Assembly: GCA_031082285.1 (NCBI GenBank)
Contig: JAVHLK010000034.1
Coordinates: 1-44,880, forward strand
Length of the DNA: 44,880 nucleotides
Direction: 5' to 3'
Origin: Desulfomonilaceae bacterium
GTDB taxonomy: Bacteria; Desulfobacterota; Desulfomonilia; Desulfomonilales; Desulfomonilaceae
Part shown: positions 1 to 44,880 of the stretch, one piece after another
Numbering within the stretch: position 1 is the first letter of the stretch
Layout of the letters: each line of letters opens with the position of its first letter
Notes under the pieces: generated by a model
What the model was told of the DNA's origin: nothing
The model's input: the letters and a program-made list of their open reading frames with translations, nothing else
The model's database searches: none
Made by a program: the position numbers and the translations under genes

Positions 1-1121
1 GTCCGAGCGTAGAGTTCGCCGACCTGTCCGTCCGGCACTTCGTTGCCCTCTTCGTTGAGGACCTTGATGCGGTCTATCCCGTAGATTTCCCGTCCAATGG
101 TGCCCAGTTTCCGGAGCTGGTCTTCCGGGCGGCAGAGGGTTACCAGGCCGGCTTCGGTAGAGCCGTAAGCTTCCCACAACTCAGCGTTCTTGAAAAACTC
201 GAGAATGGCCACCTTGGTGTCCCGGCGTGCAGGGGCCGATGATATGAGGAGTTGCCTCATGCATGAGACGTCGTATTTCTTCTTGATTTCATCGGGCAGG
301 GAGAGAATCATGATGTAGTGCGTGGGTACAAGGGAGACGAACGTAACCCGCTGGGATGAAACCGTGGCAAGAAAGTCCTCCGGACTGAAACTCGCTTCGT
401 TGTACACGCTGACGGGCGCGGAAACGAGCGTATAACAGAATGAGTAGAAGATGGAGTTCACATGGCACATGGGCATCACCATAAGGACTTTGTCGGTCGA
501 ACGAATGCCCACGTTGGCTATGTTCAGGTAGTACTCGGCCAAATAGCTTTCGTGAGTGCGCACCACTCCCTTGGGTCTGCCCGTGGTCCCGGAGGTGTAC
601 ATAAAAGTCCAGGTGTCCTCCGCGTCGACCATGACCGGCGGCTCCTCGGGAGAAGCCGCGGCCAACCAGGCCTCGTACTCCGTGTAACCGGGCGGAACCG
701 CGTCTCCGGGTTCTCCGAGATAGATGTAGTTTCCCTGGGGAATGGGGAGCTTGTCTCGAATGCCGTCGATGAGTTCCACGAACGGCTTTTCCACGATGAA
801 TGCCTTGCAACCCGCGTCTCCGGTGATGTATTCGATCTCCGGCCCGGCGAGCCTGAACATGATCGGTACGGCTATCTGGCCGCCTTTTGCACAGCCTGCG
901 TACATATCCATCCACTCGACGCGATTGAACGCGATGATGGCAAATCGGTCTCCGTGACCGCATCCCATATCGGTCAAGGCATTCCCCAAACGGCAGCTGC
1001 GTTCGTTCCATTCCTTGAAGGTGAACTCCTTCACCTTGTCTTGACAACCGAGTTTGTCCGGGCTCTGATCGGCCTGACGGCTTAACACAGTTCCCATGTG
1101 AATCCATTTGCTTATCGTCAT
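1..1121 (-). CDS. Acyl-CoA synthetase (AMP-forming), 3' end cut off by window
   Basis: The first 373 residues of an ANL-superfamily adenylate-forming enzyme are visible; the gene runs off the left edge, so the C-terminal lid domain is missing. The family activates a carboxylic acid with ATP to an acyl-AMP and then makes the acyl-CoA thioester. The P-loop motif YTSGTTGRPKG lies at about residues 175-185, and the adenylate-binding motif YGSTEAG follows further on. The ATG at 1121 is preceded by GAGGAGG at good spacing, which fixes the start. It is divergent from the acyl-CoA mutase subunit at 1563, which fits a shared role in short- or branched-chain acid metabolism. The exact substrate cannot be read from the sequence. 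Confidence 0.92.
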   Translation of the reverse strand, partial: MTISKWIHMGTVLSRQADQSPDKLGCQDKVKEFTFKEWNERSCRLGNALTDMGCGHGDRFAIIAFNRVEWMDMYAGCAKGGQIAVPIMFRLAGPEIEYITGDAGCKAFIVEKPFVELIDGIRDKLPIPQGNYIYLGEPGDAVPPGYTEYEAWLAAASPEEPPVMVDAEDTWTFMYTSGTTGRPKGVVRTHESYLAEYYLNIANVGIRSTDKVLMVMPMCHVNSIFYSFCYTLVSAPVSVYNEASFSPEDFLATVSSQRVTFVSLVPTHYIMILSLPDEIKKKYDVSCMRQLLISSAPARRDTKVAILEFFKNAELWEAYGSTEAGLVTLCRPEDQLRKLGTIGREIYGIDRIKVLNEEGNEVPDGQVGELYAR

Positions 1122-1562
1122 GCAGTCCTCCTCATGTCATCAATCCGTGCAAAATTCGCCGTTATAATCGAAGCGGTACATGGAACCGCTCATCACCGTC
1201 ACCGCCGCCTTCATGAACCTGCATGGACGCCCGTAAACCTCCTCGAATTCCCGGGGGAAACGCCTGAACAGACCTCACCGAAGATCGGCGGTACCCGTCT
1301 CCGGCGCGGCCGAGACTGATTATGCTTCCGTAGGATCTTGACACGGCGGATCTGTTCGGATTAACCTGCACAGGGATCAGAATCCAATCCGGGCTCCCAT
1401 CATAGGCACTCCGAAAATCACTGTCAACATCATTAGTCCGTAAGGAGAGAACAGCCCGGACGGATGTCGCGGAGAATAGTGAAATCCGGCGCGGAGCGTG
1501 CATGCCCGCTTGCCTGTTCCGCACTCAGTGAACAAAATCAATTTGTTATAGGATGATCAAGC
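1122..1562. other. Divergent intergenic region between acyl-CoA synthetase and mutase genes
   Basis: No convincing gene lies in these 441 bases. A TTGACA at 1338-1343 has only a poor -10 (TTAACC) 17 bases on. On the minus strand a TATAAC (1161-1166) could be a -10 for the synthetase, but no good -35 accompanies it. The open frames crossing the region on both strands have no Shine-Dalgarno sequence and low-complexity Arg-rich translations, so I do not call them. Confidence 0.6.
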
Positions 1563-3191
1563 ATGGGCGTTGCCAAGTATATCAAGACCGAAAAGGACGC
1601 GATCGAAGAAGTGATTCTCCAGTCGGGAATCAAGGTGAAGACCGAGTACGGACCCGGAGACCTTGAACAAGTCGGATTCGATTATGCGAAAGACCTTGCC
1701 GATGCAGGACACTATCCCTTCACCCGAGGAATTCATCCACAGGGCTACCGGTCCAGAGCCTGGACCACGCGACAGTATTCCGGATTCGGCACTCCCCAGG
1801 AAACCAATGAACGATTCAAGCTCCTCATTTCCCACGGCCAAACCGGACTGAATGTCGCATTCGACCTGCCCACCCAGATGGGGTACGATTCGGACGATCC
1901 CATTGTCGAGGGCGAGGTCGGTCGCGTGGGAATGGCCGTCGACACTCTCAGGGATTTCGAGGTCGCGTTTGCGGACATCCAACTCGATCGGATCGGCTCC
2001 GGGTTGACCATCAACGCGGTTGCTTCCATCATACTCGCGATGTATCAGGCCATGGCGGAAAAACGAGGGTTCGATCGGACGCGAATCAGTGCGACCCCGC
2101 AGAACGATATCCTCAAGGAGATGATAGGAAGGGGTGCGTGGATCTATCCCGTTCACGATGCGGTACGTCTCATCGGCGACACCATAGAGTATTCGATCAC
2201 GACGTTGCCTCGCTGCAATCCGGTGTCGGTGTGCGGATACCACATCAGGGAATCGGGAGCCAATCCCGCACAGGAGATCGGGTTCGCTCTGGAGATCGCT
2301 GCCGAATACATCAACGAAGCCCGGTCCCGAGGACTGTCCGTTGACGATATTGCACGAAGAATCACATTCAATTTCAACATCTTCGGTAATCTGTGGGAAC
2401 AGGTGGCCAAGTTTCGCGCCGCACGTAAACTCTGGGCAAGGATGCTCAAAGAAGAATTCGGAGCGGAGAATCCCAAGTCCATGCACCTGCGGGGCCTCTT
2501 TGGGGGAGGAGGATTCGGACTTACCAAGGCGCAACCGGAGAACAACATAATCAGAAGTTCCTATTACGCCCTTGCCGCAGCACTGGCCGGGGCTCAAACC
2601 ACGGCACTCTGTTCGTTCGACGAGGCCTTCACCATCCCCACCCCGAGGGCCGCCCTCCTGTCGCTGCGGACCTGTGAATTGCTCATGGACGAGATCGGGC
2701 TGCGAGACACGGTCGATCCGCTTGCCGGTTCGTATTTTATCGAGACGCTTACCAAGCAGATGGAGGACAAGATCCAGGAGTCTCGAAGGAAGATCCAAGA
2801 TGTGGGAGGGATGATCGAAGCGGTCTCCACGGGATTCGTCCAGAAACTGACGGCTCGGCAAGCCTACGAATGGGAGCGGGGACTCAAGAAGGGAGAGTAC
2901 ATCAAGATCGGCGTCAACAAATACGTGGACGAAGACGAGCCGGAGGTGGAACTCCACGAATACGATCCTCAAACTCAAGAGCGCCAGGTCGAGGCTCTCC
3001 GCAGGGTGAAGGCCGAACGAAGCGACGCCGAGGTCTCCCGGCTGCTCAAGCGATTGGAGAAGGATGCACGAGAAAAGAAGAACGTGATGCCCGCGCTCGT
3101 CGAGTGTTGCAAAGCCTACGCCACGGTCGGGGAGATGGCGGGAGTATTCAGAGAAGTGTTCGGCGAGTTCCGAGAGCCCGGCATTTTCTGA
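1563..3191 (+). CDS. Methylmalonyl-CoA mutase-type acyl-CoA mutase, large (catalytic) subunit
   Basis: At 542 residues this is the TIM-barrel catalytic subunit of an adenosylcobalamin-dependent acyl-CoA mutase. It ends before any B12-binding domain, so it must pair with a separate small subunit that is not in the window. Motifs include PTQMGYDSDDP (about 103-113), PQNDILKE (179-186) and GYHIRESGA. By hand alignment with Propionibacterium methylmalonyl-CoA mutase, Tyr72 (RQYSGF) matches Tyr89, Arg190 matches Arg207 (the residue that binds the substrate carboxylate), Gln180 matches Gln197 and His227 matches His244. Isobutyryl-CoA mutases have Phe and Gln at the first two sites, so a methylmalonyl- or ethylmalonyl-type substrate is favoured. 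The start has a modest AGGATG Shine-Dalgarno. Confidence 0.93.
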   Translation: MGVAKYIKTEKDAIEEVILQSGIKVKTEYGPGDLEQVGFDYAKDLADAGHYPFTRGIHPQGYRSRAWTTRQYSGFGTPQETNERFKLLISHGQTGLNVAFDLPTQMGYDSDDPIVEGEVGRVGMAVDTLRDFEVAFADIQLDRIGSGLTINAVASIILAMYQAMAEKRGFDRTRISATPQNDILKEMIGRGAWIYPVHDAVRLIGDTIEYSITTLPRCNPVSVCGYHIRESGANPAQEIGFALEIAAEYINEARSRGLSVDDIARRITFNFNIFGNLWEQVAKFRAARKLWARMLKEEFGAENPKSMHLRGLFGGGGFGLTKAQPENNIIRSSYYALAAALAGAQTTALCSFDEAFTIPTPRAALLSLRTCELLMDEIGLRDTVDPLAGSYFIETLTKQMEDKIQESRRKIQDVGGMIEAVSTGFVQKLTARQAYEWERGLKKGEYIKIGVNKYVDEDEPEVELHEYDPQTQERQVEALRRVKAERSDAEVSRLLKRLEKDAREKKNVMPALVECCKAYATVGEMAGVFREVFGEFREPGIF

Positions 3192-3323
3192 CGTGGCGCC
3201 GGACGGTCGTTGGGTGTGGGTACTCGGTGCACGGGATGCCGAGGTCCTCGGGTTCTGACTTGAATGTTCCATCACAAGGTGCTTATTTATCTATCTTTAT
3301 TGAGCGAAATGTGATAGAGTGTG

Positions 3324-3737
3324 ATGATGACTAAGAAGACGTGTTTCGGATACTGGGTGGGTATTTTTCTGTTGGGATGGTTGGTCGTATTCCAGAGCCA
3401 TACCTGTGAGGCTTCGGACATTCGAGGACCGTGGGTCGGTTCCGCGAACGGAAGGATCTTCGGAGCCAAGGGCAGCGTCAACATCGTCGAACAACGCGGT
3501 GAAGACATCAGCGGCATCGTCGAAGGCGGGAACGTGTTTGGTACGGCCAAATTCGGGATAACCGGAAAGGTGAGGGGAAACCACATATTCGGCATGAGAG
3601 ACGGGCACACGTTCCAGGGGTACCTCTACCCCGACGGAACGATCCGCGGCTTGTTCCGTTCGGTTGATGGAGACACGTACAAGGTGTTTTTGCAAAGACC
3701 TTACCCTTACTGGGGAATTCCCTATCAACAGTGGTAA
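3324..3737 (+). CDS. Small exported protein of unknown function
   Basis: The 137-residue product has a clear signal peptide: a KK-rich start, a hydrophobic core to about residue 25, and a likely cut after the CEA segment. The mature part is Gly-rich and predicted to be beta-stranded, with repeated short G-x-V/I patterns (GNVFGTAKFGITGKV and similar). I do not recognise a family. Start choices GTG 3321, ATG 3324 and ATG 3327 are in the same frame and none has a strong Shine-Dalgarno. The next gene begins 13 bases after the stop, so this is probably the first gene of a three-gene group ending with the His-rich protein. Confidence 0.75.
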   Translation: MMTKKTCFGYWVGIFLLGWLVVFQSHTCEASDIRGPWVGSANGRIFGAKGSVNIVEQRGEDISGIVEGGNVFGTAKFGITGKVRGNHIFGMRDGHTFQGYLYPDGTIRGLFRSVDGDTYKVFLQRPYPYWGIPYQQW

Positions 3738-3750
3738 CCAACGGACAGCC

Positions 3751-4617
3751 ATGAAAGGATCGATATTGAGCGATCGGCGGAGGATCGTGGCGGCCGTCTG
3801 CCTCCTCTGTATCCTCGTTGCAGGGATCGTGCTCGTCGTTCACAAGTATCCGAGGAGGCCCGCGTTGACCGGCCTGCTCATAGATTTGGAACTGAGCGAC
3901 CCCGATCCCGACCGGTACAAGGATCTCCGGGAGGCATTTACCCGCAAGCTTCCCGAAGAAGTCGCGGAATTGAAGAACGCCGACGTACGTCTGGACTACG
4001 TTCATTTCATGACGGCAACCGGGGGGCGCCTCAATTCCTCTGAGTTTGATTTCATCCTGCTGAGTCCCCAGGGCACGCCCTGGTATCGCTATGACGGCGA
4101 TGCAGGCGAGAAGTTGGATCTCCTCAAGGCAGAGCTCAGAGAACTCGTGTTGACCCACAAGAAGCCGGTGCTCGGGGTTTGCGGCGGTCATCAGTTCCTT
4201 GCTCTGGCGTTTGGAGGAACCGTAGATTTCATCGACCCGCGTTTCCAGGGCACGTATCCGGATCGCTACCCCGCGGAGGCCGTGGCCGAGCGTGGGAAGG
4301 TCCGGTTGGACATCCTGAAGGACGATCCGATTCTCCGAGGGGTTTCATCTTTTCCCGGTTCGTTTTATGTCATGCAGAGCCATTACGAGGAAGTCAAAAC
4401 CGTCCCGGAACCCTTTGTCAACCTTGCCCGGAGTGACCGGTCGGAGGCACAGTTGATACGGATTCCGGGCCTCACGGTGTACGGCACGGCATTTCACCCG
4501 GAACGAGGATGGCTCGACGTGGATGCAGCGACCCCGGATCTGCAATCCGGCCGTACGCTTCTCGCCAATTTTCTGACAATGGTTGTCGAGCACAAGTCCG
4601 CTTCCCGAAGCCGGTGA
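3751..4617 (+). CDS. Membrane-anchored class I glutamine amidotransferase-like protein
   Basis: The 288-residue product has one N-terminal membrane helix (about residues 12-30) followed by a class I amidotransferase fold. The nucleophile elbow GVCGGHQ puts the Cys at 144, and FHPER near the end supplies His249 and Glu251, so the Cys-His-Glu triad is complete. Such domains release ammonia from glutamine or hydrolyse gamma-glutamyl bonds. No synthetase partner is fused or adjacent. The anchor would place the domain at the membrane; positive residues before the helix suggest an extracytoplasmic catalytic domain, which is unusual. An upstream in-frame start (3664) would overlap the preceding gene and bury the anchor, so I prefer ATG 3751. 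Confidence 0.8.
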   Translation: MKGSILSDRRRIVAAVCLLCILVAGIVLVVHKYPRRPALTGLLIDLELSDPDPDRYKDLREAFTRKLPEEVAELKNADVRLDYVHFMTATGGRLNSSEFDFILLSPQGTPWYRYDGDAGEKLDLLKAELRELVLTHKKPVLGVCGGHQFLALAFGGTVDFIDPRFQGTYPDRYPAEAVAERGKVRLDILKDDPILRGVSSFPGSFYVMQSHYEEVKTVPEPFVNLARSDRSEAQLIRIPGLTVYGTAFHPERGWLDVDAATPDLQSGRTLLANFLTMVVEHKSASRSR

Positions 4618-4638
4618 TGCGGTTCATAAGGAGTGACC

Positions 4639-4977
4639 ATGGATTACTTGGAAAAAAGCAGAATTCGACTGACCCATTGGATCGATCACAATTTGGATCA
4701 CCTTCGGGGATATGGAGAAGTCGCGGAAATGCTCAAGGCCGAGGGGCTTGATTCGGCAGCGGACCGAATCCGGAAGGGGATTCATCTGATCGAGGAGGCC
4801 AATGGGGAGTTCACCAAGGCATTGACGGAAATCTCCAGGATTGCGGGGAACCATCGGCACGAACATCCCCACTCACACGGTCATTCAGAGAGCCACACTC
4901 ATCCGCACGATCATTCCCATGATCATAGTCACGATCATTCCCATGATCATAGTCACGATCATACTCACGACGAATGA
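4639..4977 (+). CDS. His-rich metal-binding protein with helical N-terminus
   Basis: The 112-residue protein has an amphipathic helical domain (about residues 1-70) and a C-terminal tail in which 19 of the last 41 residues are His, mostly as DHSH units. Such tails bind nickel, zinc, cobalt or copper, as in metallochaperones and metal-storage proteins. The helical part looks like small proteins often seen near metal-transport genes, but I cannot name the family with certainty. AAGGAG just before ATG 4639 decides the start; the in-frame GTG at 4633 lies on top of the Shine-Dalgarno. It starts 21 bases after the amidotransferase gene, so the two are likely co-transcribed. Confidence 0.85.
   Translation: MDYLEKSRIRLTHWIDHNLDHLRGYGEVAEMLKAEGLDSAADRIRKGIHLIEEANGEFTKALTEISRIAGNHRHEHPHSHGHSESHTHPHDHSHDHSHDHSHDHSHDHTHDE
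4906..4962 (+). repeat. 24-bp tandem repeat encoding DHSH units
   Basis: Two exact 24-base copies (4906-4929 and 4930-4953) plus nine bases of a third code for the DHSHDHSH tail. Each unit also contains the short inverted repeat GATCAT-TCCC-ATGATC. The repeat is in frame, so copy-number changes would lengthen or shorten the metal-binding tail without breaking the gene. Confidence 0.95.
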
Positions 4978-5085
4978 ACGGTGCGTAGGTCTCTCGCATG
5001 ACTCCTTTGCCGGGGCGTTTGCAACACCTGAAGCCGGCGTTGTGAGGGGGCGTCCCGCGGAGATCCCTGCGATTACACCGGTCGG

Positions 5086-6387
5086 TCACGGTATCTTGGA
5101 GAAGGCGTGTTCCAGGTCTTCTATTATGTCCTCGATATCCTCGATTCCGACTGACAATCGAATGAGTTCGGGAGGCACTCCGGCCGCCAACTGCTGCTCC
5201 GGCGTCAACTGCGAGTGGGTCGTGCCGGCTGGATGAATGGCCAGACTCTTCGCGTCTCCCACATTGGCCAGGTGTGAGAAGAGTTTCAAGTTATCGATGA
5301 ATCGTTCCGCCCGCGAGGGATCGCCCTTGATTCCGAAGACCACCATTCCTCCTCCCATGCCGTTCCTGAAATAGCGCCGGCAAAGCTGGTAGGACGGGTC
5401 GGACTCGAGCGCGGGGTGCCGCACCCAATCCACGTCATGATGCCGTTCGAGAAACCTCGCAACGGCAAGAGCGTTGCTGCTGTGGCGCTCCATTCTCAAG
5501 GAAAGAGTTTCCAACCCCTGGATGAATATCCAAGCATTATCCGGGCTGATGCAGGAACCCAGGTTGCGCAACGGAACAAGTCTCATTCTCAATATGAAGG
5601 CCATTGACTGGAGATCTCCCAAGTCATGGCCGAACCGCAGCCCCGCATACGAGGGTTCGGGTTCGTTGAACAGACGGAATTTGGAGTCGGTCCAGTCAAA
5701 CCTTCCGGAATCCACCACGATGCCGCCGATACCCGTCCCGTGTCCTCCGATCCATTTAGTAAGCGAATGAACCACCACATCGGCCCCGTGGTCGATCACG
5801 CGGCAGAGATACGGAGTAGTGAAGGTGGAATCTGCGATGAGGGGTATATGCGCGTCGCGCGCAATCTCCGAAAAAGCCTGGAAGTCGGGAACGCCGAGTT
5901 TAGGATTCCCGACGGTCTCGAGAAAGATCGCCTTTGTCTTGGAATTGAGCATGTCCTTGATGCGGCTCGGATACCGATAGTCGATGAACCTGACTTGAAT
6001 ACCGAACCGAGGGAGTATGTCGTGAAACATCGTGTACGTTCCGCCGTACAGGTTGCTTGTCGATACGAATTCGTCCCCGGATTCCAGGATGTTGATGATG
6101 GAGGAAAAGATCGCACTGGTTCCCGATGCAAAGGCCAGCGCGCCTACTCCTCCCTCCAGCGCGGCCATTCTCTGTTCGAGGACGTCGGTCGTGGGGTTCA
6201 TCAATCGCGTGTAAATGTTTCCCAATTCCTTAAGCGAAAAGAGGGCGGCCGCATGCTTCGAGTCCCTGAACACGTACGACGACGTCCGATGTATCGGAAC
6301 GGCGCGGGCCAAGGTTGTGGGATCGGGAGACTGCCCGGAATGGATGGCCAGGGTGCCGAATCTGTAGTTCTCTTCTCGAGTGCTCAA
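5086..6387 (-). CDS. metY: O-acetylhomoserine sulfhydrylase (Cys/Met metabolism PLP enzyme)
   Basis: The 433-residue protein is a fold-type I PLP enzyme of the Cys/Met family, most like O-acetylhomoserine sulfhydrylases, which make homocysteine from O-acetylhomoserine and sulfide. The start FGTLAIHSGQ, the motif FASGTSAI and the PLP-lysine segment SLTKWIGGHGTGIGG (Lys211) are typical. The frame stays open for 37 codons upstream, but a TTG at 6387 sits behind a perfect AAGGAGG and gives the normal family length. Cystathionine gamma-synthase or O-succinylhomoserine sulfhydrylase are less likely alternatives. No SAM-type riboswitch was recognised in the short leader. Confidence 0.92.
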   Translation of the reverse strand: MSTREENYRFGTLAIHSGQSPDPTTLARAVPIHRTSSYVFRDSKHAAALFSLKELGNIYTRLMNPTTDVLEQRMAALEGGVGALAFASGTSAIFSSIINILESGDEFVSTSNLYGGTYTMFHDILPRFGIQVRFIDYRYPSRIKDMLNSKTKAIFLETVGNPKLGVPDFQAFSEIARDAHIPLIADSTFTTPYLCRVIDHGADVVVHSLTKWIGGHGTGIGGIVVDSGRFDWTDSKFRLFNEPEPSYAGLRFGHDLGDLQSMAFILRMRLVPLRNLGSCISPDNAWIFIQGLETLSLRMERHSSNALAVARFLERHHDVDWVRHPALESDPSYQLCRRYFRNGMGGGMVVFGIKGDPSRAERFIDNLKLFSHLANVGDAKSLAIHPAGTTHSQLTPEQQLAAGVPPELIRLSVGIEDIEDIIEDLEHAFSKIP

Positions 6388-6432
6388 CGGAATTCCCTCC
6401 TTACTATTGAACGACAATGAAATCTCTATTCT

Positions 6433-6461
6433 TGAGTACCCTAATATGGATATCTTGACAA
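6433..6461 (-). promoter_or_regulatory. Candidate sigma-70 promoter for metY
   Basis: Reading the minus strand, TTGTCA (6461-6456) is followed after 17 bases by TACTCA (6438-6433), about 45 bases before the TTG start at 6387. The -10 match is only partial. Confidence 0.35.
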
Positions 6462-6491
6462 CCCCCTCGTGAATTTCTTCCAAGAAAGACC

Positions 6492-6520
6492 TTGACAAGG
6501 AATCGAAACCAATCTATAGG
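6492..6520 (+). promoter_or_regulatory. Sigma-70-type promoter for the gene at 6663
   Basis: A perfect TTGACA (6492-6497) is followed by exactly 17 bases and TATAGG (6515-6520). Transcription would start near 6527 and leave a leader of about 135 bases before ATG 6663. It is back to back with the metY promoter. Confidence 0.65.
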
Positions 6521-6662
6521 GAGCCCCGTAATTGCGGTTCGCCGACGTTAGCCTGGGGTGAAGACGGCCGCAGACCGCTCTTTCCTCGGGTCGGGATCGC
6601 ATCCGGTCAATTTTCGTTCACCTTCTTTCCGATTTCGTGCAGTTACATTGGGGGTTGGATTC

Positions 6663-7070
6663 ATGGACAAACCTGCGTCGCTCGCCGTCGTGCACTCGGC
6701 TTCGCACGGCCTCGTCGGTTCGGACTTCGATATGAATACGGAAGTCAAGACCACCGCCTGGGATTCCAAAGAGCCGAACCTCATCGGCAATCATCCGGTT
6801 GCGAAACACGTCGCGGACACGGCCGCGGAACAGATGAAAGAACGAGATCGTCTGCTCAGAAGCGTGCTCAAACGCTTCGATCAAGTGCTCACGCCTCCCG
6901 TACCAGCCGACGTGGAGCAATACATCAGATCAAAGGATCAACGGAATTGGCTGCCTTGGGAAACGGAGGTCATTGCCAAAGTCGGCTGCTGGAGGGCGCA
7001 ATGGCAAGAGATTGGACCGGAACTCATGGAAGAACTTTGTAAGGCTGTACGGGCCGTTCGGAATTCTTGA
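6663..7070 (+). CDS. Hypothetical protein
   Basis: The 135-residue protein is not recognised. It has no signal peptide or membrane helix. A helical, charged region rich in Lys, Glu and Arg (about residues 45-75) is followed by a Trp-containing C-terminal half (NWLPWETEVI, CWRAQWQEI). The frame extends upstream to a GTG at 6558, but GGGGGTTGG just before ATG 6663 makes the latter the better start. A good promoter lies upstream, which supports expression. Its stop is 125 bases before the sensor kinase gene, which has its own promoter. Confidence 0.6.
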   Translation: MDKPASLAVVHSASHGLVGSDFDMNTEVKTTAWDSKEPNLIGNHPVAKHVADTAAEQMKERDRLLRSVLKRFDQVLTPPVPADVEQYIRSKDQRNWLPWETEVIAKVGCWRAQWQEIGPELMEELCKAVRAVRNS

Positions 7071-7159
7071 GCTGTTCTTGGGGGAATTTCGCCGCGCCGC
7101 GCGTTTCATGATATGCACGTTCTCTCACCCACATCGTGCCCCACCGCACGGATTAGTTC

Positions 7160-7188
7160 TTGACATTCGTCGTAATTTTGAATAATTA
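7160..7188 (+). promoter_or_regulatory. Strong sigma-70 promoter abutting the histidine kinase start
   Basis: TTGACA (7160-7165), a 17-base spacer and TAATTA (7183-7188) lie directly before ATG 7196. With the usual 6-8 base gap after the -10, transcription would start at about 7194-7196, so the mRNA would be nearly or fully leaderless. No Shine-Dalgarno precedes this ATG, which agrees. Confidence 0.65.
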
Positions 7189-7195
7189 GTCGTGC

Positions 7196-9145
7196 ATGCT
7201 AAAGAAGTTTCTCAATGAACTGGAGAAGCACGCCGCCGTCGAGACCCTGGTCGCGCGGTTCAGTAATCTGTTCGCCGTCGATGCGACGAGACAACAGAAG
7301 TTTACGGACGAAACTTTTTCGCAGTTGGCGACCTTTCTGGAAAAAGGGGAGCCCTCCTACCAGAACGTTGCGGTGCAGGCGGGTGTCTTCTGGGCAACTT
7401 CCTCTCAACGGGTGATACTCAGAAAAATGATTCAGAAGCGTGGCTTTCTGACGCCTTCATGTCTGTGGGCTTATCGGCAGCTGCGAGGGAATGTCGACGA
7501 GCTTTTTCGGGATTACCCGTCGCCCGACATGGCGTTCATGCAGATTCTTCTGTTGAAGGAGGCCGAGCCTGAACGCGCGGTTCCCTTTCTCATCGAGCAT
7601 TTTCTCGCCCGAGACGGAGTTCCTGAAGAGATCCGTGCGGCCTCGAGACTGTGTGTGCTTCGGCACTTGGACGCGGGTGTTTCACCCAAGCTGGTCGGCA
7701 CATTACGCGGCAGGTACCCGAGTGTGGAGATACTCGGCCAGTGGAGACCCGGCATCCCGGGCCGGTACGCGCCCCTTAAGCTCCCTAAGCGGCAAGGAAA
7801 CGTGGACTTCCACCAGATGGTGCGTTCCATCCACGACATGAAGGAGTTGTCATCGCTCACGCGCACGGTGTACTTGACGACACTGTTTTTCGTGCCTCTG
7901 CCGGAAAAGGAATGGAGGTCGCTTCTACTGAGCCGTACAGACGATCTCTATTTCCAAAGACTGCTGATGGCGGGCATCCTCGAGGCCGACAACGGGGGGA
8001 TCGGTCTTTCACCGGAGTCGACCAAACAGACCATGGTGCGGGCGTTCCTCTATGAGTCGTATGCACCGGCAAAGGAGTCGGTTCACCGCCAGACGACGGA
8101 GAGGCTCAACGAGGAGCGCAAGCGCAAGGTCCGCAACAGCGAGCTCGACCGACAGGCCCTGGAAATAGTGCCGGACGGGATCATTTGCATCGACAAGACC
8201 GGGCTCCTCTACTACATGAACCCGGCATGCGAAAAAATGCTCAAAGACAACGTTCACCTCAGAGAGCGTCTTTTTGGTACGGATTCCCTTGAACTTGCGC
8301 TCAGGAGGTACTCTCGCGAGACTGTGCTATCCCGCGTCACCGCGCCGTCCTCCGACGATGACGAACCAACGGAGATATTCGGCGACAGGCTTGCGCTTTC
8401 GAGCGGAGGGAGGCGGTATGAGATCGAGCTTGGTCGTCAGGTCATTCTTATTCGAGACACGACGGACCAGTTTCTCATAGACAAGGAGATCGGTCGACTG
8501 TACCGCCACGAACTCAAGGCCGCGCTGGACGTGATGGGTGTCGGACTGGACGGTGCAAAGCAAATGTTCAAGGAATCGCGCACGCAGGAAGGGCTTGAAC
8601 TGATCGACCAGGTTGAACGCAAGCGTGCGGACCTGTTCGCAATGCTCGAGGAAAAGATGGATTTCATCCGGCTTCACTCGGATGTATTTCAGATCCGGCC
8701 GACACTGGTGAATCTCAACCTGGTGGCGGACAAGTGTGTCGACAACTACCGGGAGGCCGCGTCCGCGAAAGGCGTGGTCATTGCCTCTAATCATCTGCAC
8801 GTCGACGCAATCATGGTGAGGGGAGAAGAGCGGTATCTTATCCGCGCGGTCGACAACCTTATACGCAATGCGGTCAAGTTCACCGACGCCGATTCAGAGA
8901 TCGAGGTGGTCGTTGGAAGCGAACACATGGAGGCATTCATTCAAGTAAACGATAAGGGCCCCGGCATTCCTACAGAGAATCTCGGAAAAATCTTTCAGTT
9001 GGGGTTTACTACCGGCGGAACGGGAAGAGGGCTGTACCTGGCACGAAGGATAGCCGTCGCTCACCACGGAAGAATAGACGTGAAAAACAGTCCCGGTACC
9101 GGAGCCTGCTTCGTGTTTCGGGTACCCATGGCATTGGAGGCATAG
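7196..9145 (+). CDS. Soluble PAS-containing sensor histidine kinase
   Basis: The 649-residue protein has no membrane segment. Residues 1-310 are a predicted all-helical region, perhaps HEAT-like, without a family I can name. A PAS-like segment follows (about 318-425, beginning ALEIVPDGIICIDKTG). The H-box is atypical, YRHELKAAL with His438, and lacks the usual Pro. The ATPase domain is intact: N-box DNLIRNAVKF (Asn554, Asn558), G1 NDKGPGIP (Asp586) and G2 GTGRGLYLARRI (608-619). The start ATG has a consensus promoter only 8 bases upstream and no ribosome site. It is translationally coupled to the next gene (TAG directly followed by ATG), so the two probably act as partners. Confidence 0.88.
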   Translation: MLKKFLNELEKHAAVETLVARFSNLFAVDATRQQKFTDETFSQLATFLEKGEPSYQNVAVQAGVFWATSSQRVILRKMIQKRGFLTPSCLWAYRQLRGNVDELFRDYPSPDMAFMQILLLKEAEPERAVPFLIEHFLARDGVPEEIRAASRLCVLRHLDAGVSPKLVGTLRGRYPSVEILGQWRPGIPGRYAPLKLPKRQGNVDFHQMVRSIHDMKELSSLTRTVYLTTLFFVPLPEKEWRSLLLSRTDDLYFQRLLMAGILEADNGGIGLSPESTKQTMVRAFLYESYAPAKESVHRQTTERLNEERKRKVRNSELDRQALEIVPDGIICIDKTGLLYYMNPACEKMLKDNVHLRERLFGTDSLELALRRYSRETVLSRVTAPSSDDDEPTEIFGDRLALSSGGRRYEIELGRQVILIRDTTDQFLIDKEIGRLYRHELKAALDVMGVGLDGAKQMFKESRTQEGLELIDQVERKRADLFAMLEEKMDFIRLHSDVFQIRPTLVNLNLVADKCVDNYREAASAKGVVIASNHLHVDAIMVRGEERYLIRAVDNLIRNAVKFTDADSEIEVVVGSEHMEAFIQVNDKGPGIPTENLGKIFQLGFTTGGTGRGLYLARRIAVAHHGRIDVKNSPGTGACFVFRVPMALEA

Positions 9146-10312
9146 ATGGATCGTCGCCTGTCTGTTCTCATCGCGGACGATGAGCCGATTATAAGGCATC
9201 GGGTGTGCATGATGATCGGCAACGCGTTTTGCGTCGACGAGGTCGACAGGGCGGAGACCGCGCGACAGGCTTCCGCCGACGGTTACGACGCGATCGTGCT
9301 CGACATAGTCTTTCCGGACGGCAACGGGATAGATATCTGCCGCGAGATCAAACAGCGAGACCCTTACTGTACCGTGGTCATCAGTTCCTCCATGGAGAGT
9401 GTGGACGCGTGGAATGACGCTTTTCGGGCGGGTGCCGACGGGTACCTGGAGAAGCGGGAACTGCTCAATCTGGATCCTCGAAAGATCGTGCTTATGATCG
9501 AGAATCTCGTGGAGCGGAACCGCCTCAAACGCCGGACGGAAGAACTCACCAAGCGCCAGGCGGAACTCCTGTCCATCCTGTCGCACGATGTGCGGGCTCC
9601 GTTTCAAGTGCTGCTGGGGACGATAGAGCTTCTCAGAAAAGGTCAAATGCCTCCGGATGTGGCGGACAAAGTCGAGACCCTCCACCGATGCGCCGGCGAT
9701 CAATTGGCGTTCATCAATTCACTGCTGGAGTTTCTTCGTCTGGAATCGGGAATGGCGGGGTTAAGGAGAATTGCAGTCGACATGAACCTGCCCGTGAACC
9801 AAACCCTTCAGGGCCTCCGCGTCCTGGCCGAGCAGAAGAGCATATCACTCGAAGCCCGTCTTGAAGATGAACTTCCTGAAGTATTTGCCGATCTCGCGCG
9901 GATTTCCCAGCTGATCCACAATCTCGTAACCAACGCGATCAAATTCACTCAGCCGGGCGGGAGTATCGTTGTGACCAGCCGACGAACGGCTTATTCGGGC
10001 ATGGAGGGAGTGGAACTTGCCGTGGCGGACACGGGCATCGGCATCAAACCGGAGGACCGTGAACGCGTCTTTCAACGCTTCGGGCGAAGCACTGCAGAGG
10101 GAACGCAGGGAGAACGCGGTACCGGCCTGGGGTTGTCCATCTGCAGGGAGATCGTACAACTTCACGGCGGTACGTTATGGATTGACGACGGCGCAACCGG
10201 TGGGACCACCATGAGAGCCTGGTTTCCCGTCATGACGGCACCGGAGTCGGACGAATGCCGCACGGTGGGGTGTGCTCACATCGATCCGCGACCGCGGGCC
10301 GCAACGGGTTAG
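9146..10312 (+). CDS. Receiver-histidine kinase hybrid (response regulator with transmitter output)
   Basis: The 388-residue protein starts with a CheY-like receiver: acidic pair Asp11-Asp12, phospho-acceptor Asp53 in VLDIVFPDG, Ser81/82, and Lys103. A short coiled segment leads to a HisKA domain with LSHDVRAPF (His147) and a complete HATPase domain (Asn259/Asn263 in HNLVTNAIKFT, DTGIGI at about 295-300, GTGLGLSI at about 325-332). There is no DNA-binding output. The order receiver-kinase suggests that phosphorylation by the upstream kinase tunes the activity of a second kinase. GGAGG six bases before ATG 9146 and zero spacing from the previous stop indicate tight co-translation. Confidence 0.92.
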   Translation: MDRRLSVLIADDEPIIRHRVCMMIGNAFCVDEVDRAETARQASADGYDAIVLDIVFPDGNGIDICREIKQRDPYCTVVISSSMESVDAWNDAFRAGADGYLEKRELLNLDPRKIVLMIENLVERNRLKRRTEELTKRQAELLSILSHDVRAPFQVLLGTIELLRKGQMPPDVADKVETLHRCAGDQLAFINSLLEFLRLESGMAGLRRIAVDMNLPVNQTLQGLRVLAEQKSISLEARLEDELPEVFADLARISQLIHNLVTNAIKFTQPGGSIVVTSRRTAYSGMEGVELAVADTGIGIKPEDRERVFQRFGRSTAEGTQGERGTGLGLSICREIVQLHGGTLWIDDGATGGTTMRAWFPVMTAPESDECRTVGCAHIDPRPRAATG

Positions 10313-10671
10313 TTCCCCAGAGGCCCGAAACATGGATCCCGCGGGCCTTTCAGCGCCCTGGAGGCGGTCGTCTCAGGTTCGTCGAGGCCAAATATGAACC
10401 GGACAAGACAAGAGTCCGAGTGCGTGGCATGGAGATTGCGAAGCCACTCCGTGACCGTCGATGACATGCGCGTGAAGCGATTGTCTTACCCTCGAGAGCA
10501 ACTGCAGAGTTGAGCCGAAGAATTGACGTTCACGTCACCGCGTGCTAAGGGAACACAGGAGAATTCACGCAGAATCCGTGCCGTGAGAGAAGGATCCCGA
10601 GGATGGACGACGGCTCCGAGAAGCTTCGACCGTATCGGGTAGTTCGCCTATGAAAGTCAGAGAGGCAACGT
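10313..10671. other. Intergenic region upstream of the small ORF and lipoprotein
   Basis: No gene is convincing in these 359 bases. A possible promoter is noted separately at 10523-10551. The sequence is otherwise featureless, with no T-run terminator after the kinase operon. Confidence 0.5.
10523..10551 (+). promoter_or_regulatory. Weak candidate promoter for the small ORF-lipoprotein pair
   Basis: TTGACG (10523-10528), 17 bases, then TAAGGG (10546-10551). The -35 is good and the -10 poor, so this is tentative. Confidence 0.25.
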
Positions 10672-10818
10672 ATGCGTCAGTTTGGCCGGCGCATCATCTC
10701 GCAGCCCGGATGGGAGCGCATCGCAGGAAACGCTCTTCGCGACGGGGAGCATCGTCCGATTATCGTGAAGCCGTGCACAACAGACAATGGCTTCCGGAAG
10801 CTCGAGGCGGAAGGATGA
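10672..10818 (+). CDS. 48-residue basic small protein overlapping lipoprotein start
   Basis: A 48-codon frame begins at ATG 10672 with AGAGAGGC at ideal distance, and its TGA overlaps the ATG of the lipoprotein gene in the classic ATGA arrangement. The product is basic (it begins MRQFGRRIIS) with no membrane segment and matches nothing I know. The strong Shine-Dalgarno and stop-start overlap argue for real translation, either as a small protein or as a leader that couples translation of the lipoprotein. A longer in-frame reading of the lipoprotein from 10650 lacks such a signal. Confidence 0.5.
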   Translation: MRQFGRRIISQPGWERIAGNALRDGEHRPIIVKPCTTDNGFRKLEAEG

Positions 10819-11462
10819 AATCGCGCCGGTTTCGCGGCTTGATCCCCATTGTCGGCCTGCTCGGGGCCGTGCTGTTATTTGGGTGCGAGCTCGTTCCTAG
10901 TAAGCCCGATGCGGTATTCGTTCTCTATCGAGATCGCATGAAGTCACAGAAGCTCACGGAGGCCAGGCAGCTGCTCTCTGAGGAATCCAGGAACCTGGCA
11001 AGCGACGTGACGGAGCAGTTCAGACTCAAGGAACCGGCCGAGAACTTTGCGCTCCTTAACGTTCTGGATCCGGTGACGCCTCCCGTAGTCTCACGCGCTG
11101 AAGACAATGTGACGCTCCTTCAGGTGAGGACTCTCAAGGGCGGGGTCAGGCTTGTTCGACTCGTCCGTTCCAAACCCGATGCCAGGTGGAGCATTGACAT
11201 CTCCCGGGAGCTGAGTGCTCTCAAGAAATTCCTGCGCACTCGCCGGGCTCTGGACACGGTACGAGAGCAGGCCGGAGAGTATGCCGCCTCTTGGCGCGCC
11301 TTTTCCGATCAACTGGGGCGGATGAAAGCCACTGCGCCGCCGGTTCGGGAGAAGGTTTCCCCTGAAAACAAGGCCGCTGAAAAGGGTAAGAAGAAGGCCC
11401 GAACCCCGACCGATCGGCCGGGTCGCAAGACGGTCAACCGAGGCGATAAGTCAAAATTCTGA
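10815..11462 (+). CDS. Lipoprotein of unknown function
   Basis: The 215-residue product has a lipoprotein signal: an Arg-rich n-region, a hydrophobic core and the lipobox LLFGC with Cys24. Residues 30-150 resemble the small DUF4878/NTF2-like lipoproteins (FVLYRDRMKSQKLTEARQLL, then beta strands), but I hold this loosely. The last 50 residues are very rich in Lys, Arg, Pro and Glu and likely disordered. ATG 10815 has GAGG at seven bases; the open frame begins earlier at 10650 but would hide the signal peptide. It follows the 48-residue ORF with a 4-base overlap. Confidence 0.75.
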   Translation: MKSRRFRGLIPIVGLLGAVLLFGCELVPSKPDAVFVLYRDRMKSQKLTEARQLLSEESRNLASDVTEQFRLKEPAENFALLNVLDPVTPPVVSRAEDNVTLLQVRTLKGGVRLVRLVRSKPDARWSIDISRELSALKKFLRTRRALDTVREQAGEYAASWRAFSDQLGRMKATAPPVREKVSPENKAAEKGKKKARTPTDRPGRKTVNRGDKSKF

Positions 11463-11505
11463 ACGCGGAGTCGGCGCAAAGCCGAGGGCCATGGTACAGG
11501 TCGTA

Positions 11506-11543
11506 TTCGGGGACCATTCACACAAGGAATGTGTGTCCCCGAA
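11506..11543. repeat. REP-like stem-loop
   Basis: TTCGGGGAC (11506-11514) pairs perfectly with GTCCCCGAA (11535-11543), and an inner ACACA/TGTGT stem closes around a 5-base loop. The element sits between the lipoprotein and the convergent Pro-rich gene. GGGGAC...GTCCCC elements of this kind are dispersed in many bacterial genomes; here it may also stop transcription from both sides, though it has no T-run. Confidence 0.6.
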
Positions 11544-11579
11544 CACGTATACTCAGGTAGAAAACGAGTACTTTGAATC

Positions 11580-11894
11580 TTAGTACCACTTGACCTGCGG
11601 TTTACAACTCGGCATGGCGACCGGTCCGCACATCGGCGGCGGAGGACACGGTGCAGGCCCGCAATATGCCGGCGGTTGAGGCTTGATCTTGCTGATCCTG
11701 CTTGGCATTGCAGGCGGATAGCCCGCAGGCGCCATCGGCATGGCCATCGTCGGGCAGCCGGATGGGGGGCATGCCCCTCCGACCATTCCGTGGCCGCCGA
11801 AGCCGGGTTGAATTGGGACGTAGGCGTTGGCGACCGAGAAGGCCGGCACTGTTACGAGGATCAAACAAACGCTGAGGAAAAATATTCTTGCCAT
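11580..11894 (-). CDS. Small Pro/Cys-rich exported protein
   Basis: The 104-residue product has a clean signal peptide (about residues 1-24, ending VANA). The mature part is rich in Pro, Gly, Met and Cys, with six Cys residues spread as CPPSGC, CGPAPC and later single Cys, and segments such as MAMPMAP. Low complexity prevents a family call; it could be a surface or matrix structural peptide or a copper-binding protein. AAGGAG eight bases before ATG 11894 and a near-perfect promoter upstream indicate strong expression. A similar protein lies at 36415-36762 in the polysaccharide locus. Confidence 0.78.
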   Translation of the reverse strand: MARIFFLSVCLILVTVPAFSVANAYVPIQPGFGGHGMVGGACPPSGCPTMAMPMAPAGYPPAMPSRISKIKPQPPAYCGPAPCPPPPMCGPVAMPSCKPQVKWY

Positions 11895-11967
11895 CCCCGA
11901 CTCCTTCCATAGGAGAGCTAAGATACTTGGTCAATCAAATCAAGTAGTTGTTCACAATGACAAAACT

Positions 11968-11996
11968 AATATATCAAATTAGACGGCATTTGTCAA
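11968..11996 (-). promoter_or_regulatory. Near-consensus promoter of the Pro-rich exported protein
   Basis: On the minus strand TTGACA (11996-11991), a 17-base spacer and TATATT (11973-11968) lie in an AT-rich island. The leader to ATG 11894 would be about 70 bases. Confidence 0.75.
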
Positions 11997-12124
11997 TAAA
12001 CTTATTCAAAACAAGATAGTTAAACAGGAATCTCAGAATTAGGCGGCCGTTGTCCTTGTAACATGTCAATAATATAAGGGGAATTATCAGAGAACGCGCC
12101 GGCATGTCCGCGCAATCCACAGCC

Positions 12125-12276
12125 AAGTGCTCTGTGGGATAAATACGGTCGCACATTTCTTCCGCGTCGAGATTGCTTTCCCGCGTTCTGCGCGGGACTT
12201 CGCTCCTCGCAAAGACATGGTAAAGGTTGTCATTGCGAGCAATGCGAAGCAATCTCAGCACGACGGAATCCGCGAA
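12125..12276. repeat. Direct repeat copy 1 with nested hairpin
   Basis: This about 151-base unit recurs at 12543-12692 with roughly 13 differences by eye. Inside it, GAGATTGCTT (12169-12178) pairs with AAGCAATCTC (12247-12256), and TTCGCTCCTCGCAA near the middle pairs with TTGCGAG-AATGCGAA, forming a long hairpin with a second small GC stem (CCCGCG/GCGCGGG) inserted in one arm. The core looks like the dispersed 'GAGATTGC...CTCGCAATGA' palindromic elements known from many bacterial genomes. Confidence 0.85.
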
Positions 12277-12542
12277 CGCATTTAGGAAACGGAGCACTAA
12301 GACCGGACTGCCCGCCGAAGATCGGCCAAGAACCGAACTCCATCAGACGGTAGTCGTGAACTCGAATTGGTGTCAATGTCTTCTTGACCCGCTCTCGTCC
12401 GCGTGTTATCGGATATAGCCGTAATGGATGAACTGCTCGACGTCTTGAGTTCGGTTCCCTGGGCGCGCGACGGCCGGCGATTTCAGCAGAGGGAACCGGT
12501 GAGATCCAGCCGGCCTGGATCCGGAGGCCTGAATATTTTAAT

Positions 12543-12692
12543 AAGTGCTCTGTGCCATAAATACGGTCGCACATTTCTTACGCGTCGAGATTGCTTTCGT
12601 CGTTCTGCGCGGGACTTCGCTCCTCGCAAAGACATGGCAAAGGCTGTCGTTGCGAGCAAAGCGAAGCAATCTCAGCTCACCGGAATCCGCGA
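12543..12692. repeat. Direct repeat copy 2 with nested hairpin
   Basis: Second copy of the 12125-12276 unit, in the same orientation. The hairpin arms are GAGATTGCTT (12587-12596) and AAGCAATCTC (12664-12673). It ends 36 bases before the next gene start, so it may lie in that gene's leader. Confidence 0.85.
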
Positions 12693-12728
12693 CCGTTCGC
12701 CTTATTGAGTGAAAGACCTGGAGGAGAC

Positions 12729-13217
12729 ATGTTCAGCCGGTTGATCAGCGCGGAGAGTGCGGCGTATATCCTGGATTTCCAGGAGACTTCACGCATCCAG
12801 CAAGCTGTTGACAGACGGGAAATAACGCCTGCCGGAGCAGGACCGGACGGTCCGCGCTTCGCCGTGGCCGATGTGGTGATGATGCGACTGGCGGAGGTCA
12901 TCCGTCGGTTGGGAGTGGACGACCGGAAGGCCGTTCGTTACTCGGAAGCGATTCTAGGGACGAGACTTCGTGCTCACGACGAAAACCTGGTTGATTGGAT
13001 AGAGAACGAAGCACAGGAGCTTTTCTGTCTCATCTCGGACGGGCAGCTTTCCAGGATCTACCTGAGAAACAAGGAAGACTTCAAGGAGTTCGACGTGGGG
13101 GCGGTGAAGCCGGTTCTGTTCCCGACGACCCGATGCGAGATCAACGTGTTTCGAGTAATCCGACCGGTAGTTTATCGGGCGCGCCAACTCTTGGCCGAAG
13201 GTGAGGGCACCCCGTGA
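12729..13217 (+). CDS. Hypothetical protein, possible MerR-like helix-turn-helix fold
   Basis: The 162-residue protein starts at ATG 12729 behind GGAGGAG; the open frame extends upstream through a repeat and is not used. The order 'short helix with RIQQAVDRREI, Gly/Pro turn, RFAVADVVMMRLAEVIRRLGV' resembles the DNA-binding half of MerR-type regulators, in which a wing leads to a Leu-rich helix, but the recognition helix is not typical. The C-terminal half has a hydrophobic ELFCLISDG segment and mixed strands. It could be a regulator or a partner protein; the function is open. Confidence 0.65.
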   Translation: MFSRLISAESAAYILDFQETSRIQQAVDRREITPAGAGPDGPRFAVADVVMMRLAEVIRRLGVDDRKAVRYSEAILGTRLRAHDENLVDWIENEAQELFCLISDGQLSRIYLRNKEDFKEFDVGAVKPVLFPTTRCEINVFRVIRPVVYRARQLLAEGEGTP

Positions 13218-13259
13218 CAGTCTCGGTGTTGAGTTGCCTTCGGGGCGCCGCCGCCGTCC

Positions 13260-13556
13260 CTAAGGCCGCACCGTGCACTCCTTGAGATCAATGGTGCGTA
13301 GTACGGATTGGAGCTGCCTCCTGACTGCGGCTTTTCTCAGTTTGTAGGACCGAATTCTATCCATGTTGCCCGCGTCTATTGCCGACCCGAGGACGGTGTC
13401 TACCGTCTTGAGGTCCTGCTGGTACGACTGAGCCATCCTCACCAGTTCCGAACAGCTTTTTGCCGCCAGGTCCTCGGCACAAGACGGAGCCGCAGAAAAG
13501 ATCAGCGCAGCCAAGGTGCCGACCAAAACGGCTCCGATCCTCGTATTGCGTTTCAC
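13260..13556 (-). CDS. Small exported protein of unknown function
   Basis: The 98-residue product begins with GTG 13556, six bases after AAGGAGG. Residues 1-27 form a signal peptide with likely cleavage after SCA. The mature chain of about 70 residues is helical, with two Cys residues (KSCSELV and the C-terminal KECTVRP) that could form a disulfide. No family is recognised. It is convergent with the preceding plus-strand gene, with 42 bases between stops. An extended -10 promoter lies about 90 bases upstream. Confidence 0.75.
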   Translation of the reverse strand: MKRNTRIGAVLVGTLAALIFSAAPSCAEDLAAKSCSELVRMAQSYQQDLKTVDTVLGSAIDAGNMDRIRSYKLRKAAVRRQLQSVLRTIDLKECTVRP

Positions 13557-13861
13557 CCGCGACCTCCTTCTCGGAGTGTAAGATCACTACCGATCTCCTT
13601 GAAATAAGGGACAATTAAGATGCATCGTCCCGTATTGAGGCCCTCTTATATCACACCAGCCGGCAAGCACAACAGTTATCTCAGGATATCCATACGCTCT
13701 CGGTGTCGCTGTGGAGAGGGACTCTGCCGGCATATCGACACAGGGACCGAAGCGACACGGCAACCTCGTTTCCCACGCGCCGAGATTGCTTCGCTGCGGT
13801 CGGAACAAGATCTCCGGCGAACACAACCCCGCCTCCGGAAATGATGAGGTCAGTTTCTGTC
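13557..13861. other. Intergenic region with promoter and degenerate repeat remnant
   Basis: This region holds the promoter of the 13260 gene and, at about 13748-13803, a decayed relative of the GAGATTGC palindrome (CAACCTCG ... CGAGATTGCTTCGC). No gene seen. Confidence 0.55.
13645..13672 (-). promoter_or_regulatory. Extended -10 promoter for the small exported protein
   Basis: On the minus strand TTGTGC (13672-13667), 16 bases, then TGATATAAG with the -10 TATAAG at 13650-13645. The TG one base before the -10 is an extended -10 signature. Confidence 0.5.
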
Positions 13862-14128
13862 CTATAGTGATCCGGGATTCCAGTCGGGGAATCTCAGACC
13901 TCTGAACTGGCCGTTGTCGAGCCGAAAGCATACCATTCGAGGTTTGCCCCTTTCCTTTTCCAGTTCGATGAGGCGGGCGCCGATCCAATCCCACGCGGAC
14001 TGCATCGTTTTCAGTGTGCCTTCGGGGACAGCGATGGTCCGTACTTCACGATCGTCCCAGCCAAACGTAACCGAGCCGGGTTCCATTGCCTCCAACAACC
14101 AGTCTTCCCAGGGGGATTCATTCTTCAT
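13862..14128 (-). CDS. Small hypothetical protein
   Basis: The 88-residue acidic protein has no signal peptide or membrane helix. It contains several Trp residues (WEDWL, FGWDD, WDWIG) and ends in a strand-rich segment (RMVCFRLDNGQFRGLRF). AAAGGA about ten bases before ATG 14128 is an acceptable ribosome site. It lies 101 bases downstream of the EcfT gene on the same strand, so they may share a transcript. I do not recognise the family. Confidence 0.55.
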   Translation of the reverse strand: MKNESPWEDWLLEAMEPGSVTFGWDDREVRTIAVPEGTLKTMQSAWDWIGARLIELEKERGKPRMVCFRLDNGQFRGLRFPDWNPGSL

Positions 14129-14229
14129 CGCTTACAATCCTTTCACGTATATGCTCGCACTCGGCGTTGTCGTGTGATGGGCCGCCATTCGTGTTTCAGC
14201 CAATGCCCGGCCCGTGCGGCACGCCGGAC

Positions 14230-15030
14230 TCAAGGCAACAGGGTAAGACGGCAACCAAGAAAGAGCAGGAGGACTCCAACGGCTGTTCGATCCGCGCGAC
14301 GGAATTTCAGTGGTTTGAACTGAGTTCGCGTGCCGCCGGGCTGGAAACCCCGGGCGGTCATTGCCAGCGCAAGAAGATCGGCCCTTCTCAGAGCCCCCGA
14401 CAGTGCGGGAGAGAGCAGGGCGACCAGATTCCCGGCTCGGGTCGAGAGCCGTCCCTTCCGGAAATCCACACCGCGGGATTTTTGAGCCTCGATGGTCGCG
14501 TTTAACTCTTGTTGGAGAAGAGGCACGAATCTCATGGCAAGAAGCACGACCATGCCCAGATCGTCCACCGGTACTCGGAGTCTCTTCAGAGGTTTGGAAA
14601 GGAGTTCCACTCCTCTGCTCATTTCGGTTGGCGATGTGGTGAATGTCAATACCAAAGCCGCGACAATTGCCTGCATGATCTGGAAGGTAAAAATGAGTCC
14701 AATTTCCAGCCCTTCCCACGTGATCGGCAATTCCCATTGTCCCATGAAGACGGGTCTTCCTTGAGTTCGGAAGAACACATTCAGTCCCAGGACTGCCGCC
14801 AACATTACCGCGAAACGGTAGGTCGAACGGAGCCAGATCTTCCAACCCGCCCGGCTGAGCACGGCAAGAATGAAAATCGGCACCGCGGTCGCGAGCACTC
14901 CTGCCGGGACCGGCGACCAGAAAATCGAGGCGAGCATTGCGATGAGTCCGAGCAGTTTCGTACGCGGATCCAGACCGTGTAAGACGGAATCAAGAGGAAG
15001 ATACCCGCCGATGGTGATGTCGCTCTTCAT
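14230..15030 (-). CDS. Energy-coupling factor transporter transmembrane subunit (EcfT/CbiQ family)
   Basis: The 266-residue membrane protein is the T component of an ECF importer, which links ATPase subunits to a substrate-binding S component for uptake of vitamins or of nickel or cobalt. Several membrane helices lie in residues 25-135 and one at the C-terminus. The two cytosolic coupling motifs are present: AQKSRGVDF (about 182-190) and ALAMTARGF (about 221-229). No EcfA ATPase or S component is in the window, so it is an orphan here. ATG 15030 is chosen because the longer frame is Arg-rich and unlike the family. The Shine-Dalgarno is weak. A TATAAT promoter lies about 195 bases upstream. 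Confidence 0.88.
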   Translation of the reverse strand: MKSDITIGGYLPLDSVLHGLDPRTKLLGLIAMLASIFWSPVPAGVLATAVPIFILAVLSRAGWKIWLRSTYRFAVMLAAVLGLNVFFRTQGRPVFMGQWELPITWEGLEIGLIFTFQIMQAIVAALVLTFTTSPTEMSRGVELLSKPLKRLRVPVDDLGMVVLLAMRFVPLLQQELNATIEAQKSRGVDFRKGRLSTRAGNLVALLSPALSGALRRADLLALAMTARGFQPGGTRTQFKPLKFRRADRTAVGVLLLFLGCRLTLLP

Positions 15031-15230
15031 GGTACTGGATTGAGAACCCCTTCGTTCATATGATCGGGTACCGTTACACCCACCTGTTGTCGGCGACGCG
15101 ACTGACTCGCGCGGCCTGTGCCGAGGTTTGCCGAAGTCCGCACGAACGCCGGATCCGGACGCCGTAAGGGTTCGCGGCACGCGGGTGCAGGGATGTCAAG
15201 CCCATGTCACGTGTTTGAAAATGCACATGC

Positions 15231-15260
15231 ATTATACCTCGCCGGCGCGTTTTGTGGTAA
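15231..15260 (-). promoter_or_regulatory. Candidate promoter for EcfT gene
   Basis: The minus strand reads TTACCA (15260-15255), 18 bases, then a perfect TATAAT (15236-15231). It would give a long leader of about 195 nt. Confidence 0.45.
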
Positions 15261-15478
15261 TGTGTCATACGATATCGGTACGGTGTGTTCGCCTTCCGGC
15301 GCGCCGTACGATCAATGGAGCCGCGCAGAACCGCGAGCGGGGACGCCGGCGCAGCGAAGGGGCTCGTGCCTCCGTGTCCTGAAGCGTGAAATGTACTCGG
15401 AAGTCGCGCTTCCTGTGGCGGTTTGCCGCATGGGAAGGACTTACACCGAGACCAATTGGGTTTGCCCGAGGTTCGCCC

Positions 15479-15497
15479 ATCCCGCGGTTCGCGGGAT
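15479..15497. repeat. Perfect 8-bp stem-loop
   Basis: ATCCCGCG (15479-15486) pairs with CGCGGGAT (15490-15497) around a GTT loop. There is no T-run. Similar CCCGCG-CGCGGG hairpins occur at 12180-12197 and 41389-41404. Confidence 0.6.
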
Positions 15498-15558
15498 CCA
15501 TCCACTCTCGCTGTGAACGTTCATCCCGGTTCATAGCCTTCAAGCCGCGAGTATCGAC

Positions 15559-15984
15559 ATGCCGAACGACCAGTTCAAGGACCTGTCATTGTTGGGCGCC
15601 GGCCCGACGTCTTTACCGCAGAAGCCTGAGGAAGCGGTTCTTGAGAGTTTCCCAAACAGATATCCGAAGCGGGATTATACCATCGAATTCACCTGCCCTG
15701 AATTCACGAGCCTGTGTCCCCTCACCAAGCAGCCTGATTTCGCGAGAATCATTATCACCTATATTCCGGACCGCAAATGCCTGGAATCCAAATCTCTGAA
15801 GTTCTACCTGGGATCGTTCAGAAACGTCGGGATGTTTCACGAGGAGATCACCAATCGTATCCTTGACGATCTGGTTGCAGCCTGCGAGCCCCGATGGGCA
15901 CGGGTCAGGGGACTCATGAACCCGCGGGGAGGGATTTCCATCGAGGTAACGGCCGAGTACGGCAAGCCGGGGTACCGAGGATAG
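15559..15984 (+). CDS. queF: NADPH-dependent 7-cyano-7-deazaguanine reductase (type I QueF)
   Basis: The 141-residue length matches the unimodular type I QueF, a cytosolic enzyme that reduces preQ0 to preQ1 in queuosine biosynthesis. The catalytic Cys is Cys53 in TSLCPLTKQPDFA, with Asp60 as its partner. The QueF NADPH-binding motif ESKSLKFYLGSFRN starts at Glu76, and FHEE (93-96) supplies the substrate-binding Glu. The rest of the pathway is absent from the window. No preQ1 riboswitch was recognisable upstream. The gene is convergent with the polymerase gene at 16025. Confidence 0.96.
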   Translation: MPNDQFKDLSLLGAGPTSLPQKPEEAVLESFPNRYPKRDYTIEFTCPEFTSLCPLTKQPDFARIIITYIPDRKCLESKSLKFYLGSFRNVGMFHEEITNRILDDLVAACEPRWARVRGLMNPRGGISIEVTAEYGKPGYRG

Positions 15985-16024
15985 GAGATGCCGGGATGAT
16001 GCGGATTCCTTGCAATGCGCTCGT

Positions 16025-17515
16025 CTAGAACCCCTGGTAGACCGGCTCGAACCCAATATACTTCAACGGAAATCCCTCGGGAAGCCATCCCCCAAGTGCA
16101 AGTCCGCCTGCGAACGTTCCGACGATCAGGACGATTTTCATAATGATCGACCACCGGTTGATCACCGAACCGTCACGTGCCGGCAAGGTCCTGGGAACAA
16201 GGCCGAGAAGTATGTGAAAGAACCAGCTGAGTTGGGGGTGAACCATTCCGTCCAGGACCTGATAATGGAGCAGCGCGCCGACAATGGGCAGCAGAAGGGC
16301 GGCAGGATGGAACACGTACTCCCGGGGCGGATGAAAAACCGCTCTGAGGAGCATGAACAGTAGTGTGAGAATCACACCGGTGTAGAGAATGACAAATGGG
16401 AACCCCAGGTCGGCCAGACAGGTGAGGACGACATTCTCGGAAGTCCTGAGCATGTCCGTCCACTCGTCGAGAAATCTCTTGTCGATATACGGATATTTCG
16501 GTTCATAGTCGCGCAGGTACTCGTGGCGCGGTGCAAGGAGGCCGTTTCCCAGCCACGGATGCTGCGTTGCAATGTCCCAGGACAAGAAAAGATTTTCTAC
16601 TCTGTATGCTACCGATATATGCCCTTTCTCCAGACGGGAACCTTGATGAAAGAGATGATTTCCCAGGGCCGAGGACATGACCAAAAGCACCGCCAGCATG
16701 ACGCCGAGTCGCCGCATACCGGTTGACCGAACTTCCCACACGAACACGGCGAGGAGCAGCATGACGACCGGAATGAAAACGGCCGATTCCAGTCCCGACG
16801 TCAGTCCCCCCAACAGCAGCACAATATAGCTGAGGATCAAGAGGCAGATCGCCATTGCCTTCAAGCCTGCCGACTTCATGAACAAGAGTGCCAACGGCGC
16901 GACGGAGAACAATATTACTTTGTTTGCCACGGGGTGCCAGTGCGAGTCCAGTAAAGGAAATATCATACCGGTGGTCATGTTGCCGACAAGGGCCAGGAAG
17001 AGTGTGCCGCTTAGCAGGCCGACGCTGAACCAGAGGTAGTAACGCTGCCGGGCAGGACTGTACATGAGCAGTCTGGCACACCAGAAGCCTCCCAGTGCGG
17101 ATGTGACGGCCGCGAAGCCCCTGACTGAAGACGGTTCCGGAGTCTGACTGAACATGCCGCTCAGGATGACAAGCATTGCCAGTACTCCCGATATGATGAC
17201 GGGAAGCGGCTTGATTCGACCGGACTGCTTCCCTGCGAAGACCGCCGCAGCGACCAGACTCAAACCGCAGAGCAGTCCCGAGAACACTTTTGTTCGTTCC
17301 CCCGGGATGATCACAAGATACGGCTCAAGAACCGCAAGATGTACGCTGGTGGCACAGAAAACGATCCATGCAACCGTTTCCCAATGCGAAACCGAGGGGT
17401 TGCTTGATTTTTCGATGGGTCCCGGCACACTCAATGCCTTTCGTTCCGTCTTGCCGTCGTGTCGAAACATTGACAATGCGTGGTGAACCTTGTCAGACAA
17501 CGAGGAGATTTTCAA
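16025..17515 (-). CDS. O-antigen polymerase/ligase-like membrane protein
   Basis: The protein of up to 496 residues has about eleven to twelve hydrophobic helices and a long extracytoplasmic loop (about residues 310-370) with the sequence GNGLLAPRHEYLRDYEP, the pattern seen in Wzy_C/O-antigen ligase proteins, where G-x-G followed by H is common. Such proteins join polyprenyl-linked repeat units or ligate glycans on the periplasmic side of the inner membrane. The start is uncertain: TTG 17515 gives the longest frame, while ATG 17467 is the first ATG; neither has a strong Shine-Dalgarno. It is divergent from the sugar-phosphate transferase at 17738. Confidence 0.78.
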   Translation of the reverse strand: MKISSLSDKVHHALSMFRHDGKTERKALSVPGPIEKSSNPSVSHWETVAWIVFCATSVHLAVLEPYLVIIPGERTKVFSGLLCGLSLVAAAVFAGKQSGRIKPLPVIISGVLAMLVILSGMFSQTPEPSSVRGFAAVTSALGGFWCARLLMYSPARQRYYLWFSVGLLSGTLFLALVGNMTTGMIFPLLDSHWHPVANKVILFSVAPLALLFMKSAGLKAMAICLLILSYIVLLLGGLTSGLESAVFIPVVMLLLAVFVWEVRSTGMRRLGVMLAVLLVMSSALGNHLFHQGSRLEKGHISVAYRVENLFLSWDIATQHPWLGNGLLAPRHEYLRDYEPKYPYIDKRFLDEWTDMLRTSENVVLTCLADLGFPFVILYTGVILTLLFMLLRAVFHPPREYVFHPAALLLPIVGALLHYQVLDGMVHPQLSWFFHILLGLVPRTLPARDGSVINRWSIIMKIVLIVGTFAGGLALGGWLPEGFPLKYIGFEPVYQGF

Positions 17516-17582
17516 GCACTATCGTTTCGCATGATGCGGATGTTTCTCGAGCCTGCGGTGAATCGGGTCCAAGGGAGATGTC

Positions 17583-17609
17583 GTTGAAAAAACTGGACAT
17601 CATTTCAAC
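17583..17609. promoter_or_regulatory. Dyad in the divergent polysaccharide promoter region
   Basis: GTTGAAA (17583-17589) and TTTCAAC (17603-17609) form a perfect 7-bp inverted repeat with a 13-base spacer. It lies between two divergent polysaccharide genes, a place where an operator would be expected. No protein assignment is possible. Confidence 0.35.
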
Positions 17610-17737
17610 AAATTGCTATGAGCATGAAAGATTGATTATCGTTGCGAGACGCCGGCGCGGTGTTCAGACTCGTCGGTTCCGCCGTCAAAGACAGTCGCGC
17701 GATATCTCGTATTTTTGCTGACTGAGGGAGGAGCGTG

Positions 17738-19300
17738 GTGCATCGTCCGGGAACGGTCAAGAGCATTCCCAAGCGAGAGTCGGAACCCCGAACACTTGCA
17801 GGGTCCGATAAGGGAAGGATGGCCCTTGGTACGTTTGCCAGGGTGTGGCGGCGACGGAATTGGTTGCTGGCGGCACTGGACGTGGCTGCGTGCCTCGTGT
17901 CGTTCCTGGGATGCTACTACCTTCGGTTTCACGTTGATTACGTTACGGCCTTAATTCCGCTCACTTTTCCATCGACCCCCGCGGTGGACCCGTACATCAA
18001 GGCAACGATACTCACAACCGCACTGTGGATTCTCCTGATGAAACGGGAGCGTATGTACAGGGACGAACTGCACTTTGCTACGTCTCTGGGTTTCCGCGTG
18101 AGGATCGTTCTGATCACGGGCTTCTATTCGATGGTTTTCTTGATGGTCATATCTTTCATGTTCCGATACTTGCTTCTGTCACGGATAGTGTACGTAGGGG
18201 GCTTTGTCTCGGCGTGCACGCTGATGATTCTCGTGCGCATTTGCTTTCGGTTCGTCGACCGCCGTCTCGACGATCAATGCGTGACTATGTACCGCGTTTT
18301 GCTGATGGGCTGGAATCGCAACGTCGAGGCTCTGCTGGACCGGCTTCAAAAGCACAATAGGTGTACGCACGTCCTCGGGAGGCTGGGCTGGGGTCTTAAG
18401 TCCGACAGGATTATCGGGAACGGAGACCAGATACCGTATTTGGGTACGGCGAAAGACCTTGAGGACATCTACCGAGAGGCACCGTTCGATCAGCTCATCG
18501 TCGTCCCTGAAGGACGCGGGACGGACCCGCAAGTCGCAGCTCAGCGCGAGACTATGGTGCGAGTACTGAATTTCTGTGAAGAACACGGTATCTCGTTCTA
18601 CATGGTTCCCGACTTTGTGGACGTCATCGTCAGTCGCAGGGAACTCGGCAGCTTTTCGGGCATCCCCCTGATGCGCCTTATGGACGCGTCGCTTCATCCG
18701 GTGTACGCCTGGGTGAAGCGTGCCATGGACGTTGTCGTCGCGTCCGTCGTCCTTGTTGCAGGATCGCCGTTGTGGTTGGCAATTGCCGTGCTCATTAAAG
18801 TCACGAGCAAGGGGCCGGTGTTCTATGTTCAGAAACGAGCGGGAATGTACGGTAACCAGTTCGACATGTACAAATTCCGGTCCATGGTTGAAGACGCGGA
18901 AGAGAAACTTAAGGGCATGATTGATTTCAAAAAGTTGAAAGAGCCGGTCTTCAAGTTCAGAAACGATCCCCGGGTTACCGGTTTCGGAAGGATACTGCGT
19001 CGTTTCGGCCTGGACGAGATTCCTCAATTGTTCAATGTGCTTCTGGGACAGATGAGTATCGTGGGGCCCCGACCCGAACAAGTTGAACTGGTGAAACGGT
19101 ACGATCCGTGGCAGAGGCGCAGACTGAAGGCCCGGCCTGGAATTACCGGCTATCAGCAGGTGGTGTGCAGGGGAGACCTCTCCCTGGCCAAGAGGATCGA
19201 GTACGACCTGTACTACCTCAAGCACCAGAGTTTTTTTCTCGATGTCCTCATAATGCTGAGAACCGTCCTGGTGGTGATACGCGGCGACGGCATGAAGTGA
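17738..19300 (+). CDS. Polyprenyl-phosphate sugar-phosphate transferase (exopolysaccharide initiating enzyme 1)
   Basis: The 520-residue protein has four N-terminal membrane helices (about residues 40-165), a Rossmann-like CoA-binding-type domain (about 185-310) and the bacterial sugar transferase domain, starting with a fifth helix (VKRAMDVVVASVVLV). Catalytic-domain motifs are YKFRSM, DPRVTGFGRILRRFGLDEIPQLFNVL, SIVGPRPEQ and ARPGITGYQQV. Such enzymes move a hexose-1-phosphate from a nucleotide sugar to undecaprenyl phosphate to start repeat-unit synthesis. GGGAGGAG lies before two adjacent GTG codons (17735, 17738); the second has the better spacing. A second enzyme of this kind is at 27559. 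Confidence 0.92.
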   Translation: MHRPGTVKSIPKRESEPRTLAGSDKGRMALGTFARVWRRRNWLLAALDVAACLVSFLGCYYLRFHVDYVTALIPLTFPSTPAVDPYIKATILTTALWILLMKRERMYRDELHFATSLGFRVRIVLITGFYSMVFLMVISFMFRYLLLSRIVYVGGFVSACTLMILVRICFRFVDRRLDDQCVTMYRVLLMGWNRNVEALLDRLQKHNRCTHVLGRLGWGLKSDRIIGNGDQIPYLGTAKDLEDIYREAPFDQLIVVPEGRGTDPQVAAQRETMVRVLNFCEEHGISFYMVPDFVDVIVSRRELGSFSGIPLMRLMDASLHPVYAWVKRAMDVVVASVVLVAGSPLWLAIAVLIKVTSKGPVFYVQKRAGMYGNQFDMYKFRSMVEDAEEKLKGMIDFKKLKEPVFKFRNDPRVTGFGRILRRFGLDEIPQLFNVLLGQMSIVGPRPEQVELVKRYDPWQRRRLKARPGITGYQQVVCRGDLSLAKRIEYDLYYLKHQSFFLDVLIMLRTVLVVIRGDGMK

Positions 19301-19326
19301 ACCGAACGATCGGGCTGTTCCGTGCG

Positions 19327-19833
19327 TCACTCGGTGGGTTGTTGCGGGCATTGGGGTTCAATAGTGAACTTCCGCGAAGGATCCACGAGAACGTTGTCCT
19401 CCATGAAACTTCTGCCGATAAGCATCTTGTAGTTGAACCGACTTCGATCCACCAGATTCACCTCCACCTCGCGCGAAATGGTCCCCATGCAAATCGTGAG
19501 CCTCACGACCGGTCGCTTGCTCTTTTTCCCTTCGGATCTCTTGATCGTTACCAGACGGACCAGTCTTCGCTCGAGCGAAGCCGTCGTTCCGTCGGCGTTG
19601 ACCAGGTCAAAGCGGACCCACCTCACTCCCCTGCGCCTGAAGCGATGAATGGACTGAGCGTTCACTGAGGAATGGTCCGCACCCGTGTCCATTTTTGCAC
19701 TGAAGATGAGCCCCCCCGGATCGACTCGAACGTCTTCGATGAGACCCACGACGGTCGTCTTCTCGGATGCGGACGTCTGCACGGTCAGCGCCATGGGGGT
19801 TACTATTAGTAACGCGAACAGGAACACTTTCAT
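19327..19833 (-). CDS. Exported retropepsin-like protease 1 (pfam05618, 'ATP-dependent zinc protease' family)
   Basis: The 168-residue protein has a signal peptide (residues 1-23, ending TSASE) and a single small aspartic-protease-type domain: KMDTGADHSSVNA carries the catalytic-type Asp, and DRSRFNYKMLIGRSFM is the conserved second block. One Asp per chain implies a dimer, as in retropepsins; the 'ATP-dependent zinc protease' label in databases is historical. ATG 19833 is chosen for the GGAG seven bases upstream. It is the second gene of a tandem pair, 42 bases after the paralogue, and divergent from the 7TM/ATP-grasp operon. Substrate unknown. Confidence 0.88.
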   Translation of the reverse strand: MKVFLFALLIVTPMALTVQTSASEKTTVVGLIEDVRVDPGGLIFSAKMDTGADHSSVNAQSIHRFRRRGVRWVRFDLVNADGTTASLERRLVRLVTIKRSEGKKSKRPVVRLTICMGTISREVEVNLVDRSRFNYKMLIGRSFMEDNVLVDPSRKFTIEPQCPQQPTE

Positions 19834-19875
19834 ACGGTCTCCAGGAACCATTGTCCATGACCGGAAGGGGGCCTC

Positions 19876-20358
19876 CTACCGATCCGGCTTGCGCGTGTAC
19901 CGCGCCGAGGGGTTACAAATCACCCGATCCAGCATAAAGCTCCGTCCTATGAGCAGCGGGTATCTGAGGCGCGAACGGTCCGTCAGATTCACCACGGTGT
20001 TTCTGCACTCGTTTCCCAGACAAATCTCCATGATCACCAATGGGCGTTCCTGATACTCCCCGCTGAGCTGGGGCACCGTCTCTATCCCAACCTGTTCCCG
20101 TTCGATCTCGACCGTGTTGCCGTCTCGGCCGTCCACCTCGAACCGGATGAACCTCCTCCCGTCTCGCTTGACGAAGTCGATGTTGCGTGCGTCAATGGAG
20201 GTGTTGCCCGCACCAGTGTCCACCTTTGCTTGAAGTATGAGGTTTTCGGGCTTAATCGACGCTTCTTCGACCCAGCCGACCACCATCTTGTCTGCTGCTG
20301 ATTGACTTCCCCACAATAGGGCTGCGGCGATCGCCGCACACATTAACCTGCTTTTCAA
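19876..20358 (-). CDS. Exported retropepsin-like protease 2 (pfam05618 family)
   Basis: This 160-residue paralogue of the protease at 19327 has a signal peptide ending about SAAD and the motifs KVDTGAGNTSIDA and DRSRLRYPLLIGRSFM. The middle differs clearly from its neighbour, with an extra Cys pair (ICLGNEC). The start is TTG 20358, directly behind GAGGAGGAGA; upstream ATG-initiated readings lack a ribosome site. A TTGACA promoter lies about 40 bases further upstream, so the pair is probably one operon with this gene first. Divergence between the copies suggests two substrates or a heterodimer. Confidence 0.87.
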   Translation of the reverse strand: MKSRLMCAAIAAALLWGSQSAADKMVVGWVEEASIKPENLILQAKVDTGAGNTSIDARNIDFVKRDGRRFIRFEVDGRDGNTVEIEREQVGIETVPQLSGEYQERPLVIMEICLGNECRNTVVNLTDRSRLRYPLLIGRSFMLDRVICNPSARYTRKPDR

Positions 20359-20945
20359 ATCTCCTCCTCGGGCCGGATGTGTCACCCCGGGCCGTACTAT
20401 TAATAGTTCTCTCGGCATTCCATTGTCAAGTCGCCGCTACGCATCTGAAGTGAGGTTGCCGTGGGTCGGCGAGAACCGCGCGCCTCGGCCGTATTCATTC
20501 ATATTCGGGAGGACGGTGCGCGGGATGACGGTCAGGGACGCCCGTGCCACGAGGTCTCTCCCTGCGCCGCCGGCAGGCTCCGCCGGACCTGAGTCGAGCC
20601 GTTTTCGCCGACGGCCCCGCTTGACTTTCCGGTCTCTGCAGCGTAAGGAATGCCTCATTGGTGTAACGGGATGTGTGCAGTCAGATACGGGGAAGTCCGC
20701 CGACGAGGCGGTGAGATGAGGCGCGGGAGCCCGTTGACGGGGAAAATGGAACAATTATGGATCTTTCCGGTTGAAGCGGTTGTCAACAGCACAAATGGGA
20801 CGCGAACCGATCGAGGAATATGGCGTGCGCAATCCTGTTTCCCCGGCGAAGATGAGTGGAAGATCGGTTCCTCCCGTTGACGCGTTGTTTGGAGGTACGA
20901 TTGTGATGTGTTACCGAGCCTTTCGGCAGGAGAGGCGGGTGTACG
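20359..20945. other. Large divergent regulatory region of the protease and 7TM/ATP-grasp genes
   Basis: The 587 bases contain the minus-strand protease promoter (20400-20429). On the plus strand TTGACG (20734-20739), 16 bases, TATGGA is a poor candidate for the 7TM operon. A remnant of the GAGATTGCCGTGGG element is at about 20451-20467. A 44-codon frame from ATG 20748 has a badly spaced G-run and is not called. Confidence 0.5.
20400..20429 (-). promoter_or_regulatory. Promoter of the tandem protease genes
   Basis: The minus strand reads TTGACA (20429-20424), 18 bases, TATTAA (20405-20400). The leader to TTG 20358 would be about 35 bases. Confidence 0.55.
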
Positions 20946-22484
20946 TTGAATAGAGTGCATTTGTACGTCATGGCTGCGGTCCTGACCATTGCGGGTGGCG
21001 GCTTCTTTCTTTACAAGGCTTACATTGTCGGATTTCCCCTCAGTTACAAGACCGAGACGACGGCATGGAAGGTCGAAGCTCGTGTGACGTTTACCGCAGC
21101 CGGCAAACCGGTCAAGGTATCTCTGCTGATCCCGGACCACCAGGTCAAGGGTTTTGCGATTCTTAATGAAACCTTTATCTCAAGCGGGTTCGGAATCGTG
21201 ACCACGATGGAAAAGGACAATCGGCAAGCCACCTGGTCCATTCGGCGGGCAGCGGGAAAGCAGACGCTGTATTATCAGTCCACAATCGAATTGGCGGCAC
21301 GTTCGGTCACGACGGGCGATTCCACCCCTCCGAAACCAAAGGACACTACACTGGAAGGCACCTCTCTTCAGGCTGCCAAGTCCCTCATGAAGGAAGTGAA
21401 GAAACGATCCGCAGATATCCCCAGCATGGTCGCCGAACTCATCACGCAACTGAATCGCGATGACCCGGACGACAACGTCAAATTGCTCATCGGTCCGAAA
21501 CCCAACCGGAAGAAGCGAATGATCGCGGCATCCCGAGTCCTCAGGTTTTCGGGCGTTCCGGCCAGAGTCGTCAGCGGAATTCGATTGCGCGGAACGACGC
21601 CGGATTTTTACAAGAATATCGATCTTATTCATTGGTTGGAGGTGTACGACGGGAAGGCTTGGGCCTCTTTTTCCCCCGCCACCGGGAAATCTCCGGTGCC
21701 GGAGCACTGGTTTCGTTGGTGCGTGGGGGCAGGTCATCCGGCAAACATTGAAGGAGGGGACAACTTACGGGTGACATTCTCGGCACGTCCACTGGTGGAA
21801 AAGGCATTGAGTTCCGCGGTGAACCGGGCAGAGGTGTCGCATCCCTCGCTCCTCAAGTTTTCGCTGTTCAGTCTTCCCGTGAGTACCCAAGCCGTATACC
21901 GGGTACTGCTTCTGGTACCCGTGGGGGCCTTTCTGTTGGTCTTGCTTCGGAACGTTGTGGGCATCAAGACCTTCGGGACTTTCATGCCCGTGCTCATCGC
22001 TCTGTCGTTTCGAGAGACCGGTCTGATTAGAGGCATCGTGATTTTCGTCGTCCTGGTCGCTCTGGGTCTCGGCGTCAGGTTTTGGCTGGAACAACTGAAG
22101 TTGCTCGTGGTTCCCCGCCTGGCAGCGGTACTGATTGTCGTGGTGGGGCTCATGACAATGCTCAGCGTGATGACGAAGGCACTGGGGGGGCATACCGGTC
22201 TGTCGGTGGCTCTTTTCCCCATGGTGATCCTGACCATGACCATTGAGAGGATGTCCATAGTAGTGGAAGAGCGAGGCCTTTGGGAAGCACTCACGTCGGG
22301 AATGGGAAGCATCATATGTGCGTCGCTGGCCTATATGGTCATGAACATCAAGGAGGTGGAACACCTCGTGTTCGTCTTTCCCGAATTGTTGCTTGTCTTG
22401 CTGGCCGCTACTCTCATGGTTGGCCGCTACACAGGGTACCGCCTCATGGACCTTTACCGGTTCAAAGCGTTGGCCGGGAGCTAG
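20946..22484 (+). CDS. Inactive transglutaminase domain fused to seven membrane helices
   Basis: The 512-residue protein has an N-terminal helix (about 6-26), an extracytoplasmic transglutaminase-like domain (about 40-310) and a C-terminal seven-helix region (about 316-500), the architecture of the 7TM_transglut family. The transglutaminase core is recognisable (ASRVLRFSGVPARVVSG, then IHWLEVYDGKAWASFSP), but the catalytic Cys position holds no Cys and the final Asp is replaced, hence 'inactive'. It may bind rather than cleave peptides. Conserved membrane motifs are GIKTFGTFMPVLIALSFRE and ERMSIVVEERG. The start is TTG 20946 after AGGAGAGGCGGG. The ligase gene follows 4 bases after the stop, so the two are coupled. 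Confidence 0.9.
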   Translation: MNRVHLYVMAAVLTIAGGGFFLYKAYIVGFPLSYKTETTAWKVEARVTFTAAGKPVKVSLLIPDHQVKGFAILNETFISSGFGIVTTMEKDNRQATWSIRRAAGKQTLYYQSTIELAARSVTTGDSTPPKPKDTTLEGTSLQAAKSLMKEVKKRSADIPSMVAELITQLNRDDPDDNVKLLIGPKPNRKKRMIAASRVLRFSGVPARVVSGIRLRGTTPDFYKNIDLIHWLEVYDGKAWASFSPATGKSPVPEHWFRWCVGAGHPANIEGGDNLRVTFSARPLVEKALSSAVNRAEVSHPSLLKFSLFSLPVSTQAVYRVLLLVPVGAFLLVLLRNVVGIKTFGTFMPVLIALSFRETGLIRGIVIFVVLVALGLGVRFWLEQLKLLVVPRLAAVLIVVVGLMTMLSVMTKALGGHTGLSVALFPMVILTMTIERMSIVVEERGLWEALTSGMGSIICASLAYMVMNIKEVEHLVFVFPELLLVLLAATLMVGRYTGYRLMDLYRFKALAGS

Positions 22485-22488
22485 ATCG

Positions 22489-23424
22489 ATGTCTTGGATA
22501 GTAAGTGATCTCAAGAGAAAAGGGATACTTGCCATCAATAAGCGGAACGCGGATTACACTCTGAAGTACAATCCTCGCCGCCTCTATCCTCTCGTGGATG
22601 ACAAGTTGCGGACCAAACAGCTTGCACTGGATAACGGCATCGGAGTCCCGCCCCTGTATGGAGTCGTCGAAGTTGAGGGGCAGGTCCGACGTGTCCTTGA
22701 GAACGTACGAGACAAGACCGATTTCGTGATCAAGCCGGCCCACGGATCGGGCGGCGAGGGGATTCTCGTGATCGGCGGACGAACAAACGGCAAGTTTCGC
22801 AAGGCTTCAGGAACCATTATCACCAGCGAGGAGATCCGGCACCACGTTTACAATACCCTCAGCGGTCTTTACAGCCTGGGAGGCCAACCGGACAAGGCAA
22901 TCATCGAGTATCGCGTACAGTTCGATCCCACCTTTGAACACATCAGCTACCTCGGGGTTCCCGATATTCGCATTATCGTATTTCTCGGAGTTCCGGTGAT
23001 GTCGATGGTTCGCCTCCCAACGCGCATGTCCGATGGGAAGGCCAATCTTCATCAAGGAGCCGTAGGAGCGGGAATCAACATTCCCACCGGTACGACCATT
23101 TCCGCGGTTTGGGAAAACGATATTGTCGAGGAGCATCCCGACACGGGGTATCCCGTCGTTGGGGTGACCATACCCAACTGGAAGGATCTGCTCGAAATGG
23201 CGGCCAAATGCCATGATATGACCGGGCTTGGGTACCAGGGTGTTGATATTGTCTTGGACAGGGACATGGGCCCGCTCGTTCTCGAATTGAATGCTCGACC
23301 GGGGTTGAATATCCAAATCGCCAACAAAGCCGGGCTATTGAAACGGCTTGATGCCGTGGAGAAACACCGGGACTCTCTCAAGAGTTTGTCCGACCGGATT
23401 TCGTTCGCACTCGACAACTTCTGA
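22489..23424 (+). CDS. RimK-like alpha-L-glutamate ligase-type ATP-grasp protein
   Basis: The 311-residue cytosolic protein is an ATP-grasp ligase related to RimK: FVIKPAHGSGGEGI (Lys82) is the ATP-binding loop, IIEYRVQF and PDIRIIVF form the central strands, and LVLELNARPGLNIQIA (Glu266, Asn268) binds magnesium. The family joins an amino acid, often glutamate, to a carboxylate of a peptide or protein. ATG 22489 follows the 7TM gene by 4 bases with GGGAG in the overlap; the longer frame starting inside the 7TM gene is rejected. The acceptor is unknown; the context of exported proteases suggests a cell-envelope peptide. Confidence 0.92.
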   Translation: MSWIVSDLKRKGILAINKRNADYTLKYNPRRLYPLVDDKLRTKQLALDNGIGVPPLYGVVEVEGQVRRVLENVRDKTDFVIKPAHGSGGEGILVIGGRTNGKFRKASGTIITSEEIRHHVYNTLSGLYSLGGQPDKAIIEYRVQFDPTFEHISYLGVPDIRIIVFLGVPVMSMVRLPTRMSDGKANLHQGAVGAGINIPTGTTISAVWENDIVEEHPDTGYPVVGVTIPNWKDLLEMAAKCHDMTGLGYQGVDIVLDRDMGPLVLELNARPGLNIQIANKAGLLKRLDAVEKHRDSLKSLSDRISFALDNF

Positions 23425-23564
23425 CTTCAGCAAGAAGACCTCGGGTCCGCCGTGCCTCGGCACACCTCCTCATTCACCTATTCCGCACTCGGCCGGGCTC
23501 CTCACTTGATCGACAAACCCACACGTCAACGCGTCGTTTCTTCGAGGGGGCGTTGGCACGGTCC

Positions 23565-23909
23565 TCAGTAGGCGAACCTCCCATCCTTCACGATAAAGGC
23601 ACGCACGGGCCTGGCACGAATCGTTCGCGGCTTCGGTTTAAGCTTTGCCGTGGTGTACCCCCTGAGTGTGAGGTGAACCTCCATGCCTACCGTACACCAA
23701 TTGCACGGTGCCATGGGTTCCAGGACGAAGTCGCCGCTCAAGGCAGAGACGTGAATGTAGTCTTCGCCCATTCCCGTGATGCGTGCATCTTCCACCTTCG
23801 CCCTCTGAGCATGCGAATCGGTGACAAGCCCCACCATGACACACGTCAGCAGAGCCGTCACGAGACACTTCAGAGGACTCGCCCGGCGTAACTCATTTGT
23901 TCGGAACAT
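23565..23909 (-). CDS. Small exported protein with CxxC motif
   Basis: The 114-residue product has a signal peptide (about residues 1-34, ending SHA) and a mature part of strand pattern with one CNWC motif, in APCNWCTVGMEVHLTL, and a basic Lys/Arg/Pro-rich stretch before the end. It does not look like thioredoxin. ATG 23909 overlaps the 3' end of the co-polymerase gene by 17 bases in another frame, so translation is probably coupled. It may serve the same polysaccharide machinery, but the family is unknown. Confidence 0.72.
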   Translation of the reverse strand: MFRTNELRRASPLKCLVTALLTCVMVGLVTDSHAQRAKVEDARITGMGEDYIHVSALSGDFVLEPMAPCNWCTVGMEVHLTLRGYTTAKLKPKPRTIRARPVRAFIVKDGRFAY

Positions 23910-25371
23910 CTTTACCTATCCGCCCCACGGTTGACAGCACTTTGTACCCCGTCTCAGCTTCCACTTCCTGCGGCTCATAGAACGTGTGGTCAAAGAAGTT
24001 GGCGAGAAGAATCAACCCCAGCCCAAAGGGAAAAGCCACAACAAATGCGCCGAACACAAGCAAGAGTTTCTTCGGAAAAACCGGAGCCGTCGGCGTAAAG
24101 GGTTTGCTCACCACTCGTACCGAAACCAGCTTGTTGCCCCCTTTGAGGTTCTCGAGTCGGGCTTCCTCCTCTTTTGACACGTACTGGAGGTACCGCTCTT
24201 TTGCAATGGCTACGGCAAGATTGAGCGACCGCACCTCCTCGCTCTTCCCCTCAAGGTCCTGCAGCAGTGCCTGTTGCTGCTTGAGGCTCTCCTCAAGACT
24301 TACCTGCTTGACCTTGAGGATGGCAATCTCGTTTTCTACCGCGTCCTGGAGCTGTCTGCGCAACGCTTCTTCCATCTCCAGTGCTGCACGGGCCTCTCGG
24401 CTGTCCGCGGAGTATGCCTCGGCTACCTTCATCGAACGTTGTTTGGCTCTCAGCAATTGAGTCACAATCACATTGATCACCGTGTTCTCCGTGCCCCGCT
24501 GCATGGAGGGAGAAAGTTGACCGGTCGGCAGCGTACCTTCTTTGAATGCGGCCAGCATTTCGCTGTACTGTCTCAAGTTCGACTGTAATTCCACGAGCGA
24601 ATCCTGAATCTGCTTGATCAGCGCGATCAACTCACTCTTTTGACGCTCGGCAAAGGAGATCCCCCATTTTCTCTTGAATTCCGTAAGCTTCTCTTCCGCT
24701 TCGTCGAGCTTTTTCTTGTAGATATCGCCTTGACCGGAAAAAAAACCTTGCGCGTCAGGAAGCGCGTAAACCTCGAGGTGATACGGTATGTAGAGATCGA
24801 GAAGGGTTCTGAGAATCTCGCTGGTCATTACCGGATCGGAATACCGGAATGAAATATCGAGGATCTTAGACTTGGGTGCAGGCGTCACCTTGAAGTCTTC
24901 CAAGAGGGCTTTGGCTATTGATCTCTCTTTGACGACCTCAGAATCCTTCTCACTTGCCGCAGCCGTTGACCCGCCGACCCACGATTGAACGGTTTTCGAG
25001 AGGTCCTCCATCCATACGGAGAGGGCGCCTCTGGTAGGCTTATCGAAGTAGTTCAGCCCCAACTTCTTTACCGTCCTGGTCCAGAGTTCGAGGCTCCGAA
25101 GGAGCTCGCTCTCGCTGTTGAGGTCGGTTTCGTCCACGTTGAGATTGAGATAGGCCGATGAGCCGGTCTCCATCGGGCCTTGGAGCAGCATGGCCGTCTC
25201 TTTCTTCGCCGTGACGATCACCTTTGCCGTGGACTCGTACAGAGGGGTTACCAGGTAGCAGATGAGAAGGGTGAACAGCGGCAATGCCACCAAGACGAAC
25301 TTCAGCACAAAGATCCGGCGATAGATGATGTTAAGCGTGTCTCTGAGAGACATTTTCCGATCATCTTTCAT
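23893..25371 (-). CDS. Polysaccharide co-polymerase / chain-length determinant (Wzz-like)
   Basis: The 492-residue protein has the Wzz topology: a membrane helix at about 23-43, a long periplasmic region with coiled coils (about 215-410), a Pro-rich motif (SKPFTPTAPVFPKK) and a second helix at about 436-458. The 33-residue cytosolic tail carries no Walker motifs, so there is no fused tyrosine kinase, and no separate kinase lies in the window. Such proteins set polymer length together with Wzy. AGGTGA precedes ATG 25371. It probably acts with one of the two polymerase-like proteins in this locus. Confidence 0.9.
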   Translation of the reverse strand: MKDDRKMSLRDTLNIIYRRIFVLKFVLVALPLFTLLICYLVTPLYESTAKVIVTAKKETAMLLQGPMETGSSAYLNLNVDETDLNSESELLRSLELWTRTVKKLGLNYFDKPTRGALSVWMEDLSKTVQSWVGGSTAAASEKDSEVVKERSIAKALLEDFKVTPAPKSKILDISFRYSDPVMTSEILRTLLDLYIPYHLEVYALPDAQGFFSGQGDIYKKKLDEAEEKLTEFKRKWGISFAERQKSELIALIKQIQDSLVELQSNLRQYSEMLAAFKEGTLPTGQLSPSMQRGTENTVINVIVTQLLRAKQRSMKVAEAYSADSREARAALEMEEALRRQLQDAVENEIAILKVKQVSLEESLKQQQALLQDLEGKSEEVRSLNLAVAIAKERYLQYVSKEEEARLENLKGGNKLVSVRVVSKPFTPTAPVFPKKLLLVFGAFVVAFPFGLGLILLANFFDHTFYEPQEVEAETGYKVLSTVGRIGKDVPNK

Positions 25372-25722
25372 GGTTCACCTGCGCTTTCTTTGCGGGTACG
25401 GCAGTGATGGGAATATTACTACCACGTTTTACATTCATAGTAGTACCTGTTTTCCGTCGTGTCGACCATTGGAAAGCTCATTGATCGAGTGGTTCGATCC
25501 TACCCGGGTTGTGCCGGCCCGTTCCGCAACCGTACGAACTCGGCTTTTCCCGAGTACTCGTCGTTCTCGATGTGGTCGCGATTCTCCTTAACCGTTCGAG
25601 ATTGCCGTGGGAGGAGTCCTCGGCGAGACGACAGAGATCTCTTCACGGCAAGCTCACCACCGAACTCAGGAGGAAGCATTCGAACGCTCCGTAATGCACC
25701 ACCGATCCATGAAACCTTTCCT
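25372..25722. other. Intergenic region upstream of the co-polymerase gene
   Basis: No gene found in 351 bases. It holds a weak hairpin (ACTCGG-CTTTTC-CCGAGT, about 25537-25555), a partial GAGATTGCC element near 25598, and an inverted TACTAC/GTAGTA pair just upstream of the co-polymerase gene. A tRNA-like GGTTCGATCC at 25491 has no cloverleaf around it. Confidence 0.5.
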
Positions 25723-27390
25723 CTAATCGTGGTAATACTCATATGCGCCCACATCGGGAGCTTTACCGGCGGGTCTGGGCCGGCCGGCCGCGTCCCTCTT
25801 CACTTCGGGAAAGTGAATTCCCGTGTCGATCAAAGGTGAATCGCTTCGAAGTCTGAAGTCACCCTTGTCCCTTGCGACAAAGCCGGGATCGGTCACGGTC
25901 TTCAGGGCCGTTTCCGATGCCGATTGGCGAGAAGAGGGAAAATCTCCCTCGGACCGGCCCAGCCGGCTCCGAAGCCATTCCACGGCGGTCATCTCCCGGC
26001 TCGGACAGGAATGAAGGACGTTTCCTTCCATGGAGACGACCGGCTCAAGGGGAATCGGACCAAGCGTCAGGCACCCGCTGAACACATTGTTGATGAACCT
26101 GTTTCGTTCTCCGCTGCCGATCGCCCTCTTTGGAGCGGCCGCGGCCACCGGCGATCGACATCCGCTTACCGTATTGTGGGCCACGACATTGGCCACGGAT
26201 TGCGTAGGCAAACCTTCCAGACTGTGATCGACCACAAAGGCGGCGGCCCATATCCAGTCGCGGCCCAGTGCGATATCCTTCAACACGTTGTTGAAGACCC
26301 TGTTGTGAGAGGAACCGTAGAACGCGATTCCCGACGCGGTGCCCCCCACGATGACGTTGCCCTCGATCAGGTTGCCGTGCGACCTTCCCTCAAGGTATAT
26401 GCCGCATCCGTAGCCGTTGGGGGCCCCATTGTCCTTGAACAGGTTATCTTTGACCACGCACGAGTGCGCGGTTTCGTCCGGTCCGATGAGTAGTCCACAC
26501 CCTCCGTCATGATTTACGCCGAACCACTCGTTGTCCGAGCAGGTATTCCTGACGAAACGAATCCGTGCTCCATTCAGTTGACACCCATGACAACCGTTTC
26601 TCGTGAACAAACAGTCATGCACATACCAGTCGTCCAGGCAGTGAAAGACTCCTTCGGCCGCGTTATATCTTACCGTCAGCCGGTCCAACTCCCAGTGAGA
26701 ATTATCCGTGGGATTACGCGCATCGGTCGATATGGCGTTGGCTCCATACTTCTCAATCGTCATGTTTCGAATGACGATCCATTTCTTTGCCGTACCGCCC
26801 CATTCGTCTCCAGCGTTGAATGCAAAATCCAGTTCATACACTTCCACCTCGTGATCCCGATTGGGGTCGGCGTCATATGCGAGCCTGATTCTGTAGACGC
26901 CCTCAGGGTCAAGATGGAAGTGATTCTCCTCAAGGTCGGCGGGTGAGGCGGCCCGTGTGAGAAGGCGGCTCTCGTCCACCATCACGAATGAATTCTCGTG
27001 CGTATAGGGTGTCAACCCTCGCTTGACCCAACAAGGGCCCTCCTTTTCCCAGTCCTTGACCTTGACGCTTCCACGGAGGATCACCGTGTCACGGTCGATG
27101 CCTTCGTAGACAACGGGAGAACCCTCTCTGCCGGATCTGCCGCGCATGATCTGTTCGTGATAAATGCCCGGATGGATCGCCACTTTGTCACCCGGTTCGA
27201 GAACCTCCGATGCCTCGGCAATTGTCTTGAACGGCCGTTCACGAGTTCCACGTCCCGCGTCCGCTCCCTTCACCGCATCGACGTGATACGTCTTCGCGGG
27301 GAGCGGGCCCGAGACCAGCAGGACCAACGCAATGGCCGCGACCGCACGGCGGCGGATTTCCTGCAGCTTATCCTGTTCTCTTGACTGCAT
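25723..27390 (-). CDS. Secreted right-handed parallel beta-helix protein
   Basis: The 555-residue protein has a signal peptide (about 1-32, ending PLPA) followed by a DUF1565-like start (YHVDAVKGADAGRGTRERPFKTIAEA) and many beta-helix rungs (repeated N-x-F/I, GNVIVGGTASGIAFYGSSHNRVFNNVL). A C-terminal RDAAGRPRPAGKAPDVGAYEY motif is typical of this class. Such proteins include polysaccharide lyases, epimerases and glycan-binding proteins; the location suggests action on the exported polymer. Catalytic residues cannot be assigned by eye. ATG 27390 is chosen for AGGAAGG five bases upstream over an ATG fifteen bases earlier. Confidence 0.88.
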   Translation of the reverse strand: MQSREQDKLQEIRRRAVAAIALVLLVSGPLPAKTYHVDAVKGADAGRGTRERPFKTIAEASEVLEPGDKVAIHPGIYHEQIMRGRSGREGSPVVYEGIDRDTVILRGSVKVKDWEKEGPCWVKRGLTPYTHENSFVMVDESRLLTRAASPADLEENHFHLDPEGVYRIRLAYDADPNRDHEVEVYELDFAFNAGDEWGGTAKKWIVIRNMTIEKYGANAISTDARNPTDNSHWELDRLTVRYNAAEGVFHCLDDWYVHDCLFTRNGCHGCQLNGARIRFVRNTCSDNEWFGVNHDGGCGLLIGPDETAHSCVVKDNLFKDNGAPNGYGCGIYLEGRSHGNLIEGNVIVGGTASGIAFYGSSHNRVFNNVLKDIALGRDWIWAAAFVVDHSLEGLPTQSVANVVAHNTVSGCRSPVAAAAPKRAIGSGERNRFINNVFSGCLTLGPIPLEPVVSMEGNVLHSCPSREMTAVEWLRSRLGRSEGDFPSSRQSASETALKTVTDPGFVARDKGDFRLRSDSPLIDTGIHFPEVKRDAAGRPRPAGKAPDVGAYEYYHD

Positions 27391-27558
27391 GACGCCCTTC
27401 CTCATGCCGGCAAAGCCGAAGGTATCCTCGGTATCTCCATGATCGTGATGGGAAGGGTTCTCATCGGTCCGCTTTTCAGAACACGGTCGTTCTCACGGCA
27501 CATAGCGAATCCGCGGGATGCACAAGACGGAGGTTCAATCCATGAGACATACGGTACT

Positions 27559-28956
27559 TCAATATGCTCCCTTTCCCGATATGACCGTTCCCAAGGTCTT
27601 CAGCAGAATCTTCAGATCCAGTATCAACGAATAATTTCTTACGTAATAGATATCAAAGTGAGTATTCAGATTCATGGGCGCGTCGCTTCGTCCCGAGACC
27701 TGCCACCAGCCCGTGAGGCCGGGCGGTACCGAGAGCCGCTCCCATTGCCAGTGATCGTACGTCTTGGTGATAAAAGGTTGTTCCGGTCGCGGTCCTACCA
27801 ACGACATCTCGCCCTTCAGGATGTTGACCAGCTGGGGCAATTCATCCAGGGAGGTTCGTCGAAGCCATTTGCCCAAACGGGTGACCCTTGGATCGTCCTT
27901 GACCTTGTATACCGTGCCGCCGTCCACTTCTTGTTCCAACGCCGCACCGAGGAGGTCTTGCGCATCCTGAACCATCGTGCGGAACTTGTACATGCGGAAG
28001 ATGGTGCCGTTTTCTCCTATCCTTTCCGTGACGAATATGCCGGGGCCCCGGGAGTCAAGCCGCACGGCTATCCAGATGAGAACCATGAGCGGGGAAAGGA
28101 GGACGATACCGATGCTCGACAGAACGATGTCCATGACGCGTTTCGTAACCCGCCTGTGGCCCTGAATCATGGGTTCGCGGATGCCGATAACGATCAGGTC
28201 GCCGAATCGCTCCGCGGACGCGTTCACAAAGCTCATTTGGAGGAAGTCCGGCACCAGGTATACCCTGACCGGCAGACTGTCCAGCTGATAGATGATTGAC
28301 TCGAGTTCATGAGCCTGATCTCGGCTGAGCGCCACCACCACCGTTTCGACTCGGTTCTCTCTGACGGTTCGGGCCATCTCATCAGTGCCCCCCAGGAAGG
28401 GGGCGGGAAGAGCTGCGTCGGAGGGTCGGCCGTCTACGAATCCAATGACTTCCATGAACCGCCCGTGGTTGTCGTTGATGGTCTCCGCAATACTCAAGGC
28501 CACGCGCGACACTCCGACGATGAGGACGCGGTTTCGCCTGTTTCCGTTCACCATGTGCGAGAGATACATCGTGAGCCCGTATCGAACGAGCAAGAGAGCC
28601 GCGTAGGTCGCCGCGGAGTGGTAGATGACGAGCATTCGTGATGTTTCTCTGAAGGAGAAATAGAGCACGCCGGCCAGGGTGAGAAACGCCAGACCCTGAG
28701 CCAGGGTGACCGAACCTATCTGATTGGAGAAACTCGGGATCTTATGGGCACTGTACACACCCGTGATGGCGAATGTCACGTGCCAGATCAACGCGACCAC
28801 GAGGTATACCGCGGGACTGGGCAGCACATACCCCACGTCAAGGAATTTTCCCGGAAGATACGGCCTCAATTTCACCATGAGCGCGAGTACGACGACCGGC
28901 AAGAGGGCGTCCATCAACATCAGGAATGCTTTGTATCCACGGTACTGACTGAACAA
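27559..28956 (-). CDS. Polyprenyl-phosphate sugar-phosphate transferase (initiating enzyme 2)
   Basis: The 465-residue protein has four to five membrane helices, a Rossmann-like middle domain (RVLIVGVSRVALSIAETI, about 141-160) and the bacterial sugar-transferase domain (TKRVMDIVLSSIGIVLL; YKFRTM; DPRVTRLGKWLRRTSLDELPQL; SLVGPRPEQ; VPPGLTGWWQVSGRS). It would load the first sugar of a repeat unit onto undecaprenyl phosphate. It differs clearly from the enzyme at 17738, so it is not a recent copy. TTG 28956 is the longest start without a good Shine-Dalgarno; an ATG eleven or thirteen codons in is an alternative. Confidence 0.9.
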   Translation of the reverse strand: MFSQYRGYKAFLMLMDALLPVVVLALMVKLRPYLPGKFLDVGYVLPSPAVYLVVALIWHVTFAITGVYSAHKIPSFSNQIGSVTLAQGLAFLTLAGVLYFSFRETSRMLVIYHSAATYAALLLVRYGLTMYLSHMVNGNRRNRVLIVGVSRVALSIAETINDNHGRFMEVIGFVDGRPSDAALPAPFLGGTDEMARTVRENRVETVVVALSRDQAHELESIIYQLDSLPVRVYLVPDFLQMSFVNASAERFGDLIVIGIREPMIQGHRRVTKRVMDIVLSSIGIVLLSPLMVLIWIAVRLDSRGPGIFVTERIGENGTIFRMYKFRTMVQDAQDLLGAALEQEVDGGTVYKVKDDPRVTRLGKWLRRTSLDELPQLVNILKGEMSLVGPRPEQPFITKTYDHWQWERLSVPPGLTGWWQVSGRSDAPMNLNTHFDIYYVRNYSLILDLKILLKTLGTVISGKGAY

Positions 28957-29108
28957 GACGGTATTCGCCGCTCCTCTCTTGCGTGCGGCAGACGAAGTCC
29001 GTCGTCTCCCGCCTTCGAAGTCATGTGCAGTGGTGTGCCCCGATCAGGATGATTCCCATCCCCCACATTGAAAGTGCGACACCCCCCGGAACCCTCGGAC
29101 TAAAAGAA

Positions 29109-30236
29109 TCATTGGTCATCTTTTCCGAGAATATTCTCAAACAAGGTCCGCATGTGCCCAATTCCGATCGAGTACTCGAATTTCTCATTGAACGCTTGCC
29201 GTGATCCGTTTGCCAGTTTCTCATAGAGACCGGCATCTTGTTTCAGGCGAAGCACCGCCCGCGCGATCTGGTCCGGCGATCCGGGGTCGATGAGCAGGCC
29301 CGACACGCCGTCTTCGATCATATAAGGGATCGCGTTCACCTTGGTTGATATTACGGGCAGACCCGCCTCCATTGCTTCAAGAATCGAGATCGGCATACCT
29401 TCTATGAAGGAAGGGAGCAGAAACACGTCGGCAGCGGCGAGGAAACAAGGTATCCTGTCCCTTTCCACTTCCCCCGTCAGAGTAACCCGGCCACGCACGT
29501 GCTCTTTTTCGATCCGATCGAGGACCATACCCATTTCACCGTCCTCTTCCTCACCGCCGACCAACACAAACCTGATCGTATCATCCTCAGCCGCCACACG
29601 CGAAGCAGCGCGAACAATCTCGAAACTGCCCTTTCTCCATCCAACGGCTCCCGTGGTCAATACGAGAAAATCATCATCTTCGAGGCCAAGGTCCCTTCTC
29701 GTTTTCTGAACTTCGGCCCGATTCGGCGGGCTACTCCCACGTATGAAATTGCTTACTATTCTGACGTCCGTACGAGGAAGAAGTTCCCTGATCTTCTGCT
29801 CCCAGAGCCCATAAAGCACCACGATATGTGCGGGCAACATCAAACCGAGTCGTGTGTAGAGCTTCCTGAAGGCCGACGCCTCTGCGTAGAACCCTCCCCA
29901 GTCGGTGCCGTGCATGTGAAGGAGGACTCTTACGCCCGCCAGTCGTGCCAAGGCCATGAATAACGCAGTACCGAGGAAGACCGGATCCGCGGAATGCAGG
30001 TGGACCAGGTCGTACGCCTTGGTCCGCACCTGTCTGAAGAACGTCAGGAATCTCCTGATTCTATAGAGATTCCTCCCGATGGCCCCATGAGCCTCTGAAG
30101 GGAAGCCGGCCGACCTTGGAAATATATCAAAAACGTACTCGTTCGCAAGATCCGACTTGATGATATCATCCATGAGGGACGCGATTCCTCCGAAGGGAGG
30201 AGGAACGGGTCCAACCACCAGAATCCTTCGCATCAT
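29109..30236 (-). CDS. Glycosyltransferase family 4 (GT-B fold)
   Basis: The 375-residue enzyme shows the GT4 layout: a glycine-rich N-terminal loop (VVGPVPPPFGGIASL), HGTDWGG in the N domain and the C-terminal donor-binding E-x7-E motif in FIEGMPISILEAMEAGLPVIST. It would add a sugar to the lipid-linked repeat unit on the cytosolic face. GAGG precedes two adjacent ATG codons (30236, 30233). It starts 8 bases after the adenylate-forming enzyme gene, so it belongs to the same operon. Donor and linkage cannot be told. Confidence 0.92.
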   Translation of the reverse strand: MMRRILVVGPVPPPFGGIASLMDDIIKSDLANEYVFDIFPRSAGFPSEAHGAIGRNLYRIRRFLTFFRQVRTKAYDLVHLHSADPVFLGTALFMALARLAGVRVLLHMHGTDWGGFYAEASAFRKLYTRLGLMLPAHIVVLYGLWEQKIRELLPRTDVRIVSNFIRGSSPPNRAEVQKTRRDLGLEDDDFLVLTTGAVGWRKGSFEIVRAASRVAAEDDTIRFVLVGGEEEDGEMGMVLDRIEKEHVRGRVTLTGEVERDRIPCFLAAADVFLLPSFIEGMPISILEAMEAGLPVISTKVNAIPYMIEDGVSGLLIDPGSPDQIARAVLRLKQDAGLYEKLANGSRQAFNEKFEYSIGIGHMRTLFENILGKDDQ

Positions 30237-30244
30237 TCGCGACC

Positions 30245-31624
30245 TCAGATATACTCGTCCACGTTGATTCTGGAGACCACGAATGGTCTCTTGCCTCCGG
30301 CGGTCCTGGGAATCTCACCCACCTCGTCCCAAATCACCTTCATGGTCGGAGATTGAAGATACGAGTCAATTTCCCTGAGGAGCGTGCCGCGGGTCATGTC
30401 GGACAAGGATTCCCAGGGGACGATCTTGACTCGCAAGGTGTCGATGCTCTCTTGGACTATTTGGGCTTCGCGTATTTCTTCGAGGTGGTAGAAGGCATAG
30501 TCCATGGCCACGGGAGCCACAATGTTCCTTTCCGGCGTCACGATGACGTCGCATCCTCGTCCCACGATGCGGGATATCAAGGGATGACTTCTCCCACAGG
30601 GACACGGTTCCGAAGCCGGTATGGCGAGGTCGCCGGTACGATAACGGATGAACGGCATACCAAACGCGGTCAGAGAGGTCCCCACGATTTCACATTGGTC
30701 CCCCCTTGAAGGAATCAGTTCCACCGCTGCTTCCTCCATCTGAACGTGATACCCCCCGGCCAATTGGCACTGAAACGCGGTGGCCACCCGCTCGTTTTGT
30801 CCATAGTAGTCGATGACGGGGGCCTGAAAGACTCGTTCCGCGTGCTCCCGTATGGAGGGGTACAAATTCTCCGACGAGGTCACAATATACTTTGGCGGAG
30901 GGATAGCTCGACCGTTTCTCTCCATCCAGCGGGCCAGGACAAGAATCGATGAAGGAAAGGCCTTGATGAAGACCGGTCGGAACCGTTCCAATTCTCCGAC
31001 CATCCGATCCAATTTGTCGTCGTCCACGGTGAAAAAGGAGAATTTCAGATGACGAGAACCCGGAAAATAGCGGGAGATCCTCCGAGGATCGGCGAAGCGG
31101 TCTTCTTTGAACTCGGCTACGCGGTCTCCCTGTGTGTATCCGAGCCACAAGAGAACCCGAAGAGCCAACGCCATTTCCATGGCTCTGGTCTCCCTGTCGA
31201 GGAGAAAATCGAGCGGAGCCCCCGTGCTGCCGCTCGTGTGCTCCCGATCCTGTTGAAGGTACGGGAAATTGTCCGCAACAAGATCCTGCTTCCGTTCCCT
31301 GACGATCCGTTTCGTGAGAAACGGAAGGTTCGCGATATCGGCCATGCCTTTGATGTCCGAAGGAACGATGCCCGACGCGTCGAAGGCGTCTCGATAGTAC
31401 GGAACATGATCGTAACAATGCTCGATCAGCTTCACCAGGCGTGTATCCCGGTATGAGGCCAGTTCCTCCACGCTCCAACGTTCACCGGCGGCCAGAAGAT
31501 TCACCGCATCGACGTAAGGTTTGCCGTACCTCATCCGGGGGGGAGTCAGGTCATAGACCACCTTGGCAAGTTCAACAACCGACTCGGGGGCCTTGCCTAC
31601 CATCTTCTTGAGAAACGCTCTCAT
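30245..31624 (-). CDS. CapK/PaaK-like adenylate-forming enzyme
   Basis: The 459-residue protein belongs to the phenylacetate-CoA ligase/CapK branch of adenylate-forming enzymes: the P-loop is EHTSGSTGAPLDF (about 128-140), YYGQNERVA is the adenine-binding motif, and YRTGDLA and GRGCDVIVTP follow. Members in polysaccharide loci are thought to activate acyl or amino-acid groups that decorate sugars, but this is inferred from position. It lies 1 base after the flippase gene, with GGAG before its ATG, and 8 bases before the GT4 gene. A cytosolic role is expected. The acceptor is unknown. Confidence 0.85.
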   Translation of the reverse strand: MRAFLKKMVGKAPESVVELAKVVYDLTPPRMRYGKPYVDAVNLLAAGERWSVEELASYRDTRLVKLIEHCYDHVPYYRDAFDASGIVPSDIKGMADIANLPFLTKRIVRERKQDLVADNFPYLQQDREHTSGSTGAPLDFLLDRETRAMEMALALRVLLWLGYTQGDRVAEFKEDRFADPRRISRYFPGSRHLKFSFFTVDDDKLDRMVGELERFRPVFIKAFPSSILVLARWMERNGRAIPPPKYIVTSSENLYPSIREHAERVFQAPVIDYYGQNERVATAFQCQLAGGYHVQMEEAAVELIPSRGDQCEIVGTSLTAFGMPFIRYRTGDLAIPASEPCPCGRSHPLISRIVGRGCDVIVTPERNIVAPVAMDYAFYHLEEIREAQIVQESIDTLRVKIVPWESLSDMTRGTLLREIDSYLQSPTMKVIWDEVGEIPRTAGGKRPFVVSRINVDEYI

Positions 31625-31625
31625 G

Positions 31626-33086
31626 TCAACTCCGCGGGAAACGGTCCCTGATCAGACGCCTCAGAAAATCGGTATCTTCCGCTGAGAAGCCTCGCACGGC
31701 GAGCAACACGGCGAAATAGACCGCAGCCGACAGACCGATGTTGAGAAAGACATTCAGGTCCCTGAGCACATATGTCGCACATGCCATGACTCCTGCCGCG
31801 ACAAGCGGTTTGGGAACCAACCCGGCAAAAGCAATGCGGAAAAGCCTTTGTCGAATGAACAGGTATTGGAGCTGGTTGAAGATTACAATGGTGATCAGCG
31901 TTGCCAATGCGGCACCCCAGGCGCCCCACATGGGAATGAGCATCAGGTTCAGGACGAAATTGATGATCGCCGCGGCAATGTTGACGGCCAGATCCACTCG
32001 CTGGTTGTTCGTGGCTATGAGGACCTGGGCCAGAACAAACGCCATACTGAAAGGAACCAGTGAAACGATGTGCAGCGTCAACACCGGAATGGAAGCCTCG
32101 AACTTCACTCCGTAGATCAAGGTGATGATTTGGTCCGAGAGCAAGGCCGTCCCCACAACCACGGGTATGGTGCCGATGAAAAGGTACCTCAGAGAATCGA
32201 CGGTCAACTTGTGCAGTCGGTCGACCCCTTCAAGGAATTCGCGTGTGAGCACCGGCAACAGGGCCGCGGCAAATGCCGTGGGTGTGGTCCTGCAGATGTC
32301 CAACAGCCTGTCCGCGGCGGAATAGATTCCCACCGCATCAACGCTCTTGAGCTTTGACAGCATGATCTGATCGAGGCTCAAATGGATCGTGGAGAAAACG
32401 GCGATACTGGCGAAGGTGGGGGCTTCCGCGGCCAGCAGACGCCAGACGCGGCCGTCCAAGCGCGCACCGGGCATCCCAAGGACTTTCACGTAGAAGATGA
32501 ACATCATCACCGCGGCGAGAATACGGGTACCCAGTATTGCCGTGAACAGAGCCGTGATGCCGTATCCCGAAAGAATCAATACCGCGCATACGGCCACTCT
32601 CACCACATTCTCCGGTAAGTAGGTGAAGGTCACGTATTCGGCCTTCTCCACCGACCTGAAGATCGCCTCCATGTATCCGATCGCCGTCGACGCCACGAGT
32701 GAAAGGGAACAGATGAACCCGGCCTGTACCACCACTTTTTCGTAGCCCATCACTGCAATGAGGAGATTCATGGCGAGGAGGGACACAAGGGACGACACGG
32801 TTCCGAAGAGCCCTGCATTGAAGAAGAGCAGGTGAATGTCTTCAGGGCGTTTGGCCGCTTCCCTGACCACCAGGTGATCCAGGCCCAGCACCGCGAGAGT
32901 CGCGAATATCCCCAGGTAGGCCAGGACAAGCGAGTACTGCCCCAGCCCTTGTACGCCAAGATACCGAGAAATGATCAGTACCAGAACAAACGAAATCACC
33001 GGGTTCAGCATGCTTGGAATCGACAGAGCCAACGTGTTCTTGAAGATTCGCTTTCTCGACGCCGTCGACATGCCTAGGCCGTTCAA
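31626..33086 (-). CDS. Wzx-type polysaccharide flippase
   Basis: The 486-residue protein has about twelve to fourteen membrane helices with the polysaccharide-exporter pattern of the MATE-like MOP superfamily (FVLVLIISRYLGVQGLGQYSLVLAYLGIFATLAVLGL near the N-terminus, AAVDRLL-like AADRLLDICR in the middle). It would flip undecaprenyl-linked repeat units to the periplasm. TTG 33086 has GGGAG eight bases upstream; ATG 33071 is an alternative. It follows the exported protein at 33173 and precedes the CapK-like gene, so it sits early in a minus-strand polysaccharide operon. Confidence 0.9.
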   Translation of the reverse strand: MNGLGMSTASRKRIFKNTLALSIPSMLNPVISFVLVLIISRYLGVQGLGQYSLVLAYLGIFATLAVLGLDHLVVREAAKRPEDIHLLFFNAGLFGTVSSLVSLLAMNLLIAVMGYEKVVVQAGFICSLSLVASTAIGYMEAIFRSVEKAEYVTFTYLPENVVRVAVCAVLILSGYGITALFTAILGTRILAAVMMFIFYVKVLGMPGARLDGRVWRLLAAEAPTFASIAVFSTIHLSLDQIMLSKLKSVDAVGIYSAADRLLDICRTTPTAFAAALLPVLTREFLEGVDRLHKLTVDSLRYLFIGTIPVVVGTALLSDQIITLIYGVKFEASIPVLTLHIVSLVPFSMAFVLAQVLIATNNQRVDLAVNIAAAIINFVLNLMLIPMWGAWGAALATLITIVIFNQLQYLFIRQRLFRIAFAGLVPKPLVAAGVMACATYVLRDLNVFLNIGLSAAVYFAVLLAVRGFSAEDTDFLRRLIRDRFPRS

Positions 33087-33172
33087 ATAATCGTCTCCCG
33101 ATATTCTTCGATTCGTGTGCGGCCGGCCTCATTCGGGCATCCCCCATGCGTCGGTAGGCCCGGCACTCGGCA

Positions 33173-33739
33173 CTAATCCTCTGAATCATCAATCTGGACG
33201 GGTGAAACGTCCACACCGAGCGGAAACTGCTTCAAGGGGTCCGTCTGTATCTCATATTCGGGATAATCCAGCGGGATGTTTCCGAACAGATAGACGTGCA
33301 TTCTCCCCCCCAATTCGCCGAACGGGAGATCCCGGGTAACGGGTCTGCCGCCCAGTCCCCTCACGAAGAACCCCTTGTACCTGTCTTCCTTATCATACCA
33401 GAGATACTGGATGTAGTGAGGCGGATGGTGAAATTGGCCGACAATGGCCTGAATAAATCCAAAGTATTCACCTTGCAAATTGAACAGGGTCCATCGCCGA
33501 TTTACCGGATCCCAGGGCGCATACCCGATAAGGTTGTTGGTGTGTTGATCGAATATCCATTGAGCGCCGTCATAGTTCGGACGCCCCTCTATGTAAAAAT
33601 TGGCGTCCTGAAGAACCTGGTCCGGGCCGTAGTCCTGGAGTACGTCCAGCTCCTGCAACGGGTCCTGGGCAAGTGCCGTGGCCCAGAATCCGGCAACCAC
33701 TATGAGTGCGGGCAACCAGAAGATAGTCAGCTTTTTCAC
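33173..33739 (-). CDS. Exported protein of unknown function, aromatic-rich
   Basis: The 188-residue product has a signal peptide (KKLTIFWLPALIVVAGFWATALAQ, cut after ALA). The mature part is rich in Tyr, Trp, Phe and Gly (YGPDQVL, NYDGAQWIFDQHTN, QYLWYDKEDRYKGFFVRGLGGRPV) and looks beta-stranded; the acidic end is IDDSED. No family is recognised. The start is GTG 33739 with AGGGGGA seven bases upstream; a longer frame exists but lacks a ribosome site. Its promoter lies just upstream, so it may be the first gene of the flippase operon. Confidence 0.78.
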   Translation of the reverse strand: MKKLTIFWLPALIVVAGFWATALAQDPLQELDVLQDYGPDQVLQDANFYIEGRPNYDGAQWIFDQHTNNLIGYAPWDPVNRRWTLFNLQGEYFGFIQAIVGQFHHPPHYIQYLWYDKEDRYKGFFVRGLGGRPVTRDLPFGELGGRMHVYLFGNIPLDYPEYEIQTDPLKQFPLGVDVSPVQIDDSED

Positions 33740-33770
33740 TATTCTATCCCCCTTCATCGACGAAAATCTA

Positions 33771-33799
33771 AGTGTACGCGTAATCTTCACCGATGTCAA
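33771..33799 (-). promoter_or_regulatory. Sigma-70-type promoter heading the flippase operon
   Basis: The minus strand reads TTGACA (33799-33794), 17 bases, TACACT (33776-33771), then a leader of about 25 bases before GTG 33739. Confidence 0.6.
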
Positions 33800-33868
33800 A
33801 CAGATATCGACGGTTCCAGAGCGGCTTAGTGCTGTCTTTCCTGAGTTCGCTTACGCAATTCTCGCGCT

Positions 33869-33904
33869 GAGATTGCCGTGGGTGGGTTGCGCCCTCGCAA
33901 TGAC
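33869..33904. repeat. GAGATTGCC...CTCGCAATGAC dispersed element
   Basis: GAGATTGCC (33869-33877) and CTCGCAATGAC (33894-33904) are the ends of the same palindromic family seen in the 12125/12543 repeats. It lies between the divergent promoters at 33771 and 33967. Confidence 0.55.
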
Positions 33905-33966
33905 GCCCGTGCGGAGACTGTCTTGCCCGCGAGATCCGATACCGCGACGGTTTTCTCGTGTGAAGT

Positions 33967-33994
33967 TTGTCGTTCTGAAGAACACTGGTATACT
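33967..33994 (+). promoter_or_regulatory. Extended -10 promoter for wecB
   Basis: TTGTCG (33967-33972), 16 bases, TATACT (33989-33994), with TG one base before the -10 (TGGTATACT). The leader to ATG 34039 would be about 38 bases. Confidence 0.55.
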
Positions 33995-34038
33995 ACGCCG
34001 CGTTCACCAACCATGAGAAGATCTGCGAGAGGGACTAT

Positions 34039-35196
34039 ATGCCGAAGGTACTGCTTGCATTCGGAACCAGGCCCGAAACCATCAAGTTGGCTCCGGTCTA
34101 TGGGGAGCTTCGAGCCCGTGCGGACGGAATCCGGGTGCTCTGCTGCGTAACCGGGCAGCACCGGGACATCCTGGATCCGTTTCTCCGGTTCTTTGACATA
34201 CGCCCCGACTATGATCTGAACATTCTTAAGGAGAACCAGACCCTCTCCTATGTGGCGGCACGAGTGCTGCAAGGAATGACCGACATTCTTCTCAGAGAAC
34301 AACCGCACCTACTGATCGTCCAAGGGGACACCACCTCGGCATTCGCGGCGGCCCTCGCCGCGTTCCATCTCAAGATCCCGATCGCCCACGTCGAGGCGGG
34401 ACTTCGCTCATACGACAGATTTCAACCGTTTCCCGAAGAGGTCAACAGGACATTCATATCCCACATGGCCGATCTCAATTTCTGTCCCACCGATCGGGCC
34501 GCGGAGAATCTCCGTCGCGAACGCATTGATGAATCGTCCATTCGAGTCACCGGAAATACCGTTATTGATGCGTTGTTCGGTACTCTTCGAAGACTCGAGG
34601 AAACCCCCGCGGCATGCAACGAGCCGGCCGCACACGGTCTTCCCCAAGGGAGAATGATCCTGGTCACGGGCCATCGGCGAGAGAATTTTGACGGCGGCCT
34701 AGCCGACCTGTCGCGTTCGTTGGTGGATCTCACGGACCGTTTCCCGGACGTGACCGTGGTGTATTCTCTCCATCCGAATCCCCACGTGCGCAGACAAGTG
34801 GAGGAGATCCTGCGAAATCGAGACCGAATCAGAATCATTGCGCCTCCGGACTATTTCGGATTCGTTGCCTTGATGCGCGACGCGTACTTCATCATCACGG
34901 ATTCCGGCGGTATCCAGGAGGAAGCTCCTTCGCTCCGAAAGCCCGTGCTCGTGGCAAGAAACGTGACCGAGAGACCGGAAGCGGTTGAGGCGGGGGCGGC
35001 CGTCCTCGTGGGAACCGACCGCGGGAAGATCTTCAAAGAGGCCGCAAAACTGCTTGACGATCCGGACCATTATGCATCCATGCAGGTGGACGAGAGCCCT
35101 TTCGGCGACGGCCGGGCGGCAGTCCGCATCGTTGATGAAATAGAAGCCTTTCTTGGCCGCGCAGCGGCAGGTTCACTTCGGAACCAAGAATCATAA
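34039..35196 (+). CDS. wecB: UDP-N-acetylglucosamine 2-epimerase (non-hydrolysing)
   Basis: The 385-residue protein has the family landmarks: FGTRPETIKLAP at the N-terminus, TGQH, AHVEAGLRSYD, TGHRREN, TDSGGIQEE and NVTERPE. It interconverts UDP-GlcNAc and UDP-ManNAc in the cytosol and so feeds ManNAc-type sugars into polysaccharide synthesis. GAGAGGGA precedes ATG 34039. It has its own promoter and is followed 36 bases later by a second family member. The symbol is assigned by family; substrate could be a related UDP-sugar. Confidence 0.93.
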   Translation: MPKVLLAFGTRPETIKLAPVYGELRARADGIRVLCCVTGQHRDILDPFLRFFDIRPDYDLNILKENQTLSYVAARVLQGMTDILLREQPHLLIVQGDTTSAFAAALAAFHLKIPIAHVEAGLRSYDRFQPFPEEVNRTFISHMADLNFCPTDRAAENLRRERIDESSIRVTGNTVIDALFGTLRRLEETPAACNEPAAHGLPQGRMILVTGHRRENFDGGLADLSRSLVDLTDRFPDVTVVYSLHPNPHVRRQVEEILRNRDRIRIIAPPDYFGFVALMRDAYFIITDSGGIQEEAPSLRKPVLVARNVTERPEAVEAGAAVLVGTDRGKIFKEAAKLLDDPDHYASMQVDESPFGDGRAAVRIVDEIEAFLGRAAAGSLRNQES

Positions 35197-35232
35197 CATG
35201 GTGCGCGGTTTATATCGGGGAGGAAAGTCGTA

Positions 35233-36342
35233 ATGGCAAGTACTGTCGTCAGTGTGGTGGGAGCACGACCCAACTTCATGAAGGTCGCTCCGTTGGATCG
35301 GGAGTTCTCCCGCTTTCCGGAAATCCGTCATCTCATCGTTCACACCGGCCAGCACTACAACCCGGAAATGAGCGCCGTGTTCTTCGAGCAATTGGGCCTG
35401 CCCGACCCGAACTACCACCTGGGGGTCGGGTCCGGACGCCATGGTGAAATGACCGGGAAGATCATGATCGAATTCGAGAAAGTCTGTGTGGATATCCAAC
35501 CGGACATGGTGGTCGTCGTGGGGGACGTGAATTCCACCATAGCCGCGGCGCTGGTCGCCAGGAAATTGCTCATACCCGTGGCTCACGTAGAGGCCGGTCT
35601 GAGGTCTTTTGACGAAACCATGCCCGAAGAACTGAACCGACGATTGACCGACTGTCTGTCAAATCTGCTGTTCGTGTCGGAACCCGCGGGGGTGACCAAC
35701 CTGAGGAATGAAGGTATTGCTCCGGACCGAGTCCACCTCGTGGGAGACATCATGCTCGAAACCCTACGGACCTTCCTGCCTGCCATTGAGTCCCTGGAGA
35801 AATGGGAATCCTTCGGGCTCTCAAAAGGCTCGTACTCCCTGGTCACCATACACCGGCCCTCGAACGTGGACACACCCCAAGCGCTGACCGAGACCATCGA
35901 CATTCTCTCGCTCCTGCCCAAACCCGTTCTCTTTCCCGTTCATCCCAGAACACAAGCAAGGATGAACGAATGGGGCCTCATGGACAAGATCCTCGCCAAT
36001 GGAACGTGTCGGTTGGTTTCGCCGCAGCCCTACGTGGATTTCCTGTCGCTCCTCCAAGGATCCAGGCTGATCTTCTCGGACTCGGGATCGGTTCAGTCGG
36101 AAGCGAGTTTCTTCGACGTGCCTTGTCTTATATGCAGAGAGAACACCGAGCGACCTATCTATCTCGAGGAGGGCACCTCGGAATTGGTGGGACGGAATTC
36201 GGAAAAGGTGCGGGAGGAACTGGGCAAGTTAGCGGAAGGGAGCTACAAGAAGTCCACCCCAACTATCCGCGAGCTGGGCCGGGACGTCGCACGGAAGACG
36301 GTGAACCGCATCCGGGATGCCCTGGCCGGGGGACCTGTCTGA
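35233..36342 (+). CDS. Second UDP-GlcNAc 2-epimerase family protein, divergent
   Basis: The 369-residue protein shares the fold and landmarks with its neighbour (VVGARPNFMKVAP, HTGQHYN, AHVEAGLRSFD, SDSGSVQSEAS, ENTERP) but has IHRPSN in place of HRREN, and QSEAS in place of QEEAP. These are the two commonest subtypes of the family, so the copies are old paralogues and may use different UDP-sugars. GGGGAGGAAAG lies before ATG 35233. The close spacing to wecB suggests one transcript. There is no UDP-ManNAc dehydrogenase in the window. Confidence 0.9.
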   Translation: MASTVVSVVGARPNFMKVAPLDREFSRFPEIRHLIVHTGQHYNPEMSAVFFEQLGLPDPNYHLGVGSGRHGEMTGKIMIEFEKVCVDIQPDMVVVVGDVNSTIAAALVARKLLIPVAHVEAGLRSFDETMPEELNRRLTDCLSNLLFVSEPAGVTNLRNEGIAPDRVHLVGDIMLETLRTFLPAIESLEKWESFGLSKGSYSLVTIHRPSNVDTPQALTETIDILSLLPKPVLFPVHPRTQARMNEWGLMDKILANGTCRLVSPQPYVDFLSLLQGSRLIFSDSGSVQSEASFFDVPCLICRENTERPIYLEEGTSELVGRNSEKVREELGKLAEGSYKKSTPTIRELGRDVARKTVNRIRDALAGGPV

Positions 36343-36414
36343 CAGGAGGGCGGTGCGCAGCGGTGCCGGAGACCACGAGAAAATCCGCCGGAGCTGAACG
36401 CGCCCAGGAACGCG

Positions 36415-36762
36415 TTACTGCATTGGCCGATACACGGCCGCCTCCATCGGTCTCATGTGAGTCGGTGCCATGGGTGCCGCGTAAGCGCCGGGACGAACCT
36501 TTGAGGGAACAGGCATCATGGGCGGACAGAAAGCCGGCACAGGGCATGCCACGATGGGATCCACAAGCGGGGGCGCAGGAGGAAAGAGAGCCGAAGGGCA
36601 ATGGTCGCGGACGATCGGCGCGATGCGAGGCGTGGGGTGGGGGGCAATCGGGCCGAAACATGGGGTGGGCGGGCCGTACGGGAAAGCCGGCGCGTCCGTG
36701 ACGCACACCCCGGCGATAACAGAGACGATAAGGAGTATGGAAAACAGGATCTTATGGATCAT
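36415..36762 (-). CDS. Small Pro-rich exported protein
   Basis: The 115-residue product has a signal peptide (MIHKILFSILLIVSVIAG onward, cut near CVTDAPA) and a mature part made largely of Pro, Ala, Met and a few Cys, with the segments YGPPTPCFGPIAP, PAPPLVDPIVACPVPAFCPP and MMPVPS. It recalls the protein at 11580 in size, composition and export signal, but the two do not align closely. AGGAGG six bases before ATG 36762 decides the start. A nearly perfect promoter lies 60-90 bases upstream. It is convergent with the second epimerase. Confidence 0.78.
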   Translation of the reverse strand: MIHKILFSILLIVSVIAGVCVTDAPAFPYGPPTPCFGPIAPHPTPRIAPIVRDHCPSALFPPAPPLVDPIVACPVPAFCPPMMPVPSKVRPGAYAAPMAPTHMRPMEAAVYRPMQ

Positions 36763-36821
36763 TATCGACCTCCTGATCACATGAAACTGTCAAGCATTCA
36801 AGATTAAAATGATTCTGGTTG

Positions 36822-36850
36822 TTTATACCATGCTGAGCCAGCGATGTCAA
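36822..36850 (-). promoter_or_regulatory. Near-consensus promoter of the second Pro-rich protein
   Basis: The minus strand reads TTGACA (36850-36845), a 17-base spacer and TATAAA (36827-36822). The leader would be about 50 bases. Confidence 0.78.
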
Positions 36851-36926
36851 TTGTCATAACTACTTGAGTAAGGATAATAACCGAGTTTTTGCTAAAAGAT
36901 TCTAACATGTCTATATGATAAAAGAA

Positions 36927-36948
36927 TGATCTCAGGAACCTGAGATCA
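36927..36948. promoter_or_regulatory. Perfect 10-bp inverted repeat (possible operator or terminator)
   Basis: TGATCTCAGG (36927-36936) is followed by AA and CCTGAGATCA (36939-36948). A 2-base centre is too tight for a good hairpin, so a binding site for a dimeric regulator is more likely than a terminator. It lies about 75 bases upstream of the minus-strand -35 of the Pro-rich gene and 350 bases upstream of the PilZ genes. Confidence 0.5.
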
Positions 36949-37297
36949 CGCACGCGCGCCGAAAAAACAATGCCACAGCGTCCGGCCGCGCGGGCAACGA
37001 GAGGAAATCCATGGCGCATCATGCCCTCACCATACCAACGGCCCCGAGTATGTGGTAATTAGGGATGGGGCCTTATGCCGGCTTGGTCGACATGTGTTTC
37101 GATCGCCTGGATCATCCGAGCCCCCGGCAGGCCTTGTCACCGGATGGCACGGGGGGACGATCGGTCGTCGCGAGCGTTCGGCCCTTGCGAATGCCCGGGT
37201 ACACGCGCATCGTACAAGAGGTGAAGCGCATAGTGAGCATACTGCATACTGAAGAGACGCGTCGCGATCGAATCCCGTGAATGTTGGGGATGGTGAC

Positions 37298-37840
37298 ATG
37301 CCGCAAAAGGAAAAGATACGAATCAGGATCAGCGATATCGTCCACGATATCCGAACAGGTGTTGCCGAATATGATCTCATGAGCAAATATGGGCTGTCTT
37401 CTCGCGGGCTCCAGAGTGCCTTCCGCAAACTGATCGCGGCGAATGCCCTGAGTTATGAAGAAATATGCGGGCGATCGGCCGATTATGAAGACACCTGCGA
37501 AGTCGTGGAAAGCCGTTTGTTGGAGCGGAACTATGTGATCTTCGAACTGCCCGTGCTGGATGTGAATGACGTCGGCAACAGCGGGTGGATTCGCGACTTG
37601 ACCGAGAAGGGTCTGAAAGTAAGCGGGCTCAAGGCTTCTCAGGGGGAGGTGATGAAGCTCCTGATCGTACCCGACGGCCTTGAGGATTTTGAGCCTTTGA
37701 GTCTCGAGGCTCGGTGTCGATGGGTCTCACACGAAGGGAGTGGTGCAAAGAGGCTGGCCGGATTTCAAATTGCGAACATTTCCGCGGATACCAGAGATCA
37801 ACTGAACCGGCTGATCGAATTGATTACAATAACGTTATGA
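37298..37840 (+). CDS. PilZ domain protein with short helical N-terminal domain, copy 1
   Basis: The 180-residue protein has an N-terminal helical module (about 7-56: IRISDIVHDIRTGVAEYDLMSKYGLSSRGLQSAFRKL in outline) that looks like a helix-turn-helix, then a PilZ domain. The c-di-GMP motifs are RLLER (Arg73, Arg77) and DLTEKG (Asp100), close to the RxxxR and D-x-S-x-x-G consensus. It is thus a likely c-di-GMP sensor. ATG 37298 has GGGGAT upstream; GTG 37277 in the same frame is less likely. A paralogue follows after 76 bases. Its position among glycan genes suggests control of polymer production. Confidence 0.83.
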   Translation: MPQKEKIRIRISDIVHDIRTGVAEYDLMSKYGLSSRGLQSAFRKLIAANALSYEEICGRSADYEDTCEVVESRLLERNYVIFELPVLDVNDVGNSGWIRDLTEKGLKVSGLKASQGEVMKLLIVPDGLEDFEPLSLEARCRWVSHEGSGAKRLAGFQIANISADTRDQLNRLIELITITL

Positions 37841-37916
37841 ATGGTACAGCTCACGGGCAAATCACCGGATCGCCCCAAGCTCCGTTCGGGCGGTTCCGGG
37901 AAGGGAGGGCCATGCG

Positions 37917-38453
37917 TTGAAGAAAAAAATCAGGTTGGCCGACATTATTAGGGATATGCGTGCCGGACTGGGAGATGTTCCGATCATGGAGAAGTACGGC
38001 ATTTATCCGCATGATTACGAGGAGATCCTTCAGAGCCTTAAAGAAACGAGGGCCGTAGACGAACGCTATTTTCAAGGCCGCATGACGCCCCAGGGGTTCC
38101 GGTCCTCACAGGGGGATTCCAGGAAAGTCTCAAGATGCCATCTTGTCGCGGACGTCCGTGTGACGGATCTGGAGGCCGAAAATGTCTCCGGCCGGTTGAT
38201 CGATATCACCGAAAAAGGCTGCAGGCTCCGCGGCATCGAATGTAGTGTCGGTGAGACAAGGAGCTTTCGGATAGAAGCGGACGACTTTGAGGGTGTTGTG
38301 TCGGATTGCAGCTTCACTGCGGTATGCCGCTGGGGGAAGCGGGAACAATCCGGCGGCGCGTACGTCGCGGGATTTGAAATCACGCATGTTGGGATGAGAG
38401 ACAGGAACAAACTTCAGGGGATCATTCGGTTACTTGCCATATGTGAGACGTGA
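37917..38453 (+). CDS. PilZ domain protein with short helical N-terminal domain, copy 2
   Basis: The 178-residue protein has the same layout as copy 1: helical module (about 5-50, RLADIIRDMRAGLGDVPIMEKYGI) and PilZ domain with RKVSR (Arg69, Arg73) and DITEKG (Asp96). Both binding motifs are intact, so both copies may bind c-di-GMP. Start TTG 37917 has AGGGAGGG at eight bases. In the middle it carries an extra segment rich in Gly and Ser (MTPQGFRSSQGDS) compared with copy 1. The two are probably co-transcribed; a stem-loop at 38493-38515 follows. Confidence 0.84.
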   Translation: MKKKIRLADIIRDMRAGLGDVPIMEKYGIYPHDYEEILQSLKETRAVDERYFQGRMTPQGFRSSQGDSRKVSRCHLVADVRVTDLEAENVSGRLIDITEKGCRLRGIECSVGETRSFRIEADDFEGVVSDCSFTAVCRWGKREQSGGAYVAGFEITHVGMRDRNKLQGIIRLLAICET

Positions 38454-38492
38454 TTGCCGCAGTATGTGCTCACGGGACCGGGGCCGCGGTTT

Positions 38493-38515
38493 GTGCCGTC
38501 GTTCTTCGGCGGCAC
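38493..38515. terminator. Stem-loop after the PilZ pair
   Basis: GTGCCGTCG (38493-38501) pairs with CGGCGGCAC (38507-38515) with one G-T wobble and a TTCTT loop, 40 bases after the PilZ stop. There is no T-run, so a terminator role is only possible. Confidence 0.4.
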
Positions 38516-38648
38516 GGTCGCAGACGGGTAGGGAAGGCCCGAGGCAAAGCCGGACTCTTCGTGTCGCACCGACGGAGGCTGCGAGTGACGTCGAGCGCGC
38601 GGTGAGCCCCGTCGGGATTGCGGCCGATGCAAGGGAGATGAATCGACC

Positions 38649-39740
38649 ATGACGATAAAGGGGCTGATGATCTCTGCGGAAAGTGCTTCCGACAACTCGG
38701 CATATTCCTTCCGAATCAGGAAACTCTCCGAATGTCTTGCCGACAACGGCATTGAAACCGATCACCTGTACATGGCCGATCACCTGCTCCTGTCCACGAT
38801 CACCACAAGCTCCCTGTGTATGCTTCTCCAGCTCGGAAAACTCAGAAACTACGATTTCATTTGCGCGGGTGCCGAGGAGGCGGCTCACGCGCTGTTTTTC
38901 ACCCGTCCCTTCCTGAACGTCCCGATTATTTACGATATCCACGGCGATCCTCTGGCGCAGTCCGCGCTCGATCGTCAGATCCGTACGGGACGCAACGACG
39001 CCGGTCCCGCGCTGAGGGTCCGGGCCGTTTCCTGGATGGCGGCGCGGAGCGCGGATCACTTGATCACCGTGTCGTTCGCGCATCTGAAAGAATTTGCGGA
39101 TCTGGGGTTCCCCGAAGAAAGAATGAGCGTTCTCCGCATGGGCGTTGACCTGGACCTCTTTGCGATGCAGCCCTTTCCCGAGCGGCCGAAATTTACATTC
39201 GGGTACGCGGGAGAATTTCAGTCCTGGCAGGGCATCGACAATCTCATAGAGGCCTTCGAACTTCTGGAGAATCATGACGCGCGTGTGCTCGTCATCGGCT
39301 TTCGAAAAGAAGACTCTGTGCTGAAAAGCAAATTTGCCGAGAGATTCGGTCCACGTGTCGAATTGATCGACAGAACCGATCGCAAGACGCTCATCGAATT
39401 GCTCGGTTCCGTATCCATACTTGTGATCCCAAGACCGGATCATCCGGCCATTCGGCATGCGTTTTCGACGAAGTTTGCGGAGTATGCCGCTTTGGGACGT
39501 CCGATCATGGTCAACGACGTGGATGAAACCGTGGATTTCATCAGAAAATACGACTGCGGTTTCATTTCCGAACCCAATCCCGTTGCGATGGCGCAGGTGA
39601 TGAACCAGGCCGCGCGATTACCTCGACTCCAATTGGCGGAGATGGGTCGCCGCGCGAGACTCATGGCTGAAGAAAACTTCTCCTGGCGCCGGGTAGGAGA
39701 GGATTTCGCCGCGATCGTGAAGAGGGTGGTACGAAAGTGA
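38649..39740 (+). CDS. Glycosyltransferase family 4 (GT-B fold), second
   Basis: The 363-residue enzyme has GT4 features: IIYDIHGDPLA in the N domain, RMGVDLDLF at the linker and the donor-binding FSTKFAEYAALGRPIMV, which matches the 'TK..EY.ALG.P' form of the E-x7-E region. It would act in the cytosol on a lipid-linked glycan. AAGGGAG lies about eleven to twelve bases before ATG 38649. The deacetylase gene starts 15 bases after its stop, so the pair is likely one unit. Sugar specificity is unknown. Confidence 0.9.
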   Translation: MTIKGLMISAESASDNSAYSFRIRKLSECLADNGIETDHLYMADHLLLSTITTSSLCMLLQLGKLRNYDFICAGAEEAAHALFFTRPFLNVPIIYDIHGDPLAQSALDRQIRTGRNDAGPALRVRAVSWMAARSADHLITVSFAHLKEFADLGFPEERMSVLRMGVDLDLFAMQPFPERPKFTFGYAGEFQSWQGIDNLIEAFELLENHDARVLVIGFRKEDSVLKSKFAERFGPRVELIDRTDRKTLIELLGSVSILVIPRPDHPAIRHAFSTKFAEYAALGRPIMVNDVDETVDFIRKYDCGFISEPNPVAMAQVMNQAARLPRLQLAEMGRRARLMAEENFSWRRVGEDFAAIVKRVVRK

Positions 39741-39755
39741 TTCGGATCTTGCGCC

Positions 39756-41294
39756 ATGAGCACGATTGACTGGACGCGCGTTCTCCTCCTGTGGGACCCC
39801 GAAGATCAGGCTCGATTCGGCCTGAAGCCCTCGGATTTTCAATCATCGGGCATGGATGTCCTTGAAGCCCGTTATGACGGGATAGGCTCCGACGCCGGGC
39901 TCAAGAGGACGATTCTGGAGAGGAACCCCCACGCAATCGTCTTCACCCGGAACGACGACATGCCCGGTGAGCCGCCCATCGGGCCCCTTCTCTCCTCGAT
40001 TCGCACGGGGTACACTTCGGTGTCCGCCATCGACCCAAGCCTTCAAGAGGAACAGACACGAGCCTGTCTGTCCGACCTGCTCGTCCGGCACGGGGAGATC
40101 GTCCTGCCGGAACCGCAACCGATGTCTCCCACCCGAAGAAGAGGACACGGAACGTTTTCGCTCATTTTCGACCTGGAGCAACTTGGAGGGGCGCGCTTCG
40201 CGATGCCGAGATTGCTCCCGCTCCTGGAAACAAGAGGAATCCGGGCAACCTTCTTTGTGACCGGCTTCATTGCCGAGATCTATCCGGGGCTTATGCAGCG
40301 CATCGTTGACGGCGGACATGAAATCGGTGTACACGGGGCAACACATGAGTGGCTGCAGGGCCTCTCATTGGAACGGCAGATTCAGTCGATCCGGGGGCAG
40401 GTGGATTTGCTGAGCGCGTTCGGACCGATCAAGGGAGCAAATTTCATCTTCCGTATGAATGCCGTATCTCCCGAGGCAGTACGCAGTTCAGGACTTTCGT
40501 ACTTTGTGTTGTTCAGGAAACACCTGTTTCACAAAACGCGCTCTATGGCTTCATCGTGTCGTCCGCGCACGCTGAGTACACCCTCGGGAGACATCGCCTT
40601 CCTCCCTATCAGCGTCGAGACATACGGTATGAAGCAGTACGAGATTCAAGCCATGGCCGGCGGCGCCCGGCGGACCGCTTTGCAGGAAGGGCACGGCCAC
40701 TTCTCGGTTCTTATGCACCCATTCAAGGACGGCGCCGGGAGTCGCATGGACGCAACCGAGCGACTGATTCATCGACTCACCAAAGAGATGGATCTTGACT
40801 CCATACCGTTGTCTGAAGTGAGTCTGCCGGAAGATACTTGTGGCGAGCCCGTTTCCATCCTGTACCGATGGGACGGGAACGAACCGTCGGCTCAAGCGGA
40901 TTCGACCGTACCCGAGCGCATCCGGTCATGGTGGGCTCCCGTACTCTACCATTCTCGTCGTACCGAGAACATTGCGGATGGACTCGAGGCTCAAGGAGTC
41001 TCGACAGTGTTGTGCTCCGACGTGTCGGGCCGGGCAAGAAGGATTTGCGTGTTCCCGGACCGTCTGCCCCACGGCCGTCGGCTGTGCGCGGATCCCATCC
41101 TGCGGAGCCGTCGTGCAACCAGGAAGGCAGCCGTACTCCTTGAGAAGACCGACTCCGTGACGATCGGCCCCGGTCCGTTGTGGCGCGAGGCGGTGCACTA
41201 TCTGATCTACCACGTGCCGCGGCGGTTCCATGACGTGCGGACGCTCTTCCTACGGCTGTGGTACAAGATTGTCGCTCGTGACGATCGCGATTAG
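39756..41294 (+). CDS. Polysaccharide deacetylase (NodB-type) with N-terminal and C-terminal extensions
   Basis: The 512-residue protein carries a NodB-like domain at about 130-400: FDLE (Asp139, Glu141) stands for the TFDDG motif, IRATFFVTG follows, and HEIGVHGATHEWL gives the metal-binding His193 and His197. The FD-x-E form resembles deacetylases of exosortase-linked polysaccharide loci more than chitin deacetylases. Residues 1-125 are an alpha/beta region of unknown role and the last 150 residues are Arg-rich. There is no signal peptide, so it may act on lipid-linked units in the cytosol, which is unusual for the family. Likely role: removing N-acetyl groups from a glycan. Confidence 0.83.
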   Translation: MSTIDWTRVLLLWDPEDQARFGLKPSDFQSSGMDVLEARYDGIGSDAGLKRTILERNPHAIVFTRNDDMPGEPPIGPLLSSIRTGYTSVSAIDPSLQEEQTRACLSDLLVRHGEIVLPEPQPMSPTRRRGHGTFSLIFDLEQLGGARFAMPRLLPLLETRGIRATFFVTGFIAEIYPGLMQRIVDGGHEIGVHGATHEWLQGLSLERQIQSIRGQVDLLSAFGPIKGANFIFRMNAVSPEAVRSSGLSYFVLFRKHLFHKTRSMASSCRPRTLSTPSGDIAFLPISVETYGMKQYEIQAMAGGARRTALQEGHGHFSVLMHPFKDGAGSRMDATERLIHRLTKEMDLDSIPLSEVSLPEDTCGEPVSILYRWDGNEPSAQADSTVPERIRSWWAPVLYHSRRTENIADGLEAQGVSTVLCSDVSGRARRICVFPDRLPHGRRLCADPILRSRRATRKAAVLLEKTDSVTIGPGPLWREAVHYLIYHVPRRFHDVRTLFLRLWYKIVARDDRD

Positions 41295-41413
41295 AGAGGC
41301 AACGGCAACGTGTCGGACAGAGGGGAATCCCCATGATTCGCGGATCACAAGCGACCATGAAAGTCCACTTGGGCTCCGGGCTCAAGATCCCGCGGGACGC
41401 GGGAAGGATAGGA

Positions 41414-41436
41414 GTTCCCAGGCAGAGCCTCGGAAC
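41414..41436. repeat. GTTCCCAGGC...GCCTCGGAAC palindrome
   Basis: GTTCCCAGGC and GCCTCGGAAC form a 10-bp stem with one C-C mismatch and an AGA loop. Elements of the form 'GTTCCCAGGC-GCCTGGGAAC' are dispersed in many genomes. Confidence 0.6.
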
Positions 41437-41509
41437 GAGAAGGAGGAGGATTTTTCCATGAAAGTCTCTTGAATGGAGTGGAGCCGTTACGGGCCACGTA
41501 TGGGGGGGC

Positions 41510-41538
41510 TTGGGGGGGAGATAGAGTCTCCCCCCCAA
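41510..41538. repeat. Perfect 12-bp G-run stem-loop
   Basis: TTGGGGGGGAGA (41510-41521) and TCTCCCCCCCAA (41527-41538) pair perfectly around TAGAG. A further run of seven G at 41502-41508 makes the plus strand G-quadruplex-prone. It is about 130 bases upstream of the GT-C gene. Confidence 0.85.
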
Positions 41539-41670
41539 TAATGGCGCATCGTGCGCTCTGCATACCCAATTTCCGAGGCGAAGCCCCGGAGGGCCTGCCG
41601 GCGGGCAAGGACTTTCACGTCCTGTTGTGCCTTTGCCGGCATCAAAGTTCAGACAAATGGCTGGAATCGT

Positions 41671-42984
41671 ATGATGACTCGGGATGAGAAGGGAACCCTG
41701 GTTTGGATCCTCGCGGCCGCGTTCGCGATCAGGGCCGCGATACCTCTGATCGCCTACGGAATCGCCGGCGACGTCGCGGTCTTCCACAACCCCGACACCA
41801 TGGAGTACGTGCTCCCGGCCAAGAGCCTCCTCAATGGCGGATCGTACGCAGTGGACGGCGTCCCGGAAATCGTGCGCACTCCGGGGTACTCCTTGCTGCT
41901 CGTGCCCGGTATCCTCCTCGGGCACCTTGAGTTGGTGACGATCCTGCTTCAGGTGACGGCCGGCGTGTTCACCGTGTTTCTGGTGTACAAGCTCGGCATG
42001 GTACTGTGGCAAGACGCACGCGTTGCGGTCACGGCCGCGGCCCTCTACGCGGTGGAACCCCTTGCAATAACCTATGCAAGTTTCCTTTTCACGGAAACGT
42101 TTTTCACCACGTTCCTGACCGCAGGCGGGCTGTTTCTGGTAAGGAACCTCACTACCGGACGCACGCGGGACGCAGCGATCGCCGGCGGTCTTCTCGCGGC
42201 CGCGGCCTACGTGAGGCCCATCGCCATGTTCCTGCCGTTCCCGATCGCCTGCGCGATGATTCTCTTCGATCCCCGCGGAAAACGGTTGAGTCGTCGGTCC
42301 CTTGCGCAGCCCATCGCCTTCTTGGCCGTATTCGTGATACTCGTGGTACCGTGGCAGGTTCGCAACTACGTTCACACGGGATATTTCGGCTTTTCCGCGA
42401 TATCGGACCATAATCTCCACTTCTCGACGCAGGCCGCGATCCTTGCCCACGAGACCGGAGTACCGTTCCTCACCGTGCAGGAGCGCATGGGGTTTACCGA
42501 TCCGGACGTGTACTTCGGGCTCCATCCCGAGCAACGTGAATGGAGTCAAGCTGAAATCGCTCAATGGCGCAAGAGGGAAGGCATCAACGCCATCCTGCAA
42601 TACCCGCGGACTTACGTGCTGCTGGCTCTGGAGGCCGCGGTGTGGGCAATCCGCGATACCGCGGCCTCCGGATACATCACGCTGTTCGCGGTCGACCCTT
42701 CGTCGTCCTGGGGATCGATCGCGTCCATGACTCTCAAGGGGGCGTGCGCCGTGCTGCTTCTGGGGTACTATTTCTTCGCAGGAGTTGCGGTCGTGTATCG
42801 GGGAATCTTTCGGGACGCACGCATCGCATGTATGGTGGTCGTATGCGCCTACTTCATTCTGACCGCTGCGGCAACGGGCATTGGTTTCGCACGGTTCAGA
42901 CTCCCCATCATGCCGATACTCTGTGCACTTGCCGCGTACGGCATACCGGTGGCCATGGAACGTATGCGCCGCGCTTCACGGTGA
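41671..42984 (+). CDS. GT-C family membrane glycosyltransferase (PMT/ArnT-like)
   Basis: The 437-residue protein has about ten to eleven membrane helices and the first-loop acidic pattern of the dolichyl/undecaprenyl-phosphate-sugar glycosyltransferases: HNPDTMEYVLPAKSLLNGGSY near residues 39-60, followed by VRTPGYSLLLVPG. Such enzymes use a polyprenyl-phosphate sugar as donor on the periplasmic side. Two adjacent ATG codons (41671, 41674) start it with a weak Shine-Dalgarno; an upstream extension is not plausible. It may add a side sugar to the polymer or glycosylate a surface protein. Confidence 0.82.
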   Translation: MMTRDEKGTLVWILAAAFAIRAAIPLIAYGIAGDVAVFHNPDTMEYVLPAKSLLNGGSYAVDGVPEIVRTPGYSLLLVPGILLGHLELVTILLQVTAGVFTVFLVYKLGMVLWQDARVAVTAAALYAVEPLAITYASFLFTETFFTTFLTAGGLFLVRNLTTGRTRDAAIAGGLLAAAAYVRPIAMFLPFPIACAMILFDPRGKRLSRRSLAQPIAFLAVFVILVVPWQVRNYVHTGYFGFSAISDHNLHFSTQAAILAHETGVPFLTVQERMGFTDPDVYFGLHPEQREWSQAEIAQWRKREGINAILQYPRTYVLLALEAAVWAIRDTAASGYITLFAVDPSSSWGSIASMTLKGACAVLLLGYYFFAGVAVVYRGIFRDARIACMVVVCAYFILTAAATGIGFARFRLPIMPILCALAAYGIPVAMERMRRASR

Positions 42985-43006
42985 GCGTTTTTTCGGACCG
43001 GGGTCT

Positions 43007-43036
43007 TTGACAAATCACATGTGCCGTGCATAGCAT
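43007..43036 (+). promoter_or_regulatory. Candidate promoter for the second polymerase-like gene
   Basis: TTGACA (43007-43012), 18 bases, TAGCAT (43031-43036), then a leader of about 100 bases before ATG 43144. Confidence 0.45.
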
Positions 43037-43143
43037 AGTGTACGCCGTCGATACGACGCGGACATGTCCACGGCCCAATCGACGGACGGCTTTCGCCGAC
43101 GTATGTGCGCCGAGCGTCGTTGCTTTAACCGGGAGGCAAACGG

Positions 43144-44616
43144 ATGATAAGAGATACCTCAGTACTGTACAGAGGCCCGTTGACCGCTCTCATGGCCGTA
43201 TTCCTCGTATTCGTGGCAGCCTACATCTATGTGGGGGCATTCGCAATCGGATACCGGCCGGTGGTGCTTGTGATCGGGGGAGCATTCTTTTTCTTGGGTT
43301 GCACTCTGTTTGCAAGGGAACTCAGGCAATTTCTCGTGTTCGCCGCGCTGTTCTGCATACCGCTCCAATTCGGGTACCACGTTGTACACATTCCCCTTGT
43401 GGACTCCGAAGTACAGCCCTTTGCGTCCGGGATCGCGATAGACAGCGTCGACGTCATCGTGCTCTTGCTCTATGTCCATTGGGCCTTTCTCCTGTCCGCC
43501 AAGCGCGTATCGGGGTTCACGTTGGGAAACCCCGTCGGAGGGCTGCTCCTTTCTTGGATTGCATTCTGTCTTGTCACAAGCCTCTGGTTGTCTCAGGCAT
43601 TGGAGTACAGCATTTTTGAGATCGTGGTGTTGTTCAAAGGCTTCCTCCTGTACTTCTATCTGGTGAACAACACACGGACCGAGGAGGACGTGAAGGTCAT
43701 CGTGGCCGCGCTTATCGTAGGAGCGGTCGCTCATTCGGTATACATAATCGGACAGTTCGTGACCGGGTGGAACTATACCATTCACGGCGTTCTCGAAACC
43801 TATGTCGGCCCGGAAGGTTTCCGGTCGGTAGGGTTCTTCGGAAGCCCCGACGCGGCGTCCGCGATGATGTCGCTGGTATTGCCGATCCTCATCTGTTTTC
43901 TCTTTGTGCAGAAAAGCAGGCCGTTGCGAGTACTCGCCGTCGTGTCCATCGCATCGATCATCGTCGCGCTCATGTGTACCAAAGTTCGAGCAACCGCGGG
44001 AGCCCTCTTGGTGTCGACCACGATCGTCGTCATGGTCAGTTACACGAGAGGCTGGGTGTCTCAACGAACGGTGCTCGCCTTTACCGTCGTGGGACTCCTT
44101 GTCGTGGCCGTACTCTCCCCGTTTTTGTACGAGCGATTTGCAAAGGGCACCTGGGGCGAGGATCGCATGCCGCTCGCGTTTACCGCGGTGAACATGTTCT
44201 GGGAGCACTGGATCGGCGGTATCGGCATCAACAACTACCACGTTGCGTTCCAACGGTATTTGCCTCAAGAGTACAGGTACACGTGGCCGTACGTGGTGCA
44301 CATAGAGTACCTCTATCGGCTGGCCGAGACCGGCATAGTCGGCTTTACACTCTACTACGCAATGATCGTGGCAATGATGGTCAAGCTCTGGAGGGGGCTG
44401 AGAACATCCGTTCCCTGGGTATTCGTCCTGTCGCTCGGAATCTTTTCAGGCATGACCGGTTCGTTGTTCCACCGGTTCTTTTCCGCGTACCACTATGTGA
44501 ACCTGTTCATTTTCTTCTGCGTGCTTCTCGCGCTCGCGGTAACCGCGGACCGATACGGCAGAGCTGAGGCAACGGTCGAGGCCGACAAGGCGGGAGTTCC
44601 GGGGACAAAACGCTGA
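43144..44616 (+). CDS. O-antigen ligase/polymerase family membrane protein (Wzy_C), second
   Basis: The 490-residue protein has about ten to twelve membrane helices and the Wzy_C signature: CTKVRATAGALLVSTTIVVMV in the helical core and a long periplasmic loop with GGIGINNYHVAFQRYLP before the last helices. It should polymerise or ligate lipid-linked repeat units in the periplasm. GGGAGG lies about seven bases before ATG 43144. It differs from the polymerase-like protein at 16025, so the locus codes for two such activities. The protein ends with a charged cytosolic tail. Confidence 0.88.
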   Translation: MIRDTSVLYRGPLTALMAVFLVFVAAYIYVGAFAIGYRPVVLVIGGAFFFLGCTLFARELRQFLVFAALFCIPLQFGYHVVHIPLVDSEVQPFASGIAIDSVDVIVLLLYVHWAFLLSAKRVSGFTLGNPVGGLLLSWIAFCLVTSLWLSQALEYSIFEIVVLFKGFLLYFYLVNNTRTEEDVKVIVAALIVGAVAHSVYIIGQFVTGWNYTIHGVLETYVGPEGFRSVGFFGSPDAASAMMSLVLPILICFLFVQKSRPLRVLAVVSIASIIVALMCTKVRATAGALLVSTTIVVMVSYTRGWVSQRTVLAFTVVGLLVVAVLSPFLYERFAKGTWGEDRMPLAFTAVNMFWEHWIGGIGINNYHVAFQRYLPQEYRYTWPYVVHIEYLYRLAETGIVGFTLYYAMIVAMMVKLWRGLRTSVPWVFVLSLGIFSGMTGSLFHRFFSAYHYVNLFIFFCVLLALAVTADRYGRAEATVEADKAGVPGTKR

Positions 44617-44726
44617 TCTTCTCAACGGATGGGCGGGCCTTCACGGCATGGGTCCTTGGGGGCTTGCTCACACATCGCATGCCCCGGTAGTCCGTGCCAT
44701 GTCGCAAAGAGCGGTGTGTACCTGCC

Positions 44727-44742
44727 CCCCTTTTCTAAGGGG
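44727..44742. other. Short stem-loop in the right-edge non-coding stretch
   Basis: CCCCTT pairs with AAGGGG around TTCT. It lies 110 bases after the last gene. Nothing else is recognisable from 44617 to the window end. Confidence 0.4.
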
Positions 44743-44880
44743 TAAACCTTGGCCCCAAGCCGGGGTGGATTTTCGTGGTCGGTTGTGATTATCCGTCATG
44801 GCGGTTCGCGGGAAGGATGGGCACCGGTAATGGCTGTAAACGCCGTATGGTTCATAGCATGCATGATGTTGCGCTTTGAA

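Follow-up and report, generated by a model that had tools for sequence, protein, structure and literature searches.

The block at positions 19327-23424 of the window, the 44,880-nucleotide stretch of DNA that was analysed, is a rearranged copy of the Rlo (RloA-RloB-RloC) envelope system in an uncultured Desulfomonile-like bacterium, and it probably, though by no means certainly, makes, exports and trims poly-alpha-glutamate, in a genome that has neither RimK nor RimB. Rlo has only lately entered the literature, through a description in Pseudomonas aeruginosa (mBio 2025, PMC12239564). All four family assignments (two PF05618 proteins, RloB and RloC) were far beyond chance in profile matching, and matches to PF05618, PF14400, PF14402, PF14397 and TIGR02291 confirmed the four genes that the initial annotation had recognized, as well as its divergent layout with the RloA pair on the minus strand and RloB-RloC on the plus strand (Table 1).

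Table 1. Coordinates of the rlo genes, a candidate leader and the flanking glycan genes in the window.
Feature	Position	Strand	Evidence
rloA1-type retropepsin-like aspartic protease, putatively exported, 174 aa	19327..19851	-	PF05618 E 3.3e-36
rloA2-type retropepsin-like aspartic protease, putatively exported, 180 aa	19876..20418	-	PF05618 E 5.3e-29
Candidate 15-codon leader ORF overlapping the rloB start (speculative)	20906..20953	+	read from sequence
rloB, TTG start	20946..22484	+	PF14400 E 3e-46, PF14402 E 7e-96
rloC, RimK/ArgX-type ATP-grasp ligase, 311 aa	22489..23424	+	PF14397 E 6e-95, TIGR02291 468.8 bits
Sugar-phosphate transferase neighbour	17735-19300		
Wzz-like gene neighbour	23893-25371		

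As judged from sequence, the genes are placed in a broadly defined Rlo system and are not taken as equivalogs of the P. aeruginosa proteins, because the NCBIfam cut-offs for RloA1, RloA2, RloA3 and RloB were missed. The RloA and RloB cut-offs are set very high, for near relatives, the model kinds being 'exception' and 'equivalog'. The rloA1-type protein matched the RloA1/2/3 models at E 1e-35 to 2e-32, under the curated cut-offs; RloA model scores were 122.8 against a cut-off of 280 and 102 against one of 210, and RloB reached 428.5 bits against inact_TG_RloB, under a cut-off of 900. RloC at 468.8 bits was above the TIGR02291 cut-off of 314.2. A single co-directional rloA-rloB-rloC operon is absent here, the rloA pair being divergent from rloBC. 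Gene order varies in relatives as well, with a divergent layout at one locus (L021) and an unlinked protease pair at another (L036), and the co-directional operon is the usual, not a defining, arrangement.

The genes travel together. RloB and RloA shared 32 genomes out of 395 in the phylum, with 35 RloB and 37 RloA positives and 3.3 shared genomes expected (hypergeometric P about 2e-38), and RloC was observed to adjoin RloB in 80/80 loci. Of 18 genomes searched in a Steroidobacter-allied clade carrying rloBC, 14 yielded no PF05618 protein, so trimming is not a universal requirement; no obvious replacement protease was seen beside these protease-less rloBC genes. No fourth partner gene recurred across phyla beyond rloA, rloB and rloC. 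Neighbour hits that did recur were rejected as partners: they came from local synteny in a single gammaproteobacterial clade or belonged to widespread families, ABC ATPases and sensor kinases among them.

The 528-base spacer between the divergent genes matched nothing in Rfam, and the stability of its predicted fold did not exceed that of shuffles (z -0.47). Promoters and terminators were not in excess of shuffles either. By reading of the sequence, a GGAGG at 20891-20895 lies ahead of the candidate leader ORF. Recent insertion of the rlo block was also considered and rejected, there being no GC shift and no flanking repeats.

The start of RloC was moved from TTG 22393, where the open reading frame runs into RloB, to the more plausible ATG 22489, which sits a few bases past the RloB stop at 22484. 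Residues K39, K82, the glycine loop at 86-91, E140, D257, E266, N268 and R270 were invariant among 42 sequences. The protein thus combines a TIGR02291/ATPgrasp_ST match with intact ATP and Mg residues, and its earlier description as a RimK-type ATP-grasp ligase holds, with RimK found among both its profile relatives and its near folds. Profile searching retrieved RimK, cyanophycin synthase and the tubulin polyglutamylase TTLL7, and the AlphaFold2 model (pLDDT 93.7) was nearest to ArgX (Z 18.6) and RimK (Z 17.8).

RloB consists, in order, of one transmembrane helix, a periplasmic transglutaminase-like domain without the catalytic cysteine and a multi-helix membrane domain, and carries both PF14400 and PF14402. 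The catalytic cysteine was missing in 64/64 RloB sequences and no alignment column held one, which bears out the earlier reading of the transglutaminase as inactive. The view that this dead domain faces the periplasm in a protein with several membrane helices likewise agrees with the AlphaFold2 model (pLDDT 86.6), the conservation and the fold matches of the periplasmic part, namely 3isr (Z 15.6) and TgpA (Z 7.4). The most conserved region is the membrane domain and not the transglutaminase-like domain, for which a part in binding the peptide had been proposed; the membrane domain holds most of the invariant residues, with Q315, R335, R378, R391, E434 and R435 identical in 64/64. Folded as part of RloB, the membrane domain gave no strong structural match and only weak ones to AcrB-type helices (Z ~5), so that export by RloB is something we infer.

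Both proteases are PF05618 proteins with one DTGA motif each, following a hydrophobic N-terminus that, judged by eye, resembles a signal peptide; the rloA1-type start may be a downstream Met (MKVFLFALL...). The initial annotation was right about the family, and the Pfam name 'zinc protease' attached to it is corrected here, as members of PF05618 are retropepsin-like aspartic proteases (PMC12239564). A solved relative of the rloA1-type protein is 9g58 (E 1e-26). In P. aeruginosa RloA numbering, the alignment indicates that the rloA1-type copy retains D48, K46, R92, K97, R114 and R137 while the rloA2-type copy retains D48, K46, R114 and R137, and in the latter R92, K95, K97 and R99 are replaced by G, T, P and L. 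The catalytic aspartate (in DTG) and the core basic residues K/R46, R114 and R137 are thus found in both copies and in every aligned RloA copy, and the flap-side basic residues are lost from RloA2-type copies.

The doubling of the proteases had been called unusual. Tandem RloA pairs are indeed uncommon, but were seen in at least three other families, and the pair in the window is an old one. Orthologues of the rloA2-type protein at L036 and L037 fall with it in a clade with support 100/99, and RloA2-RloA1 is an orthologous unit across three Desulfomonilaceae genera, which rules out a recent local copy. The two proteases are not redundant copies by descent. Since the flap side is basic, the canonical state, in only one of them, they probably prefer different substrate positions or lengths, or work as partners. 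It is possible, if quite unlikely, that RloA2-RloA1 form a heterodimeric retropepsin-type protease in which a canonical basic-flap subunit and a neutral or acidic-flap subunit enclose an asymmetric tunnel. If so, the tunnel would suit a substrate in which glutamate flanks the cleavage site on one side only and a carrier, lipid or sugar takes its place on the opposite side, and the pair would be a two-gene bacterial counterpart to asymmetric pepsins. The conserved pair of unlike proteases offers a concrete case in which cleavage started by one enzyme and finished by the other can be set against a dimer of unlike subunits.

In the preferred reading, RloC would use ATP in the cytosol to join glutamates into alpha-linked chains, either free or carrier-bound, the conserved membrane domain of RloB would carry or display the chains across the inner membrane, and the two putatively exported RloA proteases would cut them in the periplasm, thereby setting chain length or turnover. 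RimK together with RimB is known to give poly-alpha-glutamate of up to 28-36 units (PMC11957791). The own genome yielded no further PF05618 protein, no other RimK and no RimB, so the Rlo system would work here without a cytoplasmic counterpart, and the main confusion over which ligase supplies poly-Glu to exported proteases is removed. That exported proteases cut the product, as proposed initially, is supported by work in P. aeruginosa, where RloA cleaves poly-Glu of at least 8 residues (E8 and E10 were cut), basic-residue mutants of RloA fail, and a protease triple mutant is rescued by deleting rloB or rloC, which makes these two genes epistatic to rloA (PMC12239564).

A rather unlikely alternative is that RloC glutamylates one particular envelope protein or lipoprotein at its C-terminus and RloA takes the residues off again, a reversible modification with no free polymer and with RloB as scaffold or presenter. 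RimK and RimB act in this manner on RpsF, ribosomal protein S6 (PMC11957791), and the P. aeruginosa study found no genome-encoded substrate and gave post-translational glutamylation as one of its two options (PMC12239564). An envelope-protein target would however need to receive its modification before export and lose it afterwards, since the ligase is predicted to be cytosolic and the proteases to be exported, and a candidate substrate gene is not conserved beside rlo across phyla, local synteny and common families aside.

The position of the module between the sugar-phosphate transferase and Wzz-like genes had suggested a link to surface polysaccharide. On such a reading the module would modify or control the polysaccharide, for example through glutamylation of the glycan itself or of the Wzz-like protein. 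Published suppressor screens do connect rlo with exopolysaccharide output: P. aeruginosa fliC mutants form EPS-overproducing colonies, and transposon insertions in PA1766-PA1769, which cover the rlo operon and the gene after it, suppress this form (PMC7314104), and loss of the three proteases leads to pale smooth colonies and poor biofilm (PMC12239564). The clean deletion in the former study was however of PA1769, not rloABC, and PA1769 is absent from the genes listed as lowering Psl. A neighbourhood survey, set beforehand as the refuting test and using homologues of the window's glycan genes as queries, showed no excess of glycan genes near rlo over chance, and does not support a special link. 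Around 80 RloB loci from many phyla (the best-scoring ones, many from Gammaproteobacteria and Legionella, with only 50 spanning at least 20 kb) the glycan-gene queries together gave one weak match, and at 33 further loci of the phylum, some on short contigs, sugar-phosphate transferase genes within 10 kb numbered 0 (0.36 expected by chance). In a positive control the queries recovered 25 of 29 sugar-phosphate-transferase loci, and the four that escaped were partial matches (E 7e-9 to 3e-7). One genome (G087) has a sugar-phosphate transferase about 20 kb from rloB. The association was thus not kept across homologous loci, and the orthologous protease pair of two relatives is placed elsewhere. 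In the window the rlo genes are convergent with glycan genes on both sides (a 26-base gap at 19301-19326 on one side, rloC pointing towards orf114 and orf114 towards rloC on the other), which leaves no evident transcript common to rlo and these genes. Control of the neighbouring polysaccharide is accordingly very unlikely and the placement is most likely incidental, a warning against inferring a glycan role from a single locus.

D-Ala-D-Ala ligases (Z about 14-16) and ArgX/LysX share the RloC fold, so its amino acid could differ from glutamate, but a ligase joining another amino acid or peptidoglycan-type peptides, with a cell-wall peptide as substrate, is highly improbable despite the cell-shape and cell-wall-antibiotic phenotypes of P. 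aeruginosa rlo mutants (PMC12239564) and an orthologous protease pair near LD-carboxypeptidase, GlmS and GlmM in one relative (G006), given that the profile relatives of RloC are glutamate and poly-amino-acid ligases, that RloA prefers glutamate runs and that the core basic residues for an acidic substrate are retained here.

The envelope poly-alpha-glutamate system proposed here resembles several known systems in part. The RloB periplasmic domain has the fold of the transglutaminase-like TgpA of P. aeruginosa and 3isr but lacks the catalytic cysteine. Among solved folds, RloC comes nearest to ArgX (219 residues aligned, 3.0 A); ArgX and LysX, the LysW ligases, are biosynthetic carrier-protein ligases that, unlike Rlo, have no protease or membrane partner. 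RimK-RimB (PMC11957791) shares the combination of an ATP-grasp ligase with a retropepsin-like PF05618 protease cutting poly-Glu, but is cytosolic, with a protease that lacks a signal peptide and is encoded beside rimK, acts on RpsF and has no membrane protein, whereas rloB is present here; the two proteases scored 72 and 46 against the RimB model, missing its cut-off of 200. From P. aeruginosa Rlo (PA1768-PA1767-PA1766; PMC12239564) the block differs in its tandem protease pair, divergent from rloB-rloC and with one member lacking the flap-side basic residues, in its position in a glycan locus, in a genome without RimK or RimB and in scores under the very high RloA and RloB cut-offs. The two systems share the same three families, aspartic proteases that are putatively exported here, the ATP-grasp ligase, a membrane protein whose transglutaminase-like domain is catalytically dead and several RloA paralogues per genome.

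The window is one contig of a Desulfomonilaceae genome. Its rlo genes, which comprise two proteases (rloA1 and rloA2), a membrane protein (rloB) and an ATP-grasp ligase (rloC), constitute a variant of the Rlo system. The best supported of the mechanisms considered is a putative one in which poly-glutamate would be made by RloC, exported by RloB and trimmed by RloA, in that order. The initial annotation of RloC as a RimK-like ligase was borne out in that the ATP-grasp residues were invariant in an alignment of 42 sequences, and the objection that the ligase might lack ATP-binding residues therefore does not apply. A profile search of RloC against solved structures returned amino-acid ligases only (RimK, other alpha-L-glutamate ligases, cyanophycin synthase and tubulin polyglutamylase TTLL7). 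The folds nearest to the structure model (pLDDT 93.7) were ArgX, RimK, LysX and cyanophycin synthetase (Z 16.8-18.6, differences below 1 being ties), with D-Ala-D-Ala ligases behind at Z ~14-16. The window's own genome had no RimK-domain match besides RloC and no PF05618 match beyond the RloA pair.

The RloB model (pLDDT 86.6) consists of one N-terminal helix, a beta-rich and helical domain at ~37-286 and a membrane part from ~300. The middle domain matched 3isr (Z 15.6, 221 residues, 3.7 A) and, more weakly, TgpA (Z 7.4). Alignment of 64 RloB sequences gave no cysteine column and variable histidine and aspartate positions, while Q315, R335, R378, R391, E434 and R435 were invariant, polar and all located within the membrane part. 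We infer that the membrane part is the working part of RloB; its conserved arginines would be suited to an anionic chain.

RloA residues were numbered by matching the 9g58 sequence, assumed to be P. aeruginosa RloA, to the residues named in PMC12239564. The catalytic aspartate, K46, R114 and R137 are kept in both window copies; RloA1 also keeps R92 and K97, and RloA2 has G, T, P and L at positions 92, 95, 97 and 99. Both copies are probably active, since mutants of R114 and R137 had the strongest effects in P. aeruginosa RloA and failed to complement (PMC12239564). In the RloA tree, in which the bootstrap fell short of full convergence, two relatives each placed one copy in a group with RloA1 (97/91) and their other copy in a group with RloA2 (100/99). 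In these two relatives, G006 and G008, which belong to different genera, both copies are in tandem in the window's order, far from rloBC. This sequence evidence makes the RloA2-RloA1 pair an orthologous unit that predates the window genome. In both relatives the unlinked pair (L036:8862-10530 and L037:8484-10555) is followed by a response-regulator gene, and LD-carboxypeptidase, GlmS and GlmM lie near it in L036. Tandem PF05618 pairs were found in 8 of the 37 PF05618-positive genomes among 395 of the phylum (families f1, f9, f10 and f43), six of them directly upstream of rloB (f9, f10, f43). The loci L148-L153 have tandem RloA pairs upstream of rloBC in other families of the phylum; in those of f43 and f10 the distal copy belongs to a subfamily that has diverged strongly but retains its catalytic residues. 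The conserved pair of unlike proteases is the part worth following up.

Across the same 395 genomes RloB occurred in 35, PF05618 in 37 and both in 32, where 3.3 were expected (P ~2e-38, hypergeometric, ignoring kinship among genomes). RloC adjoined RloB in all of the 80 best-scoring RloB loci, and RloA lay within 62 of them. Of the 18 genomes lacking RloA at the locus, a genome-wide search found no PF05618 in 14 (L051 counted), some of these genomes being possibly incomplete. Occurrences of rloB-rloC without PF05618 belonged mostly to a Steroidobacter-allied Gammaproteobacteria clade (L060, L061, L063-L069, L073, L078, L079, L097 and L107), in which the neighbouring genes offered no obvious substitute protease.

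Features of the rlo block and its surroundings
Feature	Position	Strand	Basis or remark
Two tandem PF05618 proteases	within 19327-23424	-	family matches
PF14400-PF14402 membrane protein (rloB)	within 19327-23424	+	family matches
PF14397/TIGR02291 ATP-grasp ligase (rloC)	directly after rloB, ends 23424	+	family matches
Small ORF, 114 aa, hydrophobic N-terminus	23565-23909	-	convergent with rloC
GGAGG, then 15-codon ORF	20891-20953		overlaps rloB TTG start by eight bases
Initiating sugar-phosphate transferase, first	17735-19300	+	
Initiating sugar-phosphate transferase, second	27559-28956		
Adjacent UDP-GlcNAc 2-epimerase homologues	34039-35196, 35233-36342		
CbiQ-type transport protein and QueF genes	14230-15984		left of glycan region

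Judged by gene directions, the rlo genes make up a self-enclosed divergent block and a transcript common with the glycan genes is not evident, since gene ends meet head-on at the left edge (protease pair, 19327, against the first transferase, 19300) and at the right, where the small ORF is without any Pfam or NCBIfam match. The rloC start is most likely ATG 22489, four bases past the RloB stop, rather than TTG 22393, and the 15-codon ORF is a possible translational coupling leader.

The initial annotation had also proposed, from the module's placement and its doubled, diverged proteases, a link of the module to surface polysaccharide, which the neighbourhood surveys did not uphold. Ten glycan-locus proteins of the window, queried against the 80 loci, gave one match, a polymerase-like protein in L080, and no sugar-phosphate transferase was on RloB's contig in ten family relatives. 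In 31 further RloB-positive genomes of the phylum (33 RloB places) such a transferase lay within 10 kb of RloB at none (0.36 expected) and at ~20 kb at one (0.72 expected within 20 kb). Given these surveys, the window is one case among ~120 loci, within the range of coincidence. The glycan region itself may consist of two neighbouring loci, as it has two initiating sugar-phosphate transferases and two UDP-GlcNAc 2-epimerase homologues.

A physiological link from rlo to exopolysaccharide output is possible by analogy with P. aeruginosa screens; transposon insertions in PA1766-PA1769 suppressed the colony form, rich in exopolysaccharide, that fliC mutants show (PMC7314104). In Shewanella, an RloB homologue affects vesicle production (PMC12096838), and RimK-RimB, a related pair acting in the cytosol, both synthesises and cleaves poly-alpha-glutamate (PMC11957791). 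In P. aeruginosa the rlo operon has the same gene set as the window block; its RloA1-3 are exported retropepsin-like proteases that cleave runs of at least 8 glutamates, and their loss results in low-osmolarity sensitivity, poor biofilm and shape defects that are rescued by loss of rloB or rloC (PMC12239564).
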